Below the pieces are notes generated by a model that saw nothing but the letters and a program-made list of their open reading frames with translations, was not told where the DNA came from and did not search any database. Below are positions 1 to 64,000 of a DNA stretch of 64,000 bases, one piece after another. A program made the position numbers and the translations under genes. The stretch comes from Spongilla lacustris (taxonomy: Eukaryota; Porifera; Demospongiae; Spongillida; Spongillidae). Location of the stretch: positions 3,902,673 through 3,966,672 of the forward strand of contig OX442426.1 of assembly GCA_949361645.1 (NCBI GenBank), in the 5' to 3' direction. Numbering within the stretch: position 1 is the stretch's first letter; the number at the start of each line of letters is the position of its first letter.

Positions 1-2300
1 TATTGTTCATGAGCTTGAGGTGAGGGGGCTGGTGGTGGCCCCTCAACTGCTGACTCAACTTACATGCAGCAATAGAAAGGTAGTGGGGGCGTGGGCTGGC
101 CTCAATGCGTGGGACCTGCTAGGTCCACTTGCGGAGTGAGGGTTAATGGCTCATCTGGTAGTGAGAGCATGTGTTATCGATACATGTAGTTAGTGGCTCC
201 CCTAAAATTGTTAGGGATGCCAACTCCATTTGCTGTGTGATGGCTGGCATCTCCACTGGCATTATTGTGGGGGCCAAATTTCTGCTAGCAGTGTGGGGGT
301 ATGATAACTCTATTTGTGAGAAGGCTGGTAGCTCCAACGTTTGTGCAGAGGTTCCATTGGCTTGCAATGAGGAAGGCTGGTAGTTGTACTGTGTGAGGAA
401 GGTCCCATTAGCCCCCTCTTTCAGTGAAGAACAGGTTGTGAGGGCTGCTAAGTAATACGTCCACTTGCTGTGAGGGCTAAAAGTTCCACTGCATGGTTCC
501 ATTGGTGGGGCGTTATTCCATTGGTACATGTACATGTGCGTACATGCACATGTCCCCTGAAATTGTTGCATGGGGCTACTGACTCCATTTACAGTGTGAG
601 GGCTGCCTTCTCCACTGGCATTAAGTGGGGGCCACATTGAACCTCTGGTTGTGTGGCAGCTGGTGCTCCCTTGCTGGCAGTGTGGGGGTCAGGTTTTGCA
701 GTATTGAGTTCACTTGCAGTATGGGGGTTAATAGTTGGTTCCAGAGGTAGTGTGTGATTGCAGTGAGGCGGAGTGGTAGTTCTACGGCCCCCATTGGCCC
801 ATGGACTGCTGACGCAACTTGCAGTGAAGGACAAGTAGTGAGCAGAGGGGGGCTGAGGGGGGGGGAGGAGGAGTGAGGGCTGGCACCAGTGTGTGGTGGG
901 CCTGTTAAGTCCACTTGCATTGAGGTTCAACTGGTAGTGATGGCATGTGTTCTTGGTACATGTCCCCCCTGACCAATGAAGAGGGTTGGTGGTTGTACTG
1001 TCCCATTGGCTGATTGGCCCCTCTTTCATTGTAGGACAGGTAGTAGGGGGAGGGGGGGGGGTGGAGAGCTGTGGGGACTGCTACGTATTAACTATGAGGG
1101 CTTAAAGTTCCACTTGTTCTGTTATAGTGTTTGAAGGGGGCATGTGTGGGTTTTTTTTCCCTCAAGTATATTTACGTGTAGTTCATGGCTCCCCTGAAAT
1201 TTTTGGGGTTGCTGAATCCATTTGCAGTGCGATTCTGATTTCTCCACTGGCATTATTCTGGGGGCTCGATTGACCACTGGTTGTGTGGCAGCTGGTACTT
1301 CCTTGCTGGGCTCCATCTGTGAGAGGGCTCCACTGGTGTGGCCTGCTGTCTGGACTTGCAGCGTGTACTGGTAGAGGGTCTAGTGGCTCTATTTGAAGTG
1401 AGCAGAGAGGAGCTGGTGGTTCTACTGTGTGGGGCTGGCCCTATCGGCCCTTGTTTGTGTAGGAGCTGCTGACTCAACTTGGGGTGGCATCTTCACTGAC
1501 TTTGTGGATGCTACCCCATTGGCCCTGGGTAGCTGAGGGTGTTCTGTAAGAATGGTTCCATGGGCTGCTGACTGCAGTGTGAGGCTTTATGTATTAGGTT
1601 CAGTTGCAGTGTAGACTTTACAGGTTCCACTGGTACTGTTCATGAGCTTGCGGTGAGGGGGGCTGGTGGTTCTACTGTGTGGGGGGTCCCAGCTGACTCA
1701 ACTTGCATTGAAAGAAAGGTAGTGCGGGGGGGGGGGGGGGGGGGGGTTGGTTCCAGTGTGTGGGGCCTGTTAAGACCACTTGCGGAGTGAGGGCTAATGG
1801 TTGATCTGTTAGTGAGGTCATCACGTGTTGTTGGAACATGTAGTTCATGGCTCCCCTGAAATTGTTGGGGATGCTGATTCCATTTGCAGCCTGAGGGCTG
1901 GCATCTCCATTGGCATTATTGTGGGGGCCACATCCCTGCTGGCAGTGTAGGGGTCTGATGATCTATTTGCGAGAGGACTGGTGTCTCCAATGGCATTGTG
2001 GATGCTAGCTCCATTGGCCAGGTTAGCTGGTGGCTCCCTTGCTGGAATTATGGGGCCTGTTAATTCCACTTGATGGCTCCACTATTTGGAACGTGAGGCC
2101 ATTAATTTAAATTGCAGCATGGGGCTTAATGGTTCCAAAGGTATATAGTGTGCACTTGCAGTGAGGGGGCTTGTGGTTCTGCTGTGTGGGGATGGCCTCT
2201 TTGGCCCCAGGGCTGCTGAGCGAACTGCAGTGAAGGGCCTAGCCCCATTACCCCCCCTCGCTATGTGGGGGTGGGGCTGGTGGCTCTTTTGGTAATTTAG
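1..2300. repeat. Degenerate G-rich repeat field
   Basis: This stretch is rich in G and T on the plus strand and is built from recurring phrases in changing order. One module, running from 'ggctcccctgaaattgtt' through 'gcatctccactggcatta' to 'tgggggccaca', recurs near 194-275, 550-635, 1187-1268 and 1847-1931. Short G runs lie at 855-864 and 1717-1746. The reading frames here are chance products of stop-poor composition. I see no splice-bounded conserved exon. Confidence 0.75.
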
Positions 2301-2580
2301 GGGCTGCTCACTCCCTATCACTAACACAACCACCATCGTCAGTGGTACGACCGCCATCGCTACCTTTCTCAATCTCTCCATCCTCGTCCAATGTATCAAG
2401 CTTGAATATCGATCGTCGTATTCGTACAGTTCGAACTCATCCGCCGACTGATTCAGTGAAACTCGACGAGCTCGCTTTCACTCGTGTTATACGTCACCAT
2501 ATCGTTTATCTACACCGAAAAACAACCGTAACAAGCACTACAATTCAGCTGCCCATTTGTTTGGTGACCTTATAGGTGTG
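2300..2580. other. Unassigned stretch with coding-like composition
   Basis: The base composition changes sharply near 2300, from G-rich repeats to balanced, CpG-containing sequence. Both strands carry open frames. On the minus strand one frame reads as an acidic stretch (LDTLDEDGEIEKGSD). On the plus strand a 77-codon frame runs 2342-2575. I recognise neither, and no clear splice sites settle the strand. It could be a lone exon or an old repeat fragment. Confidence 0.2.
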
Positions 2581-2647
2581 CCCTATAGGAATAGTTGAAT
2601 ATTCATGCCTCCGGAGAATGGAAACTGTTCCGTGTACATATAAAGGC

Positions 2648-2930
2648 GCGATTCGAGCGGGAAACGTGTACTTACTTTGCACAGCTGCTTCTCCGTAACG
2701 GATAGTATGAAAATTAACGAACAGAACAAATCAATAGGTATAGGACCTCTCTACCTACAAACCGAATTTGAAGCGATTTGATTACTCCTACCGAAAGTTA
2801 TGTCGGGTTTGAACCCGGTGGGGTATCGGACATTGCAATCCTGGCACGGAGTAAGTGCAAGACCCCAAAATGTATTTTAGCATAGAGAAATGGTGTGGTA
2901 TGAAGTGCTGAAAATAGGAAGTCAATAGTG
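2648..2930 (+). repeat. Dispersed repeat related to the 41.6-42.3 kb palindrome core
   Basis: The sequence from 'cgagcgggaaa' through 'cctctctacctacaaaccga' and 'gcaagaccccaaaatgta' to 'aataggaagtcaatag' closely matches both arms of the palindromic core at about 41640-42290. Only one arm is present here, in the orientation of the right arm. It contains no coding sequence. The block 'gggtttgaaccc' inside it resembles a tRNA T-arm by chance only. Confidence 0.75.
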
Positions 2931-3848
2931 CAAACCATTTGGAAGATACAGTGCTTCGAATTGGATGCTATATATATAAAATCACAAGCATCAAAATCTC
3001 ATAGAACGTTCCATATATATATAATATACATGTATAATTATATATGTATTCACCATTTTGTACAGTTTATATAAATATTGGTGAATAATTCTGGCTGATG
3101 ACGCAAGGTATTACGCAATGATATCTTTTGATGAATAAATTATGTGCAGTAGAAATTAATTTTTTTGTCTTGATTTTAGTTCAACAATCGTTAATGGAAT
3201 AATTTTTCCAATTACATATTTATGATCAGACCGATCTATAGGACATTGTAAAAGTGTTTAAAATTCAATTTGAAATAAAAAGCAAGATGACCGCCTATGT
3301 ATGGGCCATTTCTGGATATGAAATACTCACCACAGCTGGCTTGCTTCGTGCAAAGTTTTTGAACCTAATTTATCTGGAGGATTTGGAGTACCACCGCTTA
3401 GAAAACCTGCTATTTTCAACCCCTCGTTATGTCCCTTTATGCGCGTAAGCTGTAGCATCTTGTAACAAGCTGTTTTCAATTGCGCCTATATTTACGTAGT
3501 ATTTCGAATATGTGTGCGACACCATTCATGTAATGGTTTTTATTTTGCTTCCATGGTTTTTGCATAAAATACCTCCAAAGTTGATGGTTTCATAATGAGT
3601 TTGTGTACGCCATTTTAAATATATACCGTAATTCAGTTAACACAATCTAATTGTAAAACCTAATGGTACGTACGTAACAGCCGTGAGTGCCGTGTCTCTA
3701 CCGGTTAGTTAACCATGTAATTTATTAACATATTGCACTACCTATATGACATCACGGGTGCTCTGTATTTGCGTGCGTAGAACGACTTTGGTTAGGCATC
3801 TTACCAGACGTAGCGGTGATGTAATCCATCCGCAGCTGGGGTAATCAG
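2931..3848. other. AT-rich intergenic sequence, nothing identified
   Basis: There is an AT dinucleotide patch near 3010-3050 and several short frames with no recognisable product or splice structure. I see no gene. Confidence 0.5.
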
Positions 3849-4236
3849 GGTCTGGGTACGAGACTAACTTGGAACGAGGTTCATTCCAATGTTACGCCAC
3901 ACCCACTGGAGGGAATAATTATATGGCGGCGAATGGCGTGTTTCGTGCATTTTGTAGCTGAAAGGAACGTTTTAGTTTTTTCGAGCGCAAGCTGCGGGGT
4001 GGGCAAGCTAATAACTCTATAGAAAACGAGTCATTTTATTTTTATCTGAAGAAGCTAATAACCTTACTTGTCCCATACTTAGAAGGCGTTGGTAGCGGGC
4101 GAACAAATAACAACGTGTTTTTCAGTGAAAACATGCTTGAAACATGCATAATAGCCATCCGCCGCCATAGAATTATTCCCACCTGTGCGTGTGGCGTATC
4201 ATTGGAATCTACCTCGTTCCCAGTCTCTATGCATGC
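3849..4236. mobile_element. Non-autonomous terminal-inverted-repeat element, about 390 bp
   Basis: The left end (gagactaacttggaacgagg, then attccaatgttacgccacac and ggaataattatatggcggcg) is the imperfect reverse complement of the right end at about 4147-4236. The arms are about 85 bp and enclose about 200 bp of non-coding sequence. No transposase is present, so it is MITE-like. Target-site duplications were not resolved by eye. Confidence 0.7.
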
Positions 4237-4858
4237 TATCTATAATGTGAAGCATCTATTATAGCCAAACAGACCGAAGCTGACAGTGAACAGGATATAC
4301 AGTGGCAACAAAGGGGGATGTATCCAAACGTTACTAAAATAAATTCGTCTTCTGCTTTTGACTTCGGTAACCCCCTAACTTAAGATCCTGGTCTTCCTGG
4401 ATCCACCACTGGTTGGGGTAAGCTGGTGAATATCAAGATAAAATTTTCGCTGGAATTTATGACAATGATAAAGCTTGGTAATCTACGTTTGTCGTGGGAT
4501 CAAAACACAAGCGGCCATATTGTTTTGGACCAAAACGTGTGCGTTATTTAGAAATTTGTGTAGATAGGATGGCGATGACGTAAATCTAACACTATAATGA
4601 TAAATCGTACGCAAGCAACAAACCATAACCATTTCATTTGTTCCCAAGTATATGATTCGTGTGAATACAATTAATTAGATTTTTCACCAGTCTAAGTTTA
4701 CACGGCTAACTCGGAAACGTAACGCCGAAAATTGCCGATCGTACGCGTTACAGACAGTAAATACGACACCTCACTGGAGGCGTATAGATTATTTATATGA
4801 TCAGGAACGTGACGGCAGGCGTATTGGAAACGTGGCTCTGCCGATCGCAGCGGCGGAT

Positions 4859-4895
<37 letters not shown>

Positions 4896-5071
4896 TCGGG
4901 GCGCGTGTTCCCCCCCCCCAAAATAATTTTTTTTCATGCCATTTAGCTGCGCGTGCTCAGCTAGCTAGTTAGCTCTGTCTATGCTTACTGATTCCTACAG
5001 CGTGTGCGCGTATTTATGATACGCGCCGATATAAATCATCAATTTTCATTACCCGTCCGATAGTTTAATAA
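4237..5071. other. Intergenic sequence with a long G tract
   Basis: I see no gene. An uninterrupted run of about 31 G lies at 4861-4892, followed by a C run at 4911-4918. Proline- or glycine-rich frames across it are artefacts of the homopolymer. Confidence 0.6.
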
Positions 5072-5547
5072 TTAGAGGGGTTGCATGGCCTACGTCACGT
5101 CGCAATGTCATGTGACAATTTATATTGCAACTTTTTATATTGGGGGCAAGCGAGTATATGGCGCGTCAATGGAATGGAGGGTATTGTCAGAGTTTATCAG
5201 CGGTCTCCCGAGCCAAATATGAATCTAAAGTGTTGCAAGCGGGTTTAGGCATTGTCTCTTACTCGATCGACTATCTAACTCCTGCTGTTCTTTACTTTGC
5301 TAGAAATAGGCAGATGGACCTTGGCGGGTGGTAGCACTGGTAGGAAAGAACTTTACATGTCCGATCGCTTCAAGCACCCGACAACGCAGCAAGTTTTACT
5401 TGATAGACGTGCTACACTATCCTTACGCTTTGCCCCCAATGTAAAATTCTACGTATAAAATCGCTTCGTCACATGACATCACCATAGATATTAAAGTAAC
5501 TTACTTTAATATCTATGTCATCACGAGATCCATGCAACCCCTCTATG
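5072..5547. mobile_element. Non-autonomous inverted-repeat element, about 475 bp
   Basis: The left end 'agaggggttgcatgg' pairs with the right end 'ccatgcaacccctct'. Next to them, 'gtcatgtgac' and 'tattgggggcaagcg' pair with 'gtcacatgac' and 'cgctttgcccccaat'. A compact palindrome at 5484-5519 (catagatattaaagtaa and its reverse complement) sits in the right arm and breaks the symmetry, so it was probably inserted later. Short open frames inside are not supported as genes. Confidence 0.7.
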
Positions 5548-5878
5548 GCGGCATGGCACGGTTTGAAGGGATTTAATGTGACGGATCGGAGTGTCAAAGC
5601 GGCAAAAATTCATGCAGGCACTTTATCTCCTAAACGTAGAATATTCACATGGTCTAGCAGGAATGTTGTAAAAGGGGGGAGACTCAGAGTTAGCCATCGA
5701 TTCATTTGAAGGGATAGGCCTAGAATTAAGAAAACGAAATAACCATGTTCCACTTGATTGTCGATTGGGCTTGAGAAGGACAGAAAGAACACATAAGTGA
5801 ACAATAATAGTATTGCAATTCAAAAATATATATATATATAGATACAAACGCTAAACCTGCATGCGCCCACAAGCCTAG

Positions 5879-6096
5879 TTGGGCGTGGCCCGACCTTCGG
5901 CTTCGCGTATATTGGCGGAAGGTCGGGTATCAAGCCTACATGTATACCTGGATTTGTACCCATCTGATAGCGTATGTGGGCTATATGTGATAATAGCCCA
6001 CATATGTGATAAGAGCCCACATACGCTATCAGATGGGTACAAATCCAGGTACCCGATCGCGACCTTCCGCCAATACGCGAAGGTCGGGCTACCAAC
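5879..6096. mobile_element. Near-perfect palindromic element, about 216 bp
   Basis: The arms read gtggcccgaccttcg, then attggcggaaggtcgggta, then cctggatttgtacccatctg. Their reverse complements follow around a centre near 5987-5995. The whole unit could fold into a single hairpin. A related element with the ends 'gtagcccgac' and 'gtcgggctac' lies at about 37796-37932. The flanks 5548-5878 hold nothing I can name. Confidence 0.8.
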
Positions 6097-7470
6097 AGCG
6101 CCAGCATCTCTAAAGATCCAAGTAGAAAATTGGGCTAATGTGTCAGTGATAGTATACGTTGCAATGGTCAGTCTGCCTTTTAAAAGCTTGCAGCAAGGTG
6201 CATTCAGTTTCCCACAGATGTATTTTTAAACATTAATGGCTTGGAGCCTTGGCTTTTTATAACGGTCCACCGTATACCACCTCAGCCTGTGACGGTATAC
6301 CACCTCAGCCTGTGACGGTATAGAGAAATAATAGACGCATTTGCGGCATTCTTGAAAGGCGAATTGGATTTGCGGCATTCTCGAAAGACGAATTGGATCT
6401 TTTATTACTGATACAACAAGCAGCAAATGCATAGCACTACTCAATTGTTATGGATTTTAGATGATGTATTATTTTGTCGAAGGTAAGTTGCAGAGCTTCT
6501 GGAGTTCCGCCACCCAAGCTTCAATGAAGGAGATTACATTGTATTTTCTATAAGAATGAACGGTGAGTTCAGCGTTTGCAACGTTATCGGCAATTTATCG
6601 GCGCTCTGCACCTTATTCGACCGCAAATATGAATATCCTTGTGTGACATGCTGTGACATCATTGGAAAGGCGTCCGTCGCCGTTAATGAGTTCATGAATT
6701 GGATGACTGTCGGATTCGTTTAAGCAGCTTGATACGGTGAGAACATTACGCTATAAAGAGAAGCTTGGTATGCTAGGGGTAACCACAGATCCATACAGTA
6801 CTTCAAGAGACGTTTGGCCGGCCCACTAAGTGTTTTCTTCGAGGCATATCACAAGGGCTGTGTAAATCATGACAGCTCAATTCCGCAATTGAGGCGCAGA
6901 ATCGCAACAACCCTACACCGTGTTAACATGCTTTATATCATAATACACCCACTAGACATCACTACACGTGGATTCTGCTTGGCGCTACCGTTCCGTGTTC
7001 TATCTTTACAAAAATGGGCTCACAGTAGTCGTCATTAAATTGCCTTGTCTTGATTATGTTATAAATAACAAAAAACGAGGTGAAGTCAAATCAGTCCTAT
7101 TACACCCACGGTATGATAGAGAGCTTATTTATGTCGCTGGTGTTCCTTTTTACCCTTTTCACGGAGGGCCAGAGGGATTACAAGATTGTTTTCAATACAG
7201 GGACGGCAAACTATAACCTTGCACCACGCGGATCACCAAATCGATAGAAAAGAACGGAACCAACCTTGTATGAAAGTTTTAGGCCTTGAAAAGTGATCGC
7301 TGATAGTTCCTGAACTCATTCGCCTTTAGAGAACTTCGTGTCGCGTGATGTAATTGAACCAATATTGGACGTGTCGCGTGAGTAATTGAACCAATATTGG
7401 GACGAGCGTGTGACATTTATATTTCATATATTGCGGTCGAATAAGGTCTATAGGCTGAGCTCTTGATCAG
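6097..7470. other. Intergenic sequence with small local duplications
   Basis: I see no gene. Three short tandem duplications stand out: a 23-bp unit (ggtataccacctcagcctgt) at about 6270-6320, a 31-bp unit (tttgcggcattc...gaattggat) at about 6339-6400, and a 32-33-bp unit (taattgaaccaatattgg) at about 7337-7400. Confidence 0.5.
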
Positions 7471-7499
7471 TGGCTCCCCAGCCTTGATCTGTTTTTAGT

Positions 7500-7715
7500 G
7501 CAGTTTTTGCGTACCTTTAGAGGGGTTTTCAACGCAAAAGCGTTGGCTTCTGGGGCTCTGCCCCAGACACCAATGGGGAGCTTGCAGCGCTCCCCCATTC
7601 CACCCAGCTGGGCGGGAGGGGTGCCCCCCCCCCCCCCCGGGGCGGCTCCGCCCCATCCCCTTGCCACACCCTCGGCTGTGCCCGCCACTTCATCGGAGGC
7701 GTTACGGACCTGAAT
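7500..7715. repeat. GC-rich repeat with GGGGCTCTGCCCC core
   Basis: The core 'ggggctctgccccagacacc' with 'aatggggagctt' is shared, in the opposite orientation, with an element at about 16075-16140 inside an ATAD3 intron. A run of about 16 C lies at 7624-7639. The open frames on both strands follow from the GC bias. The remainder, 7716-8150, holds no recognisable exon except possibly the unresolved first exon of the next gene. Confidence 0.6.
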
Positions 7716-8151
7716 TTACGTGTCCGTATTTTCGTCAAAAAGTTGGCCGTGTATTATTACATCATTCGTACGTAGACAAATTCGCACACATTTTGGGCCA
7801 AAACAATATGGCCGCTAGTGTTTTGATCCTCCGAGCGTCCAGATTACACTGTATACTCAGACTGGGGACAAGACTGCTTTTTTGCCTACGCGAACGTACG
7901 TACCCATTTTCACTCTCGGATTGTGCTCAATTTTGTTCTCGGCTCTTAACTAGTTTTGCTCCTCAATTCCAGCTAGGTCCATAAATTATAACTATTAATA
8001 CCGGAATTAGAAATTATGATTTTTATCGTTGTCATAGCAATAATTGTCAACTATTTGGAATTCCATTTGATGCCAACTAGCTATATCGAAGCAAAATGTA
8101 AGTCATCTTTACAGCTCTGGAGTCTCAGGCGACGCTTTAATGCCATTTCAG

Positions 8152-11100
8152 GTGTGCGTATGCTCCTCCTGGTACCGGTAGACGCCCTCCATCTGTAGTT
8201 AGGGGAAGAATACCTACTGGCGGGGGCAGGCCTCCGCCCAATAGGTTGGCTACAGGTATTATAAAAATTTACTATGTTGATTAGTTATTTGCACCGTACT
8301 AGGCAATTTAAAACACTACTCGCCAACACAGTCACATAGGCTTGTGGCTGCATGTGCGCGCATCAATCTCTTACTCTAATTTGTTATACACTGCGTAATA
8401 CATATGTACAAGCGGTGACATAGCGCGTACTAATTTACATGTGCGTATGTGTTTATGTTTGTGTGTATGTATGTACAGTGTACATGTATGTTATGTATGT
8501 GTATGTGTGTGTGTCTTCAATTGTGATTGGTGTGTACTTGTGCTTAACGATCGTGTAGTTTTGATTGTGAATTACTCCATTTCTTATAGGTGCTCCAATA
8601 GTAAGTATTCACTTAACGTGTACATTTGTGGGGACAACCCTGCACTCACTTATAGGGAGCACCTGTCCCCAGGCCAGGCACCAGGAGTGGACTTGGAGGT
8701 TAGTGCTCCAGGATAGCAGCGAGTACGTGTAGGAGAGGATGGAGAGAGAAAGATGAAAGGGATAGGTGGAGGGAGGAAGGTGGTGGGAGGGAGAGAGGTG
8801 GTGGGAGGGATTCGAGATGGAGAAACAAAACTGAAGGGAGGTAGGTGGTGGGAGGGAGGAAGCTGGAGGGAGGATAGTGGAGTCAATTGGAGTAAAGGAA
8901 TGAGGGAGGAGGACTTTGAGCTGGTGCATGCTTGCTATGACTTACAGTTGTAGTTCTTCTACGATAATCTAATAATTCTATCTATTTCAGCACTAAGTGC
9001 TCAGATCAAAGTTGCTGATCGACCAGTAACTCAACAAGGTCTTGGTGGTGCAAGAATTGGTACTGCAATGACCAGGGGTTAGTGATCCGAGCCTCCTCCC
9101 CGACGTCACATATACAGTACTTTCATATTGCAGGTCCGATGAGGCAGGTGCAAGACAAGACTTTCTATTTGGGGTTATTGAGGTACAGTGTATTCATTGG
9201 AAGTGGACGCCATTTTTACAATACATCCATGTTGGCATTCATTCATGTAAATGTACTAGCCACAAGACTTTGTGTCATAGTATATTCCAACACAGTACTT
9301 ACAGTGTACATGTGCACTAATGTACATGTGTATATGTAATATTCAATATTTTCTGCTAACTGCTGTGTAGGGGTAAAATTCAGGAGTTGACCTCAGAAAC
9401 CCAGAAGCTTTCCAAGGAGATTGACCTTTACAATCAAGAAAATTCAACTTACTTAACATATGAGAAAAAGTAAGTCTGTAATACTGCATACATGTACATG
9501 TATGCAGTACATGTCCTACAAGCCCTCTGCAACAACTTGATTGTGTCCATGCATGGTAGATTTGGACATGTATATGTGTACATGTACATGTAAAGGAACA
9601 TTCACAAATGATGTCACATGTTTTTCTGGTCAGTATGGCACCATACTTATACAGTGTCACATTAATTACCCCTCTCCCTTCTAGTGTGATGTACATGTAC
9701 TGCACATATATGTAATTTTGTAAATGTTTTCTTTTCGTAGCAATGATTTGTTTAATCAAAGCTGTACATGTACAATGTATACATGTGTACATTCTGCTGT
9801 TTTATGTTATATTCACCAGGGCTGAAACACTGGCTGCAGAAATAAAAGAATTGCAGAAAGAAATGGCAGATTACAATACTGTATGTCCACTGTACAGTAC
9901 AGGAGATGGGGGTGCTGTGATAGTTTTTCATCGCATTTATTTTGCATCACAGCTGATGGACAAACTGAACACTGATACAGATATGGCGGCTATAATGGCT
10001 GACTTTACAGCAGTAAGGATATTGCATACAGGGTGATCCAAAAGTCAAGCAAAATTGTTAATACTCTTGTTCACCCTGTTCATGTGCATGTGCATGGGTT
10101 TGTGCTAATTCTGATCACACTATGAGTGTAAATTTGTTATGAGGAAAGTAAAGCAAGTTGTGAGCATACATGTACATTTTCATGTACATTGTTATGTAAC
10201 TGAAATACTGCAGTCACCAGATGAATGCACTGTGATGTTAGTACTGCTGCTTTAGTCATCCATCATTAGACATGATGGATGTGATGTCACTTTGTAATTG
10301 CCACACATTCATACCTGCTCTTTAGCACACTATGTGGTGTCCTTCTACATGTAGCTCCAGATGCAGAACAACTTGGAGGCAAAGAACATTGATGCTTTAT
10401 TTGCTGATCGCCATGAGTAAGTTTTTATAGTTCAGTGCAATATACATGTTTGTGTACAGTCCATGTACATGTGTGGCTACAAATTGGCTAGAGGGACCTT
10501 CACAGTCTTTCATTTCATTTTAGGAAAGAGGCTCAAGTACAGAAGTTGCAGGTTGAGATTGAAAAGCAAAAGCAAGCTGCTGAGAACACTATTAGTAGTA
10601 TGGTCAGTGTGCATGGACACATCCAAGGGGATAGATATTCATGTGCAGTATCCGTGGTACATGTACATGTACATGGTGTATGAAGAACCCTGCAGCCATG
10701 GAACGATATCAAGGTTTGAAGGCCGAGAACTCAAGAATTAAGAAGGTATGCCTCATCCCTATGTACAGCACTGTGTATATGTACAATGTGTACATACGTG
10801 GACATGTACAGTGTAACTTTTTATATACATGTAGCAGAGTGATGCATTTTTTATTGTCTGTTGGATGCTCAAATTGGATGGTGTAAAAAAAAATAAAAAA
10901 ACAATTTTAGATGGGATTTTTTTAAATCATAGTGATTGTCTAGCTGTGCAATTTGAATGGTTGATGCTTTATCATAAATAGGATCTGGAAGAGCAACAAG
11001 CAGCCCTGAATAGTGTGAATGCCAAGGTGGAGGCGCTACAGGAAGAGATGTCTTCTTCGGAGATGAAGCAAGCAGTTAAGTCCAGCAATATTGCAGCATC

Positions 11101-13353
11101 CCCTTAAATCCACTTTGTTTATTTATGTTCTAGTTTCATTTAATACAATTTATTTATTATTATTATTATTTTTTACTTGTGCAGGCATATCGGCTGCATC
11201 AGCAGCTGGCTGAGGTTCTGGAGAAGAGGGATGAGTGGAGGGAGAAGGATAAGGAGACCCCACTGGAGGAGCGAGAGAGGCTCCTCAGGCAGGTCAAGGC
11301 GGACAACCAAGAGATTGCCACTCTCCAGAAGAAGTACATTGGTTGTATTTTAACATCTTACAAGTCATATCACAACAATTGGTTTGCTTTTGTTTTCATC
11401 AAGGACTGCTGAGTTACAAGATCAGTTAGCTGTAGTGAGTGAACGGATTCGCCAAGCTGACAGTGACCTTGAAGAAACCAAGGGAGAGAAGAGCCAGAAG
11501 TACAAAGATCTGAAGAAGCGGGAAAGTGACATTAGTGGTAACTGCAGTGCCTTTATGCATCACAATGTCAAGTCTGTAGCAAATGTACATCTACTTTTTT
11601 CCCCTCCTACCCAATGTGCAGAATTTCTCAACACATTTGAGGAAAATAAAAAACTCGAACAGGTATGGATCCACTCGCACATGCCTATGAGGTGGTGATT
11701 GTATAAGCTTGCATGTGTATTTTTTGTGTGGTGATTGTACATGTGTGGTACATAAGCTTTCACATGTATTTTTATCTAGGAGCGGGCCCTCAACCTTGAA
11801 TCTAACATTGTGGCCATCTTGGCACACATCAGCCAGGTATGAGATTGGACTACTGATGCTTTAAAAAATAAAAATTAATGTGTGTGACCTCCAGAGTATG
11901 AAGCAGTCACAGCATCTGCCAACTGTAGACCAGTTTGAAACAATGCAGGTAACATAATGGGGAGGAGTAGAGGATGGGAAGGGGGAAGGTGACTTCCCTG
12001 GCATTTTGATGTTCATAATGTTTCAGGCTGATCTGGAATTCAAGAAAAAAGAAATGGAAAAGTCTGAAGCAACTACTCAGGCACTTGAGGATGGTAAGAT
12101 TAGGTACTATATCTCATGGAGCACCAATGTCACTTGGACCATACTCCCACTATTTACAGAGAATATGAAATTGCAAATGGACCTGGTGAAGGTTGAAGAA
12201 GTATGTTGTAAATGGCACAACGTTTTGTACTAACATACTTGCCCATTGCACTTGTAGCTGGATGGCAAGATAACCAATGAGCTGAGCACACTCAAAGACA
12301 ACATTACTACAATGACACGTGTAAGTCAAGCAACTACATGTACCATCTTTTGTGGGTGTGGATTTGGAAATTGGGGCAAAGAAGCCCAGGATACCATCTC
12401 CAGGCTGGCATCTCACTTGGCCATTCACCAGTCTTCACCCAAGTCATCAGTGGTGGCTGAGATTTATGGGAGATTGAATATGACCCATTGCCAGAGCCAT
12501 CCTGGCCAGGGAGCTCCCACCCTCCTAACTGCTTATGTTTGTGTTTATATTCTTAGCTTATAGTGTATTTGTGTACTTGGATTACATGTAATTATTATTA
12601 TTTTTGTATGAATATGAATCACTCTTTTGCAGGAAATCGATGTCTTCAGTGACCTTGTACACCTGCAAGAAGTGGAGGAGGCTAAGAGAAAGGTATTGCA
12701 GTGCCCACAACATGCCACCATTATTCAAAACATCTCATGCACAGGAGCTTGCAGTGGAGAAGGAGAAACTTTCTGAGCAAAGGGAGACATCCAAAGAGCG
12801 TATGTCATAGATTGTTATTTGTGAATGTTGGTATATAATCCCCATGTGCATTTTATAAGTTTTAATATGTTAAATACGTTTTTTCTATACCATATTTTTG
12901 CAATGTACATGTACTGATTGTAGTTTTTTAACCTAAGGAGATAATTTCCACCACTTTATACAGGCACTGAAGCACTTGCACAGGAGTATGAATCTGCTAA
13001 GGCACAGCTTGAAGAGAATGACACTTTCTCTCAGGTACTTGTCAATAGTGTGGAAAGCACTTGCACGTACATTGTATTTTGCCATTTCACCTCCTGCTAG
13101 TTGCGCAACCTGGAAAAGAAATTAGAGCATCACGAATTGAACAACTTCGTTATGAAAGACTGTATCCTCAACTGATGCATGTGATCAATGAGCTTCCCCC
13201 ATCCCCCCCCAACAGCACCTTAACTTACTTACACCAGTCATAGCAGCCAGGCAAAGTGAAGGGAACTACAAGCTAATTGCACAAGAAGTTCTATCCATTA
13301 TGTACGATTACAACACGATGCTGTGTCAGCAGCCTGTAGCAGGACCTGCTTGA
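8152..13353 (+). CDS. IFT74: Intraflagellar transport protein 74 (IFT-B core subunit)
   Basis: IFT74 is a coiled-coil subunit of the IFT-B complex that, with IFT81, carries tubulin along cilia. Exons by splice signal and phase: 8152-8255, 8590-8600, 8991-9077, 9134-9182, 9371-9469, 9820-9880, 9953-10012, 10355-10416, 10524-10602, 10686-10745, 10982-11074, 11185-11333, 11404-11537, 11622-11662, 11780-11836, 11895-11948, 12027-12093, 12160-12200, 12258-12320, 12633-12692, 12745-12799, 12964-13034, 13101-13161, 13244-13353. From 8991 on, phases agree and give 536 residues plus a stop; the vertebrate protein has about 600. The first part is basic and rich in Gly, Pro and Arg ([17 protein letters not shown]), followed by family landmarks [44 protein letters not shown] and [10 protein letters not shown], then continuous coiled coil. 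The start codon and the join across the 11-nt exon at 8590 are unresolved. Confidence 0.93.
8744..8890 (+). repeat. Purine-rich (GGA/GGT) low-complexity tract in an IFT74 intron
   Basis: Repeats of gggagg, gaggtggtggga and similar words make an almost pyrimidine-free plus strand. A short TG-rich tract (8441-8515) lies upstream in the preceding intron. Confidence 0.7.
12345..12535 (+). mobile_element. 3' fragment of a non-LTR retrotransposon in an IFT74 intron
   Basis: The intron between the exons ending at 12320 and starting at 12633 carries a frame reading [20 protein letters not shown] and then [12 protein letters not shown]. This is colinear with the C-terminal end of the retrotransposon on the minus strand at 54143-54330 ([32 protein letters not shown]). 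Only about 190 bp of the 3' end are present, as expected from 5'-truncated insertion. It has the same orientation as IFT74. Confidence 0.8.
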
Positions 13354-13543
13354 GTGAGAAAGGAATATTGAGCGGCCCATGGATCACTTTTCCATTACAT
13401 ACAGACATGTAAATGTGTCTTTTAAATATATGTATGTATCAGTTGTAATTTAGCTGTGTTCAACACAAGTACGCATGCATTTCACACAGAATGGAATTTC
13501 CTCTAGTTTATGAAAATACTGATTCTGAAATGTTCTCTTCACA
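13354..13543. other. Short convergent intergenic spacer
   Basis: Only 190 bp separate the stop codon of IFT74 (plus strand, 13351-13353) from that of ATAD3 (minus strand, 13544-13546). Both 3' untranslated regions must lie in or across this space. AATATG-type and AT-rich words occur, but I see no unambiguous AATAAA signal. Confidence 0.6.
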
Positions 13544-16500
13544 CTAGCTTGTGTCCTCTTGCCAAACTGCCTTCTGTTTGTGCTGCTCCATCATGTTATT
13601 TACACACTCATCAATCATTGCTTCTGTCAGCACACCATCTTGTGAACCGTAAGCTCTTGCCTGGATAAGTGGACGAGTACAATGACATAGGCAAGGACCA
13701 TGTAACAGGAATAGTACCTGCCAAGCAACAGCCAACTTGGATATCTCTCTTCCAGAAAAGCCTTCTATTTGATCCGCAATCTTCTTAAATTTCTCTTCCC
13801 AATTTACTTCAGTGGGGAGTGGAATTTTCCTGCAATGATGCAAAAGTACACCATTAGTTACGTGAAAAACCAACCAAAGTCAAAGCCAGATACATGTACA
13901 TGTAACAGAATTGCAAAAAAGGTGGAATACCATCCAGGGTATATGCCCGAGGTGTTTACTGGTCAAACCATGCAATACTCTTGTAAAAAGTTTAGTACAA
14001 GCAGGACTTATACATGTACATGGTAGAGGCCATGCAGCTCGAGCAATGACAGACATCAGGTTGATAACAGTGTGCATGGTGGAGATTCCTCTTAAGGTGC
14101 ATGTGTACTAGCATTAATGCATACAGAGGGTGTACATGTATATGTATATGTGCCTAGTACAATGTACACACACATACATGTAGCATGATCAATACAAAGT
14201 TAATATTATTTTGCCATGTACGGAAGGTTTGTGAAAGCTATGGGGTACACTGAGCTGGTGTTTAAAGACACAGTGAAAAGCTGAGAAAAGGATAATAGAA
14301 TTTCATGTAGATGTACTCCAGACACCATGCTAGAGGGGTGACTATGGATCCTACAGGCTTGTACAATGTGTCCATACAATTAAATGTAACTAGGTACCTT
14401 ACAGGAACTATTTTTTGCTGCAGATCTGGATGTACAATTGTAACCCTGGATGACAATCAATATACATACATGTATGTAAAATGATATTTAGTGGAAACTG
14501 AATTTGCTTTGGTACTGCAACAATCTGGTGTTGTGAGATTAACACTGCATGCTGTTGAATTGCATTTCACTATTCAGATACACAGATCAAGCTCATGCCC
14601 CAATATCATATTTTAGATACCATACTTATGCAATCTCAGGTAGCAACCATATGTGGACAGGCCACATGCCACCACTACCTTACCGAGGTCGCTTCCACCA
14701 GCTGATGCGAGGAGGATCGATCACATACAGGCTGAAGTACAGCTTCAGCATGCGAAGCCTCTCTTCCCTTCCGGGCAATCCAAAGTTTATGAGGTCATCC
14801 AAACGATCATTAATGGCCCAGTCAAACTGGTCAGGCAGGTTACTTGCAAGCACAAGCATAAACCTTGAAAGAAATTTTTAAAATGAGGGTATGACATATT
14901 TGATAGTATATACAGGTACATGTATAAGCTGTGCAATGACGGTGAAGCAACACTACATGTACATATGTATACATACATGTGTAATAAATGCCAAATACCA
15001 GTACCTCGGATACATGTACAGTGTAAGTTGGACCAAAAACACCTTGTGCTGCATACTGACCCATTGGAAATGTCATGAACATACATTGTACATGTACAGT
15101 TCCCAACCTACTAAGCACCAGATACATGCAATGTTTGTTGACACACGACCCCTTCATTAAACATGCGCAAGAGGAAACTGATAAATAAAACTAAGATCAC
15201 ATCATCACCTTCTTGAGGTTTCTCCAGTGCGATAAAGAAATGCATTCAATGCACTCCTCAAGTCTTCTGTCATTACAACCTAGACAAGATTAAACAGTTA
15301 TCTGCATGCAGTAATATGTCACACACCTCAACGAAGCACACGGTACCTGTTTTCTCTTTCGTAGAAAAGCATCAGCTTCATCCACAAACAGAATGACACT
15401 GTCATCAAAGATGTTAGACATTACAGTAAGATAAACATGACATCAGTATTTGTATCGGGGGGGGGGGGGGGGGGTAATGAACCAAACAAATCAAGCTGCA
15501 GCTAACAGACCTTATTAGTGCAAGATTTCAATCCCATAAATGTTAGTAACGAAAATAATATTGTACATGCTGAAAGGACAAGTGGGGTCAAGTGGTGGGA
15601 ACTACATGTGCAGTGTACGTGTACCGACTCACCAGGTAAATGACATTGTAAATGGTTTGGTATTGATGAGGTCTAGCAAGCCTACAATCACTGTGCACTC
15701 ACCCCTTCTTGCTTGTATTGGCCCAGTCAAAGACCTTGTGTATGGCAGTCACAGCGTCCTTCCCAAGAGGCCCAATGTCTCCACCTGTCATCACAGCATA
15801 GTCCATCCCAGAGTGTCGAGCTAGACCCTACAACAGAGGGACACGACCATCTTAATGTGGAGTGCCAAACTTCATTTCATAAATGCTGACAGGTACAACA
15901 CGCAACTTTGCTAAGTACAACAGAAGCTTTAAAATATTTAACTATATTTTAGTGTGCATCACACCAATATACATGTAACATGCCCAGGGGCGGATCCAGG
16001 ATTTAGGAGCGGGGGAAGAAGGGGGGGCAAAGTGATATAAGTGCAAGGGCGTGGCAGGACACGCCCAACACCAGCAAGGGGGTATGGAGGAGTGATGTAA
16101 GCTGCCCCATTGGGGTCTGGGGCTCTGCCCCAGCGGCTTTGCAAATTTTGCACTTTTAAAATGTCACAAAACTGCATAGAAACATGCTAAAACCAGGTAG
16201 AATTGCTTCCAGACTTTCCTGTTGTATTGAATGGCATAACGATCAATATACGGTACCCGCTCAACGATCCGCCATAGTTAAATATTCCAAAGTACAATAG
16301 GTTGTATATATAGATCGGAATATTTAACTACATCCTGTGGGCTGGGACATTTATAACAATCACTCCACCTACCAATATTGGAAGGATCGTTGCGCCATTA
16401 ACACGTTCTGTATCGTCATGCGTACCCCCCTCCCCGCCACTGATGCCACGTAGACGAGGAACACTTAGAGCAAGTGGGCCATTCAAGAACCAACTAAAAC

Positions 16501-19500
16501 TCAATTTTGCAAAGACAGCTCAGATGTAAAGGCTGGATTACACAGGGCGACTTCTTGCAGACTTGACTGCAATGAATATGGGTAAAAGTTAAGTAAACAA
16601 TCAGTAAACTAAAGAACAGAACCTTTACCCATATTCATTCGAGTTGCATGAAACAAGTCGGCAGAAAGTCGCCCCTTTTAGAAAACAAAAGGTTTCTAAC
16701 ACTCCACCACAAGTTGAGAAATCTTGTAGATGCACATGCATTTCTGAATAGAGTGCGGTTATAGTTAAACTAAATTCATGTGTTTTTAACAGGTGTTAAC
16801 AAGTACATGTACATGTATGTTAGGACAGGCATTGTCAAACCAAGATCTGAGTGTCAAATTGAGTTCTTGGTCTGACAAATGCAATGACCCAAAAGTGCCA
16901 GTGTTCAACTAAGGTAGCCCCCCTCCTACCTTTGCAAACATGGTCTTCCCAGTCCCTGGAGGGCCATACATAAGAACGTTTTTGAAAACACCTCCATTCC
17001 TTTTAGTGTTGATTGTGGACTTAGAGAGAGAGCGCAGGCATTCGTCCAAACGTGACTGAAGCAAGAGATATATATTAAATGCCCAATGACAATGACAGTT
17101 GGTGGCATACCTCAAGGACAATTCCTGCCAGTGGATCTGATGATTTTGAAAGCAACTTTTTCATAGCCTGCAAATAATGAGCAAATCATATGTACATGTA
17201 CATTGTACATCGCACAAATGTATTTATTATACACATGTACATGAACAATACCCCTAGTTTTTCTACACGAGGTTGCTAAAACAGATGCACAGATGGCTGA
17301 ATTCTGTCAGGATATAGTTCTATGTGTATGTACATAAAATAGAAGGGTTTCAACTTCACATGCATACATACATACAATGTACATACATACATGTACATGT
17401 GACAAATGGAAGCTTTCTTAATAAAGATCAATTTCTTGTCCTCTTAGAATACAACCAAAATTAGCATTCTGATTTGTACACATACATCTATGCCCATTAG
17501 AATCATTACTGCTTCACTTGGTACATGGTGTCAACCCTTTGGATGCTAAAGTTTGAAGCTATTAATCATTTCTATGCTTACAGTAACAGTAGAGGACTAC
17601 ACTAGTGCATGTACATGTATGCAGACAATTGTTTGAGTACAAATATTTATGATGCATCCAAAATAGCACAAATCAAAGACAACAAAGAGGTGCACAGCTG
17701 CTCACAGCAAATGGATGCCAAATGGCTTGAGATGCAGACAGTCTAGAGGTCTCTCTGATGAGAGAAGGCTTCCCAAGCCTGGCTTCGATGAACCGACCTG
17801 CAATTCCTGTTCCCATTCTAGCTGTGTACACACCAATGGCGACCAGGGTGATACCTGCAGCCTAGAGAAATACCATGTACCATGAACAAATTAAAATATA
17901 CATGTATATGTGTACATGAATATTGGTATATGTACACTAATACTTTAAGATGGATGTGGAGGTAATACACATACACACTACATGGGGTTCCACAATCAAG
18001 GTAAATCAGCCACAAACAGTCTATTCAGAACAAAAAATGTTCTAATAATATGGGTTTAAATGCTGATATAAAATTAAAATAATCTAAAACGATAATAATT
18101 AAAAACATAATTTTATAGGTGTCCAACACAGCTCCAGCATATATTTGAATGCTACTGATTTCAACTTGCCTAATTAATTAACAAATTCAAAGATATGTGT
18201 ACAATGTCCACTAATAATATTAATGCAGGGTGGTAGGTTTGTAGTTAAAAACTGTCTTTGTCTTTAAGAAACTACTACTGTTTAGGTGTCATTAAAACAT
18301 TACTTGATTCAGAAGGTTTTTTGATATTTTATTTAACCATTAAAGATCATATTTTTTAGTTAACTAGCACATCGTTGTCTGCTGTTAGAATTAATTTAAA
18401 TAAAAACAATAAATGCTTTGTGGTTAATTTAGAAATGATTTTTCTTGACTGTGGAACACCTGGTATATGTACATGTACATGTAACCAATAGTAACCACAG
18501 CACAGCCAACTGGGTCACCCCACTCCCAGACCTTCCATGTCCTAGGATGCATATCAAAGCAAGCATTACTGCAACTGTGTGTGTATTGTGTATATATGTC
18601 ATGTAAGTACATATAATAGTGTACTTCACAGCAACATCTAAACCTCTGTACATTAAAACAAGATGATGAACTGGCAGTGTACATGTACATGTGCCTGTGT
18701 TTTCCACCAATATGAACATTTGCATAGCAGCACTTGTGATTAAGTGTGGTAATACAGCCACGTTACAGCATTGATACAGTGATGGTACACATATCTATCA
18801 AATGTTATAACATACTGTGGCCGTCATCTTGTCCCAATCAGTTACAAAGTTGCTTATGCCCTGTCCAATAAGTGCCCCTCCTGCTCTGGAAATGTTAGAC
18901 ACAAGAGTATGTGAACCCATACACTCGGGAGAAGACTGCAACATTGTTATCTAGGTGTCAGCTTTTAAAACTATGTACCAAAATATAGCACACCACTCCT
19001 ATGTAAAGAATGCAATGCTTTTAAATCACTTAATATACATTAAGTAATCCAATTAGATTAAAAGCCCTCTACTATCAAAGTTCAAAACTATAATTGATTT
19101 ATATACTGTACAATATATACATGTACATGTACATGTACATGTACATGTGTAGATGAAAAATTCTTCAAAGCTTTCAGTTATTGAAAAAGTATTGGATCCA
19201 GGAGTTTTCATAGAACTACATGTCATGTAGTGTGTCAAGTGCAGAAATTATGCACAATGTACACACAGGGTTTCCGATAACATTCAGACACATGCCATTT
19301 TCTGATCAATTAATCCATTTGTCCGCACATAATTAATTACGTTCGGACAAAAAAGGCGTGCACTTGTAAGGGAGGAAGGTGAGAATGATGTAGAGAATGG
19401 TGTTTTAACACCAAAAACAAAAAAGTAGTTAAAACTGTAGAAAGTGGGTGGCAGAGAATGACAAGGATTTGAATACGTCGCTTTGGCTAAAGTACGTGAA

Positions 19501-22500
19501 AGATGGACGTAACACGTTTGGGTTATTGAACTACGCAGTTTGCATAGAGTTTGAAACAAGGCTGGTTGGAATGTGTAACTTTCGTAGTACATGTACGTAC
19601 ATGTACATGTACGTTCATTGATGGAACACACATGGATATTAATCTGCGTACTACGAGTTTTAAAGATCACACAGAAAGTGGGACACGTACTACATGTAGT
19701 TTGATGCAGCCACACCCTCGTGCTTACCCTACGCAAAGTGCTAGGGTGTGGCTATGTCAAACTGCATGCGTATGCAATGATGCTTTTTTTAAAGACGCAA
19801 GTCGGGCTGCGTAATGCCAGTAACTGAAAGTCAAGCCGTGTATTGTAAATGTAACGCACAGTTTGTAATAATCTTCATCGAATCATTTCTGAACAATTAA
19901 ACCATATGTCCGGTCCAATTTTGTTCATATTCTGACATTTTGTCAGAACACTTATGGCTCCTTATTGGAAATCCTGTACACATGACTACGAAGTGAACAA
20001 ATGCAAATACAAATGCTAGCCATAAGCCAGCATCAGTATTTGGTACTCACTTGATGCTTTCAAGGACTGTCATTCTTTGCTCTGCAGCCTTTAACCTTAT
20101 CTGCTCCAGTGCAAGATCTTGATTTTCACGTTCCATACGGGTTCTGAGGCAAAGTGAATGTTTGCATGTGTACACATATGACTGCAATAGATCAATATGC
20201 AGGTACATGTACATTTAAATGGTTAGAGATGAGGACAAACCTTAGGTAGCCTTTAGGAATATTGAAGGTTCATTATGTGCATGTACGAATTGATCACAGT
20301 ACAAACAGATCATAATCTCGACTACTCGTAATGGAAAGGAGGACCAAACAAAAGCAAAAGAGATTGGACTTAGGATTTTCCAATGCAGCTAGGGATACAA
20401 AAATGGATAGGGATGTGGCAGCAGGGAGGTATGCCAGAAAAGTAAAATTTGTTGGCTCTGACTGGCCAACCATACAGCAACCAGGCAGTATCTGACCAAC
20501 ATCCTAACGATGTACATGTAAATGTTAATTGCCGTTAAAGGAGGGGCAGATGATGAACTACACTGTATATATTGAAAGGGAAGAGACTCCCCTCCCTCCA
20601 CATCAGTGGTCATTGAAAATAATGGCAACATCAAACTTTAATAAATCACCAGAGATCTCTTATGGTAAATGAACACATGAGCATACTCACTTTCCTTTTA
20701 TCTCCATCTCTACCCTGGCCAGCTCATTCTTGTGCCTCAGCTCAGCCTCATACTCAATTGTACCTGTGGATGGGATGGGAATGATACAGGACCACACATC
20801 AGCCCCTAAGGCAGCACCCTGAATGGGCTTCAGCCAGGCAGCCACCCTACATAGTACAGCCTACCATCTTAGCAGCTCCCTACATAGTACAGCCTACCAT
20901 CCTAGCAGCTCCCTACATAGTACAGCCTACCATCCTAGCAGCTCCCTACATAGTACAACCTACCATCCTAGCAGCTCCCTACATAGTACAGCCTACCATC
21001 CTAGCAGCTCCCTACATAGTACAGCCTACCATCCTAGCAGCTCCCTACATAGTACAGCCTACCATCCTAGCAGCTCCCTACATAGTACAGCCTACCATCC
21101 TAGCAGCTCCCTACATAGTACAGCCTACCATCCTAGCAGCTCCCTACATAGTACAGCCTACCATCCTAGCAGCTCCCTACATAGTACAGCCTACCATCCT
21201 AGCAGCTCCCTACATAGTACAGCCTACCATCCTAGCAGCTCAAATCACTGATGCAGTATCACTATTAAACAGACATTTCATAAAAAGTAATTGCAGGATT
21301 TTCTAGGACCAATACCGAAAGATTACATATATGTCTAGCAGATCCATAGAAAGAAATATAGTCCTTTGTCAAGTGTACATGCACAGGTACGTTAAATAGT
21401 TGCATCAGCAAGAGAGAGAAATTACATGTACATGTGTACCACTAAATATATATACATTTGCTGTCAGCCCACTTTGCGCTACGACCCTGACCACAGCTCC
21501 TCCCTCCCAAGGGCTCCCATACATCAAGGAACAACAACACAGGCCAACTACTGGACGAAACTTACACAGCCAACAAACCTCTCCTCATGGCTTCTTGTTT
21601 CTGGACAGATTCCTCCTGCTTTTTTAGGTTCTCCTCCTGCAGTTTCCGCTGTATCAAGCAATAAGTGAGAATGGTATCACCATACATCAGGCAGAACTAT
21701 GCCCCATACATACATACCCCCACCCTCCCCCTCCGATGTGCACAAACAATAAAGCAGATTTTATCATAAAGAACTATGAAATGAATTATCATGACATCGA
21801 GTTCTTTAGTGTGATCAAGTTGGGTCCAAAATGTTGTCAGGCCACCTACTATCAGGGTGTGCAAGCACATTGGGTGGGCACTGTGGGTTGGGGGTGGGGC
21901 CACCATGTGGGTTGGGGGTGGGGTTACAGACAGAATACAGTCATTCCAAACCTGCTGCACCAGCTGATCATCATAACGTCTCCTGGCCAGCTGGTCTTGG
22001 TGCTGAGCTCTCTGCACGTGGGAAAGAGAAACAATATACAGCAAAAGGACTTGTACATGTAATGCGTGTACAGCTAACCGTCCAAATACACAACCTGCAT
22101 GGGAGTTACCCACTAGGGCAAGGTTTGATGAAGAGGCTTATACACTGTAGAGCTCTAGAATTGGTGCATAAACTGTATCATTCCCAATGTGGAGTGCCTC
22201 CTATACATGTATCTACAGGTACACTGTAAGGGACACTGTAACTCTAACCAACTAGAGAGGTCCATTTCCTGCGATGGTAAAATAATGATCAGTGTGACCT
22301 TTTAGTTTCACATCTCAATAATTTATTTAAGGCTTTGGGAGAACAAATGGAGGGTCCCCGCACCCCCCCCCCCCCCCTCTCAAAACCTATAGAAACAGTA
22401 CCAGTGGTGAAAGGAAGTGACGAGTGTTAAATAGAGTATCCTGCAAGACATGCACTACAGCCTGATGTCATCCGCAGCAGGCCTGTTTAAGATATGCATT

Positions 22501-23661
22501 AATAAGAATCATGTATGCATAATTGATGCTGCCTAGAAGCAAAACATTGGAGGTGCATGGCCAAGTGCTGTGACAGGTTTCATTGCCATTGCAATAGCGC
22601 CATGTTGGTGTACATCCATTAAACCTTATACATGTACATAGCAGCCTACTCTTATGTAATTGATGCTGGGGCCAAAAACAGCCACGCACTCCCTATGGTT
22701 CGGTTGCCACTGCCGACAAAGTACATGTACATTTACATGTACCCACTAAGAAATTCTACTATAAACAGGTGTACATATACATGTAAGTCCATGAAAACGC
22801 AAACATAACAATGCACTGAAAAGGGAAAATACAACATTCAATCGTTCAAACTCAGCAATTAGCAGCATGTAATACAGCCATGCATCTAAAAATATTCATT
22901 GCAAGTGACAAATTATCTGCAAACTGCCAGCACTACAGTTTGTGCATACCTGTTGGTGCTGCTGTGTTTCTGCACCAAGAGTCTTCCTCTTTTCTTCTTG
23001 CTCAACCTTCACGCGATCTATTTCAGCACCTACAATTGCAGCCTCATGTTGCTAGATTAAAATTAAAATTATAAAGAACTGGCACACAGAAGCAAAGCTA
23101 CCTGTACACCTAAACAGTCCACGTGCACCTATCATCACATTCAACATAGGAGTGGTCAAACAAGACTACATTCATGTACATACCCTCCTCCCTCCCCATG
23201 AAAATATGTGCACATGCTGCTTTATTAATGGCAGTTAAAAAAAAGGTTAAAACATTTCCCCCATGCAGTTCATAAAGCAGGCACCCAGGACTGTACTAAC
23301 AGGTGCACGTTCACTCGCGCGAACCTTAATAGCTTCCTGATACTTAAATTGATGAGTACGCTCCTGCAACTGAGCCAACTCCAAAGCTGCCTTCGCGTTA
23401 GCTGCCGAGATGGGTGCAGTTGGTGTGTGTAGTACGCGGGGTGAGCTCAAACTTACGAGACTTGTCCAGTTCACGTGCCGCTTTGGCAGCTCGCTCGAGA
23501 CCTGTGGGGTCAAAGCCGACCCATTTTTTCCCTTCTTCGGAGACGGGTGACGCTGCTTGGTCGCTCGGACTATCAGGCGTCTCCGGTAGGCCGCCAGACT
23601 GCGGTGAAGGGGACTCCTGGTGCTGCTTTCTTCTGAACGAAGTGAAGTCAAACCAAGACAT
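13544..23661 (-). CDS. ATAD3: ATPase family AAA domain-containing protein 3
   Basis: ATAD3 is a mitochondrial inner-membrane AAA ATPase linked to nucleoid organisation and membrane contacts. Eighteen exons, 5' to 3' on the minus strand: 23661-23457, 23401-23315, 23029-22950, 22011-21952, 21648-21579, 20763-20691, 20143-20051, 18885-18816, 17861-17706, 17167-17111, 17055-16930, 15827-15703, 15398-15347, 15279-15209, 14863-14684, 14445-14398, 13829-13718, 13660-13544. All phases agree and give 593 residues, close to the 586-634 of human ATAD3A. Seen: N-terminal [19 protein letters not shown]; a charged coiled coil to about residue 230; a membrane segment at about 247-265 ([14 protein letters not shown]); Walker A GPPGTGKT at about 348; Walker [10 protein letters not shown] at about 404; LASN and a WAINDR arginine-finger region at about 447-463; sensor-2 GFSGREI at about 540. 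No defect is visible. Confidence 0.96.
15985..16150 (-). mobile_element. Non-autonomous element in an ATAD3 intron
   Basis: This begins with 'aggggcggatccaggattt' and contains the 'ggggctctgcccc' core also found inverted at about 7545-7600. A 'gggggg' stretch and 'aacaccagcaagggggtatg' are typical of short GC-rich invertebrate repeats. No coding sequence. A separate run of 18 G lies at 15457-15474 in a neighbouring intron. Confidence 0.55.
16551..16675. repeat. Imperfect inverted repeat (MITE-like) in an ATAD3 intron
   Basis: The left arm 'gcgacttcttgcagacttg' plus 'aatgaatatgggtaaa' pairs with 'tttacccatattcatt' plus 'caagtcggcagaaagtcgc'. The arms are about 50 bp with a spacer of about 25 bp. 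Confidence 0.65.
19113..19148. repeat. (ACATGT)n simple repeat
   Basis: About six tandem copies of the self-complementary hexamer acatgt. This is the longest local example of a word scattered through the introns between 8.4 and 33 kb. Confidence 0.85.
20849..21242 (+). repeat. 33-bp minisatellite, array A (ATAD3 intron 5)
   Basis: About 12 nearly identical copies of a 33-bp unit containing 'ctccctacatagtacagcct' and 'accatcctagcag'. It lies between ATAD3 exons 5 and 6. Because 33 is a multiple of three, one frame stays open for 142 codons ([11 protein letters not shown] repeated). That is a by-product of the period and not a protein. A second, larger array of the same unit is at 24776-25945. 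Confidence 0.95.
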
Positions 23662-23971
23662 TCTGCACACGTGTGATATTAAAAATTATATTGCTAATTA
23701 CAGGGACACACCATCTAATTCCAATTTTCCTCGGGTGTAGCCTATGTGGAAAAAAAAAAAAAAAAAAAAAAAGGCGATCTTGATATTGATGAAGTGTGCT
23801 TGTGAGCCTCAGATTTGGCACTTTAAATGATATTAATACCACGGGTACACTACATTTACATGTACATGTACCATGTAATGGCACTAAAATTATGTTTAAT
23901 GCAGTATTACGTAAACATGCATGTATCTGAACCTGAAGGATTAAACATGTACTCAGATATTCACTATATAA

Positions 23972-24160
23972 TGAGTGATGTCATCCTGCTTCACCATGAG
24001 TGGCTGAGGGCTGGTCTCACCCTGACAGGCTTGGATAAAGATTATCTTTGGTTTATTAGGGCACCTCTCATCAGGAGCCAGCAGCTCATAGAATTTATCA
24101 ATATGAAGTTCCAGATCCATTCCATTGATGCCACAAGCAACCTAGAGAAAATGGCAAATC
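23972..24160 (-). pseudogene. Caspase fragment, duplicated and decayed
   Basis: This matches the functional caspase exon around 27571-27740 over most of its length, starting at 'gtgatgtcatcctgcttcac' and including 'ctgacaggcttggataaaga', 'tctttggttta' and 'caggagccagcagctcatag'. Compared with the functional copy it has several small indels that break the frame (for example extra bases near 24070). It lies about 310 bp upstream of the ATAD3 start codon, the same order as in the second copy, and so marks one end of a segmental duplication. Confidence 0.85.
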
Positions 24161-24775
24161 AGTAACATTCATGATTTTTATATAGCTGTATGCAGGCTTT
24201 AGTTATTAATCAGTATTAAAATTATAAATTCCACCACCAACACCCCCCCCTCCCCCCAACCATTATATGACAGCAATAGAAAACAATCCATCGTCAAGTA
24301 AAAAGTACATATAGGATGTTTTATGACAAACAACTAAAATATAACATCAACATTGAATAGCTTGACCAAGGTTAAAGCCTTGGACTTGCTATTATCAATA
24401 CATAATGTTACACCATTATCTATATTAAAATACATTGAATATACCATGGAGATTTAAGAATTTTAAGCTATAAAGAAGTCTACAACTGATAAACATCCTA
24501 AAATGATCTGCCTCATCAAAGGAGGGGCCCGGGCCTTCTCACTACCATCAATAAAACCAAAGCATTGCTTGCCTCTCTGGTATATGTAAACACCATGAAA
24601 CTGAGCACAGATACCAGAGGCCACCAACACAACCAAGCTCACTCACTTTCCTTATATTTCCATTCCCATGCACCCCCGCAGTCCAGTTCATCATTGTGCC
24701 TTATAATTAGCTAGGCCATTGTACCTGTGGATGGGATGGGAATGATACAGGACTACACATCAGCCAATAAGGCAA

Positions 24776-25945
24776 CTCCCTACATAGTACAGCATACCAT
24801 CCTAGCAGCTCCCTACATAGTACAGCCTGACAGTATGACCCTGTATTTCAAAATACCAAATATTTCTAACACCCTAGTCTCATCAACAACAGCATCACTG
24901 CGATCATCATCCTTATTTATCCTAGCAGCTCCCTACATAGTACAGCCTACCATCTTAGCAGCTCCCTATAGCCTACCATCCTAGCAGCTCCCTACATAGT
25001 ACAGCTCCCTACATAGTACAGCCTACCATCTTAGCAGCTCCCTACATAGTACAGCCTACCATCCTAGCAGCTCCTACATAGTATAGCCTACCCATCCTAG
25101 CAGCTCCCTACATAGTACAGCCTACCATCCTAGCAGCTCCCTACATAGTACAGCCTACCATCCTAGCAGCTCCCTACATAGTACAGCCTACCATCCTAGC
25201 AGCTCCCTACATAGTACAGCCTACCATCCTAGCAGCTCCCTACATAGTACAGCCTACCATCCTAGCAGCTCCCTACATAGTACAGCCTACCATCCTAGCA
25301 GCTCTCTACATAGTACAGCCTACCACCTAGCAGCTCCCTAAATAGTACAGCCTACCATCCTACCCGCTCCCTACATAGTATAGCCTACCATCCTAGCAAC
25401 TCCCTACATAGTACAGCCTACTATCCAAGCAGCTCCCTACATAGTACAGCCTACCATCCTAGCAACTCCCTACACAGTACAGCCTACCATCCTAGCAGCT
25501 CCCTACATAGTACAGCCTACCATCCTAGCAGCTCCCTACATAGTACAGGCTACCATCCTAGCAACTCCCTACATAGTACAGCCTACCATCCTAGCAACTC
25601 CCTACATAGTACAGGCTACCATCCTAGCAGCTCCCTACATAGTACAGCCTACCATCCTAGCAGCTCCCTACATAGTACAGCCTACCATCCTAGCAGCTCC
25701 CTACATAGTACAGCCTACCATCCTAGCAGCTCCCTACATAGTACAGCCTACCATCCTAGCAGCTCCCTACATAGTACAGCCTACCATCCTAGCAGCTCCC
25801 TACATAGTACAGCCTACCATCCTAGCGACTAGTACAGCCTACCATCCTAGCAGCTCCCTACATAGTACAGCCTACCATCCTAGCGACTAGTACAGCCTAC
25901 CATCCTAGCAACTCCCTACATAGTACAGCCTACCATCCTAGCACA
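24776..25945 (+). repeat. 33-bp minisatellite, array B (expanded)
   Basis: About 34 units of the same 33-bp repeat as 20849-21242, more diverged at the left edge and very homogeneous in the middle. Some units are truncated (for example 'cctagcgactagtacagcct' at about 25825 and 25882). The array is interrupted at 24835-24920 by a block of caspase coding sequence. Confidence 0.95.
24835..24920 (-). pseudogene. 86-bp caspase coding fragment inside minisatellite array B
   Basis: By eye this block is identical over 86 bp to 27916-28001 of the functional caspase exon (from atgaccctgtatttcaaaat to gatcatcatccttatttat). It is flanked on both sides by minisatellite units. The complete identity contrasts with the decayed surroundings and implies a recent copying event or an assembly artefact. 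Confidence 0.85.
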
Positions 25946-27203
25946 CCTATTGACATGCATGCTATTAAAATAATGATGCAGTGTTGTTATGAAATTGTCA
26001 TTTCATACAAAACAGTAATTGCAGGATTGTCTAGTACCAAATTAACTGACCAGGTCTCCAAACACAAGTGTACAACATGCACATGCAAGTGATTAGTTAC
26101 TAATAAAAATAATTACTCTTCAAAATATAATTTCCAGAAACCCAGGCATTACTACTCCCTCAACAACATCTGCACTATTAGGACTTGTGCATGTACATCA
26201 ATAATATTCACATATCATCTAGTGCAGCTTTGAAATGCAACCACTTCACAAACATGTTTGCACCCTCTGTGCAGCAGTTCAGCAGTGGAACACAATATGT
26301 TTAATAATGAAGGGTTCATTGTGAGACAGTGTTGATTATTATGTGATTGTGTTTTTCACCAGGAAGGCAGTTAGATGCTAAGAAATTTACAACATTAACA
26401 CATACAAACCAATATCCTCAACAACTTGTCCCTGAAAATTCAAACTTACACCTGTATGTCTAGCACAATGATTGGTTAAACTTTCACTTAAACAGCACCA
26501 AGTGGGAAAATACTATGTTTTAATCTAAATAAATGGCTATAGACTATTTGTGTTGATAATTATAATTTTTTTTATCTAGATGAACTTTTTAATAGCTAAT
26601 TATAAGCTGCTTCCTGATGCTTATATTATTGATCTAGTCGCTCCTGCAGCATAGCCAGTTCCCAAAGCTTGCCTTCGTGTTTGCTGTAGAGACTGCTGTA
26701 GGTACAATCCAACTTCAAGCCAGAATGTGTTTTAATATACACGAGACTAGTACTAATGGCACTTTTCCAGTGAGTTTCAAGACGTTTACATGCATGCATA
26801 AAGTTATATTTAGCTAATTAAAGGGACATCGCATAATTCATTTACGTTTTATTATAATAATATACATTTTGCTTTGCGGATACATATAAGGGTGTGACTA
26901 CAAGAAAATTTGATCTTGATGCAGTGTACTCTTGTGAGCATGCTTGTCTCATTATCACCAAATTCAAATATTGCTAGAGCAAGACATGTCTGTCGTTGTA
27001 TTTGGGATGGGGAAATACAATTATCTTGAACTACCATGTAGTTAAAAAATAATGAGGCTAATATTCTTATAATCATGATCATCTCGTATTAAGCTTATAA
27101 AAACATATATAAAAGATAAAAATTGCATCTACAGTATTGTCTTTTGTTTACAAAAACAAGCATTTAGGCGAAACTAAAAATGTAATCGAAACTAAAAATG
27201 TAA
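25946..27203. other. Spacer between the ATAD3 pseudo-copy and the caspase
   Basis: Apart from the ATAD3 exon-2 relic near 26628-26690 and flank homology to 23680-23820 (gatcttgat, cttgtgagc), I see no gene. The sequence is AT-rich. Confidence 0.55.
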
Positions 27204-30200
27204 TCAGGATATAAAGTAGACCTTGTATCTCAGTGTGTCTTCCCTATAAGGACATTGTTTGTAAATAGTTTTGTCTATTGTGCACTCCTGTTCTTGAACT
27301 ATCTTATGCACTTTAGTTATCATGGAGAGAAGGTCATCTTTTTTGTAGCACTTTTGGTTCACAACCACGTCATGCAGTGCCTTGATGTACCATGTTCCTC
27401 CAAGAGATTGTTGATACTGTGCTTCGTAGATACTCCTCTGTGCTTTCTGTCTTGGAAATGCTGAATATGATATGATGAAATCACTGGTTGGTGTAATGCT
27501 TTTGTAGTCCTTAGTGTCTGACTTGACTTGCAGAGGAGCAGGCTCTGAAGATGACCTACGGGTGATGTCATCCTGCTTCACCATGACTGGCTGAGGGATG
27601 GCACCACCCTGACAGGCTTGGATAAAGAACATCTTTGGTTTATCTGTAAGATTAGGGCACCTCTCAGGAGCCAGCAGCTCATAGAATTTGCCAATATGAA
27701 ATGCCTCTCCATCGCTTCCATAGACAACCTTGAGAGAGCCATGTGTCATTATACAACACACAAAGCTGTCATCATCCTTTGATACAACCTTCGTTTCATC
27801 AAATCCCTTTTTAATTAAGCTTATTAGTTTGCCCTCATTGCCCAAGTGGGAATCCTTTGTGGTAGTGAACTTGAGAGCAGACTCAATTTCATCGGCATAG
27901 AGGTCTTTAAGCATCATGACCCTGTATTTCAAAATACCAAATATTTCTAACACCCTAGTCTCATCAACAACAGCATCACTGCGATCATCATCCTTATTTA
28001 TGAATTTGGTATTACTTATAATTAGTGCAACTCCATGTTTTCCATCTTTAATTTTCATCTTGTAAGCGTCGGTTTTCTTTTTTCCATCAGAAATCACTGC
28101 AGAAAGTTTACTTGTTGGGTAAGGTTAGACTGAATTGAAATATTGCTTACCCATGCATGGCATTGCAGTGTCATCAGGCTCTATGCGTATGTCATCATCA
28201 CCATCAGGAGATACCAAGTCTAAAAGGGGATGGAGATGTTCACACATTGTTAAAGGTTGAAAATAAAGGTGAAACTGCTTTTAGTCACCTGTCACTTGTG
28301 TCTGCTCTCTTCCTGGTGGAGGACCTAAGGAATAACGCATGCCACTATCACTTTACAATGATATTTACAGCATTACATATATATAAGCTTGTAAACAGCA
28401 GAACCATAATGTATATGTTTACAATGAAAGTTAAAAATCAGTAAAATACTTATTCTGATGTAAAATGTACTATACGATTTACGATATACTTGCAGGGATT
28501 GTGTACTAGAAGAGTGCAAGAGCTTTGCATGGTTATGACTTAGTTGATGCATTAAGGTACATGTAAACCAATGTAAATTAATATATGAAATCAAGTATCG
28601 TTAAGTTAGCACAATAATTACTGATAATGCTTCCCTGAATAATATAAGGATGCCAAAAAGAAAGAATAAACAATTCTTGTCTGACTATAGGTAGCTAGCA
28701 AGTCATGTAATCAAGATAGATTTTTTTTTTTAAAGTACATGTTGTGTACCTCAATAGATAATGTGCTGCATCTAACCACAAGTTACAATGCGTTCAATCC
28801 GTTAGGCCACTCCAATAAAACATGTAGCGGTCCCAAAATAAAATGATTAAATCTCAAGTCATAGTAGTTGTAATTAATGTGCAGAGAGAACATCTAACAA
28901 TAGAAACTTGTGTGTGCATACCAGTACATGGTGCTGGAGTAGTAACTGTTTGGGTGGCAGATACTTGAAGTTGAAAGTCTTGCCATGACAATATAGTGCT
29001 TTATTTAGAACAATGTAATGTTGTCTACCATCACCATTCTAAACGCTTCAGCACACTAGGGTATTTGTTGAAAAATGTATGGAACAAATTCATGAGGTGA
29101 ACATGCATACAGTGCTTGTCACAAAGAGAGTAGAAAACAATATTTTCTAGAATATCTCCACAATAGAACATGGTATAGGGGTGTAAATTACAATTTTAGA
29201 ATCAGCATGTATTTCTGCATCCAATCATATTTAAACAACAATATCACACGACTTGTTTGTATATTTATAAAGCAGTAAAGAAGCTAATCGTTAATAAGTG
29301 TCTATTTAAGTGTCTGGAGACCAATTTAGGCATCAAATGTTGTTACAAGAACACAAGTGAAAACACAGAGTCAAATGACTGTCCTATGTATCATCTGCAA
29401 ATACACAACTATGGAATGGAAACATGTATGCACTGTTTCCTTTTACTTCTATCCTTTAATTGATGCACTTACTTTCTGTTGCTGTACATCCTGTGCATGC
29501 TTATGCCGTATGTATATTATAGTATTAATTATAAATCATAATAGTAATAATATTACTATATAACCATTATCCAATGAGTGTGGCCTTAACCAGTGGATTG
29601 CAGGTGAGAAATAATGCTGTATTTGGGGACCTGATGTGTGATATTAGAAATAAACTAATCGGTATTAGATGTACTAAACTCATGAATATATACATGTAGT
29701 ACTGTCATGCATGTAATTACAGGTTAATCACTACAAATATACAAAAGGTAAGCACATGTAAGTATTGCTTGTGTAGTTTGTTATTATGTATTGCCTGTAT
29801 GTACCCCCTCCCCCCAAAACGTCTAAACCAGGCAAAGGCATGCACATGGGATTCTACTATTTAATTACATGTGTGCAGCAAACACTACCCTTCAGTTTCG
29901 AATATAAAAGCTACAAAGGAAGTTCAACTGATACCTACATGCAATAGTACAAAATCATTTGTAGTGAAAAATGAGAATCCTTGCACAAATCAAAGAACTG
30001 TTTAAAAAAACATCTTGAGTGTGCTACAGCTACATTTTTCCTCCATTGGACTTAGTACACTCAGTAGCTAGAGCTTTCACTTGTGCAGCAGTATCATTGA
30101 GCTTCAAATCCTGCAAGACACTAATCAACTTCTGTGGAGTTGCACCATCATCCATCTCCCACCATTCCAGAAGCATCTTTTCTCTTCTATGTCTCTCCTC

Positions 30201-32639
30201 GGATTCTTCACGAAAAATCTCATCAATACGTTTAAAATTTTTTGACAAAAGACGGCGTCCTATACTCTTACAATCAAAGCCTAATTCTGAAATCTTCAGG
30301 AGTAGGTCTACACTGCACTTCTCTTGCAGTTGTTGTGGCTCAGATGGTATCGCTGCTATGGATATGATGAAACAAAAGATGTGATTCATTAGGATGAAAT
30401 GAGTATTATGAAATTGGAATACATGACATAGGAAGAGGTAGTAACAGCCAGCTGTTGCTGGACCAGTGGAGGCCCATCAATCTCAAATGTTCATGCCTGA
30501 GCCAAAAAATCATGTGACCCTCCAAATTGAGAATTTTCTTGAAGATGAAATGTGGTTTGAGTGAATGTGGTAGTCATAAATAACAGCACATAAAATGCCG
30601 TTTCAGAGAGTTGTAGGATGTTACATGATTTTTGCCTAGTTTACTATACATGTAGCATGCCAGACTCTGTGTAGTAGCTAGTACATGTAAAATTGTGAAT
30701 TTTAGCAGTATGCCACAGCTCCATTTGTGCCTGACCCTTTGAAGTCACTTGCTTAGTGGAAAATACATGTATACAGTCCCCTAATACAGTGCCTCCACTT
30801 AAAAGCCATCCTAGTAATCATGTGCTTGTATGTCCTTATTTGGTACTATTAAATATATTGAAATATATTGTTTTCTCATCATTCTGCAAACAATATTTCA
30901 TCCAAGGATAAAAAATATGAACTGCAATTGATTTACCCCATGCAATTGTTGGTCTCACCAGAAATAACATGTGTAAAAAACACAAGCCAACTGCCTATGG
31001 CTTAAGCAATTCTGAAAGGTATGGAACAGCTCAGTGGAACAAAAGATAGAGCTGAACCGAAAATGATATTGTTGACCACATAACTGTCTATAAAAACAAA
31101 GCATATCCCATTAAATAACTGTTTAGGATATTAATAAAGCTATTAAGTGTCATGAGCCACGTACACTACAGAATGCAATTTATAATGAGTGCTGCTGGAG
31201 AGTTAATTGATTATTACAAAATGATACAGCTGTGATTTCTTTTCCTGGCAAATGGTATTGACCAAACATTATGCAGGATGACCACTTTAGTTGCAAACTT
31301 TGTTGTTTACAAGTGCATTATTACATGCACATGTGTAGTTTAACATTATGAAGGACTAATACTGGGAAACCAAAATTTGTCCCATGTATACTATTTGCCT
31401 GCAAAAAATAGTCTTAACAGCATAGATGGAATTAAATATGGCAGACAAAAGGTATCATAGATATGTTTTGGCTGCAAGAAAATCCCCCGCATAATGAATT
31501 TTTGCAGCAAAAAAAAAAAAAAAAAATTTCATCATAGGACCCTATTCGAATTTTGCCTACAGCTCTTGTGGAGTTTTGTTTAAAGGACTGCTCCAGATGA
31601 ACATGCTGAAATACACATAATCACTTTCCTTCATATACACCGCATGTACGATACACACATTATGAAGTAAAATGCACACATTAAATATACCAACTGTTGA
31701 TAGATAATAAATGAGAATCAAGTGTAAACCAGCCATGCCGATGGAGTAATTTATTGCATTGTACAGCACTATATTACACGTACAACATGCTTCCTGCTAA
31801 CAGATTGTGTCATTATTGTTTGCCACCACAATCAAAATAATCGACAGCCCTGTTGTGTTGACAGTGGTAAATACATGAATATTTCCAACATGAACATTAT
31901 ATACAACAGTACTGCCTTCTAGAATACATGTATATATACATTGGCATAGCAGTTCAAACTCATGAAGAATAGAGTTTCAACAACCTCTCCCTCCCCTTCC
32001 ACCTCCCAATATTATAACTTCTCATCAATGTGCTGTTATGCAATTACTGGATAGCCATTACTCATGTTTAGTCTGGGGACTGTACAGGTTTAATTTGTAA
32101 AATTCAGGCCATCAGTACATTTGAGCTCAAGATTGTATTTCCAGGACTCATTATTAATGATAAGAAGTAAAATGAAATTGCGAAGAGCTCTGCTAAACAA
32201 ATTGTAGCATACCTGACATGGCGTGGCCTGCATTTGAGATGTTCTGTGATGAGCAACCAAACTTCTGCTTTCCACCAAATTTAACTGCAGTAGACAGTAG
32301 TTTCCTTCAAAATATTTGTGCAAATATATAAATCAACTTACTGTATGATTCCTTAATCTTGGTAACAAGGATACTGCATGTTTCATCTGTGCTCAAAATC
32401 TTTAAGAAAGCAGGAAATTTAGAAGTGTTCAGCTTAACTTGGGTGATGACTATATTCATTATTTTGCTAGCCTTCTGAGAATTAGAGATACCAAGTGTAT
32501 CGAGAATACTACTTAGGGCCCCTGGACCAAGAAAATTATCTGAAACCAATCTGTTTCCGATTGTTTGAAGGTCTATGCCAGATAGTACACTTGTGATATC
32601 GGGCAACTGTGCTTGCAAGGCTCTTGATTCAGGATCCAT
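27204..32639 (-). CDS. Caspase with CARD-like and death prodomains
   Basis: This is a cysteine protease of cell-death signalling. Exons on the minus strand: 32639-32342, 30355-30059, 28963-28922, 28324-28289, 28219-28151, 28096-27204. The phases agree and give 544 residues plus a stop. Residues about 1-100 form a helical death-fold domain best matching a CARD (SSILDTLGISNSQKASKIM, FPAFLKIL). About 105-195 is a death domain (LLLKISELGFDCKSIGRRLL, LLEWWEMDDGAT). A Thr/Pro- and Asp-rich linker follows, then the protease domain from about 265. The catalytic His is in CIMTHGS (about H366) and the Cys in the pentapeptide QACQG (about C409), where QACRG is usual. The small-subunit region has TSDFIISYSAF and GGTWYIKAL. 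The donor at 30058 is weak (GTACTA), and another exon between 29.0 and 30.0 kb is possible. Two prodomains suggest an adaptor-recruited initiator-type enzyme (inference). Confidence 0.88.
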
Positions 32640-32813
32640 TTTTGAAGTGCCCTGCATGTTAGATACATGTAAGATTAATGCTTTATCAATTAGTCTATCG
32701 TCATTACTTCTGAAGCTTCTAGTAAATTTTCCGCATCCTAACATGTGAGCATCCACCAAATTTAATGAAAATCATGGACTAATAAAAAACTTTATGGTAT
32801 AAAGATGCATCTA

Positions 32814-32935
32814 TTGGCCTTATTTTAACTATCTGAAGAGCAGTGGTAGATACATGTATTGGCCTTATTTTAACTATCTGAAGAGCAGTGGTAGATACAT
32901 GTATTGGCCTTATTTTTAACTGTTTGTAGAGCAGT
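32814..32935. repeat. Short tandem repeat, about 45 bp x 3
   Basis: Two nearly identical copies and a third diverged one of a unit containing 'ggccttattttaactatctg' and 'aagagcagtggtagatacat'. It lies just upstream of the caspase start codon, so it may fall in that gene's promoter or 5' untranslated region. Confidence 0.85.
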
Positions 32936-33304
32936 GGTCCTTTATCATAATTGATGCCAAACATTAGTTCATAGTGTTTGTACATCAATCCAACAGCTAA
33001 TTGGCCATATATCATGCTCCAATTTTAGGTTTTGTACTTATGCCACTAAGTGTTCTAAACGGAGAACAACCTACAAGTAGATCAATTAGATTGCTTATAA
33101 ACTCAAAAATCCCAATCCCACAGATACTGGTATATAGAAAAAGATTGTTACCCAAAAATGGGGATAAAAATGGCTAAAGCCTTTCATTTGTTTTATAATG
33201 CTGAAGTTATTAACAATTATATGGATACCCCAGTACCTCTCACTTATAAATTCAATCCCTAAGTCAAAATAATTAGTCTGAAATCTTGTGAACCATGAGA
33301 CATG

Positions 33305-33620
33305 GCACGTTTTCCCGACTTTTTTTTTTGCCTCAGGTGGTGAGCCCCACTGATACCATCATATATAAGAGACTAGCCTCATTCCTTGCCGAGAAATACG
33401 ATAAGCCCTATTGTCCGACCATTCACTGACTCAGATGCCATCTGAACTTCTCCCTACTTCATTCAGCTATTAATAATGTGTATTCGGGGGAGCAGATCTA
33501 CTAAATACAGGCTTTTCATTGGGAAATACAATCACGCTGGCATGTTCCAGGGCAAGAATAGACATTGAACATGTCTAGTTTTGCTTCATTTTTTCATTTT
33601 TACTCACTTATTATACATCT
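33305..33620 (+). repeat. Dispersed repeat, copy 1
   Basis: Shares order and wording with 52912-53215: 'gagccccactg', 'gatgccatctga', 'cttttcattgggaaataca', 'catgttccagggcaa', 'ttttactcacttattat'. The copies are direct and diverged by substitutions and small indels. No coding potential was seen. The neighbouring 33015-33300 and 33621-34015 hold only AT-rich sequence. Confidence 0.8.
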
Positions 33621-34015
33621 ACATGTATATGTATTTGCATTTTTAATTTTAAAAAATACATTCCTTACAGCAGTTCAATTATTAACACTGGCTTTGAACT
33701 GTTATCTGTAACCACTGTTTGTTCATTACATTTAACAATAATTAATAGTTGTAAATAAATGGCTACTGAATATTCTCTTGGGAACAACATGAATGGCTAA
33801 AAAGTTACATCTGAACCTCTCACCTCCCACATCCCCCAAATATCAATAATATTTGGAAGCTTTAGATACATGTACCATGACACAAAGCACAATCAAGAAA
33901 CAATTTACTACCACAAATATAATTCTAATGCAAATAACCATAATATATAATATATAGTTATGATTATTATTATTATTTTATTTAGAATATAATGATAAAC
34001 AATTATAATATTACT

Positions 34016-35100
34016 CTACAATACATAACATTCATTCCTGAAGAGGAGAGGGAGTTGGAGACAAAGTTCCCAAAATAGATGCAGCATTGCCCCGCTGAAT
34101 GGTAACAGAAAATGTTTGCAGGAGGTATGCCAGAGAGCTTTTTTCACCCAGTGGTGTTCGCAATGTGGTGACCCAAGTCTGATAGAAAAGAAATGGAGCG
34201 AGGGCCACACACTCCAGCTGTTTTGAAGGCAACAGGTGTGAAGGAATGGTAGCGAAGAAGGAACACTGGCAGAAGACAAAGCCCTGTACAGAATGTCATT
34301 CAGTATGGCATGGCGGAAGTGGTGGCCAGCACTAAAATGACAACTGAGCCCATGCATCCCAAGTGGCAAAGGTGAGGGATGCAAAGTGAGGCCCCCAGAC
34401 GAAGGCCAATGGTTATGCGGATAGTGTTCTTACCATGTGGAGGCCAGGGATGTAACTGGTAAGGTGTGCAACCAGGCACCAGATTTCTTTTAGAGGCAGA
34501 TAAAAGCCTCGCCGTGGACAAAGGATTAGTGGCAGTGGCCAGGAGTTCAGCTGCAAAGGAGGAACCCTCGGTAGATCCCATGATTTCTGTCAGTGTGAAC
34601 TTGGGACAGAGGGTTGTGGGGCATTATATGACTTTTGGACCATTGAGTGATGGCAGAATCCCAAAGGGAGAGTGGCGACTCCTGGAAACAACGTGGTAGT
34701 ATGGTAAAGGTCAGTTCATTACTACCTGCAAATGAGGCTAAGTATGTTAATGGAGCAAGGTGAACAGCACTCCTTATCCGATGCTTGCAACCATGCACAA
34801 TCATCTAGAAGGGTGTTTGTAAAGTTGGAGACTGGGTGACAGAAAACATGGTGATGTCCATAACAGGTACATTAATTTTGGAATTGCAAAAGCGTTACGA
34901 AGTATTAAGAGACTGTCATGAGTGCAAAGGTATTTCAACCTCTCCCCCATGACCTGCAAGAGGGTTGCCATGTCATGGATGGACAAAGTAGTGGACTCCA
35001 CATCTCCAAGAGGAGAACCTAAAAGCGTTGCATTCTGAGGCTCAACCACAATGGCATCAGGCATAAGAGCAAGGATGGCGGACGACCTGGAAGGAAGATC
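34016..35100 (-). pseudogene. Dead non-LTR retrotransposon, second family
   Basis: Minus-strand frames, broken by frame changes, follow the order of a retrotransposon C-terminal half. An RT-thumb-like part (ATLLGSPLGD, ILRNAFAIPKLMYLLWTSPC) is at 35064-34860. A middle part (LAPLTYLASFAGSN) is near 34740. The segment before a zinc knuckle (ARLLSASKRNLVPG, LGASLCIPHLC) is near 34500-34380. The terminal part (EKSSLAYLLQTFSVTIQRGN) is near 34150-34080. The order matches the element at 54143-56479, but the wording differs enough to be another family. Frames and stops show it is inactive. Confidence 0.7.
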
Positions 35101-36230
35101 ATTGGTAATAATTATGGTTCAGTACTATAAGACCCAGCTGAACATCTTCCAATGTGCCTCCAACAGTTGTAGCTTATACATAATTCTGACTTCAGGTGTC
35201 AAAGAACATAGTGGATTGAGAGGCAGAAAAGTAGAGATCTCAAAGCGTTTTCATGCTGAAATCCTTCTGAAGGATCTGACCTTATCACACCAGATCTTTA
35301 CTACTTTTTAATATGTATTGCACATGTATATGTATGGCAATGGTACAACAATAAAACTATCTGAACGTGTAGCTTTGGTGATGACATGATCACACAACAC
35401 ACGAGCCCAGAGATTGTCCTGCTGACTTCTTTTCCCACAAATTGAAAATGTCCCTAACACATATCCATGACAGTAGATGTGCAATTGACATTATGGTTAT
35501 AACCCCACTGAATTTACAATGAACATTTCAAACCTTATGATGTTGGAGAACAGGCAATGCACTCCAAAAATGATAAGGCATGCACATTGAATGGATGGAG
35601 ATGCACAACATTGGTTGTGGAGGATGAAACCATTTCAAATTAATAGAAGTAGCCCAATTATGTAAAAAATGCATTGTATTTAATCTCCAGGGCCAAGTCC
35701 TACGCATAAGGCCAATACTTAAAAATTCATTACAAATAGAAATGCAGGTTTTTAGCATCCATTTATCTACTGTTTATCATGATGTGTTTATCATCTATTG
35801 TATGAAAATTTGGTTACATGGTGCGGTTCTTTAAAATGGATGCGGTTCTTTTTAAAAATGCATTATGCATACAATTTAATTGTCACATGAAACAGTATGA
35901 CTAGTATAACACTTTTTAAAGCTTGATGTGCTTTGATTGACCCCATTTCCTTGTAAGCCAGACAGATGCACACTTTTTTTCATAACCACTGTGTTAAAAA
36001 TAATTTATAGGGAGCAGTAGGTTTTAAAGCATGTAACAAGTATTCAAGAAGTGCCGCTGAAACTGTTGTAAAGACTAGGCAGAGGAGTGGCAAAGAGTAT
36101 GTGCCGAATTAAAAGCCTGAATTCATCTCAACCGGATATCTCCCTGTATTTATTATCTCTGGGACTCTGTCTCAACATACCACTAAGAATTTGGGGGAAA
36201 AACCATGCGAGGAATTTCTTCACTTGTTCA
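35101..36230. other. Intergenic, nothing identified
   Basis: Several open frames of 60-90 codons occur on both strands, but none shows a recognisable domain, splice framing or composition shift. Confidence 0.5.
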
Positions 36231-37165
36231 TGGGATGTGAAGAATTTGTTAATAGGTTCTTGTAGTTCAAGGACGTTTTAAAAATCGTAGTAATGCCTGT
36301 ACGTTGAGTCAACAGCATTGCCATGCTGATAATGCCTCTATTATAACGCTGGATCTACGCACGAAGAGCAAGTTCTGCCGAACCGAAGTTATTAAATATC
36401 AGGAACAAAACGCATAGACGATTTGACGAGTTGATTCAATTGAACTACATATATTGCGAACCACCGAAATGCAGATCGATCACAAGAGCGTTTCTAGACT
36501 GTACTTGTATTAATAGCCACTGAGACATGCTGGAACAGAGGGCTATCGTCATGGTCAGTAATTATTACAACATCATCTATCCGATCCGCCAGATAGTCTC
36601 ACATGCAGACATGACGTCACAACGTAAACACATTTTGTTGACAGTGCAGCACAAACATAGGGACCACTGGGTACTGCGTAGGTAGTGATCGCCACCTGCG
36701 TCTGGGATGTGAAGAATTTGTTAATAGGTTCTTGTAGTTCAAGGACGTTTTAAAAATCGTAGTAATGCCTGTACGTTGAGTCAACAGCATTGCCATGCTG
36801 ATAATGCCTCTATTATAACGCTGGATCTACGCACGAAGAGCAAGTTCTGCCGAACCGAAGTTATTAAATATCAGGAACAAAACGCATAGACGATTTGACG
36901 AGTTGATTCAATTGAACTACATATATTGCGAACCACCGAAATGCAGATCGATCACAAGAGCGTTTCTAGACTGTACTTGTATTAATAGCCACTGAGACAT
37001 GCTGGAACAGAGGGCTATCGTCATGGTCAGTAATTATTACAACATCATCTATCCGATCCGCCAGATAGTCTCACATGCAGACATGACGTCACAACGTAAA
37101 CACATTTTGTTGACAGTGCAGCACAAACATAGGGACCACTGGGTAGTGATCGCCACCTGCGATAA
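36231..37165. repeat. Direct tandem duplication, period 472 bp
   Basis: The sequence starting 'tgggatgtgaagaatttgtt' at 36231 recurs at 36703 and runs through 'gacatgctggaacagagggc' (36525 and 36997) to 'gatcgccacctgcg'. By eye the copies are identical apart from an extra 'ctgcgtag' at the end of the first. Near-perfect identity means either a very recent duplication or an assembly artefact. The short frames in it are not supported as genes. Confidence 0.9.
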
Positions 37166-37795
37166 CGTCAGGAGTGTTCGCCACCCCCCTGTTTATGCAT
37201 ACACTTGAACTACATGTAGTAATACATACAAGAATAAAACCCAAAAGTAAAAAAGAAAAACATAAACAGACTGCAGTCTGCACAACTTAGTCCATGTAAC
37301 CGGGGAGCCCAGCGCCATCATTAATGTCCATCACCCACCTCCATTTCGTTCTAGAGCCACGAAGACAAAGATTAGTTGCCCTAAGAATGGCAAAGGACAT
37401 CTTTGCTCTGACCCAACCCTGTTTACCCGGTATTCTACAGAGCAAAGTAACTTAATTACTTGCGTAAAACTGTGTACTAGTATGGTACTAACAAAGGAGC
37501 CTATTAGGGTTGTTTTAAACTCATATAGAAAGATCCAAACTTATTATTTTTGTTTTTATACGCTAGGCCTATTAAAAGTGCGATCTATATCCATACCTAC
37601 CCTAGGCCCGCATGACAGGGGCGTAAAGTGAAGTAGGCCTACTAGTATAGTAAAGCGGTGCCTCGAGCTCAGTGGTACACACATTACCTACAATCTTAGG
37701 TGTAGATCAATAGGGTCCTCACTTAACAACAGTCTGGACGAGGTAGCTGTTATCCTAATAAAACCCAATCGTAAGCTCGAAAGAGTCTTCCTTGG

Positions 37796-37932
37796 GCGTA
37801 GCCCGACGTTTTGGCGGAAGGTCGGATATATATATGATGTGTTAATTAATTGGGCATTAACACCAGGCCTGTATTTCTATACATTACATGTACCTCTGTC
37901 TTGAGCCACAACACGAAGGTCGGGCTACTCCC
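37796..37932. mobile_element. Short inverted-repeat element of the 5.9 kb family
   Basis: The ends 'ggcgtagcccgac' and 'gtcgggctac', together with the internal 'ttggcggaaggtcgg', match the palindromic element at 5879-6096. The inner palindrome is not present here. The flanks 37166-37795 and 37933-38660 hold no recognisable gene. Confidence 0.6.
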
Positions 37933-38662
37933 TAATTACATACATAGAGGGCTGAGGCCTAGCACGTTCGGCAGCTTTACAGCCTTTTCAGGAGCTAATA
38001 TACAGACAAAAACAACATTATGTACCTGTATACATGTACGTATACCATTATAGTTAAGTACATGTATACAGCCAGGCATTCCGCTTACCTTCACTGCGGG
38101 ATTCAGTCACGTGATCTTAATATCATTGGAGGAGGGGCAATTGACCAGCGAGCGAGTGGTGGTATCGTACATGTAACGCTGATATAAAAATCGAGCGAAA
38201 AATAAATAATGGTTACGGTCTATTTTGTTGGATGCAAAGTGACTTAGTGTGTTATGTATGAATTAATTATGTATAAAGAGGCCAGGCCCATACTAGGTAC
38301 AGTGACATTTTTTTCAAATCGTTATTTAAGGCACATAATATACATCATTGGAAAGAGCAAAAAATATACATTCCAACGATATCTTATGTTTATAGTGATT
38401 AGTTTCGTTGCGAGCACCACGCTATTCCAAAGATGTAATACGAAATGATCGCGAATGTACGTGAGTTAATGGGAACCGCGAAACAAAAACTGTCCCGGTT
38501 GAGTTTATAATCAGTGCAGAGATGCAACTAAGTGCAAAGACTTAACCAAAACGTTAAGTTACGATGACTCACTCATAACATACAGAGAGATGCATTGAAA
38601 TCTGCTCCTATAAGTCATTTACACTTATACCATTGGTTTTAAAGTTAAGGAAGGTTATTCTG

Positions 38663-40010
38663 TCAAATTGGTATCATAGCTGTATGCACTGAATTATGGT
38701 ACAAAGTGGTGAAATATACACAAATCACACTAATAGTACAATACACAATGCAAAACAAATATCCCATTATAGCAACACAACACAACATTATTCCTGTATT
38801 AAGTTCACTTAAGTTAAGGTCACCAGCAATGTAATCTGCTAACAGCCCATATACTGTCATTGTAACGTTCTCCCCATCTTCTTCATCTTCATCTGATTTC
38901 CAGTAGAATACAATGACTTTAGGAACTTTTGACTTTGTTAAAGGTTTCACACTTACTACATGTCCATTATAGAGTACATTCTTCTCGTTCACATACCAAA
39001 GGTGTTCGAAGTAGAGACCAAGTATGGAGGATGTATCTGACAAAACTTTTAATATAATACTTACTTGATGAGGTGAAAGTTCAGGAAACTCATTCAGCAA
39101 GTTATGCTCCATCTCTACAACACAGCGTAACTTTTTTTTCAATGCTTCTCCTGAAGGTATCTTCCTTCTTTTGATTTTTCACTTTTAGCATATCATTTTC
39201 AATTTTCATTAGGCGAATTTTTTCTTGTAATTCCTTATTTTCCTTCTTCCATTTCTGCTCATGTATCTTATAGGAGATTTTTGATTTGTAGCACTTATAT
39301 CTTAATGCAACAAGTGATCGTTTTAGCTGTCTTGATTCGCTTCCTTGACCTTGTTTTAATGAGAGGTTTTCCAGTTTCAACTTGTTAATCTTTGAATTGT
39401 TTGTATTAATTGTTCTTTTAGCACTAGAACGTAGTGTATCTTCAATGTTGGACTTCCTTCTTAATGCTTTTTGAAGATACTTGTTTTTCATTTTGACACT
39501 TGGAAACAATCGAAGCTTTACTTTGAGAACATTATTTGATGCAATCAACTTCCTTAAAGAAGTTTTTATTTCCCCACATTTAGTGCAGCCAGATTCAATG
39601 TTATTGAACCAGAACTGCCACTTTGGCTAGTGTGCATGACAACACTAGCTGATGTGTGTGGATTTTGCTTCTTTGTCACTGATTCATTTAAAGGTAAATC
39701 AAATTTCAGCTTCAGAAAACAAACAACATCTTCCCAGGCTCTATCAAGATGCTTCTTCATGTCATTGATAGATTGAAGCACACGCTTAATGGAGGCGCAC
39801 AATGCATTAATGTTCACATCTTGTCTTGGTGCTAGTTTTGCCACTAATCCTCGCTATTTCTACGGGATTGGCATTTTTTTAGGTTGGAGTTGATGTACAA
39901 CACCAAGCCATTTGTTACATCCGGAGCAAGAAGGGATCCATCCTCACTCACATCCTTTTTATAACCATTAATGAGCATTCTGAGATCAGCAACTGTCTTC
40001 ATTCTAAATA
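38663..40010 (-). pseudogene. Unrecognised coiled-coil gene broken by frame changes
   Basis: Successive minus-strand segments read as one protein in changing frames. 40010-39848: KTVADLRMLINGYKKDVSED, then LLAPDVTNGLVLYI. 39844-39566: ASIKRVLQSINDMKKHL, then a Ser/Thr-rich end. 39600-39102: an overlapping frame with a CxxC (GCTKCGE) and then a long Lys/Glu-rich coiled coil (RKSNIEDTL, KWKKENKELQEKI). 39142-38663: LLNEFPELSPHQVSIILKVL, FEHLWYVNEKNVLYNGHVV, IVFYWKSDEDEEDGE and YGLLADYIAGDL. The last shift falls in a run of eight A (39131-39138). Either the gene is decaying or homopolymer errors break it. I do not recognise the family. The end of the last segment runs into an unsupported hydrophobic tail. 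Confidence 0.55.
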
Positions 40011-40116
40011 GCGAAAAGCAATGATTGCGTGCATACATGTACGTGTGTGATATGAAGTAATAAAACATGAATACTTGGCTTGAAAAGAACAGTGCGTGGG
40101 CATCATCGTATTGCAA

Positions 40117-41180
40117 TGTTATAGCAATAGAAATATAGTGATTAGTTCACTCTTGAACGAAATTTTATTTACAACGTAGTTAATTGAAGATTGGGGTGTG
40201 CACTAAATAGGGTAGTCAGAAAGAACGTTATTGAACCGAATTTGAATGAGCTCATGCATTTTAGACAGAGAATCCAGGTTATACAACTTAGTTCAAACAC
40301 AAAGATACATTAGTACAAGGATTTGTGCTCTTTTTTCATGCATGCCAACATAAAACGCCTGGGTAGTTAAAGCACCCTTTGGGCATCGTGCAAATGGCCT
40401 CATACTTTGTAGCATAATGATTCAGTGCCTAACTTAAATAAAAAAAACATACCATGTGATAGTTAGTTAACAATCGGAGTCAAGATTCGTTCCCAAAAAA
40501 ATGCAATGTGTCAAATAAAAAAAGAACAAGAACCAGCTCGAAATTAGACGATAGTGTCTCATTCTACAACTAATCGGGTCACTAAATCTAGCCATGCAGT
40601 CGGACTAACCTCGCAGGTGATTGAGCAACTTTCTTCTCTTCGCGATACACTTTTTCAATGTTACGAAATACGGGTCCAATTTTCGACGTAGTTTTAGATC
40701 ATCGATTTTCGGACCCAATTACGCGATTTGTCACAGTACCTACTTTGGGTTCTAACTGTTATTTTTTGCCAGTACGCGTCAAGTAGTTATAGTTATTCAT
40801 TCCAACCCTAACCCCAAAACGGATTCTACACAGTTCAGTGTGTGGATCCGAGTAATAAAATATCCAGAAACCCGTTGGCATCCCCTCCGCAAAGCCTATA
40901 TATGTTTACGTGTCACTCGATTCCGACAAATCGCGGTGCTGATACGCTGCCAAACAACAATGGAAGCAATTGTCGTTCCTTTAAACAACACCTCAAACTG
41001 AACTAGTCTATAAAGAATGCTGTTTTCCACACCCTTATCTACAGCTACGTGTATTGCAGCAGCAGCCATTAAACCAAGCAACGTACGTGCGCGCCCCGTT
41101 AAATGCCTTTTAATCAACCTGAGTATCAATAAAATTAAAAAGAGGCCTATATACTCAGATTACCCGATACCAATAAGAGG
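40117..41180. other. Intergenic, nothing identified
   Basis: No repeat partner, domain or exon was recognised. The sequence becomes more CpG-rich near 40600-41100. Confidence 0.45.
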
Positions 41181-41259
41181 AATCTAAGTGTCAATATGCA
41201 TTGCAACGAATACACTAAGCCATATATTATATTGACTGAACACTCCTGGCAGGGGGGAA

Positions 41260-42975
41260 AAAAATGAGGGGAACAAGTAAATCAAAACCTTCTCTATCGA
41301 GAAAGCGATTGGTAGTATGTAGGATTGCTGGTGAAAAAAGCAACGAAACAAGGTACAGTATGTTAAAGTGATCGAGGTGTGGTAGGATCCTACAACTATA
41401 ACAGCAGGGTTGCCGAAGGCCAGCCCGGCCTGCCAGGTCGGCCTGCCAGGCCGGACTTTTAGCTTGGCCTGGCAGGCCGGACCCTGGCCTGACAGGCCGG
41501 CAGGCCGGGATCCACCCACTTATTATAATAAATTATTAATTCATTTCGCGATGTCTATAGCTATATATGGGACAGTTTCCGAGATAACTTCCTATGTTTT
41601 ATAACATTTGAATTGCTGTCGAACAATAAAGGCTATCGACTACCTATTTTCAACACTTCATACTACACCATTGCCCTAGGGTAAAATACCTAGGGTAAAA
41701 TACATTTTTGTGTCTTGCACTTGCTCAGTACCATCATTGCAACGTTCGATACCCCACCAGGTTCAAACCCAACATAACTTTCTGTAGGAGTAATCAAATC
41801 GCTTCAAATTCGGTTTGTAGGTAGAGAGGTCCTATATCTATCGATTTGTTCTATTCGTTAATTTTTATGCCATCCATTACGGAGATATAGTTGAACAAAC
41901 TACGTGCACTTTTTTCCGCCGGCTCTATACGCGGCAATGATATAATCACCGCCTCCCATACTTTGAGCGTGACGCGATTTGCCCAAATCATCGGCGCGAA
42001 TCAGTCGAGCGGGAAAATGTGCACTTACGTAGTTTGTTCAACTATATCTCCGTAATGGATGGCATAAAAAGTAACGAATAGAACAAATCGATAGATATAG
42101 GACCTCTCTACCTGCAAACCGAATTTGAAGCGATTTGATTACTCCTACATAAAGTTATGTTGGGTTTGAACCTGATGGGTATCCAACGTTGCAATGATGG
42201 CACGGAGCAAGTGCAAGACACCAAAATGTATTTTACCATAGAGCAATGGTGTAGTACGTAGTTATGAAAATAGGAAGTCGATAGCCTAATAATACCGTTC
42301 GATTCAAACGTTCTAACACGATTATTTTATAACGTTATAAAACATAGGAAGTTTTCTCGGAAACTGTCCCATATATATGATTATAGTAATATAGTTATTA
42401 TGGTAATGGTTACAATTTATAATTACAAATTACAGATACAGAAACTGAGTCTGAGATATATAACATGCAGTGATATCGATGCAAACAGCGCGCTTGCTAT
42501 CTAAATACTTGTAATTAACCATGCATTGTGCTTCAGCATGACACACGCCTCCAAACGTTGAGGGAAAAGGTTCCATCTCTGGCGCTGTTGAATCAGCTTA
42601 GCTCGCGAAAACACCCGCTCGGATGGAGCTGAAGAAGTATGAATTTTTAATAAATTGTTTAATAATTTCATAATGTTTTGTGGCTAGCCATGAATTATTA
42701 ATAAAGTGTTTAATGTTATCCGACCTGGCAGGCCGGCCTGGCAGGCCGGCCTGGCAGGGCGGGGCTGTCAGGCCGGACCCCGGCCTGACTTTCGGCAGCC
42801 CTGTATAACAGTCCTACATTTGCAAATAGGCATCTTCATTTGCATGCAAATTCAGGACTGTGAGTTGTAGGATCCTACCAAACCTCACTTCAACATACTG
42901 TACCTTGTTTCCTTGCTTTTTGCACCAGCAATCCTACATACTACCAATCACTTTCTCGATAGAGAAGTTTTTGAT
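41260..42975. mobile_element. Large imperfect palindrome around a hAT relic
   Basis: Nested inverted repeats are centred near 41970. The outer arms share 'ttctctatcgagaaag', 'agtatgtaggattg' and 'gtaggatcctac', plus a GGCCTGCCAGGCCGG-type tandem motif (41415-41510 and 42722-42800). The middle arms share 'gggacagtttccgag' and 'acttcctatgttttataa'. The inner arms share 'aaatacatttt', 'gaggtcctatatctatcgat' and 'acggagatatagttgaac'. The right half has extra sequence at about 42380-42720, including transposase remains. The arms are about 700-800 bp. This is a fold-back-like transposon or an inverted pair of elements. Confidence 0.75.
42525..42640 (-). pseudogene. hAT transposase C-terminal dimerisation remnant
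   Basis: The minus strand reads SAPSERVFSRAKLIQQ, then RWNLFPQRLEACVMLKHN. The pattern SERVFS, a short linker, L-P-R-E and then ML-K-N is that of the hAT-family C-terminal dimerisation region. Only about 38 residues survive, with stops downstream. It sits in the asymmetric part of the 41.3-43.0 kb palindrome, suggesting the palindrome derives from a hAT element. Confidence 0.75.
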
Positions 42976-43770
42976 TTACTTGTATGATATAATCGCTCAA
43001 TGGACCTTTTACCGCTGACGTCACAAATTCATTCACTGTTTGATATAGATATGAATAAACACAGCAAGTACTAAATGATTGCTAAATGAATACCTAGCTA
43101 TATTCCAAAACGAAGTACCTTTGCCAGTTATGGTGCAGATGTTACGTAATTGACTCCCCTAATGACTTCCACAAGGCATCCCCAGTATAGGAATTCTAGA
43201 TCTAAGAACCAGGTTATATATATTTTTAGGTGTTAACTATGGCCTATTGGGAATTTTTCTGCTGTGGAGACGTATTTAGGTAGTAGCCAGTATCCCAATG
43301 GTATGACAAAAGGGAGAGAAGGCGCATTCAAGTGTAATAATGTTTGAAGTTTGAACAGTACAAAAAACTTGGATCTTGGCCTCGAGGTGTGGAAGAGTCA
43401 AAAGACAAAGAAACTAAAAGGGCATATCGGGACCTACGTTAGTAAGTCCTATGTAGGATTTGAAGTGTCATGAATACGATTAGCAAAACACCAGATTCCA
43501 TTATTGCCGATGCGCCGTAGAATCTGTTGGAATTTAGTGAGCGTATTTGGATACAGCCGTCGAATATCTACAGTGTAGTATAACTGCCGACGTTTAGAAA
43601 GCTCGGACAACAGAGATAACGCTCACTCGTTCCCACCCTCGAACCTTAAAAAAGGTTTCTCCTAATTCTTCTTCTTCCGGATCTGATAAGATAAGATTCA
43701 CTCGGATAAGAGGTTTATTGCGCTGTATTTTTGTCACGATTGAAGCGCAATGTTAGCCGTTATGCGGAAG
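42976..43770. other. Intergenic, nothing identified
   Basis: No gene or paired repeat was recognised. Confidence 0.45.
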
Positions 43771-43774
43771 CACT

Positions 43775-43898
43775 ACACAGCAAAAATTTTTAGTGTATTT
43801 CACTCAAAACGCAAACTATATCACTCAGAATCCTGATTCAGAGTGATATAGTTTGCCGTTTTGAGTGAAATACACCAAACTGTTTTTGCTGTGTAGAA
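43775..43898. repeat. Palindrome, about 124 bp
   Basis: 'ctacacagcaaaaa', then 'gtgtatttcactcaaaac' and 'caaactatatcactc' are followed by their reverse complements around the centre 'agaatcctgattc'. It could form a near-complete hairpin and is probably a miniature inverted-repeat element. Confidence 0.85.
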
Positions 43899-44059
43899 CC
43901 ACCAAGTTACAAACTTACTGCCGAGTCGGATTTGTTTTATTATTTTCGTAAGCGGAGTTATGCTTGACACAAATTCGATCTTTAGCAACTTAGTTTTGTT
44001 AGCAGTAGCCCACAACAGATTTTATCGGCCCTTGGAAACCATAAAGTGGAGATCAAGAA

Positions 44060-44840
44060 TAAACTTGTGGTTGAACACGTGTTTCTGGCGAGTGTATGCA
44101 GCTGCAGTCACGTCGATCGCCAAGAGAAAAGAATAGTGCAAGAATATTGCCAGTTAAATTATGACAGTGACAGTTGTACGTGTGGTTGTGCTGACGAGTC
44201 GCGCGATGAAGCTCCGAAAGACCGTTCACGTGAAAAAAAAAGAACAATTGAACGCTACAAAGCGGGTTAAGCCGATCGCAAAAGTAAGAGGGATCGATAG
44301 GCTAGCATAAAGGCAGTAAGAAGGATAGCGTGAAGGTGGGAAACCACTGCATGCAACTGGCCGTCGCTAGGCCTACCACCCAAGGCGGTTAATTTCTCAA
44401 CATACTTTTTTTTAGCTGTCTCAGGTAGCGTCTCGAAGTAAGCAGAAAATCGATTACTGCACTCACCCTCCATACGCACGAAAACAAAAGTATACTAATA
44501 GTGCAACTACTAAAAAACGATTGCCACTCACATGGCGCCGTAGCAACCGTTGCTATGGTAGATTACGTAACTGCAAATCCTCTATAAGCTTGTGGTTGAA
44601 CACGTAGTCACGCTTCTCTGGCGTGTCACTTCAAGCTTCGATCACGAAGAGAAAAGAATCGTGTTAAATGATGACAGTTGTGCTGACGAGTCGCGCGATG
44701 AGGCTCTGAAAGACTGTTTTGTGGATGCAAAGAAGAATTGCGAGAAGAACCAAAGTAAGAAGGATCCTTGTCTAGCATGAAGGCAGTAAGAAGGATAGCG
44801 CGAAGCTGAAACCACTGTATGCAACTGGCTGTCGTTAAGG
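44060..44840 (+). repeat. Diverged tandem duplication, about 500 bp apart
   Basis: Two segments, about 44066-44370 and 44588-44832, share 'cttgtggttgaacacgt', 'gaagagaaaagaat', 'gacagttgt', 'gctgacgagtcgcgcgatga' and 'gcaactggc'. Each has an open frame with the common string ADESRDEA-KD, but the frames diverge after it. This could be a duplicated exon of an unrecognised gene or an old repeat. I cannot choose between them. Confidence 0.6.
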
Positions 44841-44929
44841 CCAAAGAAGTTGGCTTTCATGATTGGTTCGCCATGGGTGAAGTGTACAGGTGAGCCACCT
44901 AACGACGGGAGAATGATTTGCATTCCCTC

Positions 44930-45240
44930 TCCCCCTCCATTACACCCCTATTATGGATGACAATAACATTCCCCCCCACGGGACAATATAGCAATACAGC
45001 ATTTATTACGCCTCCACCATCCCCACGGACCGGCCCCCACCTTGGACAGACTTGTAAATGTCCCCCTGGACAAGCTTGTGTTTTGTTCCATGGATCTCCC
45101 CCTGGACAAGCTTCTGTTCCTAGCCTCCCGGTACAGGCATTTAAGTCCTGGACACCATTTATTGTCATCCATAGGGGTGTGCAGTTAAATATTGGAATAG
45201 CCCAAAACGCTGTGCGATGGCCTTCTGGTAGGACCATTTA
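44930..45240. repeat. Inverted-repeat patch with a repeated motif
   Basis: 'acacccctattatggatgac' (44943-44962) and 'gtcatccataggggtgt' (45164-45180) are inverted copies about 200 bp apart. Between them 'tccccctggacaagctt' occurs twice (45060 and 45097). No gene was recognised. Confidence 0.55.
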
Positions 45241-46292
45241 TAAGTGAATTCTGTTCAAAGGTAACTGATAAATGCTTGTCTATGAACGGGAATGTCCTTC
45301 ACAAATGTGTGTCCTCTGATGGTCCCCACCAGAGTAAATCATCACTGGTAACCCCATAACCCCGTAAGTCATATCTCTCCCGTGACAGAAGCTTCCAATG
45401 AGGACAGCTTTGTTCTTGACATGGCCACAAGCAATGCTGCTCTGGGGAAGGTATGTTCAAATGTGTATGTCTGCCAGATGTGAGCTGTTCTTGGCCAATG
45501 TTATTAGGTAGACATGGAGAAGAGGAAAGGGAACACCGGACCATCCTACCAGGATGAGGGGTGGACTACTCTGGAAAGGTGGGTGTGTGTATATGTTTGT
45601 GTGTGCCATGTCCCATGGATATGTTGCCAAGGGGTGTACTGCTCATCTGTGTGATGTTCTGCAAGCTTGCTATCCCCTCCTTTGCTCCCATATTCTCTTC
45701 TCTCCTCCCCTTCCCCTCCTCTCGCCTTCTCTTCCTCTCTCCTCTCCCTCCTGTCCCCTCCTCTCTCCTCTCCTCCTTCTCTTCTTCTTTCCCCTCTTTC
45801 ACTTCCTTCTCCAACTATTTGCCCCAGATAGTTTGGCCATGATGTTCTGTGCTGTACTCAGTGGTGGCGGTCCTTTGCCCAACACATATGAAAATGGCAA
45901 GCAATCTGGTAAGCATCTTTGGTGTGAATGGCCAATTGCTTTAATCCACACACCATACATACTCACATCAGGTACAGACAATTAATCATGATGCCTTTGC
46001 TACTGGTTTTGAAGAACATACGAGTACCTTCAGTCAAGAGAAGAGGGCTTTGAATCCTGTGAGGATAGTTGTGATGGGGGTGTGTGTACAGTCACATGCA
46101 AGAACTTTCAGAGACCTTAGCTGTTTAAAAGAAATCGTTTGATTATGATGTGATTTAGTGATGCCAGTGATATACTGCTGTGATGTGATGCGCTATATAA
46201 ACAGGTATTATTCCAAGGTTGCCCTTCCTTCTTCGTTTGCTCTCATGCGTGTAACATATAAGTAGGAACCCACCGGGGAAAAAATGCAGTGA
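45241..46292. other. Intergenic with a pyrimidine tract
   Basis: A strongly CT-rich stretch at about 45675-45820 keeps frames open on both strands. I see no conserved domain. Confidence 0.5.
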
Positions 46293-46599
46293 AACAAGAT
46301 ATAAAAATTTAATAAAAATAAAATTGGTGATGTAGGATTTGTAGACAGCAATTGAGTAAAAAGTAAGAAAACAAGGAATTACGGATATTATGCATTAATT
46401 GATTTATAAATATTACATACCTACTACATTATTTAGCAAATCTACCTGCCTGAAATCATGTGCTAAATGTAGGTATGTAATATTTATAAATCAATTAATG
46501 CATAATATCCGTAATTCCTTGTTTTCTTACTTTTTACTCAATTGCTGTCTACAAATCCTACATCACCAATTTTATTTTTATTAAATTTTTATATCTTGT
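46293..46599. repeat. Near-perfect palindrome, about 307 bp
   Basis: The left arm 46293-46424 (acaagatataaaaatttaat to gtaatatt...cctac) is matched by its reverse complement at 46469-46599, with about 44 bp between. The arms are about 131 bp and almost identical by eye. No coding sequence. Confidence 0.9.
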
Positions 46600-46639
46600 C
46601 CAATTAGCAGTCAAATCCCCCCACTAAGCAATGTGATTT

Positions 46640-46641
46640 GG

Positions 46642-46683
<42 letters not shown>
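46640..46683 (+). repeat. Long poly-G tract
   Basis: About 44 bases of G with one A at 46644. It lies about 270 bp upstream of the membrane-protein gene's start codon. Confidence 0.95.
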
Positions 46684-46955
46684 CTTGCGCTTACCATTGA
46701 TAGGTGCATTACGAGTTGACTGGTTGAGACCCATTTTTGACCTGGTGCCATTGGTCTGAAGTCAACCATTCACCCATTGCTATCACTTAAACCATAATTT
46801 ATGCTTAATACGCTAAATAAAAAAACAATAGCTGGTATAAAGAGCTCCTTTCTGGATCCACGTCGTAGACACGGCACCCACGTGTTTTAAGAATGATGAT
46901 CAGTAATTCTATTAACTCGGCACATTTATGTCTGGGTCCGAGACTTGGCGTACGC

Positions 46956-49900
46956 ATGATGGCTGTACTGTCGTTATTATTATTGTCAGTTGGAACGACG
47001 ACCCTCTGTCTTGCGTATTCGAATGATGGCTGCCTATGGACTGGTAATATGACTGGACCAGGGGGCGCGGGCAAATGCCCTTCTCCTATGACAAGCGAGA
47101 CGTGCCCGGTCACACCAACGTACCATAATCTAGGATACCTTTGGCCGTGTCCCGCTGCAACCTTCGCAAAATACTACGGATCGTGCACTCCATGGAGCGG
47201 AAGCAACCATTTATGCTCGTTTTCTACCGCACAGTTGGGATGTTGCTGTCCGTTAAACGGTTGCTACACTTCTCCGTATTTCAACTGGATTATCGCGGCT
47301 TGCAAGGGCAGTGGTTGCGGCAATTATGCAGCGAAAAAGCAAACACAAGCGTACAAAGACGCAGGAACGCAACTACTCGTCAATTACATTGCGACATATC
47401 AGTGGAACTCTGCCACGCATAACTGGATGATGCTCCGCGATTCGTCCTTCAACACGGATGGTTCTCTACCGGCTTTTGACGCTATGCTACCTAATGGTGG
47501 TTTGAACAAATCGAGTGCCTGGCTTAAACCTCAACCAGGGGGCGCTAAGGATTGGACGTGGGGGTACTACCCTGCTGGGGTACAAGGAGCCGGCCCCCCG
47601 GGAATGATGTTTGTACTCTCCGTAGAGAAGGTGTGGAATATGGCTTGGTACATGCTGAACCAGGTGACCCTGGACAAAGGACCGGCTATACCGTACCCAA
47701 GTGCTCAATGCAAGTACGGAAGCGACAATTGCTTGAACTCTGGAAACGCTGGAATTATAGGTCTTCTGGAATCACCTTACATGATCAACGCTGGAGCGAT
47801 CGACAATTACAGGAGATTATACGCCACCCAATGGAAACAAGTTGGGAGGTCCTTTATCGGCGAGAGGGGTTCCACGTGTCATGCAGATGGTGGCTGGTTC
47901 GATGAAGACGTAACCACCAATAATTACTTTCTTGGAACAATGCCAAACGCTACTAATCCTTACGTTTTTGTGGCTGTCGTAGACCGAGTGGGCACATTTA
48001 TCTATAGAATCCCAGCTGCTCAAATTAATCAGATATGGCCGGGCCTGTCCCACACTACGGCAGCTTGCTCTCTCGTCTCCAGGCCAACCCAGAGGCCGCC
48101 CAATAACGGACCACCGTGTGACGACAGTAATCCGTACTGCGCTCTGTTCCTACCGAACTGCCAAGCAGCAGCGTGGGGCGGAGCCCTAGGCTATCAAGGG
48201 CAAACTAACCAGGGCTGCAATGTGAACACAGAGCAGGGCTGGTGTGAGAATTGGTGGAACCTTATGGACAACACAGGCCAATGGTTGTGGCCAGCAAATG
48301 GACGTCAGAACGTTGTGTTCGAAACACCAGCTAATGCGGTACCAGTGCCGTGGAATTATGAAATGGAGTCATGGCTGGTAAACTGGAAGGGGAGTGCACA
48401 GTTTGACGCAAGGTGTTGCGTCGTTAACCAAGGAAGCTGTAACTCTATCGTTATCGGTAAGCAATTAAATATATATATATAATTATTATTATTATTATAT
48501 ATATTGTTATTTTTGTATAGGTAGTGTATAACTGTCGGCCAGGTATGTAAAACAAAGTGCGTGTGTTACATGCACGTTAATTAAGCGTGTATTATGACTG
48601 ACACATATTTGTCTCGTTCCCAGACTCACATTTAGCATTATCGCATCATGTGTAATGCTACGAAAGAGTCTGGCTGGGAAGTTCGTTCCGACAAATATAG
48701 CATATTACATAATCATCGTTTTTTTTTCCATATTATATTATTCCATAGATAGTGTAGTAGAGAGATTAGAAACGAAGGCAGTCACTTACACTCAGTTAAG
48801 TTCTTGTTCCCAGGCTTATGTGGATTTAAAATGGGTGTGTTTCATCTAGCTGTCAGTTTCGTCAGATTTGTACGTGCGCTTAGTTGTTACTTCGTTACTT
48901 GAGCCACTTAAATTTGCATCATACTCAGATTAAAAATATAATAAACCTAATTCAAGCAATGAGAACAGTATTCTATTTCGTCCCTGTACATCCTCCTACC
49001 CTCCCTCCTCCTACCCTCCCTCTGACTACCCTCCCTCCTCCTCCTACCCTCCCTCTTACCTCCCTCACCCTCACCTCACTTTCTTCACTCCACAGCTGTA
49101 GTACAACCAGATAGGCTATATTGACCACCTCCCACCCTTCTCCCATTTTGGCACCCCACCCCCACTCTCCTTGTAGTGCTACAATAGCGGGGCCAGGGGA
49201 CGGAGGGAAGGGTGACAATGCATCCTAGGTTATAGTGTCCGGGGAGGGGGACAGTATATCCAGGGGCGGCATCAGCTGCATAAATCTCAAGCGGACCTAT
49301 ATAACCTGCAGTTTGAAAACCACCTGGCTTTTGGCACGTATAAATGCGGTCAAGTGAGTCATAGAAAATAATCGTGGGAATCACATAGGCGACGCATGCA
49401 ATTTTACACGTCACCAGAGATAGTATATTGTCTCTCTGTCACTGTCGTGTGTATGAACGATATCATTGTATGAAATTAAATCAGCTGCCTCCACTACCCC
49501 ATCCTGAGGTTAAATTCTTCCGATGCCTGTATATATGATATACGAAGAATGCATAGCAACGCTTTTAAACGACGCGTCGTCGAGGAACAATACACCGTAG
49601 CATGAAGCACCTTTATGCGCACGCGACTGGTGTATTGATAGTAATTATATTCATCATGGGTCCTGAGGGGGGGGGGGGGTCCGGACCCCCAGGACCCCCT
49701 CGCTGGATTCGCCCTTGAATGGGAAAGTCTACATGCATGTCAGTACTTACTATGTGGTACATTTGCTTCCATATTTGAACTACGTGTAGATTAATTTCAT
49801 CAATTTCTATGCATAAATATGATTTGAATATAATTATATGTATATACACATATACAGCATCTGATGAAAGTTCTTTGACTACACCGCTCATTGTTGGAGT

Positions 49901-52158
49901 GGTGGTGGGAGTATCATCTCTTCTAGCAGCTATGCTTTTTGTACTTCTCATGTAAGCAACCCAGTATCAGTTGAATGCAGTACTACCCCCAGTGGGTATT
50001 TTCTATCAAGGCAGCCAAAGGGCATGGCATAAAAATGACTTGCACACTTGTATGATTAAGTATCATGTGTTAATCAAAACACTGGTTTTATTTTCATCAC
50101 ATGATTCTCTTTACACAGGGCCTTCTTTCTGAATCAATGTCATAAATCAAAAAAAGGTACTTGTATTATTAAAGGAGCTCACCTTGGTTACCTTTCATTA
50201 AATTAATACCTGGATGTAACTATTACTAGAGCAACCTTACTTTGTCAGTGTGCAATTGTATTTAATATTACAACAGACACCTTGGATAAAATGTATTGTC
50301 ACCTCAGTGTCCCGGCTTAGCTCAGGTGGCTCGGTATACCATCCCCCCCCCCCCCCTTGACTTTATGATACATGTGTGTTATGTATTATTTCACAAGACT
50401 ATACAACCATGTTTTGTGTACAGAAATGTTTGCAGCATAACATATCTTCTTTCTGTGTAGCAAATTTACAGACACCTCCAAACAATTATTTGGTATGTAC
50501 TTTGCATGTAATTTTGGTGTGTTGGATCAGTGTACATGTTTGATGCATTATCAAATAATTAAGGTACATGTATAGATCACTTTATTCAAGTATTGGCATC
50601 TCATTAATGGGCTATCATGGATCAAGCTGTAACCAGCTACATCAGCTATTGATGGGTGTTAATGTCATATACATGAAGTATCAGCTGCTGTTTAAAAGAG
50701 TATGGCTCAGTATGCATTAAGAATAATAGGCACAAAATGCCAGTTCACAAAATGTTTTCTTCCATAACAGCATTAAAAAATAACCCTCAGGAAGTGCCAC
50801 CTATACATGTAGGTCATAAGTGACAATCCATTTCAATGAGGGTGGGGTGCAGTTGTGAACCTATTCAGTAGTGAAGCCAGCAGGGTTTATGTCATTGAAC
50901 ATTTGAGTGGCTTTGCATTTAGCAACAGTTCATGCACAAGCCTAGAGAGAGCCCAGGCCTGTGGACATCTTTCACTGGATTAAACATTTCACTTGTTAAC
51001 CACAATAAATGCAATACCAGTAAAACTGTGCTTTAAGTAATTAATTCAATTGCAGAGTTACATGTATAATCATTCTCTGAAGCTTACTTATACATGTACA
51101 TGTACCTGCAGTGTTTATGACAATATAATGCATGTATATGAACACTTGAAACTATTCTATACATTACTATTTTCCATTATAAATATTTTTTTTAAGCCTA
51201 TGTTCATCCATCTCACCAACCACTGTTGATGATAAAGATATATAAGCATAGCATGATATTTGTAATTAGTACTGAGATGTAAAAACTAAAATGCAATTTC
51301 TTCAACAACTACATGAGTAATACCAGTTTTATTTTATTTCAAACACATTCCGTGTTCTGAATCAGCAATATCTTCTGTACAAAAACAGCCATCCCAGATC
51401 ACCACCCTCAACTGTGCAATATTACTTACATACTTCAAGTATGCACACTTGATATGCCTATATACCTGCTCAAGCTAGATAGCTTTTATACGATTATAAA
51501 AATATGTTCTGGCAAATGGGTTACCCCTCTCCTAATACTCGCTGTCCAAATACAATGAAGTACCCTGTATGTGCATGTACATCTCTGCTGTGGTATTCAT
51601 TGCTACACTATTAATTGTATATAATTATAAATGTGTGCATCATATAGGATTGGCTCAGATTGTTGATATCTATGTACATATATTATGATCACCTACATGT
51701 GTAGGTGCTCTTAATGCACTGCATAAGATCATGAACATGGTCAATACACCCACGTGGCTTAAATAATACAACATTGTTGCTTATCCAACTAACTGCTCTC
51801 TTGTTCATAGGCGGGCACGCCACAAACAATGCAGCCTGCCCAGCATGTCCATCCATCTCACCAACCGCTGTCTGCACAGCATTATCCTCTATCAACATAC
51901 AATGAGACAGAAACTCCATTTTACGAGGAAGTGGGACCACCGACAATACATATCAACCAAATTCACATTTTGCACCCGAAGCAGAGTGTACAGGGTGTAA
52001 ATGATGTACACAACGAAAATCACCCTTTATCCAAACAGCTCATGCATGCTTCACCGCAGTACACAGATATGCATACAATTGCAGCTGTAGAGCCATCAGC
52101 CACAAATGAAATTCCATCCATTGATGAATATGTACAAGAGAATGAACTCTATTATTGA
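46956..52158 (+). CDS. Unrecognised type I membrane protein, Cys-rich ectodomain, Tyr-containing tail
   Basis: Five exons join in phase: 46956-48456, 49858-49951, 50119-50156, 50461-50492 and 51811-52158, giving 670 residues plus a stop. I chose the Met at 46956 because it begins a clean signal peptide (MMAVLSLLLLSVGTTTLCLA); an upstream Met at 46893 is in frame. The ectodomain, to about residue 505, has about 25 cysteines, including GCCCP and RCCV. It is rich in Trp, Gly and Asn, with several N-x-S/T sites. Distinctive strings are CLNSGNAGIIGLLESPYM, HADGGWFDED and PYVFVAVVDRVGTFIYRIP. Exon 2 encodes the only membrane helix (PLIVGVVVGVSSLLAAMLFV, about 510-530), followed by a basic stop-transfer (CHKSKK). 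The tail of about 130 residues has TPFYEEV and ends SIDEYVQENELYY, both like tyrosine phosphorylation sites. I recognise no family. It may be a receptor or a membrane-tethered enzyme. Confidence 0.82.
48990..49085 (+). repeat. CT-rich microsatellite in the first intron of the membrane-protein gene
   Basis: Repeats of 'cctaccctccctcctc' and variants. A separate G run with a flanking inverted motif (gggtcctgag...ggaccccc) is at about 49658-49700 in the same intron and looks like a short GC-rich repeat. Confidence 0.75.
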
Positions 52159-54142
52159 GTGCATACTTAGATGTAGAACTTTGCTAAGTCAAAGTGCATA
52201 GTGAGTAACATGTGTTGAAGAACATATCATTGTTATACGATACACTTCTCCAACTGCATGGAGTGTATGGACTATAGGTTTAAATGAATTCACTCTGTGC
52301 TTTTGGCTTTTGCTTCTTCACGACTTATCTTTTGTAGTGTTGTATTGTATTATTATGGTTGTTGTACATCATCAAGTCAACTTTGGCAGCCACTGCTGCT
52401 TCAGTCAGGCCCAAATGTAATGGAGTATCTACCCACATAACCAACAACAATTGCAAGATTCAGCTGAATTGTTACTTTTCACAAGGTTACATCTTGTGCA
52501 CATATTGAGATATCAAAGTGCTGTAAATTAAAATAGACTATCATGCACTTGCAATACATCATCTGATTCCTATATCTGTCATTATCCACAAGGTGATAAT
52601 ATTGCAGCATAGCCAGTCACCACAACAGGTGAAGACATTGTTTAGTACTTGAGCATAAAAGTTGTATGATGTAATAAGGCTTTACTAGAGAGTGGCAAAA
52701 ATACAATTTTGCATGAATGAATACATTATTAATATTTGTGCCGAGGATTTGTGCCATCAAGTCTTGGAGCAAAAGATAGACATACAATGTAAATCTTTTC
52801 TTTGATGTAAGTGTCCTTTTGCACGGAGCTGCATCACTATTTCTAGACCTCAATGCTACCATAATAATAAAGCAAGTATGTGATTAATGAGTTAATAAGA
52901 AATTTAACATGGCTCGTTTTCTCCACTTGTTTTTTCAGCCTCAGAGGGTATGGGCCCCACTGCTATGCTCACTTCTCGGTAGTCTCAATGTTTGACAATA
53001 CCTATTGTCATTAAATTCACTGGCTTAGGTGCCATCTGTACTTCACTCAGATACAGTGTGTATATAGTGTATATTTGAGGTCTACATTACTTTTAATACG
53101 GACTTTTCATTTGGGAATACAATTCTGTTGACATGTTCCAGGGCAAAAGTATAATTAATGGTCTAATTAATTTTCTTTTTTTTTTTCATTCTCATACTCA
53201 CTTATTATCGTATACATTTGTTTCTGTATTAATAATGATGGTAACTTAACTGATGAAATACAAATACATGAAATACATGATGCAATACAATCAACTAAAT
53301 TGTATTCCATCAGCAAGAAAGTGGCCATGGTGCATGCACATATACTACCAAATAGACAATTAAGTTCATCAATTCAATTCCACATAATTATACAGTGTAT
53401 TCTAACTATATTGCACACTTAAAAGTACTCCCACTATCAAAAGTAAATATTTTGAACTATTTTGCAGTTCTTCAATACCATACCAAAAAAGTGGTAGCAT
53501 TATGTGCCAGTCAATTGCAATTAAAAGCTAGCATTGTAAATTATGGGCTGCTCTGAGCTGGACTTTCACAAAAATCATTCTGCATGAAGAAAATTTAAAG
53601 TGGGAGGCCCAGCAAGTTCCTATAGCAACCCATAAAACATGCCTACACTATAATGGTTTGTAACTTGCATTTGGATGGTTTGACAATTCAGTTAGAAAAT
53701 GTACAAAATGTTTCAGGGGATTTTTTTTAGATCAGTTACGCCTACGTTTTCATATAAGTGCTGTGTGTTTAAAATATTTAGTTGGCTCTTAAAAAATGGT
53801 GCAGTGGTTTTGAATGAATAAATAGCTATCACACTAACAGCAAATTAAAGTTGCATGCAACAAGCATACGATCAGGCTTTCATTACAAATGCACCTAACC
53901 AGTGCTACCTAATTTTCTGCATCCCTCGTTAAATGTCACAGCAGCTAACAAGCTCAGACATAGTGCCCTCATTCAATGTGTACTTGGCCTATTTAATTTC
54001 ATTAATGGCTATAATTAATTTTTTTTAATACACTATTGTATTTAACATTGAAAGCATTATGACAAATATATACAACCTTGATGATACTATACCCATATAC
54101 ACCACTTGAAAAACATCCAACTACTATTTCCTACATACATAG
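52159..54142. other. Intergenic sequence, includes dispersed repeat copy 2
   Basis: 52912-53215 is the second copy of the repeat described at 33305-33620. The rest is AT-rich with no recognised gene. Confidence 0.6.
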
Positions 54143-56479
54143 TCAGGATGGATGAAGTTCTCTTGCCAGGAGTGCCCTAGCAATGGACTTCACCAAATGG
54201 AGGTTAAGCCTGCCGTATATGTCTGCCACTACTAATGCCTTTGGCCTGGACTGGCTGATGGCAAGGTGGGATGCAAGCCTGGAGAATGTTCCTTGAGCAA
54301 CCTCACCCCAGTTGCCATACGTTTCTACTGCCATGGGTGTGCAGGTCCACCCTAGCTCTTGACATTTGGGGCTATTGGCCTGCAACTTCCGGTTCTCTAC
54401 TACAAGTGCTGCAGCACCAACCACTTGGCATGACTCCCCCAAGATGACAGGAGTGTTTGGAGAAGCCACTGTGATGTCCATTGCTGCAGGTCTACCTCTG
54501 TCCCAACCTGTGACAAGCAAATCAGCAGGACGTTGACGGTTGTGATCTCTTGTGAGACCATGACCCTTTTCCACTGCAACAGACAGGTAGGCTCGACGGA
54601 AGAAATCTGCAAGCACATTGCACAGCATGTTATGACGTATGACAACAGCTCCCCCATGTTGACATGTTATTGCATGGTGACCTAGTGGGTCAAGGGCAGC
54701 ATGGGGGCAAAATGGACTAGTCAAACGGCCTGAAGTATCCAATCCCAGCCACCATTTAAAGACCATCTGGCACTCATTAGGCTCCAGGTGCAAGCCTAGA
54801 CCGGGATAAGGGACAACAGACTGCCAGGAGCCTGCATGGGGAGCAGAGACGGATAACAAGCGAGCCTTGTTGGGTACAGATGAGGAATTGAGCAGCAAAA
54901 TAAACAGCTGGTCATCCAATCGCCATTACAATTCTCTCTGTGGAATGGAGAGGTAAGCTAAGACTGATTCTACAGTGACTACATCCGGCTGTGAAACTCT
55001 AGGGTTAAACAGTGCAATAGCATGCTTAAGGTGGTTGTTGTCTGGTTGGCCAATACCAGATAAAGCAAAAGATGAAATGAAAACAGCCGGTGCATGATAA
55101 GAGACCGCTCGAAACCCCAGGCCACCAAACCTCAAACTAAGTTGTGCCTGGCTCCGGTGACTTGAGAAATCTCAATGGCAGTGCTCAGCATAAAGCAATT
55201 TCTCACTTCCTCATCAAAAACCTCTAGAGCATCTGACACAAGGCTGCGGGGAGTGACCCTCGCAATGTGAACCATTCTGCAAAAGCTCCCACACATACGT
55301 AGAAAGGTAACTGCGACATGAAGGTCAACTTCAGCTACCTCTGTCAGGCCTGAAAGCAACTTTTTAGACTCAGCACACTTGTCTGCAATGAATTTAGAGC
55401 AGTACAAGTAATCTCCAATTGGTCCCTTGAGGATGTCAAGATTAGGCAAGAGTGAGCACTTTACTGTAGAGGGAAAGGATGTATTTCCTGTTCTACTAAA
55501 CAGCTCACATTTTGAGAAATTCATATGGATACCCAAAGCGGGGCCCAGCTCCTCAATCAGTTGTACAGCATGAAGGACTGCTGGGCAATTGCCGGCTAGG
55601 ACCCCATCATCCATATACCAGGCCTGTAGGAGTAGGTCAATGCATTTATTATCTGCATCGATAATTGATACCAACTTCTGGAGGACTAAAGAAAATAGTA
55701 AGGGACTGATCTGCCCAAGTGGATGCCATAGCAGTGGATGGGACCCATAGCAGTAGGAAACCCAGTGAAAAAGCTCCAGGAATTAAATAACACATTCTCT
55801 GAAGATTGCTTGTCTGGAAACTAGATTGAAAGCATTTTGCATGTCGACCTTGAAGCACACAAAATCCTCATCCAACCAGTGGTCCTCGATACAACCTCTG
55901 ACACTATGTATGATCTTCTCTGCCCCTGCCTGACAGGCCACACCAAACTGTAAGGGTTGAAAGAAGTCTGCCGCCTTGTCCTTCAAACTGGTACACACAC
56001 ACTTTCCTGCCAGCCTTCTAATTACCTCTCCTACAGCAAGTGGCCTGATATCAGGTGGGCAACCCTCTTTGACCTTGTTCAAAGCAATTAGCCTAGCTCC
56101 AGCTATAAATCTGGACACTGACGCTGGGGCTTTGCCAGCTACAAGGATGTTGACTACTTGTCGAAGTAAGGGGCAAATAGGTGTGATTTTAGCCACATCA
56201 ATCAGGTGTTGCACCCACAAACCTGAGGGACTCGCAGCTGTATTCCTTGGGAAAGGACAGGAGAACAGAGTGGATGTTGAAGTCTGGCCCCAGTGCAATA
56301 GGTGCACAGTCGTCTGCTTGCACTAAAGGAACTGGACCTCTGGAATGTTTTGCTTTCAACAGTTCCCAAGTTGTTTCATTGTTTGATGCTATTCCATTAG
56401 ACTGCAGGATAGAGCATGCTAACCATAGGCAAGGCTGTTCCCAAGACACTCGCTCCTGGCACCATTGTCCCCTAGACAT
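54143..56479 (-). pseudogene. Non-LTR retrotransposon with a C-terminal endonuclease-like domain, inactive
   Basis: Minus-strand segments follow the order of a reverse transcriptase polyprotein. The RT fingers (PDIRPLAVGEVIRRLAGK, FKVDMQNAFNLVSR) are at 56307-55783 and the palm catalytic motif WYMDDGVLAG is near 55610. After the thumb comes the stretch RFGGLGFRAVSYHAPA at 55135. A C/H knuckle (CPHAALDPLGHHAITCQHGG) is near 54690, followed by a PD-(D/E)xK-like block (RPADLLVTGWDRGRPAAMDI) near 54515 and a conserved terminus. The combination suggests a restriction-like endonuclease clade (inference). Defects: frame changes near 55780, 55690 and 55140, and an in-frame stop at 54926-54928. No joined product is offered. 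The 5' end and any target-site duplication are unresolved. Confidence 0.85.
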
Positions 56480-56647
56480 TTATGTCTCTCGATACTTCAA
56501 TACAACAGACACGGAGTTACACAACTATGCACACCCATGAAAAAGGACGTTCCTCCCAACACAAATGCGCAACACATGACATCGTATCAGTAGGTCTGTT
56601 ATATGGCCCCCCTTCATGTTTTTTACATGTACAGCTTCATGTTTTTT

Positions 56648-57758
56648 ACATGTACAGCTGGCATCTATAGCTACCTTCCTATCTTTCAAATTCAGCTTAG
56701 GAACCGAAATATAAGTGCCAATATCAATTTGAAGCCTAGTTTTTACTACCAATCATAAACGGACACTTTTTTCTCATTTTTTCTTCAAGCAATATTAAGT
56801 ACCTAGTCTTGGTGTCCTACGTTCAAGATTGCTAGATGGAATGCCAAGGTGTTGTTGAACTGCATTGCGCTGAAGTAGAAATGTAGATGACTCTTAAGAA
56901 TCCTTACAAAGGCGATAATTAACCGCTAGCAAAACAGATAAGTGGGTGTGTCACTATAGCATTTCATTGCCCGCTAGCTCAAGCCTGCCGATGCATTGTT
57001 CACATTCGTCGGCGCATTCTAACAAAGGTTCTTTGCGCGCAAAATTGCACAATGAACATACACGTATGGGCTGGGCTGGCTTGCAAGCAGGCCACGCGCC
57101 AGGTATATATTATTCTGTTTTTTGCCCGAGCTCGTTTTTTGCCACTAAGAAATGCCGTCTAAGTTCCGTCTGCACTGCTGCGATCCATTGAGCTGTCACA
57201 TGAGAAAACAAACGCCTCAATGCCAATGGATCGCAGCAGTGCAGACGGAACTTAGACGGCATTTCTTAGTGGCAAAAAACGAGCTCGGGCAAAAAACAAA
57301 ATAATATCTGGCGCGCGGCATGCAGGCAAGCCACCCATACGTGTATGTTCATTGTGCAATTTTGCGCGCAAAGAACCTTTGTTAGAATGCGCCGACGAAT
57401 GTGAACACTGCATCGGTAGGCTTGAGCTAGCGGGCAATGAAATGCTATAGTGACACACCCACTTATCTGTTTTGTTAGAGGTTAATTATCGCCTTTGTAA
57501 GGATTCTTAAGAGTCATCTACATTTCTACTTCAGCGCAATGCAGTTCAACAACACCTTGGCATTCCATCTAGCAATCTTGAACGTAGGACACCAAGACTA
57601 GGTACTTAATATTGCTTGAAGAAAAAATGAGAAAAAAGTGTCCGTTTATGATTGGTAGTAAAAACTAGGCTTCAAATTGATATTGGCACTTATATTTCGG
57701 TTCCTAAGCTGAATTTGAAAGATAGGAAGGTAGCTATAGATGCCAGCTGTACATGTTT
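56648..57758. repeat. Large palindrome with arms of about 540 bp
   Basis: The left arm 56648-57190 and right arm 57224-57758 are near-identical reverse complements separated by 33 bp. For example 'gccgtctaagttccgtctgc' at 57154 is matched by its complement at about 57240. The arms encode mirror-image open frames on opposite strands (MCHYSISLPASSSLPM), which are therefore one sequence seen twice. It lies between the dead retrotransposon and the DUF6589 gene. It could be a fold-back element or an inverted pair of one short element. Confidence 0.92.
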
Positions 57759-57938
57759 AAAAAAAAGGTCACAAAGGCTCTTACGTAGAAAAAGATAATA
57801 GTCATTGTTTACATAAGTGGTTAGAATTGTGGTCAACTCATAACGCATGAAATCATTGAGATCAAGAGTTAGTAATTTATATTCTTATGTATGTTAGTAT
57901 GTTTAGTATTTTGTTTCTGAAACTCAGACACATGTGTG

Positions 57939-60740
57939 ATGGATTGGTTAAGTTTGACCCAGAAGCTTGGATCGTTGTCGACGAATTGCTGCATCAAAAA
58001 ATTGCTGGATTTAGCTACGCAGTCGGGTTGGAACCATGAAGATGCGCGACAAATGTTTGCGGAAGGCTATGTGTGTTTGACGTGCTATCGTACTGTTGAA
58101 AAGTGCTCATCTTTGGAGAGTGTACTCCTTGCGAAGCTTTCAGGACGAGCCAATGATCCCAGCGCGCTTGAGAGCAGCGGTACAAAAAGAAAAGCTACGC
58201 CAACTGAGCACGCTGCTGCAGTTAAAGTGGTTAGTTTTAATCGTTTATCTCATTTATACTGTACGCATGTTTTATATTATCCTGTTATAGGTTGTTACGG
58301 CGGAGGCAGGCTACAAAAAGACTTACACCTTGTCTCCTTCCAAAGAAGCTCTTGGAAAGTCTTTAGGCCGCAATTCTAGCAATGCATTGATGAGGCATGC
58401 TTCTCACGACCAAACATTGAAACAATCCATGCTTCAAGAACTGTGTAGGATGTTGCGAGCTGAGATGACAGCTCTGTTGGCTAGTCCAGATTTTATGAAG
58501 AAAGATGTGAACTCGTTAAAGAATTTCTCATGGGATGGCTTATACTACACAATGAAAAACAAAGCCCCTACACTGGTTGAGTTACTTCAGTCCTGCATTC
58601 CTCAAAGCAGCACTAGGAAGAAGTTCATCATGCATGGTCATGTGTGCCGCAATGCTTGCTGCAACACATAAGCGCTGTACATCAGTTCTGTGCAAAGTTA
58701 TGTGTCCATTGTTTTGTATTTAGGGCATGCTGCAAAGCAGGTGAGCTTGTTATCACTAATACAGGTCAAATTGCATTTCTTAATGGTTATTTATAGGTGT
58801 ACAACAGGCTGCAGAAGCTAGGAATCTGTTTGTCAACTTTCATGACAAGGCGTATCATAGACCAGATGGGAGAAAACCATGACCAATGTGTTCTGGATTG
58901 GGTGAACAGCCTTAAATCCCCCATTTCAACAAATCAGGTTACTATTTGTGTGCTTTTTATATGGTCTTTAATGCTGACTTTTTATAGGGTTCAGTTGCTC
59001 GAATGCAGTTTGAAGGACTAGATAACTCTTCTGAGTATGGAAGTGAATCTGATGTCCCTTTCCCTCAGCCGCCACTTGAAGTTACTGTGTCACCTTGTTC
59101 AGATTCTAGTTCACTAGATGATTCATCGGAGACAAATTCACCAAAACGTCCAAATATGTCTCCGCTCAGCATGCAGTTGGAATCACCTATAATGGTAAGC
59201 TTTAAGTTGATGAATGATCAGTACCATTTCACAGAAATCTATGTTTTCATCTATTCACATATTATAGGAGGTGAACTGTTTCAAGGAAGTAGTCCTATCC
59301 CATCTCATCCTGTTCACTCACCTTCGTCAGAAAGAAATTCAGGTAGACATTAGGCTAAGTTAATGTAATGACAGATGTTTATTGTGCAGATGAATGTACA
59401 CTTCCTGGCTCTGAGAAAAGTGTGTCAGATCAACCTTCTTCAGATACAGTATCTGCATCTGAGGATGAAAGGTATCCCACCATTGGATGGTGTGGTTTTC
59501 GCATAGTTGGGGACAACATAGACAAGACAGTCAGACCTCGAGATATGCGACATAATCATCAGACCACTTCTTTACATTACTTTCATTCATATGCAGTGAG
59601 GGATAGAGTGGATGTCAGTGACTTATCAACAGAAGTGCCACTTGTAACTTCCAAAGATATGGACCTTAACATTTTTTTACCATCACCTGAAGACTGTCAA
59701 ACCTTGGAAACGAACTTCTGTACACTGATGATGAGAATACTAGTGAAGCACATTCCTGGGATTAGCCATCTGTCTTCCATGGTGCTACAGCATATTCCTC
59801 ATCCATACTCTGTTGCTATGTCAAAGAAGTCTGAAGTGGTATGCCTTAATATTAAAAACAATCTTGTTCTTACGATATTCTTATTACTTTATCTTACCTT
59901 CTTATTAAGGTCCCACTGGGAGTATTATTAAAGAATGAGAATAAGTTGGATGACATGATGGATATTCTTGATGGGTTACACAAGTACGTTCCTTCAATCA
60001 GAACAATTCAACAGTTTGAGGACCCGGCTGAAGACCCAAGTGGAGAACCAGAAGTTACAGACAGAGATAGATCACTTTTGTCAAATACTGATTGGTGGTG
60101 ACCAGGTGACTGCAGCTAGAGTGCGAGGCAGCCAGAGTATCCGCAGAAACTCTGATAACGGTAGAATGAGACTGGATGCATTCATTCCTGTTGTGGAAGA
60201 CTGGCACACAAAAATGTGTTTTATGCAGGTGACGTGGGTTCATTTACTTCATTTAAATTACATCAGTGTATGTGTCCCAATTCAATTCATCGTGCAGGTT
60301 ATATGGTCACATTTGTACAAAGCATGCATCCTCAACTCTGGATGTAGGTACTCTTTACCAACTTCAGATCCTCATCAACAGAAGAAATGTTACTAAGGAT
60401 GTCAAGAAGGACATGAATGCATGTGAGGACTTTTTGGAGCTGGTAACATCAAGTCATGTAATTGCAGCAGCACTGCATTCCGTTGGTGTTAGCAATGCAT
60501 CAGACTTTATGACAAACTTATCATCCTCTACACTTCCTTCAGATCAGCAGGCTGCTCTTGATTCACTAGTGAAGTCAATATGCAGAAAATTCATTAATAT
60601 AAGCTATCCATATAGAGCTGATGATGGTTTTGATCATGTACTGAAGTATGCCACGGAAGTTATGTCATTGGGTCTTCTTTACCTTGAGTTCAAGGATGCA
60701 GTTCGAGAGGGTGATGGTCCTCGTGTTCTTAGATGTTGGA
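57939..60740 (+). pseudogene. DUF6589-type gene, truncated and frame-shifted
   Basis: This belongs to a family of large, often multicopy proteins of unknown function in sponges, cnidarians and fungi. Blocks bounded by splice signals: 57939-58229 (Cys pairs, LLDLATQSGW, YVCLTCYRTVEKC), 58291-58620 (KNFSWDGLYYTMKNKAPTLV), 58797-58937 (VYNRLQKLGICLS), 58988-59194, 59268-59340, 59390-59838 (IVGDNIDKTVRPRDMRHNHQ and SLHYFHSYAVRDRVD), 59910-60228 (GGDQVTAARVRGSQSIRRNS and VVEDWHTKMC) and 60298-60740 (TLYQLQILINRRNV, MNACEDFLELV). These are the hallmark motifs of the domain. Frame changes occur near 58640, 60020 and 60320, and homology stops abruptly at about 60740, before the family's usual C-terminus. 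It is therefore probably a decaying copy. Sequencing errors are an alternative. Confidence 0.75.
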
Positions 60741-61295
60741 AGTTCAGAATACCTCTATCACTATTAGGCCTGGAAACAGAGTTACGGGTCTCCAGCAAAT
60801 TAAGAATTGTACTCATTTGAATTCAAATCTCCATAGACTTTCCATACTTCATTATTTTATGACGCGCGTCGCGGGTTTCAATTATTCATGTCCGCTATTT
60901 CTGGCCATGAGTTTTTGTTTTACGCATCCCATTCATTCGCGTACATTACCGATCGTTTTCGTGGTACTCTCAGGGAGATACATAATCGAACAAGTAAGAT
61001 ATCGTTGAAATGCAGAAATTTTGATCTTTCCAGTGGTATACAATGTATTCAATATTGCGGAAAAATTAATTAGAAAAAAATTGTCTACTACCTAACTGTG
61101 ATCAAATATAGTCGATCGTATTTTTTTGGCAATTGTATTGTTGTATGTAACGCTACTCGTATCATTACAAGGCAGAATCATGACCAGTTTATAATTGTCC
61201 ATAACCAAACCAGAAAACTACAGGAGCAGTTTAGATATATACGGTCAGTGTAAGACGTATAATTAGATATGAGAAAAAAATCTATTAAAAAGTAA
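60741..61295. other. Intergenic, nothing identified
   Basis: Two short open frames cross 60790-61070, but neither continues the DUF6589 motifs nor shows another domain. Confidence 0.45.
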
Positions 61296-61650
61296 CTAAA
61301 AACATTCTCTAACGAGAGAGTTGTTGGTATATAGGATTGACCAATGGTGGTGTGAAAAGCATGGAAACAAGAGTGACAGAATTTTTACTGGAAAATTGAA
61401 ATAGATGTGATGATGTAGTCTGCATGATAGTGTAGGATTACATTTGCCTTTACTGCGTCTTGAACAGCTAAGTTCAGAGCATGGCCATAGCAATGGGTAT
61501 AAAACGCTCTATGCTCTTTTCGAAGTATAGTAGTTGATACACCTGTTTTACAGCCTGCCATTGAACTAGCCACTGTCCATGACAATTCTGAAGTGAAAGG
61601 GATAACCTTACCAAAACGTTCGGATGATGCTTTCTGCAGAGATAAGAGTC
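61296..61650 (-). pseudogene. hAT/DUF4371-type transposase fragment
   Basis: The minus strand reads ELSWTVASSMAGCKTGVS, then KEHRAFYTHCYGHALNLAV. This is the RNase-H-fold region typical of DUF4371/zinc-finger-MYM-type hAT transposases (MSG-KTGV...YTHCYGHALNL). About 70 residues remain before a stop. The DNA downstream (61300-61375) resembles the outer arm of the 41.3-43.0 kb palindrome (ctctcgttagagaatg against ctttctcgatagagaagg). This may mean shared ends. Confidence 0.7.
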
Positions 61651-61920
61651 CATGCTGTGGACTAGTCTATACTCTACTCACGATCGACCGCTATCAATGA
61701 TTACAGCTGTACTGTATGTAGTTAATTCTAATTATACGAGATACGGTTAATATTTTCTCTCAAGGAAAATTTTTGGGGGGGCTCAAGCCCCTCCCTTGTC
61801 TACTCCTTGAATATTATTATTACGTGCCCGATACTATCTTTCGCTTTGTCGCCATGAAGCACGTGTCACATCATCATGTACATATACCGCAATAATTAAA
61901 TATTCATTCTCAATAATAAA

Positions 61921-61952
<32 letters not shown>

Positions 61953-61998
61953 CTTAACCACCACACATTTAAAAGTGGGGGGACTATAGTCCCCTCAG

Positions 61999-62030
<32 letters not shown>

Positions 62031-62777
62031 TTCCTACGCATATGAATTTTGGGGACTATCCTAGCCACCATCACGAATTCACAGCGCAAGACACGGGAAC
62101 TGGTGCAGAACTGAGGGCGGCACATGAAGAGGCGGCTAATAGAGCAGCTAAGAAACAGGAGTGGCTTTATCGATGGTTCTTGTGAAGATCTCGCACCTAT
62201 ACTTTTACGGTACAGATATTCAATTAACATCTTATTGACACCTCAATTAATGACATAATACATTCCGCGATATTCTACCGCACGGCTTTTTCGAGATGGA
62301 CATTAGGTTGTTAATTAGAATACGTATGTATATTACGGTACAATTCTTATCCGGGTCCCATAGGAGCTCATTAAAATGTGGTTAATGTTCTAATCCCTAT
62401 TCTGTGAAGATGCGTTTACCATAAAATACCAATATATTTTTTAGCTGTTCTATATTCAGTTCGGCACTAAAAAACGTCAGTGCGCACTATTGAGGGATGT
62501 TCTTTTTTTGTCCACGAAAGTCGCGCATCTCACGGTTTATTCGTTTTTATTTTGCCACTCCTGAAGTACTCGAACGGCAACCAATTTTTCTTGAAAAAAT
62601 GCCTGAGAATCAGGTGTGAGATGCACCTTTTTGAAAAGATAGAGCCTTGCCCATTGTAAAGATATCAAGCTTATGTGCAGACTTATTTTCTGAAGCGAGA
62701 ACAAACCCCTCTATCCCGGACTAGCTAGTCATGAATAAAGCGGTATCACGTGCGCTCCGTGCCTTCGATACAAAGCG
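61651..62777. other. Repeat-rich spacer upstream of the RAG1-like gene
   Basis: A TG run followed by 16 G (61921-61952) and a run of about 31 C (62001-62031) flank 'gggggactatagtcccc', an inverted pair like the ends of short GC-rich elements. The rest (62050-62777) includes the presumed promoter of the next gene. I see no clear TATA box. Confidence 0.55.
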
Positions 62778-64000
62778 ATGGAATGTCAAGTGCAGAGATA
62801 CTGCAGGGTATGCGGACACCGGTTGTTGAAGAAAACGTCTCGAGGCAATTTAGAGACAACCTATAACTGTGCTGGTTTCTCTGTGGAGCTTAAAACATGC
62901 TTTCAAATTGACACCAGCAACGACACTGCTGACTATCCCGCCAATTTCTGCAAATCATGTAGGCTTGCTATGTCCAAGGCAAAAGAAGCGGCAGAAAAGA
63001 AGATTCCATACAAGTGTATGGTAAAGCCATACAACTGGTCTCTGCACTATGCAAGGTAAAACATATTCACATGACCTCATAAGTTTAATCACACATACAT
63101 AAACACATATACAGGAACCCATACACTCATGGATCCAATTAAAGGACATACATAAACAGAAACCAGGGCAACAACCAGGCATCACACCTAATGCCTTGCT
63201 TCACCATGTTACCACCATTGCACCTCCAAAGGTTGTGTGTCATAGAAAGGAACCACAGCTAGCCCCGACACAGGTACTTTCCGTCATGGACTTACTAACT
63301 TGCCCAATATGTAAAGGAATGTTGTCGCAGCCACTTAAGTTGCACTGCAATGCAGTAGTATGTGCAAAGTGCATTGCTGACTCCATAGCAACATCGGCAA
63401 GTACTCAGTGTCCATGCTGTGAGGATGCAGTGAACTTGGTGCCAGGTTCTGTGCAGCCTGCTCCTGACCTAACACAACGCCTTCTTTGTGATGTGATGGT
63501 GTCCTGTGATACATGCAATAGGGATGTACGGGCGGGTGACTATGACTCACACGAGTGCCACAGGTTGGGAGTTATTGAAGAACAGTGCGCTTCTAAGGTG
63601 ATTCGAAGAATCCTATCTGAAAACACAAAGGATAACATTATACAAATCAAGACAGGAGGTACTGTAAGTGACAAACAATTTTTTTATACTTACACTTATT
63701 CCCATCTTTTGCAGCCACTGACTCTGGTGCGTGTGACAAAGGCCCATTCATCCAAAAGTGAGGAGGTTTGCAGCAAAACTCTTAAGCGACGTGTCTGTGA
63801 AGTTCAAGGAGTAAGGAGCCTTCTGTCACCAGAAAGACCTGAAAGGATCCTTGAGGAGGAGATCAGAGCCCTGGGAAGTGAAGAGAAAAAAATGATACTA
63901 ACAGAAGCAGGGTTAACACTTGATATTGAGGCAACAACAGGACTTGCGATGAAAGCTGCAATTGGCATGCCTTGGAACCAACTTAGGACTTTAAGAAGGT
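62778..64000 (+). CDS. RAG1-like gene, 5' part, runs off the window
   Basis: Vertebrate RAG1 is the catalytic subunit of V(D)J recombinase, and its N-terminal third carries zinc-binding modules and a RING E3 ligase. Here the first exon (62778 to 63022 or about 63055) has YCRVCGHRLL, then FQIDTSNDTADYP, FCKSCRLAMSK and NWSLHYAR. This matches the order of the RAG1 N-terminal module (CxxC, F-ID-x-D, FCxxC, W-x-x-H). Exon 2 (63115-63663) has a basic linker, a RING (LTCPICKGM, LHCNAVVCAKC, CPCC) and a C/H finger (VSCDTCNRDV, YDSHECH), again in RAG1 order. Exon 3 (63715 on) has RSLLSPERPERILEEEI and GLAMKAAIGMPWNQLRTLRR, at the place where RAG1 begins its nonamer-binding region. The RING histidine after the third Cys is Ala (CNAVVC). 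The first donor is ambiguous: only GTAAAG after 63022 keeps frame. The catalytic core is beyond the window. Confidence 0.82.

Follow-up and report, generated by a model that had tools for sequence, protein, structure and literature searches.

A 64,000 bp stretch of the Spongilla lacustris genome (hereafter the window; C13:3902673-3966672) carries the left part of what is almost certainly a decayed cut-and-paste transposon of the Chapaev superfamily. Its single 11-exon gene encodes a transposase in which a Chapa module, a RING finger, and a C/H finger precede a DDE core with an RNase-H fold, as in RAG1 and Transib. RAG1, which carries out the rearrangement of antibody genes in vertebrates, has the same overall layout. 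What has been computed for the sponge element is its ends and 4-bp duplication, the number of its copies, the order of the domains, and the fold predicted for a relative. We assign the element to Chapaev because all of the Chapaev features tested are present, namely CAC...GTG termini, a 3–4 bp duplication, DUF1280, a DDE core with C(2)C, LH and H(4)H motifs, and a Chapa module with a RING, the class being set by these features and not by named Chapaev sequences. Genome searches covered the 248.6-Mb assembly, which is composed of 51 contigs.

Ends, gene structure, and copies of the element

The whole element spans 62281-66851 (4571 bp) on the forward strand, of which the part from 62281 to 64000 lies in the window. 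Its left terminal inverted repeat, CACGGCTTTTTCGAGATGGACATTAGGTT (62281-62309, forward), was located with a pattern made from relatives that allowed up to 3 mismatches, and this pattern matches once in the window and not at all in 100 shuffles. It is preceded immediately by one copy of a 4-bp target site duplication, ACCG (62277-62280), the other copy of which is at 66852-66855, beyond the window. The initial annotation covered the DNA from 62778 rightward and reported no transposon ends on the left; this does not hold, as the left end is in the window but 497 bp upstream of that coordinate. The search for flanking inverted repeats that it recommended has recovered both terminal repeats together with the ACCG duplication.

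Ends were defined from young subfamilies in the same genome (CACGG(T/C)TGT... and similar), and CAC...GTG termini are seen in the window copy and in every other copy whose ends could be read. Among 21 copies drawn from 150 scored matches, 16 have both ends, and an exact 4-bp duplication is present in 12 of these 16, with the qualification that end pairs were picked by a script partly by way of the duplication, the chosen ends being the family's own repeats; L010, L011, L012, L017, and L018 were left out of the duplication score. No 4-bp duplication is seen in L019, L023, L027, and L029, and none of the 16 has a duplication of 5 bp or more. A perfect 16-bp inverted repeat within the window copy's locus (L009 150-165 / 3942-3957) was considered as the terminal repeat and rejected, as no matching duplication accompanies it and the ends known from other copies of the family lie further out.

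In the probable mechanism, transposase chains would bind the CACGG... inverted-repeat ends, and the D/D/E site would cut these ends free and join them to target DNA at staggered positions, with the 4-bp duplication arising when the 4-base stagger is repaired. Catalysis is not expected to require the N-terminal zinc modules, and by analogy with RAG1 they may contribute to dimerisation, nuclear import, or ubiquitin ligation.

An intron-bearing gene had been proposed in the initial annotation, and exons are indeed found at 62778-63055, 63115-63663, and 63715-63998 (all forward), separated by GT-AG introns of 59 and 51 bp. Exon 1 encodes the RAG1-type N-terminal (Chapa) zinc module (CRVC...FCKSC...WSLH, the last being the W-x-x-H motif). 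Exon 2 encodes a linker, the RING finger (63301-63420, forward; CPIC...CAKC...CPCC), a C-x2-C...H-x-C finger (63505-63558, forward) colinear with the zinc finger that follows the RAG1 RING, and a segment behind it. Exon 3 begins the transposase core (the DUF1280 / RAG1-fold part). The right edge of the window lies within the third intron, and exons 4-11 (64055-66189 in window numbering) encode the rest of the core with its D, D, and E, such that the complete transposase gene has 11 exons and about 940 codons and extends to about 66189. The same ten-intron spliced model is recovered in 17 of the 21 copies, the window copy counted.

The family is abundant, with at least 150 RING-exon matches and at least 116 DUF1280 core segments over the cut-off in the genome, the window copy's included. 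Copies in two young subfamilies (L020-L025; L013, L014, L026, and L029) share 97.8-99.6% identity over 4.3-4.6 kb, and some copies at 99.5% identity have open frames. Ten-intron models without a stop or frame break are found in 8 of the 21 copies, 7 of which have all three acidic motifs, and L011 is also open if the model skips inserted DNA.

It was suggested initially that this is a domesticated, host-like relative of RAG1, and an intron-bearing gene with a full RAG1-type N-terminus, in a lineage under purifying selection (dN/dS of 0.15 for the window copy against L011), speaks for this view. We regard it as highly improbable. The element has both of its inverted repeats along with the target duplication, there are many copies in the genome, and selection on an active transposase yields the same low ratio between subfamilies. 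Domestication of the window copy itself is refuted by two frame breaks, one at the 3′ end of exon 1 (63055) and one in the last exon (65985), and the ratio is relaxed (0.58 for L009, the window copy's locus, versus L010) when compared with the nearest copy in the assembly, L010, whose model is interrupted by 6 stops and 11 frame breaks. A domesticated copy could be present elsewhere than at the window copy. For the transposon described here, we conclude that the lineage worked as a transposase under purifying selection and that the window copy decayed afterwards.

N-terminal region and core of the transposase

The RAG1-type order noted initially (zinc module, RING, C/H finger, start of the core) is well supported by profile comparisons. 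A profile of five spliced transposases (A1: L013, L023, the window copy, L027, and L015) has mouse RAG1 as its best match among PDB sequences (profile positions 2-244, E 3.3e-17), the match running from the N-terminal module through the RING to the next finger; the RAG1 RING structure 1rmd follows (1.3e-9), and TRIM5 matches at 1.8e-7 through the RING only. RAG1 ranks above both TRIM and TRAF RINGs in this comparison. With a larger profile of 18 sequences (A3) RAG1 is matched at 2.8e-32 and the isolated RAG1 N-terminal structure (21wb) at 7.3e-15, and a profile of the N-terminal module alone (A4) matches RAG1 at 3.6e-9, the next unrelated chain being at E 5. The order and spacing of the three zinc modules fit one continuous RAG1 alignment. 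At the level of sequence similarity, the match to the RAG1 N-terminal region is therefore confirmed to exceed chance.

Single sequences are less decisive, and the doubt raised in the initial annotation that TRAF- or TRIM-type RINGs might rank above RAG1 is borne out, for TRIM, with the RING exon by itself but not with profiles. Exon 2 of the window copy alone ranks TRIM5 (5.3e-7) over RAG1 (9.7e-4), but profiles of the N-terminal region clearly favor RAG1. Likewise, exon 1 alone matches RAG1 (21wb) at E 0.16 only and in Pfam gives RAG1_imp_bd at 0.046, outranked by a zinc ribbon at 0.013, but the module profile recovers RAG1 as above. RAG1_imp_bd is found in 3 of the 5 A1 members (best 2.9e-4), under the curated cut-off, and in a coral relative (P0055) at 2.5e-7, above it.

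A DDE core was anticipated beyond position 64000, and a RAG1-fold DDE core is present in exons 4-11. DUF1280 (PF06918) is identified in the core of all five spliced members, and the RAG1 core family (PF12940) in none of them at E <= 1; nor does the RAG1 core sequence give a significant score with hmmsearch. The five A1 rows share three acidic motifs, GGD(K/R)GG, GD(Y/L)(E/D)F, and GEQG(A/T)E (the last containing two E), and also PCLxC, LHI, and MH-x4-H, corresponding to the C(2)C, LH, and H(4)H motifs. Structure models of two sister proteins from Ephydatia muelleri (P0001 and P0003) place the core in the RAG1 fold.

An unrelated transposase might also have acquired a common RING and come to resemble the RAG1 N-terminus by convergence. 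The TRIM5 ranking of exon 2 alone is in keeping with this, as is a fold search in which the RING and finger of the second model match LNX1 (5h7r, E 9.1e-4) slightly ahead of RAG1 1rmd (1.1e-3). However, RAG1 alone falls below E 5 with the N-terminal module profile, and the three zinc modules lie in one continuous RAG1 alignment that is followed by a RAG1-fold core, and we give convergence very little credence.

In the sponge rows examined the RING lacks the histidine ligand of RAG1 (C-x-H-x2-C), the position being occupied by M, Q, A, K, or T, whereas relatives in coral (P0055), starfish (P0052), and crinoid (P0044) retain it. In the sponge members the RING may have an altered ligase function or none. 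Separately, copy L014 (C4:4845000-4852000, minus strand), a member of a young subfamily that is otherwise open, has E in place of D in the first catalytic motif (GGEKGG) and would be expected to be inactive.

Relatives are not confined to Spongilla. In a first protein search, 45 of 57 homologues are named either as Ephydatia muelleri or, in EukProt, with an Em prefix, which we take to denote that species, and the others include crinoid, brittle star, starfish, and coral proteins. A freshwater sponge as host is likely from these transposon relatives, the short introns, and the size of the genome. One protein (P0002) is 97.0% identical to that of the window copy (828 of 854 aligned residue pairs; the 92 gap positions fall mainly in stretches missing from the P0002 annotation); it is absent among the matches in the assembly, those listed comprising a broken one at 98% and then one at 79%. 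A wider search with A3 yielded 88 proteins, mostly Ephydatia copies. A search with the coral N-terminal region returned 6 proteins of 511 candidates, the query included and none labelled RAG1, and no relative was found among 179 pattern matches in viral contigs.

Related systems and the origin of the RAG1 N-terminal half

Chapaev DNA transposons were reportedly described by Kapitonov and Jurka in 2007. Ends of the form CAC...GTG and a duplication of 3-4 bp are given as their hallmarks (PMC4079192), and Kapitonov and Koonin (2015) report two Chapaev subgroups in which a Chapa domain is followed by a RING, described as 'similar to RAG1' (PMC4411706). The sponge element agrees in its ends, its 4-bp duplication, its DUF1280 DDE core with the C(2)C, LH, and H(4)H motifs, and the Chapa module and RING in front; it differs in its sponge host, in its ten introns (counted for the sponge family alone), and in a RING without the histidine that the coral, starfish, and crinoid relatives have.

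With RAG1 of jawed vertebrates and with RAG1L it has in common the domain order, N-terminal sequence similarity, and core fold, but not a scoring core sequence, and its duplication is 4 bp rather than 5 bp. RAGL/RAG1L transposons make 5-bp target duplications, and so does Transib. For TransibSU, one example of a 5-bp duplication is given (PMC4411706). There also seems to be little room for a RAG2-type gene of the kind that accompanies RAG1L, as only 497 bp precede and about 660 bp follow the transposase gene; a genome search with PF03089 (RAG2) gave no match, but gave none in the controls either. A RAG-like transposon of the ProtoRAG type, sister to RAG1 and having lost RAG2L, is most unlikely, given that among copies with both ends 5-bp duplications are found in 0 of 16 and 4-bp duplications in 12, that DUF1280 rather than PF12940 is found in the core of all five members, and that the sole PF12940 match in the genome is in a Transib-like piece. 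Although its catalytic fold is that of RAG1 and Transib, we do not class the Chapaev element as RAGL.

That Transib-like piece (L030, C2:13146440-13146691, minus strand) is a transposase fragment matching HzTransib at E 4.8e-12 and PF12940 at E 0.018 (20 bits, under the cut-off), and both Transib and Chapaev types are therefore present in one genome. Transib is reported without a RAG1-type N-terminal region (PMC7204232, PMC8355894), unlike the sponge element. N-RAG-TP of Aplysia, described as a transposon of RAG1 N-terminal-like sequence only (PMC8355894), shares with the sponge element a RAG1-like N-terminal region in a transposon but, going by that description, is set apart by the core that the sponge element possesses.

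The N-terminal half of RAG1 is of disputed origin, the proposals being a late fusion with an N-RAG-TP element (PMC8355894) and descent of both halves together from a Chapaev-like ancestor (PMC4411706). The sponge gene was initially thought to bear on this question; it does so, although the point had already been argued from Chapaev transposons in 2015 (PMC4411706), and both the kinship of RAG1 with Chapaev and this kind of element are already known. What is added is the full RAG1-like order in an abundant and recently mobile sponge family, which extends the 2015 argument. Among the papers listed, no title or abstract beginning gives a description of a Chapa-RING Chapaev in a sponge, with subscription journals and Repbase Reports outside that range.

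A tentative reading, which we consider rather less probable than its negation, is that no late fusion of a separate N-terminal element to a Transib core ever joined the halves of RAG1, the full order (Chapa module, RING, C/H finger, RAG1-fold core) having been present in transposons before sponges diverged from other animals, and Transib and RING-less RAG1L elements representing losses. If so, the sponge family would be a surviving and recently active witness of the full architecture. Its near-identical open copies carry that architecture to the deepest animal branches and provide material for testing its origin. Chapaev transposons are reported to transfer between species (PMC4079192), and vertical descent is therefore not a given; the sponge family alone cannot show whether the architecture was passed down vertically from ancient times or came by horizontal transfer. 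A different origin story comes from a microalga, far outside the animals, in which homologues of RAG1 and RAG2 have been claimed (PMC9435367).

Neighboring sequences

Several other features flank the element. Upstream, the window contains a DUF6589 frame at 60257-60820 (E 8.5e-13), an uncharacterised gene that is perhaps also mobile, and a 93-residue minus-strand frame at 61385-61666 containing HCYGHALNLAVQDAVK, which has nothing above the cut-off in Pfam and which we take to resemble hAT-type transposase remnants. Downstream, a 274-residue open frame on the minus strand (L009 4625-5446) has weak cupin/JmjC similarity under the cut-offs and is possibly a host gene. Two inverted repeats are located just downstream, one of 50 bp at 98% (L009 5457-5506 / 5527-5576) and one of 189 bp at 99% (L009 6784-6972 / 7221-7409), and these are perhaps other mobile elements. 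A second Chapaev-like left end, CACGGCCGTTCCGTAATGGACATTAGGTTG, begins at L009 5664 (68191 in window numbering), 1.3 kb past the right end of the first element.
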